Below, piece after piece: positions 1 through 55,751 of a stretch of 55,751 nucleotides of DNA. Under the pieces are notes generated by a model, which worked only from the letters and a program-made list of their open reading frames with translations, did not search any database and was not told the DNA's origin. The stretch is from a candidate division WOR-1 bacterium RIFCSPLOWO2_02_FULL_46_20 (lineage in GTDB: Bacteria > Margulisbacteria > WOR-1 > O2-12-FULL-45-9): assembly GCA_001771365.1 (NCBI GenBank), contig METP01000046.1:1-55751 (forward strand), read 5' to 3'. The position numbers and the translations under genes are program-made. The number at the start of each line of letters is the position of its first letter. Position 1 is the first letter of the stretch.

Positions 1-1
1 C

Positions 2-88
2 AAGATAATTTTTTTTGGTAACAAAGGTAAATCTTTGACCTCTTCTAAGAAAACCGCTAAAAAAGAGGTGCCGGCTGTTTCTGGCTAG
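2..88 (+). CDS. C-terminal end of a truncated CDS (KIIFFGNKGKSLTSSKKTAKKEVPAVSG*)
   Basis: Open frame from the window edge to TAG at 86-88; Lys-rich tail; too short to assign. Confidence 0.4.
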   Translation, partial: KIIFFGNKGKSLTSSKKTAKKEVPAVSG

Positions 89-234
89 GCGGCTTCAGCC
101 AATATGTTAATCCATTCCCTGCGTTGCGGACGTCGGATGTTATCCATAAGGCGGAAACCGATAATCCTGCCATTTTGTTTTTCTCCTCCCAGAAAAAAAT
201 AAGCCAAAGAACTTGACAGGGCTCTTTGACTCAA
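85..234 (-). CDS. possible small protein (~49 aa, MSQRALSSSLAYFFLGGEKQNGRIIGFRLMDNIRRPQRREWINILAEAA)
   Basis: Open minus-strand frame missing from the ORF track; protein-like composition; stop overlaps the convergent upstream stop by 4 bp (CTAG). Confidence 0.3.
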   Translation of the reverse strand: MSQRALSSSLAYFFLGGEKQNGRIIGFRLMDNIRRPQRREWINILAEAA

Positions 235-289
235 TAGTTTATCCGCGTCTTTTCTAGAAAATTTTATCTAGTTTTGGTATGATATAGCT

Positions 290-1630
290 ATGCCTAAAAC
301 TGAAACCCTCTTTATGTGCCAATCCTGCGGGCAGGACTTTCCCAGATGGTCGGGACAATGTCCGGCTTGTGGTGAATGGAATTCCCTTGTGGAGGAACAT
401 CAAAACAAAGCTCCCTCCTTCGCTCTTCGAGCTTCGGAGGGCAAGCAAATCCCAATATCCATTACTGAAGTTGATTATAAAGAAGAAAGTAGAATATCAA
501 CCGGAATAGTTGAAGTGGATAGAGTGTTAGGTGGTGGGGTGGTTGGGGGATCGGTTGTCTTGGTCTCTGGTGAGCCCGGGATTGGGAAATCTACCATGAT
601 GCTGCAGGTGGCCGAGGCCTTGAGTCTGAAATCTATTATCCTATATGTAAGCGGGGAAGAATCGGCCAATCAGATTAGAATCAGGGCGGAAAGGTTGGGG
701 ACTCTATCGAAAAACTTGATGCTTTTACCGGAGACGAATCTTTTTGCTATTGAAAAAGCGGTTGCTGATGTTAAACCCAAGTTCGTGGTGATTGATTCTA
801 TTCAGACCATGTTTCGAGATGATGTTTCCTCAGCCCCAGGCTCTGTTTCTCAGGTCCGCGAGTGCGCTAATTACCTGGTTAGGATTGCCAAATCAACAGG
901 CATACCGATTTTTATTGTTGGTCATGTGACCAAAGAGGGTAATATTGCCGGCCCCAGAATTTTAGAGCACATGGTTGATACTGTTTTATATTTTGAAGGT
1001 GAGAGACATAAGCAATATCGAATTTTACGAGCCAACAAAAATCGATTTGGCTCAACCAATGAAATTGGGATTTTTGAAATGAAGGATAATGGTTTGGTTG
1101 AAGTGGCTAATCCTTCGCAGGTTTTTCTTTCAGAGCGGCCGGAAAATTCTTCTGGCTCTGTTGTGACGGCAGCACTCGAAGGGACACGGCCATTGTTAGT
1201 TGAAATTCAGGCGTTGGTTGCCCCAACTAAAATGGTTTACCCGGTGCGCAAAGCAACAGGGGTAGATTATAATCGTGTGGTAATTATTCTTGCTGTGCTT
1301 GAGAGACAATTAGGTTTAAAATTTTCCGATGCTGATGTCTATGTAAACGCGGCTGGCGGAGTCAGAGTTTCTGAGCCGGCCATGGATCTGCCGATAGCTT
1401 TGGCCATTGTTTCTTGCCATAAAAACAAACCGTTTGACGCAAAAACTGTTGCTGTCGGTGAAATCGGACTGGCGGGTGAGATCCGCTCGGTTAACCAGAT
1501 CGAACAAAGGATCAAAGAAGCGGAGAAATTGGGGTTTGAACAAATTATTGTGCCCAAAAGTAATCAAAGTAAATCAAAGATTAAACTTCTGGCCGTGTCC
1601 TCAGTTAAAGAAGCGCTGAATCGTCTATAA
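290..1630 (+). CDS. radA: DNA repair protein RadA
   Basis: N-terminal zinc finger CQSCG..CPACG, Walker A GEPGIGKST, KNRFG motif, Lon-like C-terminal domain. Confidence 0.97.
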   Translation: MPKTETLFMCQSCGQDFPRWSGQCPACGEWNSLVEEHQNKAPSFALRASEGKQIPISITEVDYKEESRISTGIVEVDRVLGGGVVGGSVVLVSGEPGIGKSTMMLQVAEALSLKSIILYVSGEESANQIRIRAERLGTLSKNLMLLPETNLFAIEKAVADVKPKFVVIDSIQTMFRDDVSSAPGSVSQVRECANYLVRIAKSTGIPIFIVGHVTKEGNIAGPRILEHMVDTVLYFEGERHKQYRILRANKNRFGSTNEIGIFEMKDNGLVEVANPSQVFLSERPENSSGSVVTAALEGTRPLLVEIQALVAPTKMVYPVRKATGVDYNRVVIILAVLERQLGLKFSDADVYVNAAGGVRVSEPAMDLPIALAIVSCHKNKPFDAKTVAVGEIGLAGEIRSVNQIEQRIKEAEKLGFEQIIVPKSNQSKSKIKLLAVSSVKEALNRL

Positions 1631-1692
1631 TTACTTCTATTTGTGCCCGAGCAGCTGCCAGCCTGGATGACGGTACACTATGGGGAGGAGGT

Positions 1693-2946
1693 TTATAAAT
1701 ACTTTCGCGGATCCGCGATTTTTCCCTCAATCATCGAAGCGGCCACAGTAGCGGGTGAACCAAGATAGATAAAGGCATTTGGGTTACCCATTCTACCCTT
1801 AAAATTTCGATTAGCAGTTGAAATCACGTTTTCCCCATCTGACGGAACCCCGTTATGCGTGCCGACACAGGGACCGCAACCGGGCGTGACCGCTACGGCG
1901 CCAGCATTGAGTAGGGTTTGATATGTCCCGTCCTTAATCATGTCCAGCAAAATCTGCTTTGAAGCAGGAGCAATGATTAAACGGCAGCTATCTTTGACTT
2001 TTTTGCCCTTTAAAATTTTAGCCGCAATCTGAAAATCTTCTAAACGGCCATTGGTGCAGGTGCCAATCAGGCCTTGCTGAATCGGAACATCGCCCACTTG
2101 CGAAATTGGCACAACATTATCAACGGTGTGCGGTTTAGCGATCTGCGGCTCGAGTTTTGAAACATCAATCTCAACAGGTCTAATGTATTTTGCGTCTTTA
2201 TCTGCTTTAACCGGATTGGGCTTCTTCCTGGCATGAGCTTTAACCCAATCCAAAACCATTTTATCTGCTTCCATCAACCCGGCCTTGGCTCCGCACTCAA
2301 TCGCCATGTTGGACATAGTGAAGCGGGCGTCAACAGACATGTTGGCAATGGCGTCGCCATAGATTTCTAGGGCCAGGTAAGTGGCGCCGTCAGCAGTAAT
2401 ATCGCCAATTAACTTTAAGATTAAGTCTTTGGAATAAACGCCCCTGGGCAGGCTTCCGTTATAAATAACTTTTATTGTGTCCGGTACCTTAAACCAGAGC
2501 TTGCCCGATGTCCAGCCCGCCGCTAAATCAGTCGAACCAATCCCGGTTGAAAAAACATTTATTGCTCCATAGGTGCAAGTGTGAGAATCGGCGCCAATAA
2601 TTAAATCGCCAGGCACGGCATGTCCTTGCTCCGGTGTAATCTGGTGGCAAACGCCGCAGCCAATGTCGTAAAGTTTAATGCCTTGTTCTTTTTGAAAATC
2701 CCTGATTTTTTTATGAATAGCAGATACTCCGGAATTAGGGGAGGGTGAGCTGTGGTCGATAATAATGGCAATCTTGGAGGGATCAAAAACTTTTTTGGTT
2801 CCCATGTTATTAAAAGAATCTATCGCAATGCCCGAGGTGCCGTCCTGACCAATAAGATAATCAAGGTCAGCAATAACAATGTCCCCGACCCTGGCCTCTT
2901 TTCCCGAATGAGCGGAGAGTATCTTTTCCGCTATGGTCTTGCCCAT
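1693..2946 (-). CDS. leuC: 3-isopropylmalate dehydratase large subunit / homoaconitase family
   Basis: Aconitase-family features: GADSHTCTYGA, GTCTNGRLEDF, PGCGPCVGTHNGV. Confidence 0.9.
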   Translation of the reverse strand: MGKTIAEKILSAHSGKEARVGDIVIADLDYLIGQDGTSGIAIDSFNNMGTKKVFDPSKIAIIIDHSSPSPNSGVSAIHKKIRDFQKEQGIKLYDIGCGVCHQITPEQGHAVPGDLIIGADSHTCTYGAINVFSTGIGSTDLAAGWTSGKLWFKVPDTIKVIYNGSLPRGVYSKDLILKLIGDITADGATYLALEIYGDAIANMSVDARFTMSNMAIECGAKAGLMEADKMVLDWVKAHARKKPNPVKADKDAKYIRPVEIDVSKLEPQIAKPHTVDNVVPISQVGDVPIQQGLIGTCTNGRLEDFQIAAKILKGKKVKDSCRLIIAPASKQILLDMIKDGTYQTLLNAGAVAVTPGCGPCVGTHNGVPSDGENVISTANRNFKGRMGNPNAFIYLGSPATVAASMIEGKIADPRKYL

Positions 2947-2947
2947 G

Positions 2948-3862
2948 TTATTTGTTTTGTTTCCGCCTTTCTGCTAAAGCTATTTCAACAATCCTGGCCT
3001 TGTCCATAAGATAAGGATCAAGTCCTTCGGTCTCCAGCACTTCTTTGACCAGCTTGGTAGCTTTTGGCTGTTTGACAATATCTGCCATGTCTAACTTGGC
3101 CCTAAAAATTAGGTCTTGATAGTCAAATGGCATGCTAATGACACTTTCTAGTAGTTTTTCTGCCCGGTCAAAGTCCCCTCTTTTGGCGCGACGGATTAAA
3201 ACTTCAGCCTTTAGCGTTTTGCCTTTGTAGGTAAAATAATCGTCGGAACGTGGCTTTAACTCTTTTAAAGCAGCCTCAGCAAACCTTAAGGGGTTGTTGG
3301 TATCTTTTGGTGTTTGGTAGAGTTTAATTTCTGTTTTGGTTAAGAAGGCTCTTCCCTTGAAGTACCAGTGAGCGTTTTTGGCCCTGATAACGTGATCAAG
3401 TAACTTAAGGGCCTTGTCCCAGTCCCCCTTATTTTTACGAGCCAGGCGCAGCTCAGCTTCTACCGCAAAAGTTTTGGCGGCAAAAAAATCGGACATGTCA
3501 TTCCCCAATAGTTTGCGGGCTTTTTCGCACAAAGAAATAGCCTCATCAAACGCTTCCGGAGAACCGATCATGAGCTCAGCTTTGCCAATTAGGGTACGCG
3601 CCCTGAGCGAATCTGGAATGTGACGTTCCAATATCTGATCAAATATTCTTTTGGCTTCTTTGTAATCTCCCTGTTCACTGCGGCCGACCAGTAAATCTGC
3701 AATTCCAAACATAAGTTCCGGGGCATCGGCACGCTTAGGGTTTTGAGATAAAATATAGCGATAGCGTTTGAGAACTTTGTTGATTTTCTCTTTTTCCGAA
3801 GGAATAGGGAAGCCAACTTGTTTATCGACAATGTAACTCATAACCGGGGAAAGCACCGCCAT
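2948..3862 (-). CDS. TPR-like repeat protein, hypothetical
   Basis: Helical repeats of TPR type; 1 bp from leuC start. Confidence 0.6.
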   Translation of the reverse strand: MAVLSPVMSYIVDKQVGFPIPSEKEKINKVLKRYRYILSQNPKRADAPELMFGIADLLVGRSEQGDYKEAKRIFDQILERHIPDSLRARTLIGKAELMIGSPEAFDEAISLCEKARKLLGNDMSDFFAAKTFAVEAELRLARKNKGDWDKALKLLDHVIRAKNAHWYFKGRAFLTKTEIKLYQTPKDTNNPLRFAEAALKELKPRSDDYFTYKGKTLKAEVLIRRAKRGDFDRAEKLLESVISMPFDYQDLIFRAKLDMADIVKQPKATKLVKEVLETEGLDPYLMDKARIVEIALAERRKQNK

Positions 3863-3890
3863 GTTATCCTCCTTTTCTTAACTGTTACGG

Positions 3891-3919
3891 TTGAAACCTG
3901 ATTATAAATAATGTAGAAT
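3891..3919 (+). promoter_or_regulatory. sigma70-like promoter of rnc (TTGAAA-N17-TAGAAT)
   Basis: -35 3891-3896, 17-nt spacer, -10 3914-3919; likely start codon at 3929. Confidence 0.6.
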
Positions 3920-3928
3920 ATAATGTCA

Positions 3929-4711
3929 ATGGAACACCTTTCTCCGCAAAGAGAAAAAAAACTTCTCGAAGTTGAAAAAAAACTTGGCACATCTTTCCAC
4001 AACACAAGCCTGCTCAACCAGTCATTAACCCATAGTTCCTATGGCCATGAAAATAAGATCCCCGACAATGAGCGCATGGAATTTTTAGGTGACGCGGTCC
4101 TAAAGCTGGTAGTCAGTGAATTTCTTTTTCATAAGTTTCCGGAACGAGCCGAAGGAGATTTAACCAAGATAAGAGCCGCGGTCATCTCAGACGAGACCCT
4201 GGCGACCGTGGGGCGCAAGCTTTATCTGGGAGATTATTTGCTGCTCAGCGCGAACGAACAAGGAACCGGCGGCACGCGCAGAAAGTCGAACCTGGCTAAT
4301 ACTTTTGAAGCGGTGCTCGGGGCGGTTTTTATTGATGCCGGCATTGGGAAATCGCGCGAGTTGGTTTTAAACGTTTTGACGGAAGAGATAGATAAAGTTT
4401 CAAAAGAAGGTTATATCCGCGACTATAAATCTGCTTTGCAGGAATATACACAAAAGCAAAAATGGGAATTGCCGCGCTACAAGGTTGTTAAAGAGGCCGG
4501 TCCCAAGCATCGCAAGGTTTTTTGGATGGAAGTAAAAATTAGGGGGAGGCGGTATGGGTTGGGTAGAGGGGGTAATAAGAAGGAGTCTGAACAGCGGGCA
4601 GCTATGCAAGCTTTGAAGGCACTTAAGGCGGAGCAAAAAAATGGTGGCAGAGTGGAGAGAAGGGGACTTAAGGGTATTATTTCTCAGGTAAGGAAGAAAA
4701 TAAAAATATAA
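3929..4711 (+). CDS. rnc: ribonuclease III
   Basis: RNase III signature NERMEFLGDAVLKL plus C-terminal dsRBD; start at second ATG preferred on promoter geometry. Confidence 0.95.
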   Translation: MEHLSPQREKKLLEVEKKLGTSFHNTSLLNQSLTHSSYGHENKIPDNERMEFLGDAVLKLVVSEFLFHKFPERAEGDLTKIRAAVISDETLATVGRKLYLGDYLLLSANEQGTGGTRRKSNLANTFEAVLGAVFIDAGIGKSRELVLNVLTEEIDKVSKEGYIRDYKSALQEYTQKQKWELPRYKVVKEAGPKHRKVFWMEVKIRGRRYGLGRGGNKKESEQRAAMQALKALKAEQKNGGRVERRGLKGIISQVRKKIKI

Positions 4712-6000
4712 TGGCTAAGTTATTGATTAAAAACGGCAGAGTTGTTGATCCCGCCTCTAATTTAGACGGTCAACGGGACGTTTTGATTGTTGATGGGAAG
4801 ATTAAAACAATTAAGTCGCAAGTAATGAGTCGCGGAGCACGAGTCATCGAGGCTAAAGGGATGCTGGTTCTGCCTGGCTTGATAGATATGCACGCCCATC
4901 TGAGGGATCCCGGTCGACCTGATAAGGAGACGATTGCTTCTGGCACCAGGGCCGCCGCCATGGGCGGGTTTACCACTATTTGCTGCATGGCTAACACAGA
5001 GCCTCCCATTGATAATGCCGCGGTTGTTAAATACGTGAAGAATAAAGCGGAGATAGAAGGGGTGGTCAATGTTTTGCCAATTGCTGCGGTGACCAAAGGG
5101 CTTAAGGGGGAAGCTCTAGCAGAGATGGGGATGATGTTAAAGGAGGGAGCCGTTGCTTTTTCTGATGATGGTCAGCCAATTATGCGGGCAGACGTTATGC
5201 GTCGAGCTTTAGAATACGCCAGGCAGTTTAAAGTGCCAATCATTTCTCATTGTGAAGATAAGGCGCTCTCCCATGGCGGCTCGATGAACGAAAGTGCTCT
5301 TTCAACTGCTTTGGGCTTGCCAGGTATCCCGGCGCTAGCAGAAGAAAACATGGTGGCGCGCGATATAGCTCTGGCTAGAGAATTCGGCAGGCTACACATT
5401 GCCCATGTGTCGTCCGCAAAATCTGTCGATCTGATCCGGCAGGCAAAGAAAAAGAAAATAGACGTGACTTGTGAAACTTGTCCGCATTATTTCTCTTTAA
5501 CCGAAGAAGCGGTTAAAGATTATGATACCAATGCCAAGGTTAATCCTCCGTTAAAGTCCAGGACAGATGTTAAGGCTATTATCAAAGGCTTAAAGGACGG
5601 GACTATCGATGTTATCGCAACGGATCATGCGCCGCATAATATTGAAGAGAAAGAGCTTGAGTTCAATTCAGCAGCTTTTGGCCTGGTTGGCTTGGAAACC
5701 GCGCTGGCGCTGGTAATTACATACTTGGTAGACACAAAAGAGCTGACGCTAAAGAAGGCAATTGAAAAACTGACAACCAGCCCAGCCAAAATTCTTGGCT
5801 TGAATAAAGGGGCGCTTAAAATTGGGGCTGATGCCGATCTGGTCATCGTTGATCCCAAAGCCGGGTGGACGGTTGACCCCTCACAATTCGCCTCCAAAAG
5901 CAAAAATTCCCCGTTCAACGGGTGGAAGCTCAAAGGTAAAGTCCTCTGCACCATCGTGAGTGGCAAAGTGGTAGTACGCGATGGTAAAGTTTGTAGCTAG
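4711..6000 (+). CDS. pyrC: dihydroorotase
   Basis: DMHAHLRDPG metal motif, amidohydrolase fold, ATDHAPH; TAATG coupling with rnc. Confidence 0.95.
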   Translation: MAKLLIKNGRVVDPASNLDGQRDVLIVDGKIKTIKSQVMSRGARVIEAKGMLVLPGLIDMHAHLRDPGRPDKETIASGTRAAAMGGFTTICCMANTEPPIDNAAVVKYVKNKAEIEGVVNVLPIAAVTKGLKGEALAEMGMMLKEGAVAFSDDGQPIMRADVMRRALEYARQFKVPIISHCEDKALSHGGSMNESALSTALGLPGIPALAEENMVARDIALAREFGRLHIAHVSSAKSVDLIRQAKKKKIDVTCETCPHYFSLTEEAVKDYDTNAKVNPPLKSRTDVKAIIKGLKDGTIDVIATDHAPHNIEEKELEFNSAAFGLVGLETALALVITYLVDTKELTLKKAIEKLTTSPAKILGLNKGALKIGADADLVIVDPKAGWTVDPSQFASKSKNSPFNGWKLKGKVLCTIVSGKVVVRDGKVCS

Positions 6001-6598
6001 CTGCTTGTTAGCAGTAATTTTCTTATCTGGTTGTGGAGATCTTGAGACAAGCTCCTCGGTTTCCAGTATTACAATTTCTCCTTCGAGTATCACAGTGGGA
6101 ATAGCCAAAAGTACATTGTTTAGCGCGATTGTCAAAAATAGCGCCGGGAATATTATTAGTGCTTCTCCGACCTGGAGCGTGAGCGGAACAGGAAGCATAA
6201 ATAGTTCAACCGGATTATTTACCGCTGGTAGTGCCAGTGGAGAGGGGACAGTCACGGCTACCTATGGTGGGATTTCTGACACGGCCGCTGTTACCACTAC
6301 TATTAATGGCTGGGTAGCGGGAAGAGTGTTGGACAGTCTTGGCAAAAAAGTCCAGGATATAAAGGTTTATTTGATCGGGACCAGCCTCGAGGATTTTACC
6401 GATTCTGATGGCGATTATTCAATTCCAAGTGTTCCTGCCGGAACTTACGAAGTGTGGACGGATAGAGATTCATCGATTTATCGTGCAGCCTCAAAAGAAG
6501 CTACTGTCGTTAGCGGGGAGACGGAAACAGTAAACTTTACTATCTTATACTTTACCGATCCACCCGATCTTAATCCCCCGGTGTTTGAGTTCGAATAA
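5981..6598 (+). CDS. lipoprotein with BIG2-like and carboxypeptidase-regulatory-like domains
   Basis: Lipobox LSGC; ITVGIAKSTLFSAIVKNSAG..; GRVLDSLGKKVQDIKVYL...DSDGDYSIPSVPAGTYEV. Confidence 0.75.
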   Translation: MVKFVASCLLAVIFLSGCGDLETSSSVSSITISPSSITVGIAKSTLFSAIVKNSAGNIISASPTWSVSGTGSINSSTGLFTAGSASGEGTVTATYGGISDTAAVTTTINGWVAGRVLDSLGKKVQDIKVYLIGTSLEDFTDSDGDYSIPSVPAGTYEVWTDRDSSIYRAASKEATVVSGETETVNFTILYFTDPPDLNPPVFEFE

Positions 6599-6616
6599 TG
6601 GCGGTGGGAGGGATAA

Positions 6617-7597
6617 ATGGTCTGGATTAAATTCATTGTTTGCTCGCTGGTTATCTTTTTTGCCGGGCATAAAGTTGCCAAATATGGTGACATGATTGCC
6701 GAAAAAACCGGTCTCTGCCGAGCCTGGCTCGGCCTAACTCTTTTGGCCGCGGTAACCTCTCTGCCTGAATTGGCCAACGCTGTGTCGGCGACAACCGCTA
6801 ATTTACCAGAGCTGGCTGTCGGAGATATCCTCGGCGCCTGCATGATCAATGTCCTTACCTTGGCCATGCTTGATATTATCCTTTGGTTTAGAGGACGCAA
6901 GTCAATTTTCATAAAATCTGAAAAAAACAATATTCTCTCGGCACTTTTTGGCATGGGCCTGTTAAGTTTTGTGGCTTTTTCCCTGGCGGTTACCCGTTAT
7001 TTTATTGATTTTCAGATTTTTGGTGTTTCCGGTTATACTTTGGCAATTGTTTTGATCTATCTTGTTATTCAAAAAATATTATATTCTCAGAGCCAGGCTG
7101 AAAAAACAGAGGAGAAAAAGCATTATGATCAGGTGTCCAGTTTCAAGACATATTTGGGCTTTTTGCTTTGTGCCTTAATTGTTATTATTGCCGGTGGTTG
7201 GCTGCCTTTTATTGGGGCGGAGATTGTGGAGATTATGGGTTGGGGTAGGACTTTTGTAGCCGTGCTGTTTTTGGGCTTTGCCACAACCCTGCCTGAAGCC
7301 ACCGTTTCTCTCTCAGCCTTGCGTTTGGGCTCGGTTGGCATGGGTATTGGTAATCTTTTAGGTAGTAATATTTTTAACGTAGCAATATTGTTTGTGGCAG
7401 ACGTTTTTTATCAACCCGGAGACCTATTGACCGCAGTGCCGGTGAGTATGATCTTCGCGGCTTTATTTGGGGCCCTGCTGACATTTATTGTTTTCCTGGC
7501 ACTAGAGAAACGGATAAAAAATCGAATCCCTTCCCTGTTAATTGTGTTTTGTTATCTCCTGTCCCTTTTTCTCCTCTTCAAAGCCAGCGCGATGTAA
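6617..7597 (+). CDS. sodium/calcium exchanger (CaCA) family protein
   Basis: Two inverted alpha-repeat signatures (AAVTSLPELANA; GFATTLPEATVS...GNLLGSNIFN); multi-TM. Confidence 0.9.
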   Translation: MVWIKFIVCSLVIFFAGHKVAKYGDMIAEKTGLCRAWLGLTLLAAVTSLPELANAVSATTANLPELAVGDILGACMINVLTLAMLDIILWFRGRKSIFIKSEKNNILSALFGMGLLSFVAFSLAVTRYFIDFQIFGVSGYTLAIVLIYLVIQKILYSQSQAEKTEEKKHYDQVSSFKTYLGFLLCALIVIIAGGWLPFIGAEIVEIMGWGRTFVAVLFLGFATTLPEATVSLSALRLGSVGMGIGNLLGSNIFNVAILFVADVFYQPGDLLTAVPVSMIFAALFGALLTFIVFLALEKRIKNRIPSLLIVFCYLLSLFLLFKASAM

Positions 7598-7603
7598 GCA
7601 AAA

Positions 7604-7784
7604 GTGTCGTAATCTCGACACCTATTAACTAACAACACGATCCGATTTTATCGGATCTACAACTAACAACTTACAACTACTCCCTAAATTTTTCCCGTAA
7701 TTATTATAAATAATAGTTGTTTGTTGTAAGTTGTAGTCCGCCGCAGGCGGACGTCTTGTTAGGTGGTAACTAGCTTGCTACCCC
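7604..7784. repeat. structured intergenic element, copy 1 (nested inverted repeats)
   Basis: Terminal hairpin GTGTCG-taatct-CGACAC; inner 23-bp arms 7657-7679 / 7714-7736; side hairpins 7640-7656 and 7736-7752; terminal GGTAACTAGCTTGCTACC. Homologous to 42103-42233. Confidence 0.75.
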
Positions 7785-7803
7785 TTGAACATGGAGGTTT
7801 AGA

Positions 7804-8217
7804 ATGATTATTAAATGTTGTCTGCTTATTTTACTTGCTCTCCTGCTTTCCTCATGTTCCACCCAAAAGGATGAAAAAAATATTAACACCGGTTTTCGCG
7901 AGGATGATGTTGCTATAGTTGAAGAACAGGCGGCGTCTCCTGAAGTTGATGCTCGTCAACCTATCTATATATATAATCAGCAAAAGCAAAATGAAGAGCA
8001 AGAAACCACTTTACGTTTGAATGGCGACCCCCTCCTCCTGCGCAACAACTATGTTCGGTTAGTTGGGGTGGTCAGTGGGGGAAGACCGATGGCTCTTGTT
8101 GAAGTCGGGGGGAGGGGTTGTGTTCTAGGTGCAGGCGAAATGGTGAGTGGTTGTCGGGTGGTTAGTATTATGGAGAATTGCATAATACTTAGTAATGCAG
8201 GAAGTAGTAAGTTATGA
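7804..8217 (+). CDS. PilP/GspC-like pilus assembly lipoprotein
   Basis: Lipobox LLSSCS; C-terminal VGGRGCVLGAGEMVSGCRVVSIMENCIILS resembles PilP/GspC HR-type domain; overlaps secretin gene by ATGA. Confidence 0.6.
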   Translation: MIIKCCLLILLALLLSSCSTQKDEKNINTGFREDDVAIVEEQAASPEVDARQPIYIYNQQKQNEEQETTLRLNGDPLLLRNNYVRLVGVVSGGRPMALVEVGGRGCVLGAGEMVSGCRVVSIMENCIILSNAGSSKL

Positions 8218-9365
8218 GGCAGATTGTTGTTTTAATAATGCTCTTAAATTATTTGGTTGGCACCTCTTTGGCGAGTTTGCCATTACCCAAGGTTGAATTC
8301 GAAGATGCCGCGGTTTTAGATGTGGTGCGCATTCTGGCTAAGCAAGCAGGCCTAAATTTAGTTGTTAGTGGAAATGGCGGCTTGGATCAGACAAAACGGA
8401 CAACGTTGCATCTCAAAAATGTTACAGCTGAAGAAGCGTTAGAATACGTGTTAAAAACCAACGATATGACTTTTGAGAGGAAAGGAAGCGCCGTACTAGT
8501 GTCTATGTTGTTGCAGGATCCTGAGGCAAAAGGTGAGATTGAAACAATGAGTCTCAAGTATCTCTCAGCCGAGAAAATATCCTCCCTGCTGGCAAGAGTT
8601 CTCCCGGTACTAAAAACTAGTATGGGCGGCAGCGCCAACTCTATTGTCCTGAAAGGGCGAGGAGAGATGATTGATGAGGCAAGAAAACTTATCTCTTCGG
8701 TCGATTTGCCTATTCCTCAGATATTAATTGAATGTAAAGTTCTGGAAATCTCTGAATCAGACTCCATGCATTTGGGGCTTTCTTACGGTGAAGAGGCCGG
8801 GACTATTCAGTTTTTAACCGATAAAGATACCAGAAAAACCTCTGCAGTAAGTGACTTGCAGACAACCTTAAATGGCTTGATCAGCAATGGGCAAGCAAAA
8901 ATTGTCGCCAGCCCAAAAATCGCTACGCTTGATGATCACCAAGCAGTTCTTAATATTGGCAGTCGTATTCCTTATGCGGTTCCGGTCAGCAGTACATCAG
9001 GCAGTACTCAATGGACAGTTGAATATATCGAGGCAGGGGTTAAGCTGAAGATTACTCCCCGCCTTGGGGAGGCAGGCTATATTACGACTTCAATTCAGCC
9101 TGAAGTTTCTTCAGTGTCCGAATGGCGAACAACCGCCGCCGGAGATTTCCCCGTTATCAGCTCACGCAACGCCCAGGCAACACTGCGGGTGAAGGATGGG
9201 GAGACAATTGTGGTTGGTGGTTTAATGTCAGAATCCGAGAGAGAGAATGTTTCTCGCGTGCCGATTTTGGGCTATATTCCTTTAGCCGGGATATTGTTTC
9301 AAAATAAAACCATGGAGAAGGCGAAAACAGAGATAGTTTTTCTAATTACGCCGCATGTGATCTAA
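8214..9365 (+). CDS. secretin (type II secretion/type IV pilus PilQ/GspD family)
   Basis: STN-like N domain and C-terminal secretin domain (VASPKIATLDDHQAVLNIGSRIPY; VKDGETIVVGGLMSESERENVSRVPILGYIPLAGILFQ). Confidence 0.92.
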   Translation: MRQIVVLIMLLNYLVGTSLASLPLPKVEFEDAAVLDVVRILAKQAGLNLVVSGNGGLDQTKRTTLHLKNVTAEEALEYVLKTNDMTFERKGSAVLVSMLLQDPEAKGEIETMSLKYLSAEKISSLLARVLPVLKTSMGGSANSIVLKGRGEMIDEARKLISSVDLPIPQILIECKVLEISESDSMHLGLSYGEEAGTIQFLTDKDTRKTSAVSDLQTTLNGLISNGQAKIVASPKIATLDDHQAVLNIGSRIPYAVPVSSTSGSTQWTVEYIEAGVKLKITPRLGEAGYITTSIQPEVSSVSEWRTTAAGDFPVISSRNAQATLRVKDGETIVVGGLMSESERENVSRVPILGYIPLAGILFQNKTMEKAKTEIVFLITPHVI

Positions 9366-9374
9366 CCTGGAAGT

Positions 9375-10100
9375 TTAAAGGGGAACCAGCTTTACTCTCC
9401 CCAGCGCCCCCAACTGGTCGTCCTTGATAATTAAGACACCGTCCAAGCCCCTGATCTTTTTTGCCAATTGTAAACCATGATTAATATCTGTAATTTCTTT
9501 GACAACATTGCCGATGGCGGTTGCCGCGGCATCAGCCAAAGCCGCGCTTTTGGCGATTACGACCACGGCATCGGCTTTGCCAAAACTAAAAGAATGGCCC
9601 ACTGTTCCTGAGGAGGTGCAAACCGAAAAAGGTTCCTTTCTTGGGTCAAGCTCCAGAGCGATTTTTTCTGAAAAGGCTGAGCCCCCAGCGAAAATGCCGA
9701 CTTTGCGGGGTTGTTTAATTTTTAAAAGGATATCGCCGCCATTTTCAACGATTATTTCGTCGGTAAAAGCCAGTAGCTCTTTACCCACAAACTCAGCCAG
9801 GGCGCCGGCTACCGTTGCCATGGGGCCAACCTTAGCTATTTTGGCGGCGGCGCCCATTGCTTTGACAATTGGCGGAGCGTCACGACGAATTTTTAGCGGA
9901 GAATATGACTTGGCAAAGTTCTGGTCGGAGCCGATATACCTTTCGATGTCTGAGCGGTATTGCAAAACAAAGGCCAGGGCTTTGTCGTAAAGGTTTTTAT
10001 CGGACAGGATAAGCAGGTCGGTCTCTTGTTCGATAATTTCACACTTAATCAGGTTATCAGCCTTGACGTAGTTACGGTAAGCGCGTTCCTGATAAGCCAT
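9375..10100 (-). CDS. UPF0280 family protein
   Basis: [17 protein letters not shown]..., GPMATVAGALAEFVGKELL typical of UPF0280. Confidence 0.85.
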   Translation of the reverse strand: MAYQERAYRNYVKADNLIKCEIIEQETDLLILSDKNLYDKALAFVLQYRSDIERYIGSDQNFAKSYSPLKIRRDAPPIVKAMGAAAKIAKVGPMATVAGALAEFVGKELLAFTDEIIVENGGDILLKIKQPRKVGIFAGGSAFSEKIALELDPRKEPFSVCTSSGTVGHSFSFGKADAVVVIAKSAALADAAATAIGNVVKEITDINHGLQLAKKIRGLDGVLIIKDDQLGALGRVKLVPL

Positions 10101-10735
10101 TACAGCTTCCCCTTAGTCGACGGGACACCTTTTTTCCTTGGATTAATCTGGCAGGCTTTGGAGAGGGCAACACCAAAAGCTTTGAAGATCGATTCTATTT
10201 TATGATGAGTGTTTTTCCCCCGCTTGAGATCAATATGCAGGGTTATCCCTGATGTATAGACAAAAGATTCAAAAAATTCGCGCAGCATCTCGGCATCAAG
10301 AAATAATGTTACGCTCTTTCCTGTTTCAATGTCTCCGATAAATGAAACAAACTGTTTTACGAATCTCGCTTTAAATGTAAAATGTGGCCGGCCGGAAATA
10401 TCAACGGCCGCTTTAACTTCGGAGAGCGATTCATCCATGGGAACAACGGCGTGGCCATAGCGCTCGATTTTTTTCTTTGCACCCAAAGCTTTTTTAAACG
10501 CTTCTCCCAGGGTTAGCCCGGTATCTTCGACTAAATGATGCAGATCGACTTCGATGTCGCCCTTAGCGGTTAATTTTAAATCAAAAAGGCCATGTTTGGA
10601 AAAAAGTGTAAACATGTGGGCCAGAAAAGGAATAGGGTAATCAATTTTGCTTTTGCCGGATCCGTCAATAAGCAAGTCAATTTTAATGTCTGTTTCTTTG
10701 GTTCTGCGATTAATTTTTGCCTGCCTTTTTTTCAC
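10100..10735 (-). CDS. hisB: imidazoleglycerol-phosphate dehydratase
   Basis: [67 protein letters not shown]. Confidence 0.95.
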
Positions 10736-11775
10736 TTTGACTCATCCTCGAATAGAACGGCTTGATTGCCGGTCTTTGATTGTTTTACTTTTATCCCCAG
10801 GTGTTCATATGCCGCCGCGGTGGCCATTCTCCCTCTTGGGGTTCTCTCGATAAAGCCAATTTGCAGCAGATATGGCTCATAAACATCTTCGATCCCTGTT
10901 GCTTCTTCGTGGATCGAGGCGGCTAAGGTGTCAACTCCGACCGGGCCGCCGGAAAATTTTTTGATAATTGATTCTAGTATCCGACGGTCGATTTTATCCA
11001 GGCCCAATTCGTCGACATCCAAGCTGGCGAGGGCATTTTTGGCAGTTGCTTCATCAATCTTTCCTTTGGCTTTGACCTGCGCGAAGTCGCGTACCCGGCG
11101 CAATAGCCGATTGGCAATCCTGGGGGTGCCTCGTGAACGCCGGGCGATCTCTTCAGCTCCGGAATTTTTAATTTCTATGTTTAGAATGTTGGCAGCATGC
11201 AGGATAATTTGTTTTATCTCTTTAGGATTGTAAAATTCCAGCCGGCTGATGATGCCAAAGCGATCGCGCAGGGGGGAAGAGAGGTGTCCGATACGAGTTG
11301 TGGCGCCGATCAGCGTAAATTTTGGCAAATCAAGACGAATTGACCTGGCGCTGGGGCCTTTACCGATGATAATATCTAATCCAAAATCTTCCATCGCAGG
11401 ATACAATACTTCTTCGACCACGCGATTCAAACGGTGAATTTCGTCGATAAAAAATACATCATTTGCCTGGAGATTAGTTAGAATTGCGGCGAGATCGCCC
11501 GGCCGTTCAATGGCTGGCCCCGAGGTGATTTTGCAGCTTACTCCCATTTCGTTAGCAATGATGTTTGCCAGAGTAGTCTTCCCCAGCCCTGGCGGACCAC
11601 AAAAAAGCAGGTGCTCCAGCTGTTCACCGCGACCTTTAACGGCGTTGATGTGAATGTTCAGGTTTTCTTTAATTTTTTCCTGGCCAATAAAATTTTTGAA
11701 GGTCTTTGGGCGCAGCCCTTCAAAAACTTTATCTTCGTCTCTACGCGCTAGTTCAATAATCCCTTCTTCAGCCAC
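10732..11775 (-). CDS. ruvB: Holliday junction branch migration ATPase RuvB
   Basis: [56 protein letters not shown]. Confidence 0.97.
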
Positions 11776-13801
11776 CGGAATACACTCTCTTGTAACCGTA
11801 ATAGCTCTTCATGACCTTTTTAACATAATTTCTGGTCTCAGAAATAGGGATATCTTCCACAAATTCGTCAAGGTCAAATTTATCATAATTATTGAGCCAT
11901 TTTTTCACCCTGACCGGGCCGCCATTGTATCCGGCTAGTGCCAGTGGGACGTTACCATCAAAACGCTTAATTAAACTGGCTAAATAGTAGGTTCCCATTT
12001 GAATATTAACACGAGGGTCATACATATTCCAGCGAGAGTAGCGCAGGCCAAGAGCATTGGAGATTATTTTACCTGTGCCGGGAATGATCTGCATCAACCC
12101 GTGAGCGGAAGAGTGGGAAAGCGCCCGCGATTGAAAACGGCTCTCTTCCCTGATAACTGCGTAAACCAGATGAGGGTCGAGACCGTTTTCTAAGGAATAT
12201 TTTTCAACATACTGCCAGAACCCGCGCGGGTAAGCAAAACTCCAAAGCTTGGGGTCCAGGCTGGCCAGTGAGTTGTCTTCCATGGCCGCATAGATTTCTT
12301 TTTCTGCGAAGTTGATCGGTTTGCTGAATTTCCCTTTCATAACATAGGCGTGGTATTGGGCCAGTCGGGCCATTTCTTTCTTAGCCGCGGGGGCCTTTTC
12401 TTCAATAAATGCGGCTTCTTCTATCGCCTCATCAGCCAGGTCAAGCGCTAAGAGCTCCTGATATTTACGTTCATGCTCTGATTCGCCGTTTGTGGTAATA
12501 GGCTTGTCAGGGATATCCGGGATGGCATGGGCTTTGATATTTAGTTTTTCGCGAGCCCGATAGGCATAATAGGAATGGTCATAATTCTTAATGGTTGTTT
12601 TGTAAGCCTCGATTGCTTCGGTGCTTTTGCCGAGTTTTTCCGCTGCTTTGCCCAGCCAAAAGTTTAAACGGTCAGCATCGTATTGGTTTGTAGCTTTTGC
12701 GGCCTCCTTAAAGTTGTCATAAGCCGCTGTATAATTATTCTGCTTATAGTAGGCATTGCCGATGAGCCAAAGGGTTTCATTGTAATAATCAGAGTTTGGA
12801 TAGGACTCGATTAGCCGGCGGCATGCCGTGAGGGCTGCGTCGGTGTGGTTTTTTCTTTTATGGTAATAGCCAAGATAATAATATGCGTCATCAGCGATGT
12901 GGCTTGTTGGATACATGGCAACTAATTTTTCCAGGGCGGCGATGGCTGAGGTAAAGGAGCTGTCTGCATAGCTGTAACTACGGCCCAAGTAGTACATGGC
13001 TTCCGGCTTTGAATCCTGGTCCAGGTTAATTACCTGCTTGAAGTAGCTAATGGCTTGGCTACTCTTCCCTTTTCTTAACAGGATTCTCCCGAGCATAAGA
13101 ATAGCGTCATCATGAAAAGAGCTTTTTTTGTAATATTTTTGCAGGCGGGTAAAATATTCCTTGGCTTTGGTAAAATTCCCAGCCATAAAATATTTAAGAC
13201 CCCAATTATAAACGCTGGCAGCTGGCGCTTCGTAACCGGCCAGTGAGGTTTCTTTGGCCAATTTATCAAGGCGCTCAAGTCCCTGTTCGGCAAAGTAGCT
13301 GTCGCCGTGTAAAAGGTTGAGGTTTTGGTAGGTGCTAATCGCCTGGGTGTTTTTCCCTTGTTTTTCCAGGTTTACACCTAAGAGATACCGGGCCTGTGGC
13401 GCCAAATCATGTTTTGGTTCCTCGGATAAAAATTGTTTTAGGAGTCTTTCGGCCTGCGGGTAGTTGTTTAAATCGTAATAGCATCTGGATTTTTCTATTA
13501 TTGCGCCTGGGATAAAGCGGCTGTTTGGGTAATAACGCAAGAGTATGTCGTAAACCTGGATAGCAAGCGCAGAATTATGTTTTTCCTGGTAAGACCGGGC
13601 AATGTAATAGTAACTGTAGTCTAAAAGAGGGAAAGAGGTGTCGTTAAGGCATAGTTTATAGCTCTCAATCGCCGCGTAATATTCTTTTTTTTGAAAGAGC
13701 TCATAGGCTTCTTTGAAGGCTGACCGTGCTTCTAACGTGGTCGAGAACGCAGGAAAAGCCTGCACCAATAGAAGAGAGAGTATTATCAGTGGTAGGCGCA
13801 T
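11768..13801 (-). CDS. TPR-containing soluble lytic murein transglycosylase
   Basis: Signal peptide [20 protein letters not shown], TPRs, C-terminal SLT domain ([29 protein letters not shown]). Start set at internal ATG. Confidence 0.9.
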
Positions 13802-13821
13802 GAATGTAATTATAGCGCAGC

Positions 13822-13850
13822 TTGTTTTAGAATACAATTTTGGCTATACT
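13822..13850 (+). promoter_or_regulatory. promoter of glycogen operon (TTGTTT-N17-TATACT)
   Basis: -35 13822-13827, -10 13845-13850; 9 nt before GTG at 13860. Confidence 0.55.
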
Positions 13851-13859
13851 TATTATCCG

Positions 13860-16082
13860 GTGAACAAATTCGTGCTACTCAAAACTATTATCAAAGGTGC
13901 TTCCTTATTTGTTTTTTGTGCCTCGTTTGTTTTACTGTTGGATGGCATGTTTTTTTTTCGACTGGCTGCGCCTTCTCTCAAGCAGGTGCTAGATCAACAG
14001 CATTTGTCGTCACAACATCTTCGTTCAATGTTTCCCGCTTGGCTGGCTATGCTGGCAGTATCTTTTTCTTTCTTCTCGGGGGTTCAGCTTTATGAAACAT
14101 TTAAGGGTCGAAAAAATAGCCCCAAATTATTTTCGGACGTGGCACAAACAGTCCGGAAACCAAAAGTGATCCACGGTTCGTCCTTGCTGACGGAGTATGA
14201 TGTTTTTCTATTTAAGGAAGGGAACCACTCCAGGCTCCAGGACAAGCTGGGCGCGCATTTGTTGACAGTTGACGGCCAACCTGGAGTGTATTTTGCTGTT
14301 TGGGCGCCAAACGCGGAAAAAGTTTCTCTGGTCGGCGATTTCAACTACTGGAACCCTGAAACTCATCTGCTGGCGCCGCGCTGGGATGATTCAGGTATCT
14401 GGGAAGGTTTTATCCCCGAGCTTAAGGATCATTCGCTTTACAAATATCATATTACTTCCAAATATAATGGTTCTCGGATCGAAAAAGGTGATCCCTATGC
14501 CTTTTTCTGGGAAATCGCGCCGCGCACGGCCTCTATAGTTTGGTCGCTGGATTATCAGTGGGGGGATGATGCGTGGATGCGCCAAAGGCGCCAGGCAAAT
14601 GCTTTGAACGCGCCGATATCAGTTTATGAGGTTCATATAGGTTCGTGGCGAAGGGTGCCGGAGGAGGGAGACCGTTCCCTCAATTATCGGGAAATGGCCC
14701 ATCATCTGGCAGATTATTGCAAGCAGACGGGATTTACCCATGTTGAGTTCCTTCCGGTTATGGAGCATCCATTCTATGGTTCCTGGGGATATCAGACCAC
14801 AGGTTATTTTGCGCCAACCAGCCGCTATGGCACACCGCAGGATTTTATGTACCTGGTCGACCATCTGCATCAAAACGGCATTGGTGTGATCCTGGACTGG
14901 GTGCCTTCGCATTTTCCATCCGACCAACACGGCCTGGCATATTTTGACGGCACCCATCTTTATGAACATGAAGATCCTAAACAAGGTTTCCACCCCGACT
15001 GGAAGAGTTGTATTTTTAATTATGGCCGCAACGAGGTTAAAGGCTTCCTGATTAGTAGTGCCCTGTTTTGGTTGGAGAAATATCACATCGACTGTATCAG
15101 AATTGATGCCGTTGCCTCCATGATCTACTTGGACTATTCCAGGAAAGAAGGGGAATGGATCCCCAATGAACATGGTGAGCGGGAGAATCTGGAAGCCATG
15201 CGCTTCCTGCAGCGGCTCAATAAGGTTGTTTATAGTGAACAACCGGACGTACAAACTATTGCCGAGGAATCAACTGCCTGGCCCATGGTAACACGGCCAA
15301 TTGATATGGGTGGGCTGGGTTTTGGCCTTAAATGGAACATGGGTTGGATGCATGACACGCTCAAGTATATTTCCCAGGACCCGATCTTTCGCAGGTATCA
15401 CCAGGATCAATTATCTTTCAGTCTCTGGTACGCTTTTTTTGAGAACTTCATGCTTTCTTTGTCTCATGATGAAGTGGTCCATGGCAAAGGTTCAATGTTT
15501 GGCAAGATGCCGGGCGACGATTGGCAAAAATTCGCTAACCTGCGGCTGCTTTATGGTTACATGTTTGGTCATCCCGGCAAGAAACTGCTTTTCATGGGCT
15601 GTGAATTTGGTCAGTGGAAAGAATGGTCCCATGAAGAAAGCCTGGAATGGCACGCGCTCAATTTTGACCCGCACCAGCAGCTGCTGCGCTGGGTCAGCGA
15701 CCTGAATTATCTGTATCGGGCTGAGCCGTCTCTTTTTGAAAATGACTTTTGCCAGGACGGCTTTGAATGGATTGACTTCGGCGACCACCAAAACAGTGTC
15801 ATCAGTTTTATTCGCAAAGGGCGCTCCAATGGTGATATCATGTTGGTGGTTTGTAATTTTACTCCAGTGCCCCGAATAAATTACCGGGTTGGTGTGCCGG
15901 CTGATGGTTTCTGGCAGGAAAAGCTGAATAGCGATGCCAGGGAATATGGCGGCAGTGGCTTGGGCAACTTTGGTGGTTTTGCGGCCGATTCGGTGCCAGC
16001 GCACGGCAGGCCTTTTTCTCTAAATTTAACGCTCCCACCGCTGGGAGTTGTTTTTTTTAAGAGTTCAGTAAGCAAAAGATGA
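13860..16082 (+). CDS. glgB: 1,4-alpha-glucan branching enzyme with N-terminal membrane segments
   Basis: CBM48 + GH13_9 ([49 protein letters not shown]); two hydrophobic segments precede the usual [12 protein letters not shown] start region. Confidence 0.93.
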
Positions 16083-18586
16083 AGGCGGCAATATTAGCGG
16101 GTGGATTAGGCACCAGGCTTCACCCTTTAACAGTTGATCTTCCCAAGCCAATGATGCCCATGGCCAATCGGCCGATCATGAGCTATTTAATGGAGCTTTT
16201 GGCCAGGCATGGTTTTGCTGACCTTTGCGTTTTGCTTTATCACCAACCAGAAGTGATCAAGGATCATTTTAAAGACGGGGGAGAATTTGGCGTAACCATA
16301 AAATATGTTGAAGCCACTAAGGATTTTGGCACGGCTGGCGCGATCAGGCTTGCTTATCCTAATCTTAAGGAGCCGCTGCTGGTTATTAGCGCCGATTTGA
16401 TCACTGACATTAATCTGGCCGCGGCGCTAGATTTTCACCGGCAAAAAAAATCTCTGGCCACGATGGTGCTAACCAGAGTACAAAATCCGCTTCCCTATGG
16501 CATTGTTATTACTGATGATGAAGGGCGCATAAAAAAGTTTCTGGAAAAACCAACCCCGAGCGAAGTCTTCTCTGACACGATCAATGCGGGTATTTACGTG
16601 CTGGAACCCAAAGCGGTTGCTCGTATCCCGGCGCAGAAACAGTTTGATTTCAGTTGTGACTTTTTTCCGGCCCTGCTAAAAGAGCAGCAAATTATTTACG
16701 GCTATGTGGCCGAGGGATATTGGAAAGATATCGGCAAGATAGAAGAGTATCGTCAAGCCCATTATGATTTGCTTAATGGCCAAGTTAAGGTTAACCTCGA
16801 AGGGAATAGATATAAGCAAAGCAGGTTCATTGTTGGTGACAATGTTCAGCTTCCTGGTTCGGTGGTGTTGGAGGGGGTAGGGATGATTGGCGATAACACG
16901 CTTGTTGGCGAAAATGTGATTTTAATGGATACGATTATTGGCAGCGATTGTAAGATTGCCAGGGATAGCGAATTAAGGGCAACCATTGTCTGGCGCGGGA
17001 CAGATATTGGTCCGGAAGCCAGGTTGGAAAAAGCCATCGTTTGTAATGACGTCAAAATTGGCTCTTTGGTTTATATTCAGGAAGGAGCGGTAGTCGGTGG
17101 TGAAACAGAGATTGGCTGCGAAGCGGTTATTTATCCCTTTATCAAGGTTTGGCCACGCAAAGTGATTGAGGAAAAATCGAGAGTTTCCCGTTCGGTTATC
17201 TGGCGGGAGCGCTGGACCAGATCAATTTTTGGCCAGCACGGCGTAACCGGTCTATGCAATGTTGAGATTACGCCGCAGTTTGCCGTGGCGCTGGGTGCGG
17301 CCTATGGCTCGGTTGTGGGTAAGGGGAGCATTATTTCCTGTAGCCGGGACAGCCACAAAGCCTCACGTATGATCTTTCAGGCCCTGATCTCCGGCGTTTT
17401 AGCCACGGGGGTTAATCTCTCTGACTTGGAAATGGTCCCTATTCCAGTTAACCGTTTTGAGGTGCGCTCGCTCAAGTCAAAAGGGGGATTTCATGTTCGG
17501 AAATCGCCTTTTGATACGGAGGTCATCGACATAAAATTCTTTGATGAGCGAGGTTTGGACATTAGCTCGGCGGTTGAGAAAAAAATCGAGCGTAATTTTT
17601 TTGGCGAAGATTTTGTCCGAAGCAATGTCAAAACGGTCGGCGAATTAACTTTTCCCATCCATAAAGTGACCGAGGAGTACCGGACAAGGCTTTTAGCGTG
17701 TTTGGATACCCGGGCGGTTGCCGGCTCAAAAATAAAATTGGCCATTGATTATGCTTATGGCTCCGCCGCGCAGCTTTTTCCTTCAATTCTAGGAGAATTA
17801 GGATTGAAGGTTGTTTCTCTTGACGCTTACATTGATGAAACTAAAATAACCAAGGACCGGAAAACTTTTGAAAAATCCTGGAGCCAAATGACCCAGATAG
17901 TAAAAAATCTGAATATTGGTCTTGGGGTTGTCATGGATACCGGTTCAGAAAAGATTTTTCTCTGCGACGAAAAAGGCAGGATGATCGATGGCAGCCAAGC
18001 GCTGGCCATGATGGCTCTGTTGACCTTGAAATTGAACAAGCATGCGATTATTGCCGTACCGGTCAAAGAATCCAAAGCTATTGATGAATTGGCGCGCCAA
18101 TACAAGGGTAAGGTTATTAGGACCGGCAACAGCCCTCGGGCTATGATGGAAGTTGCTGAGTCTGGACAGGCGATTTTTCTGGGAGAGAGTCAGGGCGGGT
18201 TTATTTTTCCTGATTTCATGCCGTGCTTTGACGGAATGTATTCGGTTTGTAAACTGGTTGAATTTTTGGCCAGAGCGAAGGTACGGCTTTCCGATCTGGT
18301 GGCGGAACTGCCTGTTATTAGGCTGGTTAGCCTGGATATTCCTTGTTCCCAGGAAAAAATGGGTTTGGTGATGCGCTTTGCAATTGAGCAAGCCAGGAAA
18401 ACCGAAAAAATAGAAATGATTGACGGCCTTAAGTTTTGGCAGGGCGACGACTGGATATTGGTCTTGCCGGATACCACGCGGCCGGAGATCCATTTGTCTG
18501 CTGAAGCCGCGACTGAAAAACGCGCGCGTTTGCTTTTGGCTAAGTACCAAAAAATGATTGAATCGATTAAGGAGGGAAAAATATGA
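16079..18586 (+). CDS. nucleotidyltransferase / left-handed beta-helix / phosphohexomutase-like fusion
   Basis: N-term [27 protein letters not shown]; hexapeptide repeats; C-term alpha-D-phosphohexomutase-like with degenerate motifs. Confidence 0.9.
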
Positions 18587-19989
18587 AGATACTGTTTGTT
18601 TCGTCGGAGGTTGTCCCTTTTGCCAAGACCGGAGGACTGGCTGATGTGGCCGGCGCCTTACCCAAGGCTTTAAAAGAGTTGGGACACGATATCAGGCTCT
18701 TTATGCCGCGCTATAAAAAAATCGAGGCGGCCAATTTCGGTTTAAAGAAGGTTTCAGAGGAGATTTGGGAGGGAAAAATTCCCGGATCAGACGTTGTTAT
18801 CTATTTTTATGAAAATGAAAAATATTTCGGCGGCCGTGAAGAATTGTACCAGGTAAAAGGTGTTGATTACGAAGATAACCTGGAAAGATTCGCGGCTTTT
18901 TGCCAGGCAACGCTCCGGCTGCCGAAAGCTTTGAATTGGACACCGGAAATTATTCATTGCAACGACTGGCAATCAGCCTTGATTGCCGCTTACGTTAAGC
19001 TCGGCAGTGAGCCGATCTATAGCCGGATCGGGGTTGTCTATTCAATTCACAATATGGGTTATCTGGGTCTCTTCCCCAAGGAAAAAATGCCGGCCACCGG
19101 GTTGGGTTGGGATCAGTTCTCTACCGACAAACTGGAATTTTGGGGCAAAATTGCGCTGTCCAAGGCGGGCTTTATTTACGCGGATGTTATTAACACAGTT
19201 TCACAGACTTATGCCAAAGAGATCCAGACCGAAGAATATGGCCATGGGCTGGACGGCCTGATTCGGCATCGCAGCCGAGACGTTTATGGTATTGTCAACG
19301 GCTTGGATTACGATGTTTGGAACCCGGCAACTGACAAAAATATCCCCCAGCGTTATTCCACGATTTCGCTTTTGGGTAAGGCGGCAAACAAGGCTGCCCT
19401 GCAAAAGCAGAACAACCTGCCGCAAAAAAAGGAAACTCCGGTGATCGGCATGATAACGCGTCTGGCTGACCAGAAGGGCCTGGATATTTTAGCCGGCGCG
19501 CTTGACGAAATCATGAAACTAAAATGCCAGTTTATTGTTTTGGGAACAGGTGACCCACAGTATCATGAGCTATTAACGCGGGCCAAGCAAAAATATCCGG
19601 ATTACATCGGTGCCAACCTTAAGTTTGACGCCATGCAGGCCCAGCTGATCTATGCCGGCTCTGACATGTTCCTGATGCCATCGCGCTATGAACCTTGTGG
19701 GCTGGGGCAGTTGATCAGCTTTAAATATGGCACGATCCCGATCGTGCGAAAAACTGGCGGATTGGCTGATACGGTGCATAATTTTATCAGCAAAACAGGG
19801 GAAGGCGACGGTTTTGTCTTTCAGGAATACAGTTCGGCTGCTTTGCTGGATGCAGTTAAGCGCGCCATGGCTGCGTATAAGAAGAAGACGCTCTGGAAAA
19901 AATTGGTTGAGAAGGTAATGGACTATGATTATTCGTGGGGCACCTCGGCTAAACATTACCAGGAACTTTATGCCAGGGCTCGTAAGTAA
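18583..19989 (+). CDS. glgA: glycogen synthase
   Basis: [62 protein letters not shown]. Confidence 0.97.
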   Translation: MKILFVSSEVVPFAKTGGLADVAGALPKALKELGHDIRLFMPRYKKIEAANFGLKKVSEEIWEGKIPGSDVVIYFYENEKYFGGREELYQVKGVDYEDNLERFAAFCQATLRLPKALNWTPEIIHCNDWQSALIAAYVKLGSEPIYSRIGVVYSIHNMGYLGLFPKEKMPATGLGWDQFSTDKLEFWGKIALSKAGFIYADVINTVSQTYAKEIQTEEYGHGLDGLIRHRSRDVYGIVNGLDYDVWNPATDKNIPQRYSTISLLGKAANKAALQKQNNLPQKKETPVIGMITRLADQKGLDILAGALDEIMKLKCQFIVLGTGDPQYHELLTRAKQKYPDYIGANLKFDAMQAQLIYAGSDMFLMPSRYEPCGLGQLISFKYGTIPIVRKTGGLADTVHNFISKTGEGDGFVFQEYSSAALLDAVKRAMAAYKKKTLWKKLVEKVMDYDYSWGTSAKHYQELYARARK

Positions 19990-20052
19990 AGGGGCTTGAC
20001 TTTGTCATGACGGAAGATTAGAATTCTATTCGGTTGTTATAAGGAGGAATAT

Positions 20053-20283
20053 ATGCAAGAACAAATCGGGCGAACGGCGGGAAAAGTTTGGGAAACCCTG
20101 GGACAAAAAGGTGAAATTAATATGGAGATGCTGCCCAAAGTGATCAAAGAAAAAAGTGAAGTAACTTTTCAGGCTCTGGGTTGGCTGGCTCACGAAGGCA
20201 AGATCATTTACCATAAGAAGGGAGACAAAAGCTTCGTAGCGCTTTCGCTGCCTGAACAAGAGGTTTTTAAGACTGCCCATTGA
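20053..20283 (+). CDS. winged-helix protein, DUF2582-like
   Basis: IGRTAGKVWETLGQKGEINMEMLPKVIKEKSEVTFQALGWLAHEGKI; strong SD aaggagg. Confidence 0.75.
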   Translation: MQEQIGRTAGKVWETLGQKGEINMEMLPKVIKEKSEVTFQALGWLAHEGKIIYHKKGDKSFVALSLPEQEVFKTAH

Positions 20284-22712
20284 GCCGATATGTATGTATC
20301 CATGGCCATTTTTATCAGCCTCCGAGAGAGAATCCCTGGCTGGAAGAGATTGAGCTTCAGGAGTCGGCTTATCCTTATCACGACTGGAATCAACGCGTAA
20401 CCGCTGAGTGCTATGCTCCCAATGTTGCTTCTCGCATCCTTAATCACGACAACAAAATCATTAATATTATTAACAACTATTCAAAAATCAGTTTTAATTT
20501 TGGGCCCACTCTTCTTTCCTGGCTGGACAAAAAAGAGCCGGATGTATATTCCGCCATCCTGGATGCTGACATTTTAAGTCAGCAAAATTTTACCGGCCAC
20601 GGTTCAGCCCTAGCCCAGGTCTACAACCATATGATTATGCCATTAGCCAATAGCCGTGATAAGGAAACACAGATTGTTTGGGGGATCAAGGATTTTGAAT
20701 ATCGCTTTAAGCGGAAACCCGAAGGTATGTGGCTGGCGGAAACTGCCGTCGATCTAGAAACCCTGGAACTTATGGCAAAACATGGCATCCGGTTCACGAT
20801 TCTGGCGCCAAACCAGGCTAAACGGATCCGTAAGATAGGCAGTAAAAGCTGGAGGGATGTTAGCGGTGGACGAGTTAACCCCAAATCTCCCTATTTGGTC
20901 AATCTTTCGTCCGGCCAAAAAATAGTGATTTTTTTCTATGATGGGCCCGTCTCTCAGGACGTGGCTTTTGCCGGTTTGTTGAATAACGGCGAGAACTTTG
21001 GCAACCGGCTGGCCGGTGCTTTTGTGGATCAAGAAAATGAACCACAGCTGGTGCACATTGCTACTGATGGCGAGTCTTACGGCCACCATCACCGGAACGG
21101 GGAAATGGCGCTTTCCTATTGTCTATATCATATCGAGAATAATGGTTTGGCTGAGTTAACCAATTATGGCGCTTATCTGGCAGAGAACGAACCAGTATAT
21201 GAAGCCGAGATCTTTGAGAATTCGTCCTGGAGCTGCGCCCATGGCGTGGAGCGTTGGAAAGCTGATTGCGGCTGCAATTCCGGCTGTCATCAGGGTTGGC
21301 GCCAGCAATGGCGCGCCCCGCTCAGGCAGGCGATGGATTGGTTAAGGGACGAATTGGTCAAGATTTACGAGCTGGAGATGTCGACACTGGTCAAGGATCC
21401 CTGGCGGGCAAGGAATGATTATATTGAAGTTATTCTAAATCGATCCGAAGAAAACAATGAACTGTTCCTGACCAGGCAAGCGGGCGCGAAACTTGCCTGG
21501 CAGAAACAGGTCAAGGCGCGGCAGTTGCTGGAGATGCAGCGTTATGCCATGCTCATGTTCACGAGTTGCGGTTGGTTTTTTGACGACGTTTCAGGGATAG
21601 AGACCGTTCAGATCATACTTTATGCCTCACGGGCTATCCAGCTGGCGCAAGAGATAAGCGGAATTAATTTTGAGTCAGCTTTTGTGAAAAAACTGGAACA
21701 GGCCTCGGGCAATCTGCCTGCTCTTGCCAATGGCGCAGAGGCTTACAAAAGGTATGTCAAGCCCGAAATCCTTGACCTTTCGAGAGTTGGTGCGCATTAC
21801 GCGATTTCTTCCCTGTTTGAGGATTATCCTGCCAATGTCAAGCTCTTTTGCTACTGGGTAGACAAACAATCTTTTGAGCGGTTGGAGAAAAACAACGCAA
21901 AACTGGCGGTGGGTAAGGCACACATCTATTCCACCCTGACGGCAGAAGAGCTTGATGTCTGCTTTGCTGTCGTGCATTTGGGTGGCGAAGAATTTTTTGG
22001 CGGGGTCAATTATTGCGGCAAAAACGGCAATTTTGATGACATGGTTAAAAGGATCAAAGAAGTCTTTTTAACCGATGGCCGAGAAAAAGTTAAATCTTTA
22101 CTTGACGATTATTTTATCCACAATAATTATTCGCTCCGACATCTCTTTTGTGATGAACAGCGAAAGATCCTTAGTCTGGTAGCCAAGCCGGCTTTTGAAG
22201 AGATTAAAGAGTCGCTGCGCCTGATCTTTGAGAAACATTACCAGACTATCCGAGGCATGAACAAGCTGCGGATCCACCTGCCGATGGCGCTTTATACTAC
22301 GGCCAAATTTGTGATCAATAATGAGCTACGGCAATTGCTGGAGGCGGACGAATTTAATCATGCCCGTTTTCAAAAAGTTGTCGAAGAGTTCAAGGACTGG
22401 CCGATAAAACTGGACCGCAAAACCATTATCTATCATGCTTCGCTGGTGATCAATCGCCTGGTGGAAAAGTGTTTTGCTTTTCCCGAGAATATCAATTGGC
22501 TTAAGCAGGTTAATTTGACACTCCAGGTTTTTCTTGGCCCGCCGTTGGGGTTGAACCTTAATCTTTGGCGAGCCCAAAATCTTTATTTTAAGATTGGTCA
22601 AAAACTTTATGCCGTGATGTCAAATAAAGAAGCTAAGGGATCAGAAGACGCCAGTCGCTGGAGACAGGAATTTGATAGGTTGGGAGAATATCTTAAAGTC
22701 AGGGTTAGATAA
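20280..22712 (+). CDS. GH57 / DUF3536 family glycoside hydrolase-like protein
   Basis: VCIHGHFYQPPRENPWLEEIE; GMWLAETAVDLETLELMAKHGIRFTILAP; ATDGESYGHHH. TTG start with 4-bp overlap. Confidence 0.88.
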   Translation: MSRYVCIHGHFYQPPRENPWLEEIELQESAYPYHDWNQRVTAECYAPNVASRILNHDNKIINIINNYSKISFNFGPTLLSWLDKKEPDVYSAILDADILSQQNFTGHGSALAQVYNHMIMPLANSRDKETQIVWGIKDFEYRFKRKPEGMWLAETAVDLETLELMAKHGIRFTILAPNQAKRIRKIGSKSWRDVSGGRVNPKSPYLVNLSSGQKIVIFFYDGPVSQDVAFAGLLNNGENFGNRLAGAFVDQENEPQLVHIATDGESYGHHHRNGEMALSYCLYHIENNGLAELTNYGAYLAENEPVYEAEIFENSSWSCAHGVERWKADCGCNSGCHQGWRQQWRAPLRQAMDWLRDELVKIYELEMSTLVKDPWRARNDYIEVILNRSEENNELFLTRQAGAKLAWQKQVKARQLLEMQRYAMLMFTSCGWFFDDVSGIETVQIILYASRAIQLAQEISGINFESAFVKKLEQASGNLPALANGAEAYKRYVKPEILDLSRVGAHYAISSLFEDYPANVKLFCYWVDKQSFERLEKNNAKLAVGKAHIYSTLTAEELDVCFAVVHLGGEEFFGGVNYCGKNGNFDDMVKRIKEVFLTDGREKVKSLLDDYFIHNNYSLRHLFCDEQRKILSLVAKPAFEEIKESLRLIFEKHYQTIRGMNKLRIHLPMALYTTAKFVINNELRQLLEADEFNHARFQKVVEEFKDWPIKLDRKTIIYHASLVINRLVEKCFAFPENINWLKQVNLTLQVFLGPPLGLNLNLWRAQNLYFKIGQKLYAVMSNKEAKGSEDASRWRQEFDRLGEYLKVRVR

Positions 22713-24217
22713 TGATCAGAGATCGTGGCAGCGGGATTTTATTGCATATTACCTCTTTACCGTCGCCTTATGGTATTGGCGACCTGGGCCCGGGGGCTTT
22801 TAGTTTTGCTGATTTTTTGGCTAAGGCTGGTCAATCCTTTTGGCAGGTTTTGCCGCTTTGCCCCACGGATTCGGCCAGTGGCAACTCTCCTTACAGCAGC
22901 AATTCGGCTTTTGCCGGAAATATCTTGTTAATCAGTCCTGAGCTGCTGGTGGTGGACGGATTTTTATCCCAAAAGGAATTGAAGACCGCGTCTGATCTTC
23001 CGGCCGATTGCTCCGATTATCAAGAGGCCATCCCATACAAAATCAAGTTACTGGACCTGGCTTATGATAATTTCCGTCGCGGCAAAAAACTGCGCCAGGA
23101 GTTCTCGGGTTTTTGTTTGGCCAATTCCTCCTGGCTGGATAATTTTGCCGTTTTTGTGGTATTAAAGACGAAGCGCTTTGGTTGGACTGCCTGGGGCAGT
23201 TGGGATAGCGCTTTGCGTGATCGTCAGCCGAAGCAGCTTGAGGCGGCCAAGCGGGAGTATGTCCAGGCCATTGAACGCGAAAAGTTCTTTCAATACATTT
23301 TTTATAAGCAATGGTCTGAATTGCGAAAATATTGTAATAGCAAAGGCGTTAAGTTGATTGGGGATATCCCGATCTATGTTTCTTATGACAGCGCGGATGT
23401 TTGGGAACACAGACAAATTTTTAAACTGGACGAGAACGGACAGTTAGCCGCCTTGGCCGGTGTGCCGCCGGATTATTTTAGCCGGACCGGACAATTGTGG
23501 GGTAATCCAGTTTATCGCTGGGAGGTACTTAAACAGCAGTCATATAAATGGTGGTTGCAGCGGCTGGAGCATAACCTGGGTCTTTATGATGTGGTTAGGA
23601 TTGATCACTTTCGCGGTTTTGTCAGCTATTGGGAAGTACCGGCGGGAGAAGTAACCGCGGTTAACGGCCGCTGGGTCAAAGCCCCGGCAGAAGATTTCTT
23701 TGCTGCGGCAATCCGGAAGCTGCCGGACCTGGATTTAATCGCTGAAGATCTGGGCACTATTACCGATGAGGTCAAGGAAATCATGACGCAGTTTGGCTTT
23801 CCCGGCATGAAGATATTACTGTTCGCTTTTGGCGGGGACTTGAAAAAACACCCTTATTTGCCGCACAATTATTCTGAAAACTGCGTGGTTTATACCGGCA
23901 CCCATGACAATAGTACAGTTAGAGGCTGGTACGAAAACATAGCTTTGCCTCACGAGAAAAAAAATCTGGCTGAGTACCTGGGCCATTGTCCATCACCTGG
24001 CCAGGTTAATTGGGATTTGATTAAACTGGCGCTAAACTCCGAAGCTAAGCTTTCGATTTTTCCGCTACAGGATATTCTCGGCTTAGGCAATGAAGCCAGG
24101 ATGAATGTCCCCTCCCAAAGCCACGGCAACTGGCAGTGGCGGGTTTTGGCCAGCCAACTCGATCGCTCAATTGCCGAGCGCTTGCGGCAATTAACCATAT
24201 TGTCCAAGCGAGATTGA
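22712..24217 (+). CDS. malQ: 4-alpha-glucanotransferase
   Basis: RGSGILLHITSLPSPYGIGDLGPGAF; VRIDHFRGF; AEDLGTIT; YTGTHDNST. Confidence 0.96.
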   Translation: MIRDRGSGILLHITSLPSPYGIGDLGPGAFSFADFLAKAGQSFWQVLPLCPTDSASGNSPYSSNSAFAGNILLISPELLVVDGFLSQKELKTASDLPADCSDYQEAIPYKIKLLDLAYDNFRRGKKLRQEFSGFCLANSSWLDNFAVFVVLKTKRFGWTAWGSWDSALRDRQPKQLEAAKREYVQAIEREKFFQYIFYKQWSELRKYCNSKGVKLIGDIPIYVSYDSADVWEHRQIFKLDENGQLAALAGVPPDYFSRTGQLWGNPVYRWEVLKQQSYKWWLQRLEHNLGLYDVVRIDHFRGFVSYWEVPAGEVTAVNGRWVKAPAEDFFAAAIRKLPDLDLIAEDLGTITDEVKEIMTQFGFPGMKILLFAFGGDLKKHPYLPHNYSENCVVYTGTHDNSTVRGWYENIALPHEKKNLAEYLGHCPSPGQVNWDLIKLALNSEAKLSIFPLQDILGLGNEARMNVPSQSHGNWQWRVLASQLDRSIAERLRQLTILSKRD

Positions 24218-25030
24218 ATGAAGAAAAGATTGGATCAACTTTTAGTAGAGAAAGAACTTTTCGCATCGCGCTCAAAAGCCCAGGCCGCGATTATGGCTGG
24301 TCAGGTCTATGTTAATGGCCAGAAAAGTGATAAGGCCGGAAAACTTTTCTCTGCTGACGCGCGAATTGAGATCAAAGGAAACCTTTGTCCTTACGTTAGT
24401 CGTGGGGGGGTGAAGCTTGAGAGGGCGCTTGATGAGTTTAGGGTTGAAGTAAAAGACAAAATCTGCCTGGACATAGGTGCTTCGACCGGCGGATTTACCG
24501 ATTGTCTGCTTCAGCGCGGCGCCGCTAAAGTTTATGCTATTGATGTTGGTTATGGACAGCTTGCCTGGAAGCTTCGTCAGGAGGAGCGGGTTGTGGTTGT
24601 TGAGAAAACTAATGTTCGACACCTAGTTCCAGAAAATTTTTATTCTCGTTACTCGTTACCTGCCTGCCGCCTGCCTGCCGGTAGGCAGGGGAAGGCGCGA
24701 CCAATTACTCATTACCCAGCGCTTGCTGTTGTTGACGTTTCCTTTATTTCTCTGGCAAAGGTTTTGCCGGCGGTTTACAGCTTATTGGCTGACAAAGCAG
24801 AAATCATTGCTCTAATTAAACCTCAGTTTGAGGCGAAGCGAGAACAAGTTGGCAAGGGTGGGATAGTTCGGAGCGAGGAGATTCGAAGTGAAGTAGTTGA
24901 GAAAGTAAAAACTGAGGCCAAGGCTGTAGGTTTCAAGGTTAAAGGTCTTATCCAATCGCCAATCACCGGCGCTGATGGAAACGTTGAATTTTTGCTTCTT
25001 TTGACAAAAGGGGATATAATTTCCCTGTAA
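24218..25030 (+). CDS. tlyA: TlyA family rRNA methyltransferase/hemolysin (S4 + FtsJ) with in-frame palindromic insertion
   Basis: RLDQLLVEKELFASRSKAQAAIMAGQVYVNG; DIGASTGGFTDCLLQRGA; VDVSFISLAKVLP. Confidence 0.93.
   Translation: MKKRLDQLLVEKELFASRSKAQAAIMAGQVYVNGQKSDKAGKLFSADARIEIKGNLCPYVSRGGVKLERALDEFRVEVKDKICLDIGASTGGFTDCLLQRGAAKVYAIDVGYGQLAWKLRQEERVVVVEKTNVRHLVPENFYSRYSLPACRLPAGRQGKARPITHYPALAVVDVSFISLAKVLPAVYSLLADKAEIIALIKPQFEAKREQVGKGGIVRSEEIRSEVVEKVKTEAKAVGFKVKGLIQSPITGADGNVEFLLLLTKGDIISL
24670..24689. repeat. GC-rich palindromic element inside tlyA
   Basis: cctgcctgccggtaggcagg, preceded by related cctgcctgccg; encodes LPACRLPAGRQG. Confidence 0.75.
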
Positions 25031-25560
25031 TGCAACAGATCCTAATCTCTTTATTGGTCGGTATTCTTCTGGGCTTGTTTATTTTCTTTTTTATCAGTCA
25101 AGCGCGTCAGCGACAACAGCTGGCCAAAGCAGAGCCCACTCGTTTTTCAGAAAAGGAAGCGGAGGGCTTGCTTGGTCAAGCGGGTTATCGGATTTTAGAT
25201 AAGCAATTTAAAGAAACAATTATTACCAATATAGACGGTAAAGACCATGTTGGTTATCTGCTGGCGGATTATACGGTTCAAAGGGATAAAGATAAATTCG
25301 TGGTAGTAATCAAAACGGGGGAAGGGGAGGGGGATCCCAATGAGCCGGTTTTTCGGAGAAAACTTATGGAATACCGGCTGGCTTTTAAAGACTACGGGAT
25401 TTTGGTTTTGGATGTTGGCCGCGGCGAGCTGCACGAAGTTCATTTTCGCTTTCCTCATGAACGAAATATCGACTTTTTCTTTAGATTCTTAACCGCCCTG
25501 TTTATTGTTTTTGGCGTCATTGGTATAATCTGGCTGCTGATCAGCTTAAAGCTTTTCTAA
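25030..25560 (+). CDS. two-TM membrane protein with restriction-endonuclease-fold-like central region
   Basis: N- and C-terminal TM segments; central ADYTVQRDKDKFVVVIKTG...RRKLMEYRLAFKDYGILVLDV resembles PD-(D/E)XK-like DUFs. Confidence 0.5.
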   Translation: MQQILISLLVGILLGLFIFFFISQARQRQQLAKAEPTRFSEKEAEGLLGQAGYRILDKQFKETIITNIDGKDHVGYLLADYTVQRDKDKFVVVIKTGEGEGDPNEPVFRRKLMEYRLAFKDYGILVLDVGRGELHEVHFRFPHERNIDFFFRFLTALFIVFGVIGIIWLLISLKLF

Positions 25561-25570
25561 GGAGGAGCCC

Positions 25571-26332
25571 ATGACAACCATAGGAGTCATTTATAAAAAA
25601 GAAGATAAATTAATAGCCGGCACGGCCAGGCAGGTGATTAAAGAACTTGAAGGAAAAGGTTATACGCTCGACCTTAACAAGGCAAAATTTGTTATTACTT
25701 TGGGTGGGGACGGCACGATCTTGCGGGCCGCCAGGCTTTTGGCTGAAAAGAAAATACCAATATTAAGCATACACATGGGCGGGCTTGGTTTTATGGCGGA
25801 GATCGAACTGCATAAGCTGGATGAAGCTTTGGCGCTGGTTAAAAAAGGAAAATTTACCATTGATGAAAGGATGATGATGGAGGCCCAGGTTGGAGGCAGA
25901 AAAATGACCGCCCTCAATGACATTGTTATTTGCAAAAGCGGTATTGCCCGGGTTATTAAGCTTGAGCTGAAAGGGGTTGCCGAATACACGGCTGACGGCA
26001 TGATTTTTTCTACGGCAACCGGCTCAACCGCTTATAATTTATCAGCCGGCGGCCCCATTCTTACTCCGGAATCAAAAAGCATCGTTGTTTCAGCCATTTG
26101 TCCGCACAGCATAAGCAACCGTTCTATTGTGATGGATGGGCCGATTGATGTTGTCTTAAACAGAGGGAAAGAAACACTCTTAACGGCTGACGGGCAGCAC
26201 ATGGTTCCGCTGCGTGAAGGGCAAAAAATCCGCATCCAGACATCAGAATTAAAGGCCAGATTTATACGATTGCGAGGTGCCAGGTTTTTTGAACGGATAA
26301 AAGAGGCTTTTGGTTTTGGGCCGAATGTTTAG
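25571..26332 (+). CDS. nadK: NAD kinase
   Basis: ITLGGDGTILRAAR; NDIVICK; DGMIFSTATGSTAYNLSAGGPI; SD aaggagga. Confidence 0.96.
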   Translation: MTTIGVIYKKEDKLIAGTARQVIKELEGKGYTLDLNKAKFVITLGGDGTILRAARLLAEKKIPILSIHMGGLGFMAEIELHKLDEALALVKKGKFTIDERMMMEAQVGGRKMTALNDIVICKSGIARVIKLELKGVAEYTADGMIFSTATGSTAYNLSAGGPILTPESKSIVVSAICPHSISNRSIVMDGPIDVVLNRGKETLLTADGQHMVPLREGQKIRIQTSELKARFIRLRGARFFERIKEAFGFGPNV

Positions 26333-26547
26333 TTTCCGTACACGCCGCTGTTCATGTCAGCGATCTTAGTTAGATCATCCACCAGCAGGAAGTAAACCGG
26401 GTTAGACAGGTTTGGTGCGGCGGTGATGGGGAAGCGGGTAAAGAGCGTTATCTTGTGCATTTCGGTGTGAGACAACTTCTCCAGGTAATTTATAAAAGCC
26501 TGTTTTTCAATTGTTTCTATTATTTTTGCATTATCCATTGTTCTCAT
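26329..26547 (-). CDS. hypothetical protein (72 aa)
   Basis: ORF convergent with nadK sharing a 4-bp TTAG stop overlap. Confidence 0.5.
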   Translation of the reverse strand: MRTMDNAKIIETIEKQAFINYLEKLSHTEMHKITLFTRFPITAAPNLSNPVYFLLVDDLTKIADMNSGVYGN

Positions 26548-26557
26548 TATACTCGCC

Positions 26558-26752
26558 TTAAATAATCGCCTTTTTGCCGGCTTCGCGCTTTAAAAATATA
26601 TCTGAAAAGACTTTAACGAATTGACTGGGGGAAGCGACCCTTTCCCTCTCAATATGCATGGCATCTTGAACATAATTAGCCCGTTTAGCCTTCCCTTGTT
26701 GGCTAATTGAGACTACATCGTAATTGCTTTTATCTACATATCCTTGTTCCAT
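26558..26752 (-). CDS. hypothetical protein (64 aa)
   Basis: ATG preceded by SD-like gaggggtaaagaca; co-directional with the 72-aa ORF. Confidence 0.5.
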   Translation of the reverse strand: MEQGYVDKSNYDVVSISQQGKAKRANYVQDAMHIERERVASPSQFVKVFSDIFLKREAGKKAII

Positions 26753-26836
26753 TGTCTTTACCCCTCATATATATATCGACACATTCCAAAGAAAATTTCA
26801 CACATTTTATAATTTGACTTAGAACAACTCTCATGA

Positions 26837-27781
26837 TTACCCCCCCCACCAGCCTTCAGGTGGCTCAGGATTTACTTCTAACTGCATCCCATCTGGCCAT
26901 TGCAAGCAGTTCGGGAAACGCGCCTCTCTCCAGGTAGGCGTAATTATGCCAGGAGAAAAGAAAAATTTACCATCTGTAATAAATTGAAAAACTTTAAAAT
27001 CGGGAGCAACATGCAGGGCAAGAGTCATCAGAAAGCTTGTAACTGCTATCTCAGGAATGCCTCCGGTGGCGCCGCTTTCTGCATAGACCCCCCACACCTC
27101 AGTATCTTTTTCTCGCGCGGCCCTGAAAAGAAAGGCGTAGAGGTTAACAGTAGAAAGCATTTTCGCCGTAGACGACCAAATGTCTGTCATTTTTACCAGA
27201 TTAACCTCCCCTGTCTGGGGATCCACCAGTTCACTAAAAGTTTCCGCCGTTAAAACAATCGTGCTTTTATAACCTGACTCTGCTTCTCTCTCAATACTCG
27301 TTTTGTTCGCATTAGAATTACCATCAAATCTTAATTTATGAAGAACAAAACCCCAAACTCCGGGCTGTGGTTCCTCTGACCCAAATATTTCTCCCGTAAA
27401 CTTTTGCTCTCTTTCAGGTAAAAGTTTTTCCCGAGTAAGCCCGAGCTTCCGGGCTAAATCTATGTGCTGGAAGTCTCCCCCGTCTCCATGAGGGGTGGGT
27501 ATTCCAAAAACAACAAGAGGAAAACCGCGCTGACAAGAGGAATAGAACCGCTCTTCTAAAGGCTGTTCCTTTTTCTGCTGATCGGTCGGCACCCTGGTAA
27601 CCGGCAGAACGAAAAGCCCCTTAATTAATCCCCCCCCCAGGTCAGTAATACTCAAACCGGACACTTTTTCCGACAGCCGCGTTGTCATTTCATCTGGTTT
27701 ACCAGCGATCGCTCGTTGGATCTTGAGATGTCTGCAAATGGGACGATCTGTTCTAAATCTACATGCTCCGGTAGAACTCAT
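26837..27781 (-). CDS. hypothetical protein with two poly-G tracts
   Basis: Long ORF; ATG at 27781 preceded by aaggagc; G9 (27630-27638) and G8 (26840-26847) tracts in the coding strand. Confidence 0.7.
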   Translation of the reverse strand: MSSTGACRFRTDRPICRHLKIQRAIAGKPDEMTTRLSEKVSGLSITDLGGGLIKGLFVLPVTRVPTDQQKKEQPLEERFYSSCQRGFPLVVFGIPTPHGDGGDFQHIDLARKLGLTREKLLPEREQKFTGEIFGSEEPQPGVWGFVLHKLRFDGNSNANKTSIEREAESGYKSTIVLTAETFSELVDPQTGEVNLVKMTDIWSSTAKMLSTVNLYAFLFRAAREKDTEVWGVYAESGATGGIPEIAVTSFLMTLALHVAPDFKVFQFITDGKFFFSPGIITPTWREARFPNCLQWPDGMQLEVNPEPPEGWWGG

Positions 27782-27841
27782 AGTAAAATTGCTCCTTCCT
27801 GCTATCAATATCGTTGACTTTTTAGTAAAATTTCATTTTAT

Positions 27842-29617
27842 TTATGCTTGCCAAATCACGTCGATAAGTTGATGCAGAAGTGGCCGGACAATTGCTTCTG
27901 CGGTTTTGCCGTATAATAAATCTAGGTGGCTTAGCCCCGCGATGGCAAATCCATGCACTTGACTGGCTACCTTGCTCAGGCGCAAATAATGTAGATCCCT
28001 TTGACGAGAAAAATTGTGGATTCCTTTCTCCCTATGTTGATAGCCTGGGAATTGAGAAAAATCCAGGGCCTTCCCCTGGTAGTAGTCAGGTTGAATAAAG
28101 GCCAGATTAAGAGGCGGCGCGAGAGGGTCTAACGAACCTGTTAAGTGAAAAATCGGGATATCAGGAGGGATTTCATCTAAATGTGCTGAATAATTAAACC
28201 GGCCATTGCCCATTCTTCTGATGCCTTTGCCTGAGTAAACGGCTTTTAATAGCTGTAGGCCCACCCCAAGCGGGAAACTGCCTGTGCCTTTATTTGTGAA
28301 ACTGGCCAGAAACTGTTTAGGATCATCGAAATTATCGGGATTTATTAGTTGTCGCGCAACTATAGTCAAAGAGGGGAGCACTTTTACCAGGCCTTTAGCG
28401 ACATCGACTGGCACACTTTCAGCGCCAAATATTGGCAAGAAAATATTCAACATAAGCAGCGCAGGAAAAATTGGGTGAGAATTTTTGTCAAAGATCTTTG
28501 GGGAGCCAATCGTGATCAAACCTTTCACGCAATCTAACATTGCCAGGAAGGTGCGGGCTTCTGCAATTATAATTTTTATTTCTTGGTCAGGTTGTTTTCC
28601 GTTTGTGAGCGCGGCAGTGGTTTCGTTAAGAAAAGTTTCCACCTCTCTTCTGGTTTTACCTTTTGGCTCAAAGTCCGATCGCTTTCCGGATAATTTACAA
28701 ATGTCCCTTACCAGAGAGTTGAGTTTATAAGCTTGCCGCACCAGCATAAATTCGGCAATCATTCCTCCCATGCTGTAACCCACAAGCACAACAGGTTTTT
28801 TAGTCTTTGGGCGATTGTATAAGAATTCCACTGCTGCCGGGAGGTCATTGCTTACTAGGGTGTCGAAAAAGCATTGCGCGTCAAATTCACCCTTGTTTTT
28901 ACCAAGACCGCGTGGATCAAATAAGAAAGTCCAATTACCTTTGTCAGCAAGTTCCAGGGCCAGGGATGTCTCGGCGTCCAGATCAAACATGCCGCTATGA
29001 CAGGCAATGCCAGGAATTAAGAGCAGAGAAGGATTGTCGTCATTTGTTTTAACTCGGTCTTGATTGATTATGCGCGTCACTGTCAGTGGTTTGCCGTCGC
29101 GAGTATAAACAAAATAGCCTCTTTCCATATAAGTTCCCCTGTCTAACTCACGAAAGGCAGCGCCGAAAAAACCTTTTGATTGATCAGCAAAAACATATTC
29201 TCGTAATAAATAATGCTTTCTGGCAGCGGCCAAAAAATCACTTTTTTGTTCCAGGGGAATGGTTAATTTTTCCAAGAGATCTTCGGCGTGATGCGGGTTG
29301 ATAAAAATAGCCTCACCATAATTGTTAAAGAGCCCGGTGTGGGCTCCCCGTCTAATAATTTGGCGCACCTGGTCCAAAGGCAGGGTTCGACCGGTTATTT
29401 CTTTTACGACATGTTGGAGAGTTGGGGCCATGCGATGGGAAGTTTCTGCCTCAATTGCTTCTGGTGTCCGGACAAATGATTCGGGACGGCGCGCCGCTAA
29501 TTTTGTTACGGCGGAGCGTCGCAATGTGCTGGCAGCGGTGTAAGCCAAATTTCCGGAACGCGCTGTTCCTCGAAAAACAGCTTCCTTGATTCTAGCTTTG
29601 CTTGGAATAAGTCCCAT
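27842..29617 (-). CDS. alpha/beta hydrolase (lipase/PHA-synthase-like) with long N-terminal extension
   Basis: GYSMGG nucleophile elbow, TGSLDPLAPP acid, GLSHLDLLYG histidine. Confidence 0.8.
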   Translation of the reverse strand: MGLIPSKARIKEAVFRGTARSGNLAYTAASTLRRSAVTKLAARRPESFVRTPEAIEAETSHRMAPTLQHVVKEITGRTLPLDQVRQIIRRGAHTGLFNNYGEAIFINPHHAEDLLEKLTIPLEQKSDFLAAARKHYLLREYVFADQSKGFFGAAFRELDRGTYMERGYFVYTRDGKPLTVTRIINQDRVKTNDDNPSLLLIPGIACHSGMFDLDAETSLALELADKGNWTFLFDPRGLGKNKGEFDAQCFFDTLVSNDLPAAVEFLYNRPKTKKPVVLVGYSMGGMIAEFMLVRQAYKLNSLVRDICKLSGKRSDFEPKGKTRREVETFLNETTAALTNGKQPDQEIKIIIAEARTFLAMLDCVKGLITIGSPKIFDKNSHPIFPALLMLNIFLPIFGAESVPVDVAKGLVKVLPSLTIVARQLINPDNFDDPKQFLASFTNKGTGSFPLGVGLQLLKAVYSGKGIRRMGNGRFNYSAHLDEIPPDIPIFHLTGSLDPLAPPLNLAFIQPDYYQGKALDFSQFPGYQHREKGIHNFSRQRDLHYLRLSKVASQVHGFAIAGLSHLDLLYGKTAEAIVRPLLHQLIDVIWQA

Positions 29618-29680
29618 TGGTTATCTATCCAAACGAACCAATTAAAATTTCACCTAATTTTTTTGGGCGATATCTTGTGC

Positions 29681-29686
29681 TATAAT
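29681..29686 (+). promoter_or_regulatory. -10 box TATAAT of STK gene
   Basis: Perfect TATAAT 7 nt upstream of ATG 29694. Confidence 0.55.
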
Positions 29687-29693
29687 CTAGGTC

Positions 29694-30716
29694 ATGGAAC
29701 GCTTCCTCAAGAGCCGTTACCGCATTGGCGAGAACATTTCTGAAAACCCCTTTAGCGTGACTTATCAGGGCAATTTTATTGGCACTAATAAGCCGGTAAT
29801 TATTAAAATTTACAAACGAGGCACCCTCAACTCTAACCTGATTAACCGCATGAAGCAAAAAGTTAAGGAGCTGTCATGCGTCACCTACCACGGCATAGCT
29901 AAATTGATAGATGGCGACTACGGCTGGCAGGGTTTTTATTATGTTCGAGAATATGTCGAAGGACAAAGCTTGCAGGAGATCCTGAACAGCAAACAGGCAA
30001 TTGGCGCTGAAAAAGCTCAAGTAATTGCCATAGAAGTGTGTAAAGCGCTTGAGGTTGTTCATGCCAAGGGGATTATTCACGGAGAACTTAAACCAAGCAA
30101 TGTCTTTATTAGCTCTAAAGGGATGATTAAAATTGCTGATTTTGTAATTGAGGGAGAGATTAAAGAAGCTATGCCCCAAAAAGTCATCTCTATTATGGAT
30201 AATGGTAAGTATACTTCGCCGGAGGAATTAACAGGCAGTCCGGCCAGCGTCTCTTCAGACATCTATGCTTTGGGATTAATTATATATGAGATGCTGGTTT
30301 CATCTTTATCGATAGAAAAGGGATTGGCTGGTTCTTTAAAAAGGGTCAAGAACGCAAATCCGATAAACAAAGAAGCGTTGGCGGCCTTTCCGAGATATCT
30401 GCAGGAGATAGTGGTCAAAGCTTTGCAGCCAGATCCGTTGCGCCGTTTTTTGAACGCAGGCGAAATCCGTGAAAGTTTGGAAAAAAGAAATATAAATGTG
30501 GCAATGATTGCCCACGAAGAATATATAAACCTTTTTGATAACACCGTTATCCGTTATGGCGAAGAAGATGAGGGTGGAGAAGCCGAATCTTTGGAAGATC
30601 TAGGCCGGGTTAAGCTTCGCTGGGGTAAGGAGAAACACCGCAACTGGATATTAGCCTATGTTCTGGCTGCTGCCATATTGTCCGGTATTTTATATGCCTT
30701 TGTGTTTGCCAGGTAA
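29694..30716 (+). CDS. membrane-anchored serine/threonine protein (pseudo)kinase
   Basis: Hanks-type fold (VIIKIYK, HGELKPSNV, ADFV, SPEELTG..SDIYALGLIIYEML), C-terminal TM; degenerate catalytic motifs. Confidence 0.88.
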   Translation: MERFLKSRYRIGENISENPFSVTYQGNFIGTNKPVIIKIYKRGTLNSNLINRMKQKVKELSCVTYHGIAKLIDGDYGWQGFYYVREYVEGQSLQEILNSKQAIGAEKAQVIAIEVCKALEVVHAKGIIHGELKPSNVFISSKGMIKIADFVIEGEIKEAMPQKVISIMDNGKYTSPEELTGSPASVSSDIYALGLIIYEMLVSSLSIEKGLAGSLKRVKNANPINKEALAAFPRYLQEIVVKALQPDPLRRFLNAGEIRESLEKRNINVAMIAHEEYINLFDNTVIRYGEEDEGGEAESLEDLGRVKLRWGKEKHRNWILAYVLAAAILSGILYAFVFAR

Positions 30717-30720
30717 CAAG

Positions 30721-31299
30721 ATGAAAAAATATTTACCGCTAATTATAATCTTTGCCGTAATTACGCCTGCGCTGCTGGGTTATTTCTATGCTACTTATTT
30801 TTCTGCTATTCCCGAAGTGCTAATGCCGGACTTAACAGGCAAGACCCTGGAAAAAGCGATGATAGAATTGGATTTATTAAATTTAAAAGGCCGGCATGCG
30901 GGTAATGTTTTTGATCTGAAGTATTCCGAGGGCCAGGTCGTGTCTCAGCGGCCGGAGGCGGACAGAATGGTCAAAGCGGGCAGAATCGTTAGCTTGATAA
31001 CCAGCTCTGGCAGGCAAAAAGTTGCTGTGCCGAATCTCCTGGGGCGTCCCGCGGATCAGGCAGAAGCTGTGCTGGTGGCCGAAGGGCTGCTTTTGGGTGA
31101 GGCAACCAGAGATTTTGTGTCTGAGCTGGATTCAGGAATAATTCTAACTCAGAATCCTTTACCGGAAGATGAAGTGGAGATAGGCTCAAAAGTTGATATC
31201 ACTGTGTCGTCGACACAAGAGATAGACCAACCCTTTAAGAGAGAAGAGAATAATGACGATAAAAAAGAGAAAGAGGGAGGGTTCTGGCCATGGCAATAA
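30721..31299 (+). CDS. membrane protein with two PASTA domains
   Basis: N-terminal TM, VLMPDLTGKTLEKAMIEL..., VAVPNLLGRPADQAEAVLVAEGL... Confidence 0.88.
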   Translation: MKKYLPLIIIFAVITPALLGYFYATYFSAIPEVLMPDLTGKTLEKAMIELDLLNLKGRHAGNVFDLKYSEGQVVSQRPEADRMVKAGRIVSLITSSGRQKVAVPNLLGRPADQAEAVLVAEGLLLGEATRDFVSELDSGIILTQNPLPEDEVEIGSKVDITVSSTQEIDQPFKREENNDDKKEKEGGFWPWQ

Positions 31300-31964
31300 A
31301 GATTGCCCCGTCTATTCTGTCGGCAGATTTTAGGAATTTGGAAGCAGCGATTAAAAGGGTGGAAAAAGACGGAGCTGACCTGATCCATATTGATGTGATG
31401 GATGGCCATTTTGTGCCAAATATTACGATTGGACCGTTAATTGTTAAGGCAGTCCGTAAAATTACAAAATTACCGCTGGATGTCCACTTAATGATTGAAA
31501 ATCCGGACAAATATATTCCGGTATTTGCGAAAGCTGGAGCGGATATCATTACTATTCACGTAGAGGCATCAAGGAATATTGGCCGAGATATAGAGTTGAT
31601 GAAGGACAATAATGTTAAGTCGGGTTTAGTAGTTAATCCAGCTACGCCGGTTGATGGTGTTTTTCCATATCTTAGTCAACTTGCCATGGTGCTTCTGATG
31701 TCGGTAAATCCGGGGTTTGAGGGACAAAAGTTTATGGCGGAAGTGCTGCCGAAGATTAGAGCGTTGAGAGCTAAGATTATTGATTCTCCACATTTAAATG
31801 TGGAGAATAATAAACCACCTGATATTGAAGTTGACGGAGGCCTCAATCTTGAAACTGCGCCGGAAGTTGTTAAAGCAGGAGCCAATGTTTTAGTCGCAGG
31901 GTCGGCGATATTTTATGATAAAAATCCCGCGTCCGTGATCAAGAAGATGAAGGCTTTAAAATAA
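31290..31964 (+). CDS. rpe: ribulose-phosphate 3-epimerase
   Basis: KIAPSILSADFRNLE; HIDVMDGHFVPNITIGP; VNPGFEGQKF; IEVDGGLN. Confidence 0.96.
   Translation: MAIKIAPSILSADFRNLEAAIKRVEKDGADLIHIDVMDGHFVPNITIGPLIVKAVRKITKLPLDVHLMIENPDKYIPVFAKAGADIITIHVEASRNIGRDIELMKDNNVKSGLVVNPATPVDGVFPYLSQLAMVLLMSVNPGFEGQKFMAEVLPKIRALRAKIIDSPHLNVENNKPPDIEVDGGLNLETAPEVVKAGANVLVAGSAIFYDKNPASVIKKMKALK
31784..31809. repeat. 26-bp perfect palindrome inside rpe
   Basis: ATTCTCCACATTTAAATGTGGAGAAT. Confidence 0.85.
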
Positions 31965-33059
31965 GTGAGCTGGACCAAAGACGACGTTGTCTTTATGCGC
32001 AAAGCACACTCCCTGGCCAAACTGGCCGAGGGGCGAACCACTCCCGATCCTATGGTGGGGGCGGTTCTGGTTAAAGGGGGTAAGATAATTTCCATGGGTT
32101 ACCATGGAGAAGTTGCCACTCCGCATGCTGAGGCCTGGGCCATCCAGAAAATAGGCAAAAAGGCTGAAGGTTCAACTCTTTATCTTAATCTTGAACCATG
32201 TTCGCATTATGGCAACAACCCTCCCTGTGCCGGCCTGGTTGCCAGCTCCGGCATAAAAGAGGTCGTTGCTTCTATGAAAGATCCCAACCCTTTAGTCGAT
32301 GGGCAAGGTTTTAAGTTGTTGCGAAAACATGGGGTCAAAGTAAGGGTAGGGCTGTTAGAAAAAGAAGCTGAGCGGCTAAATGAAGTATTTGTCAAATATG
32401 TGACAACCAAACGACCTTTTGTGGTTATGAAAACTGCCATGACGATTGATGGAAAAATTGCCACGAGAACGGGCGTCAGCCGTTGGGTGGCGGGTCCAGA
32501 ATCTTTGAATTTTGCTCATCATCTGCGCAATGTTTATGACGCGATTCTGGTTGGCATTAACAATGTTTTGATTGACGATCCCAGATTAACCACGCGGTTG
32601 GTTAAAAAAATTAAAAATCCTATCCGCATTGTCCTTGATGCTTACGCCAGAACACCTTTAAATGCCGCACTCTTAGGCAAAGAGGCACGTACTATTATAG
32701 TAGTGGGGCCTAACGCCCCGAACAAAAGGCTTGAGGCTTTGAAGGCTAGGGGCGTGGAAATATTAAGGATTAGAGCGCCAAAGGGGTTGGTTGATTTAGG
32801 AGATTTAATGATAAAACTTGGCGAAATGAAGATTACCAGCTTATTGGTTGAGGGAGGGGGAGAGGTTAATGCTTCTTTCTTAGAACAAAATTTAGTTGAT
32901 AAAGTTCATTTTATTATTGCGCCGAAAATTTTTGGTGGCAGGGATGCGAAAACAGGGGTTGAGGGCTTAGGTGTTAGAGTCCCAAGCCAGGCAAAATGGT
33001 TGAAAGATGTTCAAATTGATAACTTGGGGAAAGACCTGCTTCTAACTGCCTATTTGTAA
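31965..33059 (+). CDS. ribD: bifunctional riboflavin biosynthesis deaminase/reductase RibD
   Basis: PDPMVGAVLVKGGKII; TPHAEAWAI; LEPCSHYGNNPPC; reductase domain MTIDGKIAT. GTG start. Confidence 0.95.
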   Translation: MSWTKDDVVFMRKAHSLAKLAEGRTTPDPMVGAVLVKGGKIISMGYHGEVATPHAEAWAIQKIGKKAEGSTLYLNLEPCSHYGNNPPCAGLVASSGIKEVVASMKDPNPLVDGQGFKLLRKHGVKVRVGLLEKEAERLNEVFVKYVTTKRPFVVMKTAMTIDGKIATRTGVSRWVAGPESLNFAHHLRNVYDAILVGINNVLIDDPRLTTRLVKKIKNPIRIVLDAYARTPLNAALLGKEARTIIVVGPNAPNKRLEALKARGVEILRIRAPKGLVDLGDLMIKLGEMKITSLLVEGGGEVNASFLEQNLVDKVHFIIAPKIFGGRDAKTGVEGLGVRVPSQAKWLKDVQIDNLGKDLLLTAYL

Positions 33060-33416
33060 CGCCTCATTGATAACTTCGAGGGCGTCTTCTACAACAAATG
33101 GTTTGTTGATAATTCCGTCAACCTTGTATTCTTCGCCAACAACCTTGATGACATCCTCATTCATGCCAGTGACAAAAATAACAGGAGGCAGCTTATATTT
33201 GGATTTAATTTTTTTCAAAAACTCAAAACCGTCGAGCTTTGGCATGTTAACATCTGCCAGAATGAGATTAAAAGAGTTGGGGTCTTGAATGAAAACATTA
33301 AAACCTTCTTCGCCGTTTAGTGCAGTGCTGACTTCAAACCCCTTATTCCTCAACATTTGAGCAACAATGTTGAGCATACTCTCCTGGTCATCAATCACTA
33401 AAATGCGTTTAGCCAT
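33042..33416 (-). CDS. single-domain response regulator (CheY-like)
   Basis: RILVIDDQESML; ILADVNMPKLDGFEFL; VTGMNED; NKPF. Confidence 0.92.
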   Translation of the reverse strand: MAKRILVIDDQESMLNIVAQMLRNKGFEVSTALNGEEGFNVFIQDPNSFNLILADVNMPKLDGFEFLKKIKSKYKLPPVIFVTGMNEDVIKVVGEEYKVDGIINKPFVVEDALEVINEALQIGS

Positions 33417-33433
33417 ATAAACACATTCTACGG

Positions 33434-34753
33434 CTAAGGCAGGGGAGAGTCAAGGGAAACGCCTAAATCTGTAGGAGCACGGCCCATCCCTCTTAGGATG
33501 GACAAAGTGGTGTTGATTTGTTTTTGTATGCTTTCCTGGTTGTGAGCACGATTCGGGTAAATTGAATAGTTTTTGCTAAATTGGTGTGGAGTAACGTTTA
33601 ACATTACGGAATTGGTGCCGGCCATCAAGCCTTCTTCGCGTGCTTTTGGGTGAAGTGTTTCAAATCCAGTGGTAACCAGGATTTTTGCGTTAATCGGGTC
33701 AAATAAACGAGCTATGGCAAGAGTTTTTAAGACATCTTTAACTTCCGGATGAGGGCTTTTTGCTAAAGGGGTGCCTGGGTGAGGTAAAAACGGGCCAAAA
33801 GTATACATCTCTGTGTGTAATTTTTTAGCCAATAGAAGATCGTTTAATATGTCCCGCCTGGTTTGGCCTGGCAGGCCAATCAATCCACCGGTAATGATCA
33901 AATAGCCAAGCCTAAATGCTTCTTCCAGGTGTTTGATTCTGGAATCAAGAGTGCGGCCAGGATGGATTTGCCGATAAATTTTCTGGTTACTGGTTTCAAA
34001 CCGCATTAATAAACCCCTGGCTCCGGCTTGATAGAGTTTTTTTAGGCCAGCCAGGCCAACTTCCCCGCAACTAATGAAAATTAAGACAGACCAACGCTCT
34101 TTTATGGTTTTGACAATCTCACAAAGCGTCTCAGCTGAATACGTCGAGTCTTCCCCGCTTTGTAAAACCAGGGTTTGAAAGCCGTATTTCTCAATGGCTT
34201 GCTTGGCTGCGTCATAAATTTCTTCTTCAGTCATACGATAGCGCTTAATTTCTTTGTTGCTTGCCGCAATACCGCAATATTGGCAGTTTTGTGAGCAATA
34301 ATTAGAGAATTCAATGATGCCATGAACGCAACAGGAATTGCTCAGATGCTTTTGACGCAGGAAATTGGCGGTTTTAAACAGAAGCGCCAGCTCTTTTTTA
34401 TCCTCAAGGTCTAAAAGATAAAGAAGGTCAGCTTCTTTTAATAGCATGTTTTCCAAAGCTTTGTCCAGAATAAAACTTAGTTTTTTATTGACGCCATATT
34501 TTTCCATGCCCACGCGAGATAAGCGTAAATCCAATTCTTGTAGTTCAAAAAAAGTTTCTTTCCAGACGGTCAGGATGGAGAGAGCTTCTGCTTCGGGGAT
34601 CTTTTTGATAACAAAGCCGCCCTGGGCATAAATGTAGTCGCCAATTTTTAGGTCATCAAGCTCATTGATCGCGGTTTTTTGCTCGCCAAAGTATTCTATG
34701 GTGGCGATTCTATCTTTTATTTTTTTAACTTGTCCGGGTATGGTGTAACACAT
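33434..34753 (-). CDS. HypC/HupF - HydE-like radical SAM fusion protein
   Basis: N-term MCYTIPGQVKKI (HypC signature with Cys2); C-term EFSNYCSQNCQYCG (CxxxCxxC), VLQSGED, GGLIGLPGQT, GPFLPHPGTPL as in HydE. ATG at 34753, two nt after the hypA stop. Confidence 0.9.
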   Translation of the reverse strand: MCYTIPGQVKKIKDRIATIEYFGEQKTAINELDDLKIGDYIYAQGGFVIKKIPEAEALSILTVWKETFFELQELDLRLSRVGMEKYGVNKKLSFILDKALENMLLKEADLLYLLDLEDKKELALLFKTANFLRQKHLSNSCCVHGIIEFSNYCSQNCQYCGIAASNKEIKRYRMTEEEIYDAAKQAIEKYGFQTLVLQSGEDSTYSAETLCEIVKTIKERWSVLIFISCGEVGLAGLKKLYQAGARGLLMRFETSNQKIYRQIHPGRTLDSRIKHLEEAFRLGYLIITGGLIGLPGQTRRDILNDLLLAKKLHTEMYTFGPFLPHPGTPLAKSPHPEVKDVLKTLAIARLFDPINAKILVTTGFETLHPKAREEGLMAGTNSVMLNVTPHQFSKNYSIYPNRAHNQESIQKQINTTLSILRGMGRAPTDLGVSLDSPLP

Positions 34754-34755
34754 TG

Positions 34756-34998
34756 TTATTCGCAATCAAATGAAACTAATCTTATCTCCCTTGTCTGGCT
34801 TGGTTCAATTGTAACCTCAGCACCTTCGGCAATTGTGCCCTTTGAGTGTTCGGCAATATAATGGCGCAGTATTTCTTCGTTGATTTCTGTAAACGTGCCC
34901 ATTCTCAAATAAATTTTGCAGATCTTTTTTGCTTCTTGCTGTTTCGCGTGTTTAAACAGGTCAGCTATTAGGTTTTTTATTAAGTGCATCTCATGCAT
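34756..34998 (-). CDS. hypA: HypA/HybF-like nickel insertion protein lacking the zinc-binding module
   Basis: MHEMHLIKNLIADLF; IYLRMGTFTEIN; GTIAEGAEVTIEPSQ-TREIRLVSFDCE; no CxxC pairs. SD gggaggc before ATG 34998. Confidence 0.85.
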   Translation of the reverse strand: MHEMHLIKNLIADLFKHAKQQEAKKICKIYLRMGTFTEINEEILRHYIAEHSKGTIAEGAEVTIEPSQTREIRLVSFDCE

Positions 34999-35034
34999 TT
35001 TACTTGCCTCCCGAATGACACCCCGGACTAAAGT

Positions 35035-35054
35035 CCCCACATTTTAATGTGGGG
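35035..35054. repeat. perfect hairpin between hycI-like gene and hypA
   Basis: CCCCACATT-TT-AATGTGGGG; resembles the rpe palindrome core. Confidence 0.8.
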
Positions 35055-35057
35055 TCG

Positions 35058-35516
35058 CTATCTTTCCAAGATTGTACTGGTGATTTCATCCACAATTTTT
35101 TTAACCTCCGGGCTTAAGCCCTCTCCCCAACCAACATTTTTTGGTTGTACGCCCAGAAAATATACCGTAGCTTTGGTGTCTTCCTCAATGACCCTGGCAA
35201 TTATTTTTAAAGGGAAGGCGTGGGTGCTCAAGGTTGTGTCCGGGATGTGTTCGTTGGGTATTATCCGCGTTGCCCCAGCCTCCCCTCCAAAATCAGCCGC
35301 GTCAATAATTACCACTTTCTTTGGTTTTTTTGAAACCGCTTCTTCAATAATATTTTCCGGTTTGTTGCCCGCATTAATAATTGGACATTGGATATTGGAA
35401 ATTCGACATTTCTTAAAGATGTGGGGACCAAGTCCGTCGTCAGAGCGCAAATCGTTGCCAACTGTGATTATTAATTCAGCGGTTTGGAGTAAATTTTTAA
35501 GGTCAGCGGTTAACAA
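35058..35516 (-). CDS. [NiFe] hydrogenase maturation protease (HycI/HoxW family)
   Basis: IITVGNDLRSDDGLGPHI; VVIIDAADFGGEAG; STHAFPL. Confidence 0.9.
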   Translation of the reverse strand: MLTADLKNLLQTAELIITVGNDLRSDDGLGPHIFKKCRISNIQCPIINAGNKPENIIEEAVSKKPKKVVIIDAADFGGEAGATRIIPNEHIPDTTLSTHAFPLKIIARVIEEDTKATVYFLGVQPKNVGWGEGLSPEVKKIVDEITSTILER

Positions 35517-36813
35517 ACTTCACGTCCAGGAAGTGAGCCGAGCAGGAGAGGCATGGGTCGTAGGCCCGAATTAACATTTCCAGGGCCAACGTGATCTCTT
35601 CGTCTGTTTTGTTAAGGATTTCCGGCACGAGCTTTTTCATGTCGTGTTCCATATTGTTAATGTTTTGGCCGGTTGGAATAATACAATTGGCTTTTGCTAT
35701 GATCCCCTTGTCGTCAACCTCATAATTGTGGTAAAGAATCCCGCGGGGGACCTCAACCGCGCCAACGCCAGAGCCGGCTTTGACCGGGATCATTTTGTTT
35801 TCGTTGAGGCCGACTACAATCGCTTCGTCATGATTAATGCCTGTTTGTTTAAGTGTCTCAATAATAGCGATTGAATCTTCGAGAGAGTGGATACATTCAA
35901 TTAATTGAGCCGCGGTGTTTAAGTATGGATTAATACACTTTGGCTTGAGGCCGATAGCTTGAGCCGCTGCTTTGGCTTTGGGATGAAGCTTGTCAGCATT
36001 CAAGTTAAATCTGGCCAGGGCGCCTACGGCAAAAGAATCGCGGCTTAATTTACAATGTTTGGCGCTTGAATGCGGGACAACAAATTCGTTGGTCAGTACT
36101 TTATATTCTTTCTTGTTTTTTCTTATTCCATCAGTTGAGCCGACATCTCCCATTAACATCGGGTATTCATTGTTGTCGCTGACCAGGGCAACATACTCGG
36201 TGTCTCTTGCAAAAGCTGGAAATTTTAAGGTTGCAGCCAGCCCAACAGTAGCGTCCATGTCTGGCTTCAGGCCGTTTAACAGGTGAAGCATGTCGTCCAG
36301 GGCTTTTTCTGTCGGTAATTTTGTGAATCCACCGACAATTGATGAAATAGGATGCACATGTCGCCCAACCAAAACGTCACAAACATCGTTGCAAGTCTTT
36401 TTCATGCGCAGAGCGCGGCGCACGACCGTATTATGGCTGTTAATTAAGGGGACAAAGCTTTTTACCCCGAGTAAATCAGGGGCAACCAGGAGATAGATGT
36501 GTAGGATGTGGCTGTCCAGGTTCTCCAGATGGAGCAAGAGCTTTCTTAATTTTATTGTTTGCTCTGATGGAATAAATCCAATCGCATCTTCAGCCGCCTG
36601 GATCGAGGCCAGGGTGTGGCCGCAGGCGCAGATCCCGCAGATCCTTGAAGTAATGTGCTGTGCCTCAAAGATTGATCTTCCTTGGAGCATCCCTTCAAAA
36701 AAACGAGGAGCTTCGACAATTTGTAGCTGGCAGGTTTCTAATTTGCCTTCTTTAACATTAACAACGATATTGCCATGCCCTTCAACTCTGGTTAAATATT
36801 CTACATTGACCAT
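35503..36813 (-). CDS. [NiFe] hydrogenase large (alpha) subunit, group 3b-like
   Basis: L1 motif RICGICACGH; C-terminal L2 DPCLSCSAH followed by FLDVKFVNR, a probable cleaved peptide. Confidence 0.95.
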   Translation of the reverse strand: MVNVEYLTRVEGHGNIVVNVKEGKLETCQLQIVEAPRFFEGMLQGRSIFEAQHITSRICGICACGHTLASIQAAEDAIGFIPSEQTIKLRKLLLHLENLDSHILHIYLLVAPDLLGVKSFVPLINSHNTVVRRALRMKKTCNDVCDVLVGRHVHPISSIVGGFTKLPTEKALDDMLHLLNGLKPDMDATVGLAATLKFPAFARDTEYVALVSDNNEYPMLMGDVGSTDGIRKNKKEYKVLTNEFVVPHSSAKHCKLSRDSFAVGALARFNLNADKLHPKAKAAAQAIGLKPKCINPYLNTAAQLIECIHSLEDSIAIIETLKQTGINHDEAIVVGLNENKMIPVKAGSGVGAVEVPRGILYHNYEVDDKGIIAKANCIIPTGQNINNMEHDMKKLVPEILNKTDEEITLALEMLIRAYDPCLSCSAHFLDVKFVNR

Positions 36814-36823
36814 TACGTTTCTT

Positions 36824-37573
36824 TTACTCACGATTATCATTCTCCCCACATTTATTGTACATATTCATTTTATTGGCAATTAAGTCAACGGAGAGACTGT
36901 ATTTTTCTAGAATATCCTTGGCCCCTTTGGTGTTGGGGTTGGAGACCAGGCCACGGCAACCATAGCAAATGTTGCCGTGGTTTATGCACCAGGAGTTGCA
37001 GCCGGCCCGGGTGATTGGTCCCAAGCAGGCCACCCCCCGCTCATACAGGCAGATGTTTTCATTTAACTTACACTCAACGCAAACCGCATTGTCTGGCACG
37101 GGGCGGGGGAGCCCGGCTAAAAAGGCCTTTAAGACCGCAACAACTTCCGGTAAATACACAGGGCAGCCGGGGATAACATAATCAACTTTAACCACTTGAT
37201 GGATGGCTTTTGTTTCTACGGTAGGGAAGAAATTGGCATCTTTACCGTAAACACTTTTGCGGATATCTTCCAGTTTATAATTATTTTTCATACCGTTAAC
37301 TCCGCCAATGGCGGCGCATGAGCCGTAAGCGACGAGGGTCTTTGTGCGAGCTCTTAGTCTTTTAATATGTTCGATAGCCTGCGGGGTGGTAATGCTGCCC
37401 TCGACAAATACGACATCGAATTCGCCAACCCATTTTTCTGACATTACTTCGCGGAATTCAACAACATCAATAGCCCCCAGCACGTCCAGCAGCAATTCGC
37501 CCATATTGGCTATTTGCAGCTGACAGCCTTCACAGCAAGCAAAATCAAAAAAACTTACCTTTGGTTTATTCAT
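36824..37573 (-). CDS. [NiFe] hydrogenase small (delta) subunit
   Basis: ACCEGCQLQI; GSCAAIGG; GCPVYLPEV; Cys-rich C-terminal half. Confidence 0.93.
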   Translation of the reverse strand: MNKPKVSFFDFACCEGCQLQIANMGELLLDVLGAIDVVEFREVMSEKWVGEFDVVFVEGSITTPQAIEHIKRLRARTKTLVAYGSCAAIGGVNGMKNNYKLEDIRKSVYGKDANFFPTVETKAIHQVVKVDYVIPGCPVYLPEVVAVLKAFLAGLPRPVPDNAVCVECKLNENICLYERGVACLGPITRAGCNSWCINHGNICYGCRGLVSNPNTKGAKDILEKYSLSVDLIANKMNMYNKCGENDNRE

Positions 37574-37574
37574 T

Positions 37575-38402
37575 TTATATGGCCCCGCCTATGGCTTTGA
37601 CTTTTTCGTAAGTAAAGACCGGCCCGTCCTGGCAGCAGTAGGTGTTGCCAATCTGGCAATGGCCGCATTTACCCAAACCGCACTTCATGTGTCGCTCGAG
37701 TGAAATCAAAATTTGACGTTCGGGGATGTTTTTATCCAGGAGCTTCATAATAACGAATTTGTACATTATCGGCGGGCCAACTACTACCGCAAATGTCCGT
37801 TCCGAATCAAGCGTTACGCCAGGAATGAGCGAGGTGATCAGGCCGACGTTGCCCTTCCAGTCCGGATCGGCCTTATCAACCGTGCAATTGAAATTAACAT
37901 CCAGTCTTTCCTTCCAACCAGCTAACTCCTCGTGAAAGAGCATTTCTTTGGGGTTTCTGCAACCAAGTAAAATGTCGACCTTGCCAAAGTTTTTGCGGTT
38001 GCCTATTACAAAATTGATTAGCGAGCGCAGAGGGACAATGCCCAAACCGCCGGCGACAAAAAGAAGATCATTACCCTCTAAAATTCTGACCGGGAAGCCC
38101 TGACCAAAAGGGCCGCGGATGCCGACCTCGTCTCCGGCTTTCAATTTGTGCAGCGCTCCGGTTAATTTTCCGACCTTTCTGACAACCAGCTCAAAAGAAC
38201 CTTGTTTAGTAGGGGAAGAGGAGACAGAGAGAGGAGCTTCGCCAATACCTAAAAGAGAGACTTCTACAAATTGGCCCGGGGCATGGCTTAAGTCCTCTCC
38301 CGGCAGTGCAATTTCAAACATCTTTTCCATGGATGTCATCTGTTTAACGCTTAGTATCTTGCCTATTTTAATTTGGTAAGGCGATTTTGTATTCATATTC
38401 AA
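37575..38402 (-). CDS. hydrogenase gamma subunit, FAD/NAD(P)-binding oxidoreductase
   Basis: GIRGPFGQGFP; VAGGLGIVPLRSLI; C-terminal 2Fe-2S-type ERHMKCGLGKCGHCQIG..YCCQDGPVFTY. Confidence 0.92.
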   Translation of the reverse strand: MNMNTKSPYQIKIGKILSVKQMTSMEKMFEIALPGEDLSHAPGQFVEVSLLGIGEAPLSVSSSPTKQGSFELVVRKVGKLTGALHKLKAGDEVGIRGPFGQGFPVRILEGNDLLFVAGGLGIVPLRSLINFVIGNRKNFGKVDILLGCRNPKEMLFHEELAGWKERLDVNFNCTVDKADPDWKGNVGLITSLIPGVTLDSERTFAVVVGPPIMYKFVIMKLLDKNIPERQILISLERHMKCGLGKCGHCQIGNTYCCQDGPVFTYEKVKAIGGAI

Positions 38403-39493
38403 AATGTTGCCGGCTTTTCGGCAATGGTACTTTGGCGGCCGGCGTTTGGGTTCTCCATCCCCTGTTCTTTAATTAAACTTACCAGGGTTTCTTTTAAATC
38501 TATTTTGGCCATACAGGCTCTGCTACAACGGCCGCAACCTGTGCAGAAAAACCGGGAAAATTTTTCTATCGGAAACCTAAATTTTCGGTAATAGCGATGT
38601 CTTTGGCGAGCGCCGCGCTCTTTACGGAAGTTTTCTCCCCCGGCGACTTTGGCAAAGGTTTCATTTTGACACGAATCCCATTGGCGGTAGCGGCGGCCGG
38701 TTGTTAAATCAAGATTGGGTTCGTCGATAACATCAAAGCAATAGCAGCTTGGGCAGACATTGGTGCAATTGCCGCAAGCCACACATCTTTTGTCTAAATC
38801 AGCCCAAACTTTACTTTGATATGATTTGTCAAATAATTCGGGGATTTTTTCGTGTTCAATCGGGATCTCGTTTTTCTCAAAGATCTCTCTTTTTTTCTGC
38901 CGTAATCGTTCCAGGGCGGCCAGGTCGGCTTTAGCTGCCAGGCTGAAAAGGTGTGATCGTTCGATGATTTTCTCACCCGCAGGAGTATTGACATGGAGAA
39001 TAAATTTGTCTCCCAGATTGGTCATAAACAGGTCGTAACCTCCGTTGGGGGTATGGTTGTGAACTAATCTGCAGCTGGCGAATCTGTCACAATAAGCATT
39101 GCATTCATAGCCAATGATGGTGATAGCATTTTTGCGGGCAAGATAGTTTTGATCTTTTGGTTTTTCAGAAAAAACCATGTTTAGGCATTGGATGCCGGCT
39201 AAATCACAGGTATGGACACCAAAGAGCGCTACTTTTTCGTGTTCAACCACCGGATCCATGTTTTGGCCTTGGGTTGTGTCGTAGGTGGCCAGGGTTTCGC
39301 GTTGGGGCATAAAGTATTTTTTAGGTGGGAGGGTGGTGGGGATATAATTAAGCGTTGCCTGGATCCCATTCTTAATTTCGGTAAAAGCGTAATTATTTAA
39401 TCCTTGCGCAACCGGAGCAACCACTTTTTGCTCCCGAGCTAAAAAGCTGATAAGATCATTAAGCTGGTTTTTGTTAAGCAGGTTATATTGCAT
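38399..39493 (-). CDS. hydrogenase beta subunit, 4Fe-4S dicluster protein
   Basis: CVACGNCTNVCPSCYC and CTGCGRCSRACMAKIDLKE; start assigned to MQYNLL (39493) because upstream in-frame region is promoter/operator. Confidence 0.9.
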   Translation of the reverse strand: MQYNLLNKNQLNDLISFLAREQKVVAPVAQGLNNYAFTEIKNGIQATLNYIPTTLPPKKYFMPQRETLATYDTTQGQNMDPVVEHEKVALFGVHTCDLAGIQCLNMVFSEKPKDQNYLARKNAITIIGYECNAYCDRFASCRLVHNHTPNGGYDLFMTNLGDKFILHVNTPAGEKIIERSHLFSLAAKADLAALERLRQKKREIFEKNEIPIEHEKIPELFDKSYQSKVWADLDKRCVACGNCTNVCPSCYCFDVIDEPNLDLTTGRRYRQWDSCQNETFAKVAGGENFRKERGARQRHRYYRKFRFPIEKFSRFFCTGCGRCSRACMAKIDLKETLVSLIKEQGMENPNAGRQSTIAEKPATF

Positions 39494-39510
39494 GTCTTGT
39501 CCCAGTCGTA

Positions 39511-39528
39511 TTGTGAAAACATTCACAA
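39511..39528. promoter_or_regulatory. Rex-type operator TTGTGAA-AACA-TTCACAA
   Basis: Perfect 7-bp inverted repeat with 4-nt spacer matching TTGTGAANNNNTTCACAA; overlaps predicted TSS of the hydrogenase operon. Confidence 0.75.
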
Positions 39529-39531
39529 TAT

Positions 39532-39560
39532 ATGTTACCGTCAAAACCTTTTCGTGTCAA
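39532..39560 (-). promoter_or_regulatory. hydrogenase operon promoter (TTGACA-N17-TAACAT)
   Basis: -35 complement at 39555-39560, -10 complement at 39532-39537. Confidence 0.55.
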
Positions 39561-39612
39561 TCCCATTCTATATTAAATTGCCCCTATAGTTCAACCCAAC
39601 CTTTGGGTCGGC

Positions 39613-39640
39613 TTGATATTTTGGTTTTATCTGGTAAAAT
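39613..39640 (+). promoter_or_regulatory. divergent promoter (TTGATA-N16-TAAAAT)
   Basis: -10 ends 9 nt before ATG 39650. Confidence 0.5.
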
Positions 39641-39649
39641 GGAGAGACT

Positions 39650-39853
39650 ATGGGTGAAGAAAATAAGCCAATTACAAAGGACATGACGGTTAACGATGCG
39701 CTAAAGCTAAAGCCCCAGATCGCCGGTATTTTAATGTCTAAGGGGATGCACTGCCTGGGCTGTACCGTTGCTCAAGGCGAAACCGTTGGTCAGGCCGCGG
39801 AAGTGCATGGCCAGGATGCGGATCAGCTGGTTAGAGAATTAAACGAGGCTTAA
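39650..39853 (+). CDS. DUF1858 domain protein (hybrid-cluster-associated redox disulfide domain)
   Basis: DMTVNDALKLKPQIAGILMSKGMHCLGCTVAQGETVGQAA. Confidence 0.88.
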   Translation: MGEENKPITKDMTVNDALKLKPQIAGILMSKGMHCLGCTVAQGETVGQAAEVHGQDADQLVRELNEA

Positions 39854-39858
39854 TTATT

Positions 39859-40095
39859 ATGTCATCATGGCACTGTCCTATATGCGAAAACAAGATTGAT
39901 CTCCGGCATCAACCCCAAAAGGGCGAGAGGATCACCTGTCAAAACTGCTACGCTCAATTGGCTTTTTATGAGCATAAGCATAAGATTGTTATAGGCTGCG
40001 CTATTTGTAAAGAATCGATTTTTGATCCGACTGGCTGTGGCGAATGTGAGCGGCGCCATGAGAAGAAAAGAATCCTGGAAGAGGGGCGGCTATGA
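39859..40095 (+). CDS. small double zinc-ribbon protein
   Basis: Four CxxC motifs (CPIC, CQNC, CAIC, CGEC); N-terminal half LysW-like. Confidence 0.65.
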   Translation: MSSWHCPICENKIDLRHQPQKGERITCQNCYAQLAFYEHKHKIVIGCAICKESIFDPTGCGECERRHEKKRILEEGRL

Positions 40096-40328
40096 GTAAA
40101 ATTGTTAAGATATATTCCACTCCCATCTGTCCTTATTGTAAAATGGCCAAGCAATATCTTACGGAAAACAACATTCCCTTTGAAGACGTCGATGTTGCCT
40201 CAAATCAGACAGCGACCCGGGAGATGATCTCAAAATCAAGCCAAATGGGGGTTCCCGTCTTTGATATTGATGGCCAGATCATTGTTGGATTTGATAAAAC
40301 AAAAATCAAACAGCTTTTGGGAATTTAA
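40092..40328 (+). CDS. glutaredoxin-like protein
   Basis: KIYSTPICPYCKMAKQYL...GVPVFDIDGQIIVGFD. Confidence 0.92.
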   Translation: MSKIVKIYSTPICPYCKMAKQYLTENNIPFEDVDVASNQTATREMISKSSQMGVPVFDIDGQIIVGFDKTKIKQLLGI

Positions 40329-40339
40329 GGAGTAATTAA

Positions 40340-40516
40340 ATGGCAGTTACGATTGATCAAGGGTTATGTTCTGGCTGTGGTATTTGTGTGGACCTTTGTC
40401 CCGAGATTTTTGGTTGGGGAGCAGACAATAAGGCGATTGTTATCAAGCAAGAGAGGGAAGATTCCAATATTGAAGAAGTAGCTGACCAATGTCCAACCGA
40501 GGCAATTGAAGTTTAG
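40340..40516 (+). CDS. ferredoxin (58 aa), not in supplied ORF track
   Basis: MAVTIDQGLCSGCGICVDLCPEIFGWGADNKAIVIKQEREDSNIEEVADQCPTEAIEV; SD aaggag; overlaps next GTG by 1 nt. Confidence 0.9.
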   Translation: MAVTIDQGLCSGCGICVDLCPEIFGWGADNKAIVIKQEREDSNIEEVADQCPTEAIEV

Positions 40517-41844
40517 TGAATTTTCCTAGAAAATTAGCTTATAGTTTTGGTGCTATAGCTACTACCCTGTCTTATCAGGCCTTTGCCACGTATATTATCT
40601 TCTTTTACGTTGATATTGTGAAACTCCCGGCTTATCTGGCGGCTATTGCCATGATGATCTATGCGGTTTGGAATGCTATTAATGATCCTTTGGTTGGCTA
40701 TCTTTCTGACCATACGCACTCCAAGTGGGGCAGGAGAATCCCCTACATTGCTTTTGGCGCTATTCCGTTTGGCCTAGTCTATTTCTTTCTTTGGATCCCT
40801 CCTTTTACTGATATTGGCCAGGTTATCCCGCTTTTTCTATATTTTCTTTTCTGTATTTGTTTTTTTGACGGTTTTTATACAATTACCGTTCTTAATTGGT
40901 CCTCGCTTTATCCAGAGATGTTTCCCAGCTTAAAGGAACGTTCTCAGGTTAGTGCTTTTAGACAAACTTTTGGAATGTTGGGGTTGCTTCTGGGCATCGC
41001 TGTTCCTCCAATTATCTATGGCGCGGTGGGGTGGGGGATGATGGGCGCTATCTTTGGGGCAATTATCTCTTTTTCATTATTGATTTCTCTTTGGGGGAGC
41101 AAAGAGCATGCTGTATACAGCAAGGAAAAGCAGTTGGCTCTGTGGCCCTCTATTAAGGCGACTTTTAAAAATCGCTCCTTTTTAACTTTTGTCTTTTCAA
41201 ATTTATTTGTACAATACACATTTATCATGGTTTTGGCGTCGATCCCATTTTTTGCTAAATATGTTTTAGATATCGGTTCTTATGAGACCGCGGCAATTTT
41301 AGCGGCAGCCCTTGTTGCGGCCATTCCCATGTTGTATCTTTGGGAGTTTTTTACCAATCGGTTTGGGGCCAAGGAATGTTTTATGGCCAGCATTATGCTG
41401 ATGGGGGCTTCTTTAATCCCCTTATTTTTTGTTCAGACTTTTTTGGCCTGTCTTATCAGCGCTGTATTTATTGGTATCGGTTTAGCCGGCTTTATTTTAA
41501 TTGCTGATATTATTATTTCAGAAGTAATTGACGAAGATGAGACAAAAACCGGTACGCGCAGGGAAGGTATCTATTTTGGCGTCAACACTTTTGTGGCACG
41601 TTTTGCCATTGCCTTAGAAGCAGCCAGTATGGGTTTAATCTTTTCCCTGACGGGATATAATCCATATGTGTATACTCAGCCGGCATCGTTTTTATCCGGG
41701 CTCAGGTGGCTCATCGCCGGTTTTCCGCTTGTGGCGCTGATTTTTGCTTTTGTGATATTATGGTTTTTCCCGTTGTCCGGCAGGAGGCTGGAAAAGATGG
41801 AAGCTAATGTTGAAAAAATTCATATTAAAAAGGGGGTGAATTAG
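40516..41844 (+). CDS. GPH-type MFS sugar/cation symporter-like transporter
   Basis: 12-TM protein, NDPLVGYLSDHTHSKWGRRIPYI motif. Confidence 0.88.
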   Translation: MNFPRKLAYSFGAIATTLSYQAFATYIIFFYVDIVKLPAYLAAIAMMIYAVWNAINDPLVGYLSDHTHSKWGRRIPYIAFGAIPFGLVYFFLWIPPFTDIGQVIPLFLYFLFCICFFDGFYTITVLNWSSLYPEMFPSLKERSQVSAFRQTFGMLGLLLGIAVPPIIYGAVGWGMMGAIFGAIISFSLLISLWGSKEHAVYSKEKQLALWPSIKATFKNRSFLTFVFSNLFVQYTFIMVLASIPFFAKYVLDIGSYETAAILAAALVAAIPMLYLWEFFTNRFGAKECFMASIMLMGASLIPLFFVQTFLACLISAVFIGIGLAGFILIADIIISEVIDEDETKTGTRREGIYFGVNTFVARFAIALEAASMGLIFSLTGYNPYVYTQPASFLSGLRWLIAGFPLVALIFAFVILWFFPLSGRRLEKMEANVEKIHIKKGVN

Positions 41845-42033
41845 ATGGCAGCTGGCCAAAAAGCGGTAATTAACGAAGAACTTTGCACGGGTTGTGGAAT
41901 CTGTGTTGATGTCTGCTCACAAAAAGTGTTGGAAATGGTTGATGATGTTGCGAAGCTGGTGAAGCCCGAGGCTTGTGACGGAAACGGCGAATGCGTAGAA
42001 GCTTGTCCCGTTGCGTGTATCTCTCTTAAATAA
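41845..42033 (+). CDS. ferredoxin, 2[4Fe-4S]-like
   Basis: NEELCTGCGICVDVCSQKVLEMV...CDGNGECVEACPVACISLK. Confidence 0.9.
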   Translation: MAAGQKAVINEELCTGCGICVDVCSQKVLEMVDDVAKLVKPEACDGNGECVEACPVACISLK

Positions 42034-42041
42034 TATCTTTG

Positions 42042-42097
42042 CCCCTACTTGCCTGCCCGCCTCGGCGGGCCTGCCGGTGGGTAGGGGGTTTTCTTTT
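42042..42097 (+). terminator. rho-independent terminator with nested palindrome
   Basis: Outer stem CCCCTAC/GTAGGGG, inner CCCGCCTCGGCGGG, followed by gttttctttt. Confidence 0.7.
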
Positions 42098-42102
42098 AGC
42101 CT

Positions 42103-42233
42103 CTGTCGTAATCACGACACTTATTAGCCGACGACTAACGGCTTACAACTGACAACCACCTCCAATTTGCCTGTTATTATAATAAAAAATAGTTTTTTAT
42201 TGTCGGTTGATAGATGGTAATTAAATTGCTACC
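42103..42233. repeat. structured intergenic element, copy 2
   Basis: CTGTCGTAATCACGACACTTATTA ... TTATTATAATAAAAAATAGTTTTTTATTGTCGGTTGATAG ... GGTAATTAAATTGCTACC; aligns with 7604-7784. Confidence 0.75.
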
Positions 42234-42244
42234 TATGATGTGGT

Positions 42245-42613
42245 ATGGGATTAGAAAGTTATCAACTAGGTAAACAAGGTGAAGAGATTGCGGAAAAGTA
42301 TCTACTTCAGCAAGGCTATGAGATCCTCGAAAGGAATTTCCATTCGCAACAGGGTGAAATAGATATAATAGCCAAGCATAAGGGTTTCTTGATTTTTGTT
42401 GAGGTCAAAAGTTATTCTTATAGAAGTTATGGTTCTCCGGTTGGTGCGGTAGGAAAAGGCAAAAAACAGAGTATCATCCACGCGGCTCAAGCCTACCTGT
42501 ATAAAGACAAGATTAAGAACATATATTCTCGTTTTGATGTGCTGACTATTTATAGAAAGTACGATGGCCAGACAATAATTGAACACTACAAGGATGCCTT
42601 TTATGTTAGTTAA
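42245..42613 (+). CDS. yraN: YraN family (UPF0102) endonuclease-like protein
   Basis: GEEIAEKYLLQQGYEILERNFHSQQGEIDIIAKHKGFLIFVEVKS. Confidence 0.95.
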   Translation: MGLESYQLGKQGEEIAEKYLLQQGYEILERNFHSQQGEIDIIAKHKGFLIFVEVKSYSYRSYGSPVGAVGKGKKQSIIHAAQAYLYKDKIKNIYSRFDVLTIYRKYDGQTIIEHYKDAFYVS

Positions 42614-44141
42614 GATTGCCAGTGCGGCGGTTTTGGGATTAGAGGCATATCAGATAGAGGTAGAAGTAGATTCCAGCAAGCGTTTGCCTGGACAGTCAAT
42701 TGTCGGCCTGCCAGACGCGGCGGTCAAGGAATCACGCGACCGGGTGCGAGCGGCGATTGAAAATTCCGGTTTCGAGTTTCCGCCTGGATATTTCACTATT
42801 AATTTAGCGCCTGCGGATACAAAAAAAGAGGGTCCGCTTTATGATCTGCCCATTGCCCTGGGGATGCTGGCGGTTTCAGAGCAGGTGCCGATAAATAATT
42901 TAAACGGAGAAGTTATTCTAGGTGAGCTTTCTTTAGATGGTACAGTTCGCCCCATTAATGGAGTGTTGGCTATCTGTTATTCCTTAGGCAAAAAGCAAAA
43001 GAAGATTCTTGTGCCAAGGGCCAATGCCGACGAGGCGGCTTTAGTAGGGCACCTCGAAGTTATCCCAATTAATTCATTGCGGGAAGCGGCAGGTTATCTG
43101 TCCGGTAAAATCAGTATCCCGCCTCACAAAGTAGACATAGAAGCACTTTTTCAGCATGAACCTGAATACGGCATTGATTTTGCCGATGTTAAGGGGCAAG
43201 GACATGTTAAACGGGCCTTGGAGGTAGCCGCAGCCGGCAGCCACAACATTATACTGGTTGGCCCGCCGGGTTCCGGGAAAACCATGCTAGCCAGACGCAT
43301 CCCCACAATTTTACCGCCACTTTCCCTCGACGAAGCGCTTGAAGTCACCAAACTATATTCAGTTGCCGGTTTACTTAATAGAAAAGGCGTTTTAATCACC
43401 GCGCGGCCGTTTCGCAGCCCTCATCACACAACTTCGGATATTGGCATTATTGGCGGGGGTCGGATCCCTCGGCCGGGAGAAGTCAGCTTAGCGAATCACG
43501 GGGTTTTATTTCTGGATGAGTTTCCTGAGTTTGATAGAAGTGTGCTTGAGGTTTTGCGCCAACCTTTAGAAGATAACAAAGTAACTATTTCTCGCGCCCA
43601 CTCTTCCTTAACCTATCCTGCCCAGTTTATGTTGGTCGCGGCCATGAATCCCTGTCCCTGCGGCCGGCTGTATGATTTAAAACAGAATTGTACTTGTTCT
43701 CCTAGTCAGGTACAGCGTTACTGGAAAAAACTTTCAGGGCCGCTTCTGGATCGCATTGATATTCAATTAGAGGTCCCCCGGCTGAAAACAGATGAACTTT
43801 CAACTATGCAGCCTGGGGAGACCTCTATGATTATACGAAAACGCGTCAAGGCTGCCAGAAATATCCAGATAGAGAGGTTTAAGACAAGTGATATTTACTC
43901 AAATGCCCATATGAGTTCCAAGCAGGTTAAGCAATGTTGTGTCTTAGATAAGGAGGCAGAAGCTATTCTTAAAACAGCCATCGTTCATCTGAAGTTGAGT
44001 GCCAGAGCTTATGACAAGATTCTTAAGGTTTCGCGAACCATAGCTGATCTCGAAAGTTCAGAAAGCATTAAAGCCCAGCATATTGCCGAGGCAACGCAAT
44101 ACCGTTCGCTCGATAGAAACCCTTCGACAGGCTCAGGGTAA
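42603..44141 (+). CDS. comM: YifB/ComM family Mg chelatase-like AAA ATPase
   Basis: MLVKIASAAVLGLEAYQIEVEVD; GPPGSGKTMLARRIPTILPPL; FRSPHHTTSD; C-term ends in palindrome-derived NPSTGSG. Confidence 0.95.
   Translation: MLVKIASAAVLGLEAYQIEVEVDSSKRLPGQSIVGLPDAAVKESRDRVRAAIENSGFEFPPGYFTINLAPADTKKEGPLYDLPIALGMLAVSEQVPINNLNGEVILGELSLDGTVRPINGVLAICYSLGKKQKKILVPRANADEAALVGHLEVIPINSLREAAGYLSGKISIPPHKVDIEALFQHEPEYGIDFADVKGQGHVKRALEVAAAGSHNIILVGPPGSGKTMLARRIPTILPPLSLDEALEVTKLYSVAGLLNRKGVLITARPFRSPHHTTSDIGIIGGGRIPRPGEVSLANHGVLFLDEFPEFDRSVLEVLRQPLEDNKVTISRAHSSLTYPAQFMLVAAMNPCPCGRLYDLKQNCTCSPSQVQRYWKKLSGPLLDRIDIQLEVPRLKTDELSTMQPGETSMIIRKRVKAARNIQIERFKTSDIYSNAHMSSKQVKQCCVLDKEAEAILKTAIVHLKLSARAYDKILKVSRTIADLESSESIKAQHIAEATQYRSLDRNPSTGSG
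44120..44138. repeat. palindromic element CCCTTCGACAGGCTCAGGG at comM 3' end
   Basis: Direct reading; supplies the terminal codons before TAA. Confidence 0.7.
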
Positions 44142-44157
44142 AAGGAGGTGAGGTCTA

Positions 44158-44289
44158 GTGTATCGCGTGGTTTATCAGTTACCCTTCAATACAATCCGAG
44201 AAATTTATATGAAAACCGATGAGTTGCAAGCTTGGTTGCGCTGGCATTGGCTGAAGGAACGTATTATTAGCTACGAAAAAATGTTCTAA
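44158..44289 (+). CDS. small protein (43 aa: MYRVVYQLPFNTIREIYMKTDELQAWLRWHWLKERIISYEKMF)
   Basis: Near-perfect SD aaaggaggtga, 7-nt spacing to GTG; not in ORF track (<60 aa); 4-bp stop overlap with convergent gene. Confidence 0.6.
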   Translation: MYRVVYQLPFNTIREIYMKTDELQAWLRWHWLKERIISYEKMF

Positions 44290-45626
44290 AGCTTAATCTT
44301 GGCGCCGTGTTTGATTTTGTTGAGGACTAGTCCGGAGAGCAGTTTGGGATAGAAATAAGTTGATTTCTGTGGCATTTTTTCGAGTTTACTGGCCACAGCG
44401 GTTATTTCTTCAATCTTAGTGGCATTTAAGAAAAAAGCAATCTGGCAGCCTTCGTCATCTACCAGTTTTACGGCTTTTTCATCGTCTTTAACGTAAACAA
44501 TCTTATCTTCGATTTGTTGGGCGATGCCAAGGATACGATCAAAAATAGTGTGGAGCAGGATATTAACGTCCAGATTTTTCCAGGCCTTTGGTTTATCTTC
44601 TTCCATTATCTCTTCGATAATCTTTTCATCTCTCAGAATTAATAAATAGTAACGGTATTTGCCCAAGTAGATCCCAAAGGCATGTTTTTCCAGTCCTTTT
44701 TTCTCCAGGTCATGCAATAGTTTTTTTCTGACGCTTACGGCTGATTTTTTGCCGGCTTTATACTCTTTTACGTCAAAAAACTGGCTTAAATCTTCAATAA
44801 ATCTGATAGGGTCAAAAAAGACCAGATTGCGCAGCACTCGATGAATGGGGAGGACGAGCAAGCCTTTATCCTCTAATGAGGTAAAATACATCATAATATG
44901 ATTATAAGCTTCTTCTTCTGAGAATTTTGTGTTTTTTGTCTTGAGTTCGTTCTTAAAACGCAGGGCGGCTTCATAACGGTGATGTCCATCGGCAATGAAG
45001 ATAGTCTTGTCTTTCATCTCTTTGATGATTTTGGTGATGGAGGGCTTGCGGTCGATTCTCCAGATGCTGTGGGTAACATTATCATTGTCGGAAACTTCAA
45101 TAATTGGCTTTCTTTTTGTGAACTTTTTAAGGACTTTGTTGATTTTACCTTTTTCGTCACTGTATAAAGCGAATATTGACTCAAGATTGGCAGAAGTGAC
45201 GCGCATAAGCTGGAGCCGATCGAGCCTGGCTTTTGGATGTGTGTTTTCGTGCGGGAAAACCTTGCCGCGACCCATATCTTCCAGGCGGAGCAGGCCGATA
45301 AAACCTAAGCGCAGATATTTTTTTCTGTTAAAACTAAAACGCTGCTCATAAACGTAAAAAACAGGTTTTTCGTCCTGCTCAAGGATTTTGTGGCGCAGCC
45401 AGCCATCCAAGAAAGCGGCCGCGCGGATATATCTGTTATTGTGCTCGCTATCGCCAGGAAATTCTTTGCCCAAAATGAGCCGAATATAGTTAAAGTCATG
45501 AATTTCATAGAAGTTGTCCTGTTCCTCGGGGCTGATAACGTCATAGGGCGGGGTAAAGACCTCGGTTATCTTTTTAACCTTGTCCTTGTTATACAGGATA
45601 CCTTCGAAAGGGAAAAGCCTAACCAT
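44286..45626 (-). CDS. DUF1015 family protein
   Basis: MVRLFPFEGILYNKDKVKKITEVFTPPYDVISPEEQ; IADGHHRYEAALRFKNE; start at internal ATG 9 nt downstream of TATAAT. Confidence 0.92.
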   Translation of the reverse strand: MVRLFPFEGILYNKDKVKKITEVFTPPYDVISPEEQDNFYEIHDFNYIRLILGKEFPGDSEHNNRYIRAAAFLDGWLRHKILEQDEKPVFYVYEQRFSFNRKKYLRLGFIGLLRLEDMGRGKVFPHENTHPKARLDRLQLMRVTSANLESIFALYSDEKGKINKVLKKFTKRKPIIEVSDNDNVTHSIWRIDRKPSITKIIKEMKDKTIFIADGHHRYEAALRFKNELKTKNTKFSEEEAYNHIMMYFTSLEDKGLLVLPIHRVLRNLVFFDPIRFIEDLSQFFDVKEYKAGKKSAVSVRKKLLHDLEKKGLEKHAFGIYLGKYRYYLLILRDEKIIEEIMEEDKPKAWKNLDVNILLHTIFDRILGIAQQIEDKIVYVKDDEKAVKLVDDEGCQIAFFLNATKIEEITAVASKLEKMPQKSTYFYPKLLSGLVLNKIKHGAKIKL

Positions 45627-45665
45627 GGTAGAATTATTATAGCATACCATGCTAAAATGGGCAAA

Positions 45666-45899
45666 ATGAACCTCCAGCAAAGTCTAAATGGTGACATCAA
45701 GAAATTCTTGGAAGTTTATCGATTTCTTTCTGCGGAAGGGAAGGGCCAATTTGAGGCGCAGATGGCTGGATCTATTAAGAATCATGACGAGAAGACCAAA
45801 AAATTGTACCAGTCCCTGCTTCAATCCGCCAAAGACGGCAAGTCCATTAGTGAAGCTATTGAGGCAATGGGGAAAGCGGAGCCTCCGGCCCAACCTTAG
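45666..45899 (+). CDS. hypothetical small protein (77-80 aa)
   Basis: MNLQQSLNGDIKKFLEVYRFLSAEGKGQFEAQMAGSIKNHDEKTKKLYQSLLQSAKDGKSISEAIEAMG; alternative ATG 45657; 3' end overlaps parB. Confidence 0.6.
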   Translation: MNLQQSLNGDIKKFLEVYRFLSAEGKGQFEAQMAGSIKNHDEKTKKLYQSLLQSAKDGKSISEAIEAMGKAEPPAQP

Positions 45900-46782
45900 C
45901 CGGCCCGCCCGTCGGCGAGGCAGGTAATAAAACCTCGAGAATCCGCTCCAAATCTTCTTTTGAATAATAGTTAATCTCGATTCGTCCCCGTTCTGGAGTG
46001 CCAAAAATCTTAACCCTAGTCCCCAATTGTGTGGTTAGGGTTTCAACCAGGGCATTGAGTTCTGTGTTCTGGGTATAAACCCTTTTGCGACCGCCTTTTT
46101 TAACTGCTGGTTTGTCCAGCGGCTTTCCGGTAACCAGTATTTCTACATCCCGGACGTTTAAGCCGTCCTTAACGATTTGTTTCCAAACCTCAAGCTGTCT
46201 GTTGGCGTCCTCAAGAGCCAGGAGAGGGCGAGCATGACCCAGGGATATCTCATCCATACGCAGGCTTACTTTAATTTTCTCCGGTAGCGATAGGATGCGC
46301 AGAAGATTGGTTATGGTCGAACGGCTTTTGCCGACCTTTTTAGCAACTTGATCTTGAGTCAGGCTAAAATCTTTGGTCAGTTGAGCATAACCTTCGGCTT
46401 CGTCCATAGGATTCAGGTCTTCCCGCTGCAGGTTTTCTATCAAGGCAAGCTCGAGTGATTGTTCATCGCTAAAATTCTTAATAATTGATGGAATAGTGGT
46501 TAAGCCAGCTATTTTGGAAGCCCTCAGGCGTCTTTCTCCAGCGATAAGCTCATATTTACCGTTTCTCATACGGGTTAAAATCGGCTCAATGATCCCTTGT
46601 TCCTTGATTGAATTAGCCAGCTCTTCTAATCTCTCTTTGGCAAAGGTGTGTCTGGGCTGCCGTGGATTTGCCACTATTTTGGCGATATCAATATTAATAA
46701 TTGTCCGGCCTCCGCTGAAAACTGAACCCTGAGGAATTAACGCGCCCAAGCCTTTCCCCAAACCTCTTTTTGCATTAACCAT
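45856..46782 (-). CDS. parB: chromosome partitioning protein ParB
   Basis: RQPRHTFAKERLEELANSIKEQGIIEPILTR; ELIAGERRLRASKIAG; HTH DQVAKKVGKSRSTITNLLRIL. Confidence 0.97.
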   Translation of the reverse strand: MVNAKRGLGKGLGALIPQGSVFSGGRTIINIDIAKIVANPRQPRHTFAKERLEELANSIKEQGIIEPILTRMRNGKYELIAGERRLRASKIAGLTTIPSIIKNFSDEQSLELALIENLQREDLNPMDEAEGYAQLTKDFSLTQDQVAKKVGKSRSTITNLLRILSLPEKIKVSLRMDEISLGHARPLLALEDANRQLEVWKQIVKDGLNVRDVEILVTGKPLDKPAVKKGGRKRVYTQNTELNALVETLTTQLGTRVKIFGTPERGRIEINYYSKEDLERILEVLLPASPTGGPAKVGPEAPLSPLPQ

Positions 46783-47536
46783 TATCCAGCACCTCCCGAC
46801 ATAAATTTTCGTAAGCCTCGGCTCCTTTGGATCCAGGATCGTAGAATATTATCGGCTGACCAAAACCGGGTGACTCGGCTAAACGGATGTTTCGCGGCAC
46901 AACCGTTTTAAAAACCTTATTGCCAAAGAATTTTCTGGCTTCCGCGGCCACTTGAGCAGAAAGGAGCGTGCGTGGATCAAACATAGTCAGCACAATTCCG
47001 CGAATCTTTAGCTCCGGATTGAGGTTCTCTCTGATAAGTTCAAGGGTTTTGTTTAATTGGCTGATCCCCTCCAGAGCGTAGTATTCGCACTGAATAGGGA
47101 TAATTACTTCATTAGCCGCGACCAGAGCATTGACGGTTAAAAGTGATAGAGAAGGAGGGCAGTCGATAATAATTGTTTCGTATCTATCTTGAATTAACGA
47201 AAGGGCCTGCTTGAGCTTGAATTCTCTTTCTTCGAGAGGGACCAACTCTACCTCGGCGCCGGCCAAGCGAGGAGTGGAAGGCAGGACATCAAGATTAGAA
47301 ATAGCGCTTTTTTGGATGACCTCTTCAACCGGGAACCCTTCTATTAAAACATCATATAAACAATTCTTGATGTTGGCGCGATCTATCCCTAAACCGACAG
47401 TGGCATTGCTTTGAGGATCAATATCTATCATCAGGATCTTTTTGCCAAAGGTGGCCAAATATGCGGCCAGATTAACTGTGGTGGTGGTTTTGCCAACTCC
47501 GCCTTTTTGGTTTACAACAGCGTAGGTGAGAGACAT
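46775..47536 (-). CDS. parA: chromosome partitioning ATPase ParA/Soj
   Basis: VVNQKGGVGKTTTTVNLAAYLA; DIDPQSNATVGLG; IIDCPPSLSLLTVNAL. Confidence 0.97.
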   Translation of the reverse strand: MSLTYAVVNQKGGVGKTTTTVNLAAYLATFGKKILMIDIDPQSNATVGLGIDRANIKNCLYDVLIEGFPVEEVIQKSAISNLDVLPSTPRLAGAEVELVPLEEREFKLKQALSLIQDRYETIIIDCPPSLSLLTVNALVAANEVIIPIQCEYYALEGISQLNKTLELIRENLNPELKIRGIVLTMFDPRTLLSAQVAAEARKFFGNKVFKTVVPRNIRLAESPGFGQPIIFYDPGSKGAEAYENLCREVLDNG

Positions 47537-47542
47537 AATCGC

Positions 47543-47548
47543 ATTATA
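47543..47548 (-). promoter_or_regulatory. -10 box TATAAT (extended, TGATATAAT) of parA
   Basis: 6 nt upstream of parA ATG. Confidence 0.55.
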
Positions 47549-48184
47549 TCACAGGGCATTTTTGTTGGCTACGCCGGCGCGGCGGGGGTACTTTGCCGGA
47601 GTAGGGGAAACTTTTTTAATAATGATTAGGGACCTGACGATGTCTGATCCGGGCAGTATTACTTTTTTGATCTCTTGGAGTTCTCCGCCCAATGTTTTGA
47701 TGGTGTTGGCCGCGACCTCAACTTCCGCTTCAACCTTATCTTCTTTGTAAGCGATAAACTGTCCGCCAACTTTTACAAAAGGAAGGCACAATTCGCTTAA
47801 GATGTTTAAATTTGCCACCGCGCGGGCAACTGCCAGATCAAAAGATTCTCTTTTATCTTTAGCGAGATCTTCCGCCCGCCCCCAAACGATGTCGACCCCC
47901 TTAAGATTTAATGTTGAAACAATGTGTTTCAGGAATTCTGTCTTTTTCTTGGTTGCTTCGAGCAGGGTGAGTTTTATTTCCGGGCAGACGATTTTTAACG
48001 GGATCCCCGGGAAACCCGCGCCTGTCCCTATGTCGATGACGGATTGCTTGGTCAAGCGGAGCGCTTGCCGCAGGGCCAATGAATCTTCAAAATGCTTAAT
48101 CTTTATCTCTTCCGACTTAGTAATAGCGGTGAGATTGAACTTCTTATTCCAGGCTAACAGCTCTTGTAAATAGACATCAAACAC
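47549..48184 (-). CDS. rsmG: 16S rRNA (guanine527-N7)-methyltransferase RsmG
   Basis: LLAWNKKFNLTAI; IDIGTGAGFPGIPLKI; VARAVANLNILSEL. Confidence 0.95.
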   Translation of the reverse strand: MFDVYLQELLAWNKKFNLTAITKSEEIKIKHFEDSLALRQALRLTKQSVIDIGTGAGFPGIPLKIVCPEIKLTLLEATKKKTEFLKHIVSTLNLKGVDIVWGRAEDLAKDKRESFDLAVARAVANLNILSELCLPFVKVGGQFIAYKEDKVEAEVEVAANTIKTLGGELQEIKKVILPGSDIVRSLIIIKKVSPTPAKYPRRAGVANKNAL

Positions 48185-49890
48185 TAGAAGGCTTGGCCAA
48201 TTGAAAAGTGCATAATCCCCTCGCCAAAGGTCTTGCCGCCGGGTACGCCATAATCAAGGCGGATTGGTCCAAGGGGGGTGTTAACACGAACCCCCGGGCC
48301 CCAGCCGGAAATAAAGTTGCTGATGACCGGAGAACCTGTATTCCAGGCGTTACCCCAGTCTACAAAGAAAACGCCCTGGAAAAGCTCAGAAAAATCAAGA
48401 CGATATTCAGCATTGATAATGAATTTGCGGTTACCGCTCTTGGCGGCGGCATCTGTAATATAATATCCGCGCACGGTGTTGGCTCCGCCAGCCCAATATT
48501 TTTCTCCGACCGGAATATCGCCTATGCCGACGCCTCCGCCGGCGTGTAAGGCGATGACCTGATTTTCTCGCACAGAATAATAGTGGTTGAAATCAGCTCC
48601 CAATTTGAAAAATGTCGAGATACTGCTGCTGTATTTCCAGCCCTGTTTTATTGAGTAGGAGTAAAAGACCCCCTTTTTGGGGTTGAGCCAAAAATCACGA
48701 ATGTCATACGATAAGGTGAGGCCAACAGTGTCTGCTTGATAAGCCTCAAAAGAGGAAGCGCTGCGGGGAGAGACAAGTTCGCTACCGATAGTTCCGGTAA
48801 GATTGTAATAGCCAAAGAGAGGTTTGCCCAGGGAAACATCAAATCCATTATACACGGCATCCTGTTCGGTTAAGTAAATATCGCGGCCAATAGTTAACCA
48901 TCTTCTAAAAGAAAAAGCCGCGTGATCGCCTAATTTATCCGGGAGAAACCAGGGATTGGTATATTTAAACTGGTAGGTGGATAATTCCTGGCCGGCTTGG
49001 CCGCGGATCATCAGGCCTTGGGCCGTGCCTAGAAGATTGTTGATGGAAAGATCCAGAAAACCGAACCAACCTTCTCTTTCGCCAAAGCCGCCTCCAAAAT
49101 TGATAGTACTGGTGCGGCTCTCGCTAATTTTTAACAAAATAACTACTTTGTTGGGAGTGCTGCCGGCTTCAAAATTAGGGGTTACTTCGGAAAAGAACCC
49201 CAAATTAAAAATTCGGCGCAGATCTTCCTTAAGCGTTTTCTCGTTGAAGACGGTTCCGGGCTTAATATTGAACTCTCTTAGGATAACATAATCCTTGGTG
49301 GATTCGTTCCCTTCCAGTTTTATGGCTTCGACCACGCCTTCAGTGATTTTAAAGTTTAAGGTGTTGCTCTCCTGGTCCGTTTCAACATCCACTACCCGGG
49401 CTAAAGAATAACCCTTGTCTTTGTAAAGTAGATTAACCTTCTCAATGTCTTTTTGCATGCTGGTAAAATTGAGAATCTCACCTTTTTTGGTGGCAATCAG
49501 GTCAAGTATTTCGGCGGTGGAATAAACAGTATTGCCGGAAATGACTATGTTGTTGATTTTTGGATTTTCAGCCACTTGGAAAATTACCTTAGTTCCGCCA
49601 GGGGCATCCGTGAAGGCCACAGAGACATCGGAAAAGTAGCCTAGCGCGTATATTGCCTTAAGATCACCTTTTATTTTTTCCTGGAGCAAGCTGTCGCCAA
49701 TGCGGCTGAAGACCACGTTTATGATTTCCTGCTCAGGAATCAATTTGTTGCCCGTAACTTCGATTACGGCAATGGTGGAAGATACGTCGACATTGCCAAA
49801 TTGTTTGTCCAGGGTGCGGAAGGTTTGGGCTTCGGCAGAAAATCCCAGGAACAAAGCTCCAAGAATAAAACAAAACCCAATATTTTTCAT
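48184..49890 (-). CDS. BamA/TamA-type outer membrane assembly protein
   Basis: Signal peptide, three POTRA-like repeats, C-terminal Omp85 barrel (GGANTVRGYY). Confidence 0.93.
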   Translation of the reverse strand: MKNIGFCFILGALFLGFSAEAQTFRTLDKQFGNVDVSSTIAVIEVTGNKLIPEQEIINVVFSRIGDSLLQEKIKGDLKAIYALGYFSDVSVAFTDAPGGTKVIFQVAENPKINNIVISGNTVYSTAEILDLIATKKGEILNFTSMQKDIEKVNLLYKDKGYSLARVVDVETDQESNTLNFKITEGVVEAIKLEGNESTKDYVILREFNIKPGTVFNEKTLKEDLRRIFNLGFFSEVTPNFEAGSTPNKVVILLKISESRTSTINFGGGFGEREGWFGFLDLSINNLLGTAQGLMIRGQAGQELSTYQFKYTNPWFLPDKLGDHAAFSFRRWLTIGRDIYLTEQDAVYNGFDVSLGKPLFGYYNLTGTIGSELVSPRSASSFEAYQADTVGLTLSYDIRDFWLNPKKGVFYSYSIKQGWKYSSSISTFFKLGADFNHYYSVRENQVIALHAGGGVGIGDIPVGEKYWAGGANTVRGYYITDAAAKSGNRKFIINAEYRLDFSELFQGVFFVDWGNAWNTGSPVISNFISGWGPGVRVNTPLGPIRLDYGVPGGKTFGEGIMHFSIGQAF

Positions 49891-49905
49891 TGTGTTACTT
49901 CCTTT

Positions 49906-52900
49906 TTACCAAAAAGAAAAACCAACCTGAAGAGTCATTTTTTGGTAGCCTATATTATCTTCCAGGTTGGGTGGTTCCCGGTAATATATTATAGACCAAA
50001 TGGGGTTTAATTTATAGGTTAGTTTATAGTTTAACTTGTTCTCATTTTCAAAGCCGGAAGCAAATTGCAAATAATTAACATCAATGAAAAATTTGTCGAA
50101 AAACCCCTTGGCAAAACCGACCCGCCAATCTGGTTTGGCGATAATCAGTCCGCTGGTTTCCGTAACTCCCATGGCTTGGCGCACAGTTTTGCCTACATTG
50201 TATTCCAGGGTCAGGCTCTCGAGGCCAAGCCGATGCTCCAGCTCACGTTCAATCCCGCGAAAAAGTAGGGTTTGGAGACGACTGCTCAGATAGTCAGCAA
50301 CAACAACGTTTGTGTCGATAGTTTCATCCTGGCTTACCCCGGTTAGAGATCTGATGAAGTCCGGCAGCAGCATTACTTTTATGTCTTGTTCGCTGTGACC
50401 AGCCGGGACCATCTCGCTGGGTGTTTTGGTCGTATCTTCGCTAAAACTATAAAAGCTGGTTTTTAAGCCGCGCTCTTTTTCTGCCGCTCCAATTACCCCT
50501 TGAAGATAAGAAAGAATAATTACTTTCTTGTCGACAGTTTCACCGCTGGCATCTTCCTCGGTGTTTTCCACCTCTACTTTAGCCACTATGGTTACGTCAG
50601 GCATGACCCCTTCTTTTCCAGACTCCCCGGTAAAGCGAGCGAGGTTGTCTTTCCTTTTTTCCGCATCGTAGGGAAAGAAACTTTTTTGCTGTTCGTTGGA
50701 TAACAAGGTAAATTCACGGTTAAAAATATTAACCGTCCCCCGCTTTAAGAAGATTTTTCCCTTTAAAGAAGGAGCCAGCAGATCTCCGGTAATCTTTAAC
50801 TCCTGGCCGATCATCTCTAGATTCATAAAAATATTGCTTAGATCCAAAGTATTAACATCTCCCATGATCGCGTAGACGTTTTTGTTCAGGTTGATGGATA
50901 AATCCAGCCTAAGTGGCAGCTTTTTCTCGTTGCCCCCTTTTTTTTGGGATAAGCTGATAATAGCATCGTCGATATTAATTTTTCCGGTCAACAGGGGAGC
51001 CCGGCTAAAGTTAAAATATAATGGACCGGTAAGCCGGGCTGCTTCTATTTCAACCTTTCCGTTATAAAGATTTGGCAAATCAATGTTTAAAACGGTTGGC
51101 GCAAAGTTTAAATCGAGAGAAACACTTGGCTGGTTTTCCAAGATATGTTTAAGGTCAATTGTCCCGGCTATGGACAGAGGGTTGTAATAATGTTTTGACG
51201 TTTTGCCCAGCCAAAAGCCGGTTAGGGATTTGATTTCCAGCAGCCCGTTTTTGATTTTGGCTTCTCCGCTGATTTCTTGAATCGCCGCGTCGATTGCTTT
51301 GACGTACAAGGCGGATTTATTAAGAAAAACTTTCCCGTCAATTTTTGGTTCGGCAAAATTGCCGCTAAGTGTGGCGTCAACAGAGGCTTTGCCTTCAATC
51401 CATTTTATTTGGTCGGTAAATAGATTAAGCATGCCAATGGCATTGTCTTTTAGGGCAACTTTCAGGTTGATTTTGCCCTGGGGGGGGAGGGTGATATCTC
51501 CAGAAATGTTGGAAGTGTTGTCACCCTCAACCACCGAAAGATTCTCGATGAAGATAAGATTGTTTTTTTTGCTCATGGCGAGCGCGAGTTGGTCAAAGTA
51601 AACGCCCGCCATAGTTACCTTGTTCCCGCTTAAGGTGCCGGAAAAATTTGGATTCTTAATTGAGCCGTCCACAACCGCATCCAGATTAATGGTGCCTTTG
51701 AATTCCTGGTCAAAAAGTACCTTCATGCTGCTAAAAGGCATGTTTTTGGCAGAGACGGTTAAATCAAGGGTGTTGTCAAAGCCATAATGGCCACGAGTTA
51801 ATAATTTACCGTTATCTTTTGTTAACTCGAGCATGTTTATCGTTACTTTCTCGTTGGCCAGGGAGGCCTTGGCCCTTAAGGAGTCGAAGGTGAAATTTCT
51901 GAAATAGCCATTTTTAACTTCGCCGGCAAATTTGCCGGAAATGTTTTTAATTTTACCCTGCAGAGAAATATTGCCAAATAAATTTCCCCCAAAGATGTTT
52001 TTTTGTCGGGCAGTTTCTGCTTGTTTGGTCACGGCAAACAGGTCTTGCCAGTCATTTAGGAAGTTTTTTTCTTCTGGCTTGTCCGAGTAAAGTAAAAAGC
52101 TGTGCTGGCGGACAAAATTTTGAATTGTCGGCATGACCAGGGAGGCAAAACTGATTTTTGTCTTTTCTCCGGCAGTTTTCGTTGAAAATCTGCGGGCTAT
52201 TTCGCTTTGGATCTCTTCCCCCATGGTGATAAGGTAGGAAATATCTGCCCCCATAATCTTTAGGGTAAGGTTAAGCTCACTCTCCAGCGGTTGATTCTTT
52301 TGCAAGGAAGCCAAGTCTAGATCACCTAAGGCGGCAAAGTTATCCTGGTTTCTTGAAACGCGCAGCGGTTCGATCAAAGTAAGTTTGTTCTGGTCATACT
52401 TTAGGCTGCCTTGAACGCTATCAAAATTAATACGGTTGAAGCGGAATCCTTGCAGCCAAAAACTGGTGGTTGCGACAGGTTGGTCGGTGGTTCCTTCAAG
52501 AATAAGGGTTAAGCCAAATTTGCCCTGGAGTAAGCCATACTTGTGAGTGAGTTTTCTAAAGTCGTAAGCATCTATTGTTCCCTGGATGCTCCCATTGATT
52601 TTGTCGTCTTTTTCGTATGTCAGGTCAAGAGAGAGGTTGGATTTTGGGGTTATCAGGGAGCCTTGCAGAGAATTTATGCGTCCGTCTTTCCAGAAAAAAT
52701 CTATTTGGCTTTTGGAGATCGGGACTTCGGCTATATGTACGTTGTGCAGCTTAATTGTTCCTGAGGCGTCAAGGTCAAACAGGGAATCAACCGAGGTTAT
52801 GTTCAAAAGCTGGCCGGTAATTTTTATGTCGATGTCAGAGGGGCCGATAGGGTCTTTGGCATCTTCGGGCAAGAGATGGTTTAAAATCTTTAAATCTTCC

Positions 52901-54804
52901 AGGTTTATTCTTTCCCCTTTGATCTCTAATTTAGTGGGGCAACCGATTCCTGTTTGTCCTGAAGCTTGAAGAATAGACTTGTTTTTAATAAAAAGCAGGT
53001 TTTCGACCTGGATTAATCCATCTTTCACCTTAAGCCTGCCTTGAGCCAGGTCAAATTCTTGCTCACCAATTTTACCTTCCGCCAGGCTGACCTCGCCGGA
53101 AGCGGTCAAGTGTTTTAGGGGGGCGGCCAGGAATTGGTCGTCCAGTTTCCAGCTCATGTTTCCTTCGAACAGGTTAATCGTGGCTTGCATTTTTCCCAGT
53201 AGCCCCTTTCCGGAAAGTGCAATTCCCTGAGCCCCGGCTTTGACGTCAAAATTTAAATCACCGGTTATTTTACCGGAGGCAATAATAGAGGCTGTTTTTG
53301 ATGTGGCAGATAGGTTCTCCAATTCCAGATCGCCGTCTTTAACAGAAAAGCTGGAGTGGAGGGTATCTACAGGTTGGCCAAACAACATGGCTCTGGTCAG
53401 TTTGGTCTGAAGAATACCTTTGAGCTGGGATATGGGGCCGGATAGAGTTAACTCGCCCGCAGCTTGCCCCTCAATGCCGGGCGCATTTTGCGAAAGATTG
53501 GCAAGATTAAGATGCGCCAACTGCGCGGTAAGGGTCAAAAGCGGCAGGTGAGCGGTAAAATCAATTTTGCCATCACCGTTTATTTCCCCTTTATACAGAT
53601 TAAGGCTTATGTTATTGATTTCGAGCAATTTATCTTTAAACGCAATTAAGCACTGCCCAGAAAGGGCTTGTCCATAGAACTTAGCTTCTTTTAGATCTAT
53701 CTGGCCGCTTATTTTGGGGGAGGAAAAATCTCCTTTGAGTGAAAAAACCGCGCTGGCAAATCCTTTTAGGTCCAGGCTTCTGGTCTCTGGCAGAAAAGCG
53801 GTGAATATGTTGAGAGGGGTTTCCGCGAGGCTAATTCTAAAGTCTAGGTTTTGCTTGGTAAAATCAACCAGACGGCCATCTATTTTGACGGGTAAACCGT
53901 TGATTTCCGTGCTAAGATTCTTTAGAGCGAAACCTTCTTCAATAATGGTCGCGCTGCCAAAAGTTTTGTCAATTTTATATTTACCAAATCGGGCGCTGCC
54001 GTTATAAATAGATAATTCGCCAAAAACAGACAAGGGCCAACCTTTTAATTGTGGATTTGTCAATGTCATCGATAGGTCGGCTTGCCCTCCGGTAATTGTA
54101 AAAGTAGGATTATTTAGAACATAATCTCCCCACTTTTTCAGGTCAACTTTATTTGTATTGATGTCTATGGAATATTTACCCGTCTTATAATTGCTGTAGC
54201 CGGAAACGCTGATAGAGGTCGGCACATATTTTTCCTGGATGTTGCCCAAAAGTCTTATGGAGATCTTGCCATTTTTCTCGAAGCCGAGCCCTCCGTTAAT
54301 TCCCGCTACTTTTTGGGAGAAGGTTTGTTTTTTCTTATTAAAACCGAGCTGGTCTTCGTAGTGGGCGGCGCAGTTTTTAAAAATAATTTTAGCCAGGAAC
54401 GGAGGTGGGGGTGGGGCGCCCGGATCTGCCTTCGGCAGAAAATTTAATACATTAATTTTGTTGTCTTTATCCCTGATTATGGCAAATTCCGCTTCTTCAA
54501 TGGTAATCCTGGAAATAGCGGGAACTACATCTTTTTTATAGGCAAACTCCACCGGATTGAAATTTACATATATTTTTTTGGCGTGAGCAAAATTGGGCAC
54601 AACGACGTCGTGAAAAACAATCTGGCCGACGATTATTCCCTCTGTCTTGCCGATCTTAACCTTTGTTTTGAAGGCTTGTTCGAGCCCTTTGACGGTTTCG
54701 CTCTTGATTTTGCCGTAAACCGAATCTCGCCAATCTGCGGGAGAAAAGGCGGAAGAAAAAAGCGAAAGAGTAATTAAGCCAAAAAGCAGGGCGATTTTTT
54801 TCAT
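49906..54804 (-). CDS. TamB/DUF490 family translocation-assembly protein
   Basis: 1632 aa, signal peptide, repetitive beta-rich AsmA/TamB repeats, C-terminal DUF490 region ending MTLQVGFSFW. Confidence 0.9.
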   Translation of the reverse strand: MKKIALLFGLITLSLFSSAFSPADWRDSVYGKIKSETVKGLEQAFKTKVKIGKTEGIIVGQIVFHDVVVPNFAHAKKIYVNFNPVEFAYKKDVVPAISRITIEEAEFAIIRDKDNKINVLNFLPKADPGAPPPPPFLAKIIFKNCAAHYEDQLGFNKKKQTFSQKVAGINGGLGFEKNGKISIRLLGNIQEKYVPTSISVSGYSNYKTGKYSIDINTNKVDLKKWGDYVLNNPTFTITGGQADLSMTLTNPQLKGWPLSVFGELSIYNGSARFGKYKIDKTFGSATIIEEGFALKNLSTEINGLPVKIDGRLVDFTKQNLDFRISLAETPLNIFTAFLPETRSLDLKGFASAVFSLKGDFSSPKISGQIDLKEAKFYGQALSGQCLIAFKDKLLEINNISLNLYKGEINGDGKIDFTAHLPLLTLTAQLAHLNLANLSQNAPGIEGQAAGELTLSGPISQLKGILQTKLTRAMLFGQPVDTLHSSFSVKDGDLELENLSATSKTASIIASGKITGDLNFDVKAGAQGIALSGKGLLGKMQATINLFEGNMSWKLDDQFLAAPLKHLTASGEVSLAEGKIGEQEFDLAQGRLKVKDGLIQVENLLFIKNKSILQASGQTGIGCPTKLEIKGERINLEDLKILNHLLPEDAKDPIGPSDIDIKITGQLLNITSVDSLFDLDASGTIKLHNVHIAEVPISKSQIDFFWKDGRINSLQGSLITPKSNLSLDLTYEKDDKINGSIQGTIDAYDFRKLTHKYGLLQGKFGLTLILEGTTDQPVATTSFWLQGFRFNRINFDSVQGSLKYDQNKLTLIEPLRVSRNQDNFAALGDLDLASLQKNQPLESELNLTLKIMGADISYLITMGEEIQSEIARRFSTKTAGEKTKISFASLVMPTIQNFVRQHSFLLYSDKPEEKNFLNDWQDLFAVTKQAETARQKNIFGGNLFGNISLQGKIKNISGKFAGEVKNGYFRNFTFDSLRAKASLANEKVTINMLELTKDNGKLLTRGHYGFDNTLDLTVSAKNMPFSSMKVLFDQEFKGTINLDAVVDGSIKNPNFSGTLSGNKVTMAGVYFDQLALAMSKKNNLIFIENLSVVEGDNTSNISGDITLPPQGKINLKVALKDNAIGMLNLFTDQIKWIEGKASVDATLSGNFAEPKIDGKVFLNKSALYVKAIDAAIQEISGEAKIKNGLLEIKSLTGFWLGKTSKHYYNPLSIAGTIDLKHILENQPSVSLDLNFAPTVLNIDLPNLYNGKVEIEAARLTGPLYFNFSRAPLLTGKINIDDAIISLSQKKGGNEKKLPLRLDLSINLNKNVYAIMGDVNTLDLSNIFMNLEMIGQELKITGDLLAPSLKGKIFLKRGTVNIFNREFTLLSNEQQKSFFPYDAEKRKDNLARFTGESGKEGVMPDVTIVAKVEVENTEEDASGETVDKKVIILSYLQGVIGAAEKERGLKTSFYSFSEDTTKTPSEMVPAGHSEQDIKVMLLPDFIRSLTGVSQDETIDTNVVVADYLSSRLQTLLFRGIERELEHRLGLESLTLEYNVGKTVRQAMGVTETSGLIIAKPDWRVGFAKGFFDKFFIDVNYLQFASGFENENKLNYKLTYKLNPIWSIIYYREPPNLEDNIGYQKMTLQVGFSFW

Positions 54805-54834
54805 GGTCTTAAAGATAAATATAACTTATGACCA

Positions 54835-54870
54835 CAAAAAAAGCAACCCCGACGAAAAGTCAGGGTTGCT
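54835..54870 (-). terminator. rho-independent terminator downstream of lipoprotein gene
   Basis: Minus strand AGCAACCCTGAC-TTTTC-GTCGGGGTTGCT-TTTTTTT. Confidence 0.85.
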
Positions 54871-54888
54871 TCTGTTTTAGAGAAATAA

Positions 54889-55638
54889 TTAAAGAGAGCT
54901 GGCTGTGGCGCTGCCGTCAGTCAGATTTAAGGTATAAGTGCCTGTAGCGCCTGATGTAAAAGTCAGGGTGGCCGAGGAGGTGCCATCATATGTCACGGTG
55001 CCAGCCACCGTTTCTCCATCGATGTTAACAGAGAAGGAAGCTGAGCCAGTTGGATAAATAGCGCCCAGAGTAAGATTTGCATAAGTCAAGGTTACCGTAT
55101 AACTGGTTCCGCTGGAGGTGGCTGTGTAGGTTAGCGGTCCGTTTATCTTTTTGTTGGTAGATGAGTTGTAGTTTAAAAACTGAAGCGGGGCGGAGGTGCT
55201 GGTCCCCAAGCTCATTGAAAAAGACAATAGGGCAGAGGTGACCTCCAGTGAAGTGTAGGTTTCAAGGGTGCTTATCGTAGAGCTGGTCGCGGCAGCTAAT
55301 GAAGCTTCAGTTGTGAGCTCGTTGGCGTTGGTGTCATACATCCTGAATCTATAAGCATAAGAATAGTTGTCCTTGGAGGTTGAATCAACTGCCGTCCACC
55401 AACCGCTTACGCGCGTCGGTGTTACGGCGCTGGCTTTCACTCCATTGCCTGCGACGCCTTTCAGGCCGGTAATGTTATCATCGATTCCCAGCCCTATCAC
55501 ACCAATGTTACCAACGTTCCCGGCCAGGGTTGCAGCTGGAACGGTTGGGGTGGCTGAGGTTGAACTAGTGGATGCACCACAACCCATTATAAACATTCCG
55601 GCAATCAGGACAAGGGATAAAATGATAAATTTTTTCAT
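54889..55638 (-). CDS. Ser/Thr-rich lipoprotein
   Basis: MKKFIILSLVLIAGMFIMGCGAS lipobox; beta-rich repeats; SD-like region before ATG 55638. Confidence 0.75.
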   Translation of the reverse strand: MKKFIILSLVLIAGMFIMGCGASTSSTSATPTVPAATLAGNVGNIGVIGLGIDDNITGLKGVAGNGVKASAVTPTRVSGWWTAVDSTSKDNYSYAYRFRMYDTNANELTTEASLAAATSSTISTLETYTSLEVTSALLSFSMSLGTSTSAPLQFLNYNSSTNKKINGPLTYTATSSGTSYTVTLTYANLTLGAIYPTGSASFSVNIDGETVAGTVTYDGTSSATLTFTSGATGTYTLNLTDGSATASSL

Positions 55639-55666
55639 ATTTCTTTCCTCCTCTCCTCGGTTCATC

Positions 55667-55751
55667 TTAGAAAGCTACGCCCGCGTCAAGGACGTAGGAG
55701 GTGTTTAGAGCGTTTTTATTATCAATAACGTTGGCAATCTCCAAAGTTACA
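55667..55751 (-). CDS. C-terminus of truncated outer-membrane-barrel-like protein (VTLEIANVIDNKNALNTSYVLDAGVAF*)
   Basis: Open to the window edge; terminal aromatic residue typical of beta-barrel C-termini. Confidence 0.5.
   Translation of the reverse strand, partial: VTLEIANVIDNKNALNTSYVLDAGVAF

Follow-up and report, generated by a model that had tools for sequence, protein, structure and literature searches.

A HypC–HydE fusion in [NiFe] hydrogenase operons, likely the center of a cofactor maturation pathway without HypD, HypE and HypF

The window, i.e., the whole stretch of 55,751 nucleotides analyzed here, carries on its minus strand a tight [NiFe] hydrogenase operon of the group-3b type, whose last gene encodes a HypC domain fused to a HydE-like radical SAM domain. 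The genes are spaced by overlaps or by gaps of a few nucleotides, and their order (FeS, FAD, small and large subunits, HycI, short HypA, fusion) bears out the position that the initial annotation had given to the fusion, after the [NiFe] structural genes, the protease and hypA. The features are listed below; residue counts refer to 79 sequences, because one of the 80 loci kept from the collection scan described further on (L178) is truncated where its contig stops.

33434–34753, minus strand: HypC–HydE fusion gene; a single ORF with both domains above the Pfam cut-offs and the HydE model above its own, conserved across 23 phylum genomes and the loci of the collection scan.
34529–34753, minus strand: HypC domain, residues 1–75, with the invariant Cys2 (PF01455 over residues 1–64; Cys2 in 79/79 fusions).
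34622–34624, minus strand: Gln44, where HypC otherwise has a histidine (His51 in E. coli numbering); Gln in 79/79 fusions.
33473–34465, minus strand: HydE radical SAM domain, residues 97–427 (TIGR03956 over 97–408; T. maritima HydE aligned to 110–427; the model superposes on HydE at 1.4–1.6 Å).
34322–34333, minus strand: fusion-specific Cys141-Cys142-Val143-His144 on the first barrel strand (C141 in 78/79, C142 and H144 in 79/79).
34274–34297, minus strand: CX3CX2C motif of the radical SAM cluster, Cys153/Cys157/Cys160, invariant (79/79).
34756–34992, minus strand: short HypA of 78 residues that leaves the C-terminal end of the family profile unmatched (PF01155 at 39.4 bits, covering positions 3–68 of 112).
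35058–35516, minus strand: HycI-type maturation protease (TIGR00142, 121.8 bits against a cut-off of 119.1).
35503–36849, minus strand: large subunit of the [NiFe] hydrogenase, resembling group 3b and carrying the motifs RICGIC and DPCLSC (PF00374 at 119.7 bits; the best-scoring models are those of sulfhydrogenases).
36824–37573, minus strand: [NiFe] hydrogenase small subunit (PF01058, 91.5 bits).
37575–38402, minus strand: FAD/NAD(P)-binding subunit (PF00175, PF00970, PF10418).
38399–39544, minus strand: 4Fe-4S subunit (PF17179, 102.4 bits).

The fusion is one intact ORF of 439 amino acids plus the stop codon, with no internal stop or frameshift. The continuous frame claimed at the outset, with its HypC start MCYTIPGQVKKI and the kept Cys2, runs from 34753 down to 33434 as described, and every motif named for the HydE part (EFSNYCSQNCQYCG, VLQSGED, GLPGQT and GPFLPHPGTPL) is found in it. 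In Pfam, HupF_HypC (PF01455) reaches 47.1 bits against a cut-off of 28.5 over residues 1–64, Radical_SAM reaches 70.9 bits, and the BATS domain is matched as well. In NCBIfam, the HydE model TIGR03956 gives 254.8 bits against a cut-off of 254.6 (residues 97–408), far above PylB, BioB and HydG, and the model for stand-alone HypC, TIGR00074, stays below threshold (41.8 against 48). The closest solved relatives by sequence are the T. maritima HydE structures (E ∼1e-62), and the N-terminus corresponds to archaeal HypC: it aligns with the solved proteins 2z1c and 3vyr and begins with the Met-Cys of the HypC family. An HmdB-like or BioB-like enzyme was rejected on the profile scores. HmdB, which belongs to the cofactor pathway of [Fe]-hydrogenase, is likewise a HydE/BioB-related radical SAM protein, but it has a CX5CX2C motif and no HypC, and the fusion scores 97.5 bits against the HmdB cut-off of 320.9.

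Some side points concern the gene and its neighbors. The curated HydE cut-off is exceeded by only 0.2 bits (33437–34753, minus strand), a margin at which automatic annotation may label the fusion an [FeFe] maturase, thus implying an [FeFe] hydrogenase that is absent. The match of HypA stops at position 68 of the 112 in the profile, and the region that binds zinc in this family hence appears to be missing; similar short forms accompany many of the other fusions (clusters 6 and 23), and the group-4-like loci have longer HypA. Directly downstream of the fusion, at 33042–33416 on the minus strand, lies a response-regulator-like gene of 124 amino acids that recurs in a few close relatives (a cluster of 7 loci).

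How far does this architecture extend? Full-length fusions occur in 23 of the 74 genomes of the phylum, the window's own included, and the other 22 share 45–72% identity with the window protein. A scan of the GTDB species genomes returned 159 related loci, of which 80 were kept, all but one (79/80) being full-length fusions; outside the window's own record, identities again range from 45 to 72%. Because the same architecture (residues 1 to ∼432) recurs as a single ORF across the 23 phylum genomes and in this independent scan, chance is ruled out as its origin, together with the frameshift or misassembly against which the initial annotation had cautioned. Judged by record titles, the kept loci belong to Margulisbacteria/Saganbacteria, Omnitrophota, Elusimicrobia, Spirochaetota (Brevinematales) and Planctomycetota (Scalindua), and further ones to Atribacterota, WOR-3, Auribacterota, Deltaproteobacteria, Ozemobacteraceae and several DPANN archaea; overall, the 80 loci represent about a dozen phyla of bacteria and archaea. 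In a tree of the HydE domain, the fusions fall on one side of a branch with an SH-aLRT of 100, apart from canonical HydE, that of the same phylum included, and the simplest reading is a single origin followed by transfer between lineages. One record title looks misassigned: MFFY01000004 (L130), the public record that matches the window, is named Candidatus Falkowbacteria, and its nearest relatives by genome grouping, protein tree and gene neighborhood are WOR-1/Saganbacteria (Margulisbacteria).

The gene order is recurrent too, with the caveat that the neighborhood clusters were named by their motifs and by similarity of sequence, without the use of curated models. A large subunit adjoins the fusion in 49 of the 80 loci, many of the rest ending at contig edges, and the commonest order is that of the window, often continued just downstream by rex and/or hydG. 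The fusion also occurs in [NiFe] clusters of the membrane type (group 4-like), which have NuoL/NuoH-like genes and a longer HypA, and in Scalindua and the DPANN archaea hydG lies directly, or nearly directly, 3′ of it. Five loci (L196, L198, L199, L203 and L204) come from Scalindua, which are anammox planctomycetes, and from a related planctomycete; in them the fusion is followed by hydG, with neither HypD nor [FeFe] hydrogenase in the genomes searched. Enrichment cultures of Scalindua exist, and for this reason these may be the most accessible hosts.

What kind of active site would these operons serve? Neither of the CxxC motifs that bind the metals (RICGxC/DPCxxC-type) is lost from the large subunits encoded beside the fusion, but these motifs served to select them and their presence is hence no independent test. 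PRG occurs in nearly all, and the PRG and P-T positions, the cyanide contacts of known structures, are kept wherever they are readable; in the window protein, KANCIIPTGQN is nearly identical to the KANCVIPTGQN of a relative from a HypD-bearing genome. By their motifs the large subunits look ordinary, which argues for a standard Fe(CN)2CO site.

The fusion itself has departed from both of its parent families at defined positions. In the HypC part, Cys2 is invariant and Gln44 occupies the position where the stand-alone HypCs of HypD-bearing relatives, as well as solved HypC, have histidine. In E. coli this residue, His51, helps to hold the iron together with HypD (PMC12134894). In the HydE part, residues C63, C67, C70, Q107, S108, R159, E161 and R180 of T. 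maritima HydE are kept in essentially all fusions, and M224, T268, T269, M291, Y303 and Y306 are invariant or nearly so; the barrel residues, whose loss would have spoken against the first reading, are therefore retained across the 79 fusions. Two HydE hallmarks are replaced, Arg54 by His144 and the auxiliary-cluster cysteine (position 319) mainly by Gln. Fusion-specific changes fall at T. maritima positions 51, 52, 54, 272 and 289, and the counterparts of Cys141, Cys142 and His144 are V51, H52 and R54. AlphaFold2 on 54 fusions gave a pLDDT of 92.1 and a pTM of 0.91, and with Foldseek the HydE part of the model falls on T. maritima HydE, complex-B-bound forms included, at ∼1.4–1.6 Å. With a single residue between them on the first barrel strand, C142 and H144 should, from strand geometry, face the same side; these two are candidate iron ligands that may replace Cys41 of HypD and His51 of HypC. 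Together, Gln44, the CC-x-H motif and the kept Cys2 would fit a protein in which HypD has been replaced.

The genomes of the phylum give this idea its context. All 74 were searched for the fusion, HypD, HypE, HypF, HydF, HydG, and [FeFe] and [NiFe] hydrogenase, a co-occurrence test that the initial annotation had suggested in part as a check, with the following outcome: the 23 fusion genomes all have a [NiFe] large subunit; none has HypD, HypE or HypF above the curated cut-offs; 22 have a full HydG, and the 23rd (71% complete) a C-terminal fragment of it; and in 22 neither HydF nor [FeFe] hydrogenase was found. The sole fusion genome with both of the latter, G010, also carries a separate, canonical HydE. 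Conversely, the six HypD-bearing genomes of the phylum (G030–G035) are all without the fusion, and three genomes have a [NiFe] match with neither fusion nor HypD, two of them through weak matches (G047, G049) and the third being 69% complete (G057). HydG outside the fusion genomes occurs only alongside [FeFe] hydrogenase (10/10); among genomes without [FeFe] hydrogenase it is present in 21 of 22 with the fusion and in 0 of 36 without. Fisher tests that ignore phylogeny give p = 9e-5 for fusion versus HypD among [NiFe] genomes, p = 7e-15 for fusion with HydG among genomes without [FeFe] hydrogenase, and p = 3e-12 for fusion with [NiFe] hydrogenase.

Could the missing HypD, HypE and HypF merely reflect incomplete genomes? 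This was rejected. Fifteen of the fusion genomes are at least 90% complete, and one (G063, MEUD01000001) is a single contig of 1.67 Mb whose title calls it curated complete and on which the fusion, HydG and [NiFe] hydrogenase are present and HypD/E/F, HydF and [FeFe] hydrogenase are not; a naive estimate under independence puts the chance of one universal gene missing from all 23 genomes at about 10^-27. The window's own genome, 86% complete, has one HypC only, namely the fusion, and a complete [FeFe] H-cluster system, which might have given the fusion a conventional role, was not found in it. The earlier statement that the window lacks [FeFe] hydrogenase, HydF and HydG holds, but the genome has a full HydG elsewhere, at G000:C66:19029-20411 (L258:9952-11412). 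Away from the fusion, this hydG comes after a short, panD-like gene (judged by eye), and Rnf-like genes lie nearby on the opposite strand. The HydGs of the phylum, that of the window's genome included, have the canonical N-terminal CX3CX2C and C-terminal CX2CX22C motifs. In some Omnitrophota and Elusimicrobia, a fusion-adjacent HydG has a rearranged C-terminal motif, CTAGYRCGRTG in place of the usual CTACYRLGRTG (L139:3329-4822, L157:3170-4591, L177:4060-5523, L183:12076-13575, L186–L188 and L192), and with the cysteines so shifted the second HydG cluster may be bound differently.

In the other phyla, the survey covered HypD, HydG and [FeFe] hydrogenase (HypE, HypF and HydF were searched in the phylum only), and the 50 fusion genomes examined show the same tendency: HypD is absent from 48, and HydG is above cut-off in 46. 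The exceptions, two genomes with HypD and four without a full HydG, are draft MAGs. The two that combine fusion and HypD are Deltaproteobacteria, G107 (L189) and G094 (L172), and could represent a real double system or mixed bins. An [FeFe] hydrogenase is present in 21 of the 50, where HydG may serve that enzyme, and absent from 29.

Collectively, these data make it very likely that a functional pathway of [NiFe] cofactor maturation centers on the fusion and replaces HypD, HypE and HypF. The case is a genomic inference, built on the observed architecture, conservation, co-occurrence, gene order and residue changes. In the initial annotation, the fusion was a tether between radical chemistry and the [NiFe] iron-site scaffold, and perhaps an alternative maturation route; this interpretation gains support, and it is the second and stronger form of it that the genome-wide co-occurrence favors. 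A more specific version is also likely: in the dozen or so phyla, Fe(CN)2CO would derive from tyrosine via HydG and be processed and delivered by HypC–HydE, with no part played by HypD, HypE, HypF or HydF. In the [FeFe] system, tyrosine is the source from which HydG makes [Fe(Cys)(CN)(CO)2]; HydE receives this synthon from HydG, adds an adenosyl radical to it and reduces the iron (PMC12752695). In the scheme proposed here, HydG, a radical SAM enzyme, would convert tyrosine into CO and CN and build an Fe-CO/CN synthon on its second cluster, to be taken over by the HydE barrel of the fusion. SAM-dependent radical chemistry in the HydE part would then release the iron unit from its cysteine carrier, and the fused HypC would catch it through Cys2, probably aided by Cys142/Cys141 or His144, and place it in the apo large subunit. 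Nickel would be added by HypA, with a putative HypB, and HycI would close the site, so that HypD, HypE and HypF would be dispensable.

One point in this scheme is awkward. Since the known HydG product is Fe(CO)2(CN)(Cys) and the site to be built is Fe(CN)2CO, either a CO-to-CN exchange or a variant site with two COs would be needed, and, the large subunits looking ordinary, the extra exchange step counts against the pathway. The reaction steps, the source of the ligands and their number are what we infer, and the exact chemistry is less certain than the pathway itself.

Three other explanations have to be weighed. Perhaps HydG and the fusion give only CO, or an iron-CO unit, and cyanide comes from carbamoyl phosphate via HypE/HypF-like proteins too diverged to be recognized. 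Weak HypE-like matches of the AIR-synthase family, up to ∼100 bits, do exist in several fusion genomes, but they also appear in genomes without [NiFe] hydrogenase and in hydrogenase-free controls, as expected of purine-synthesis and related homologues. That the anaerobic source of CO is an open question for the canonical pathway (PMC12134894) also speaks for this explanation; against it, HypE and HypF above cut-off are found in none of the 23 phylum fusion genomes, HypD, the scaffold that receives cyanide from HypE, is gone as well, and HydG yields both ligands. We therefore regard this explanation as unlikely. The presence of HydG elsewhere in the genome corrects the initial annotation, which had suggested an anaerobic step for CO or the iron ligands: beyond CO alone, the route probably provides CN too.

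It is quite improbable that the fusion makes the cofactor by a radical chemistry of its own from some other substrate, or that it acts by modifying the large subunit, with HydG co-occurring for a different reason. The changes at T. maritima positions 51, 52, 54, 272 and 289 would allow a different substrate, and the four genomes of other phyla without a full HydG point the same way; on the other side stand the HydE cavity residues, which are kept, the frequent adjacency of hydG, and the nearly perfect tracking of the fusion by HydG where [FeFe] hydrogenase is absent (21/22 versus 0/36). Least credible is that the protein serves [FeFe] hydrogenase as an ordinary HydE and that its HypC extension is decorative: the NCBIfam name, just above cut-off, and the [FeFe] hydrogenases in 21 of the 50 genomes of other phyla speak for it, but the fusion genomes that lack [FeFe] hydrogenase, 22 of the 23 in the phylum being without HydF too, refute it as a general explanation, the one fusion genome of the phylum with [FeFe] hydrogenase has a separate canonical HydE, and the gene sits in [NiFe] operons with Cys2 invariant.

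How does a pathway centered on HypC–HydE compare with the known systems? With the HypCDEF pathway of E. coli, T. kodakarensis and C. necator it shares a HypC with the essential Cys2, the type of target large subunit, HypA and a HycI-type protease; it differs in the absence of HypD, HypE and HypF (23/23), in Gln44 for His51, in the fusion of HypC to a radical SAM enzyme and in the presence of HydG. With the HydE/HydG/HydF pathway it shares canonical HydG (in the phylum) and a HydE barrel with its SAM cluster and cavity residues, but HydF and [FeFe] hydrogenase are absent in 22 of 23 genomes and the target is a [NiFe] enzyme; relative to canonical HydE, the fusion carries HypC as well as the CC-x-H motif and lacks the auxiliary-cluster cysteine (position 319). 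HypX, which under oxygen provides CO derived from formyl-THF to [NiFe] hydrogenases, is likewise an enzyme devoted to the diatomic ligand of the [NiFe] iron, but of unrelated family and chemistry, and it acts beside HypC–F, not in place of HypDEF (PMC12134894). With defining features of both the Hyp and the HydEFG systems tested and found lacking, the pathway as a whole matches neither, although all its parts belong to known families.

The initial annotation had left room for the architecture being already characterized. In the published open-licence literature, no description was found of a HypC–HydE fusion or of [NiFe] maturation free of HypDEF. A paper on hydrogen metabolism in Saganbacteria does not mention maturation genes (PMC6349859), and a review that lists Hyp proteins A–F as needed for anaerobic synthesis of the [NiFe] cofactor, and describes the anaerobic CO source as unresolved, mentions neither HydE nor HydG (PMC12134894).

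If the proposal is true, many lineages that have not been cultured, from Margulisbacteria, Omnitrophota, Elusimicrobia, Brevinematales, Scalindua and DPANN archaea, would build the same kind of site from tyrosine by radical SAM chemistry. The maturation chemistries of [FeFe] and [NiFe] hydrogenases would be joined, with consequences for how the two pathways are related, and an anaerobic source of the CO ligand would be identified; the CO question would become directly testable in a minimal system of two maturases, which could also simplify the heterologous production of [NiFe] hydrogenases. Annotations of HydE and HydG alone would then be no proof of an [FeFe] hydrogenase in the organism that carries them.
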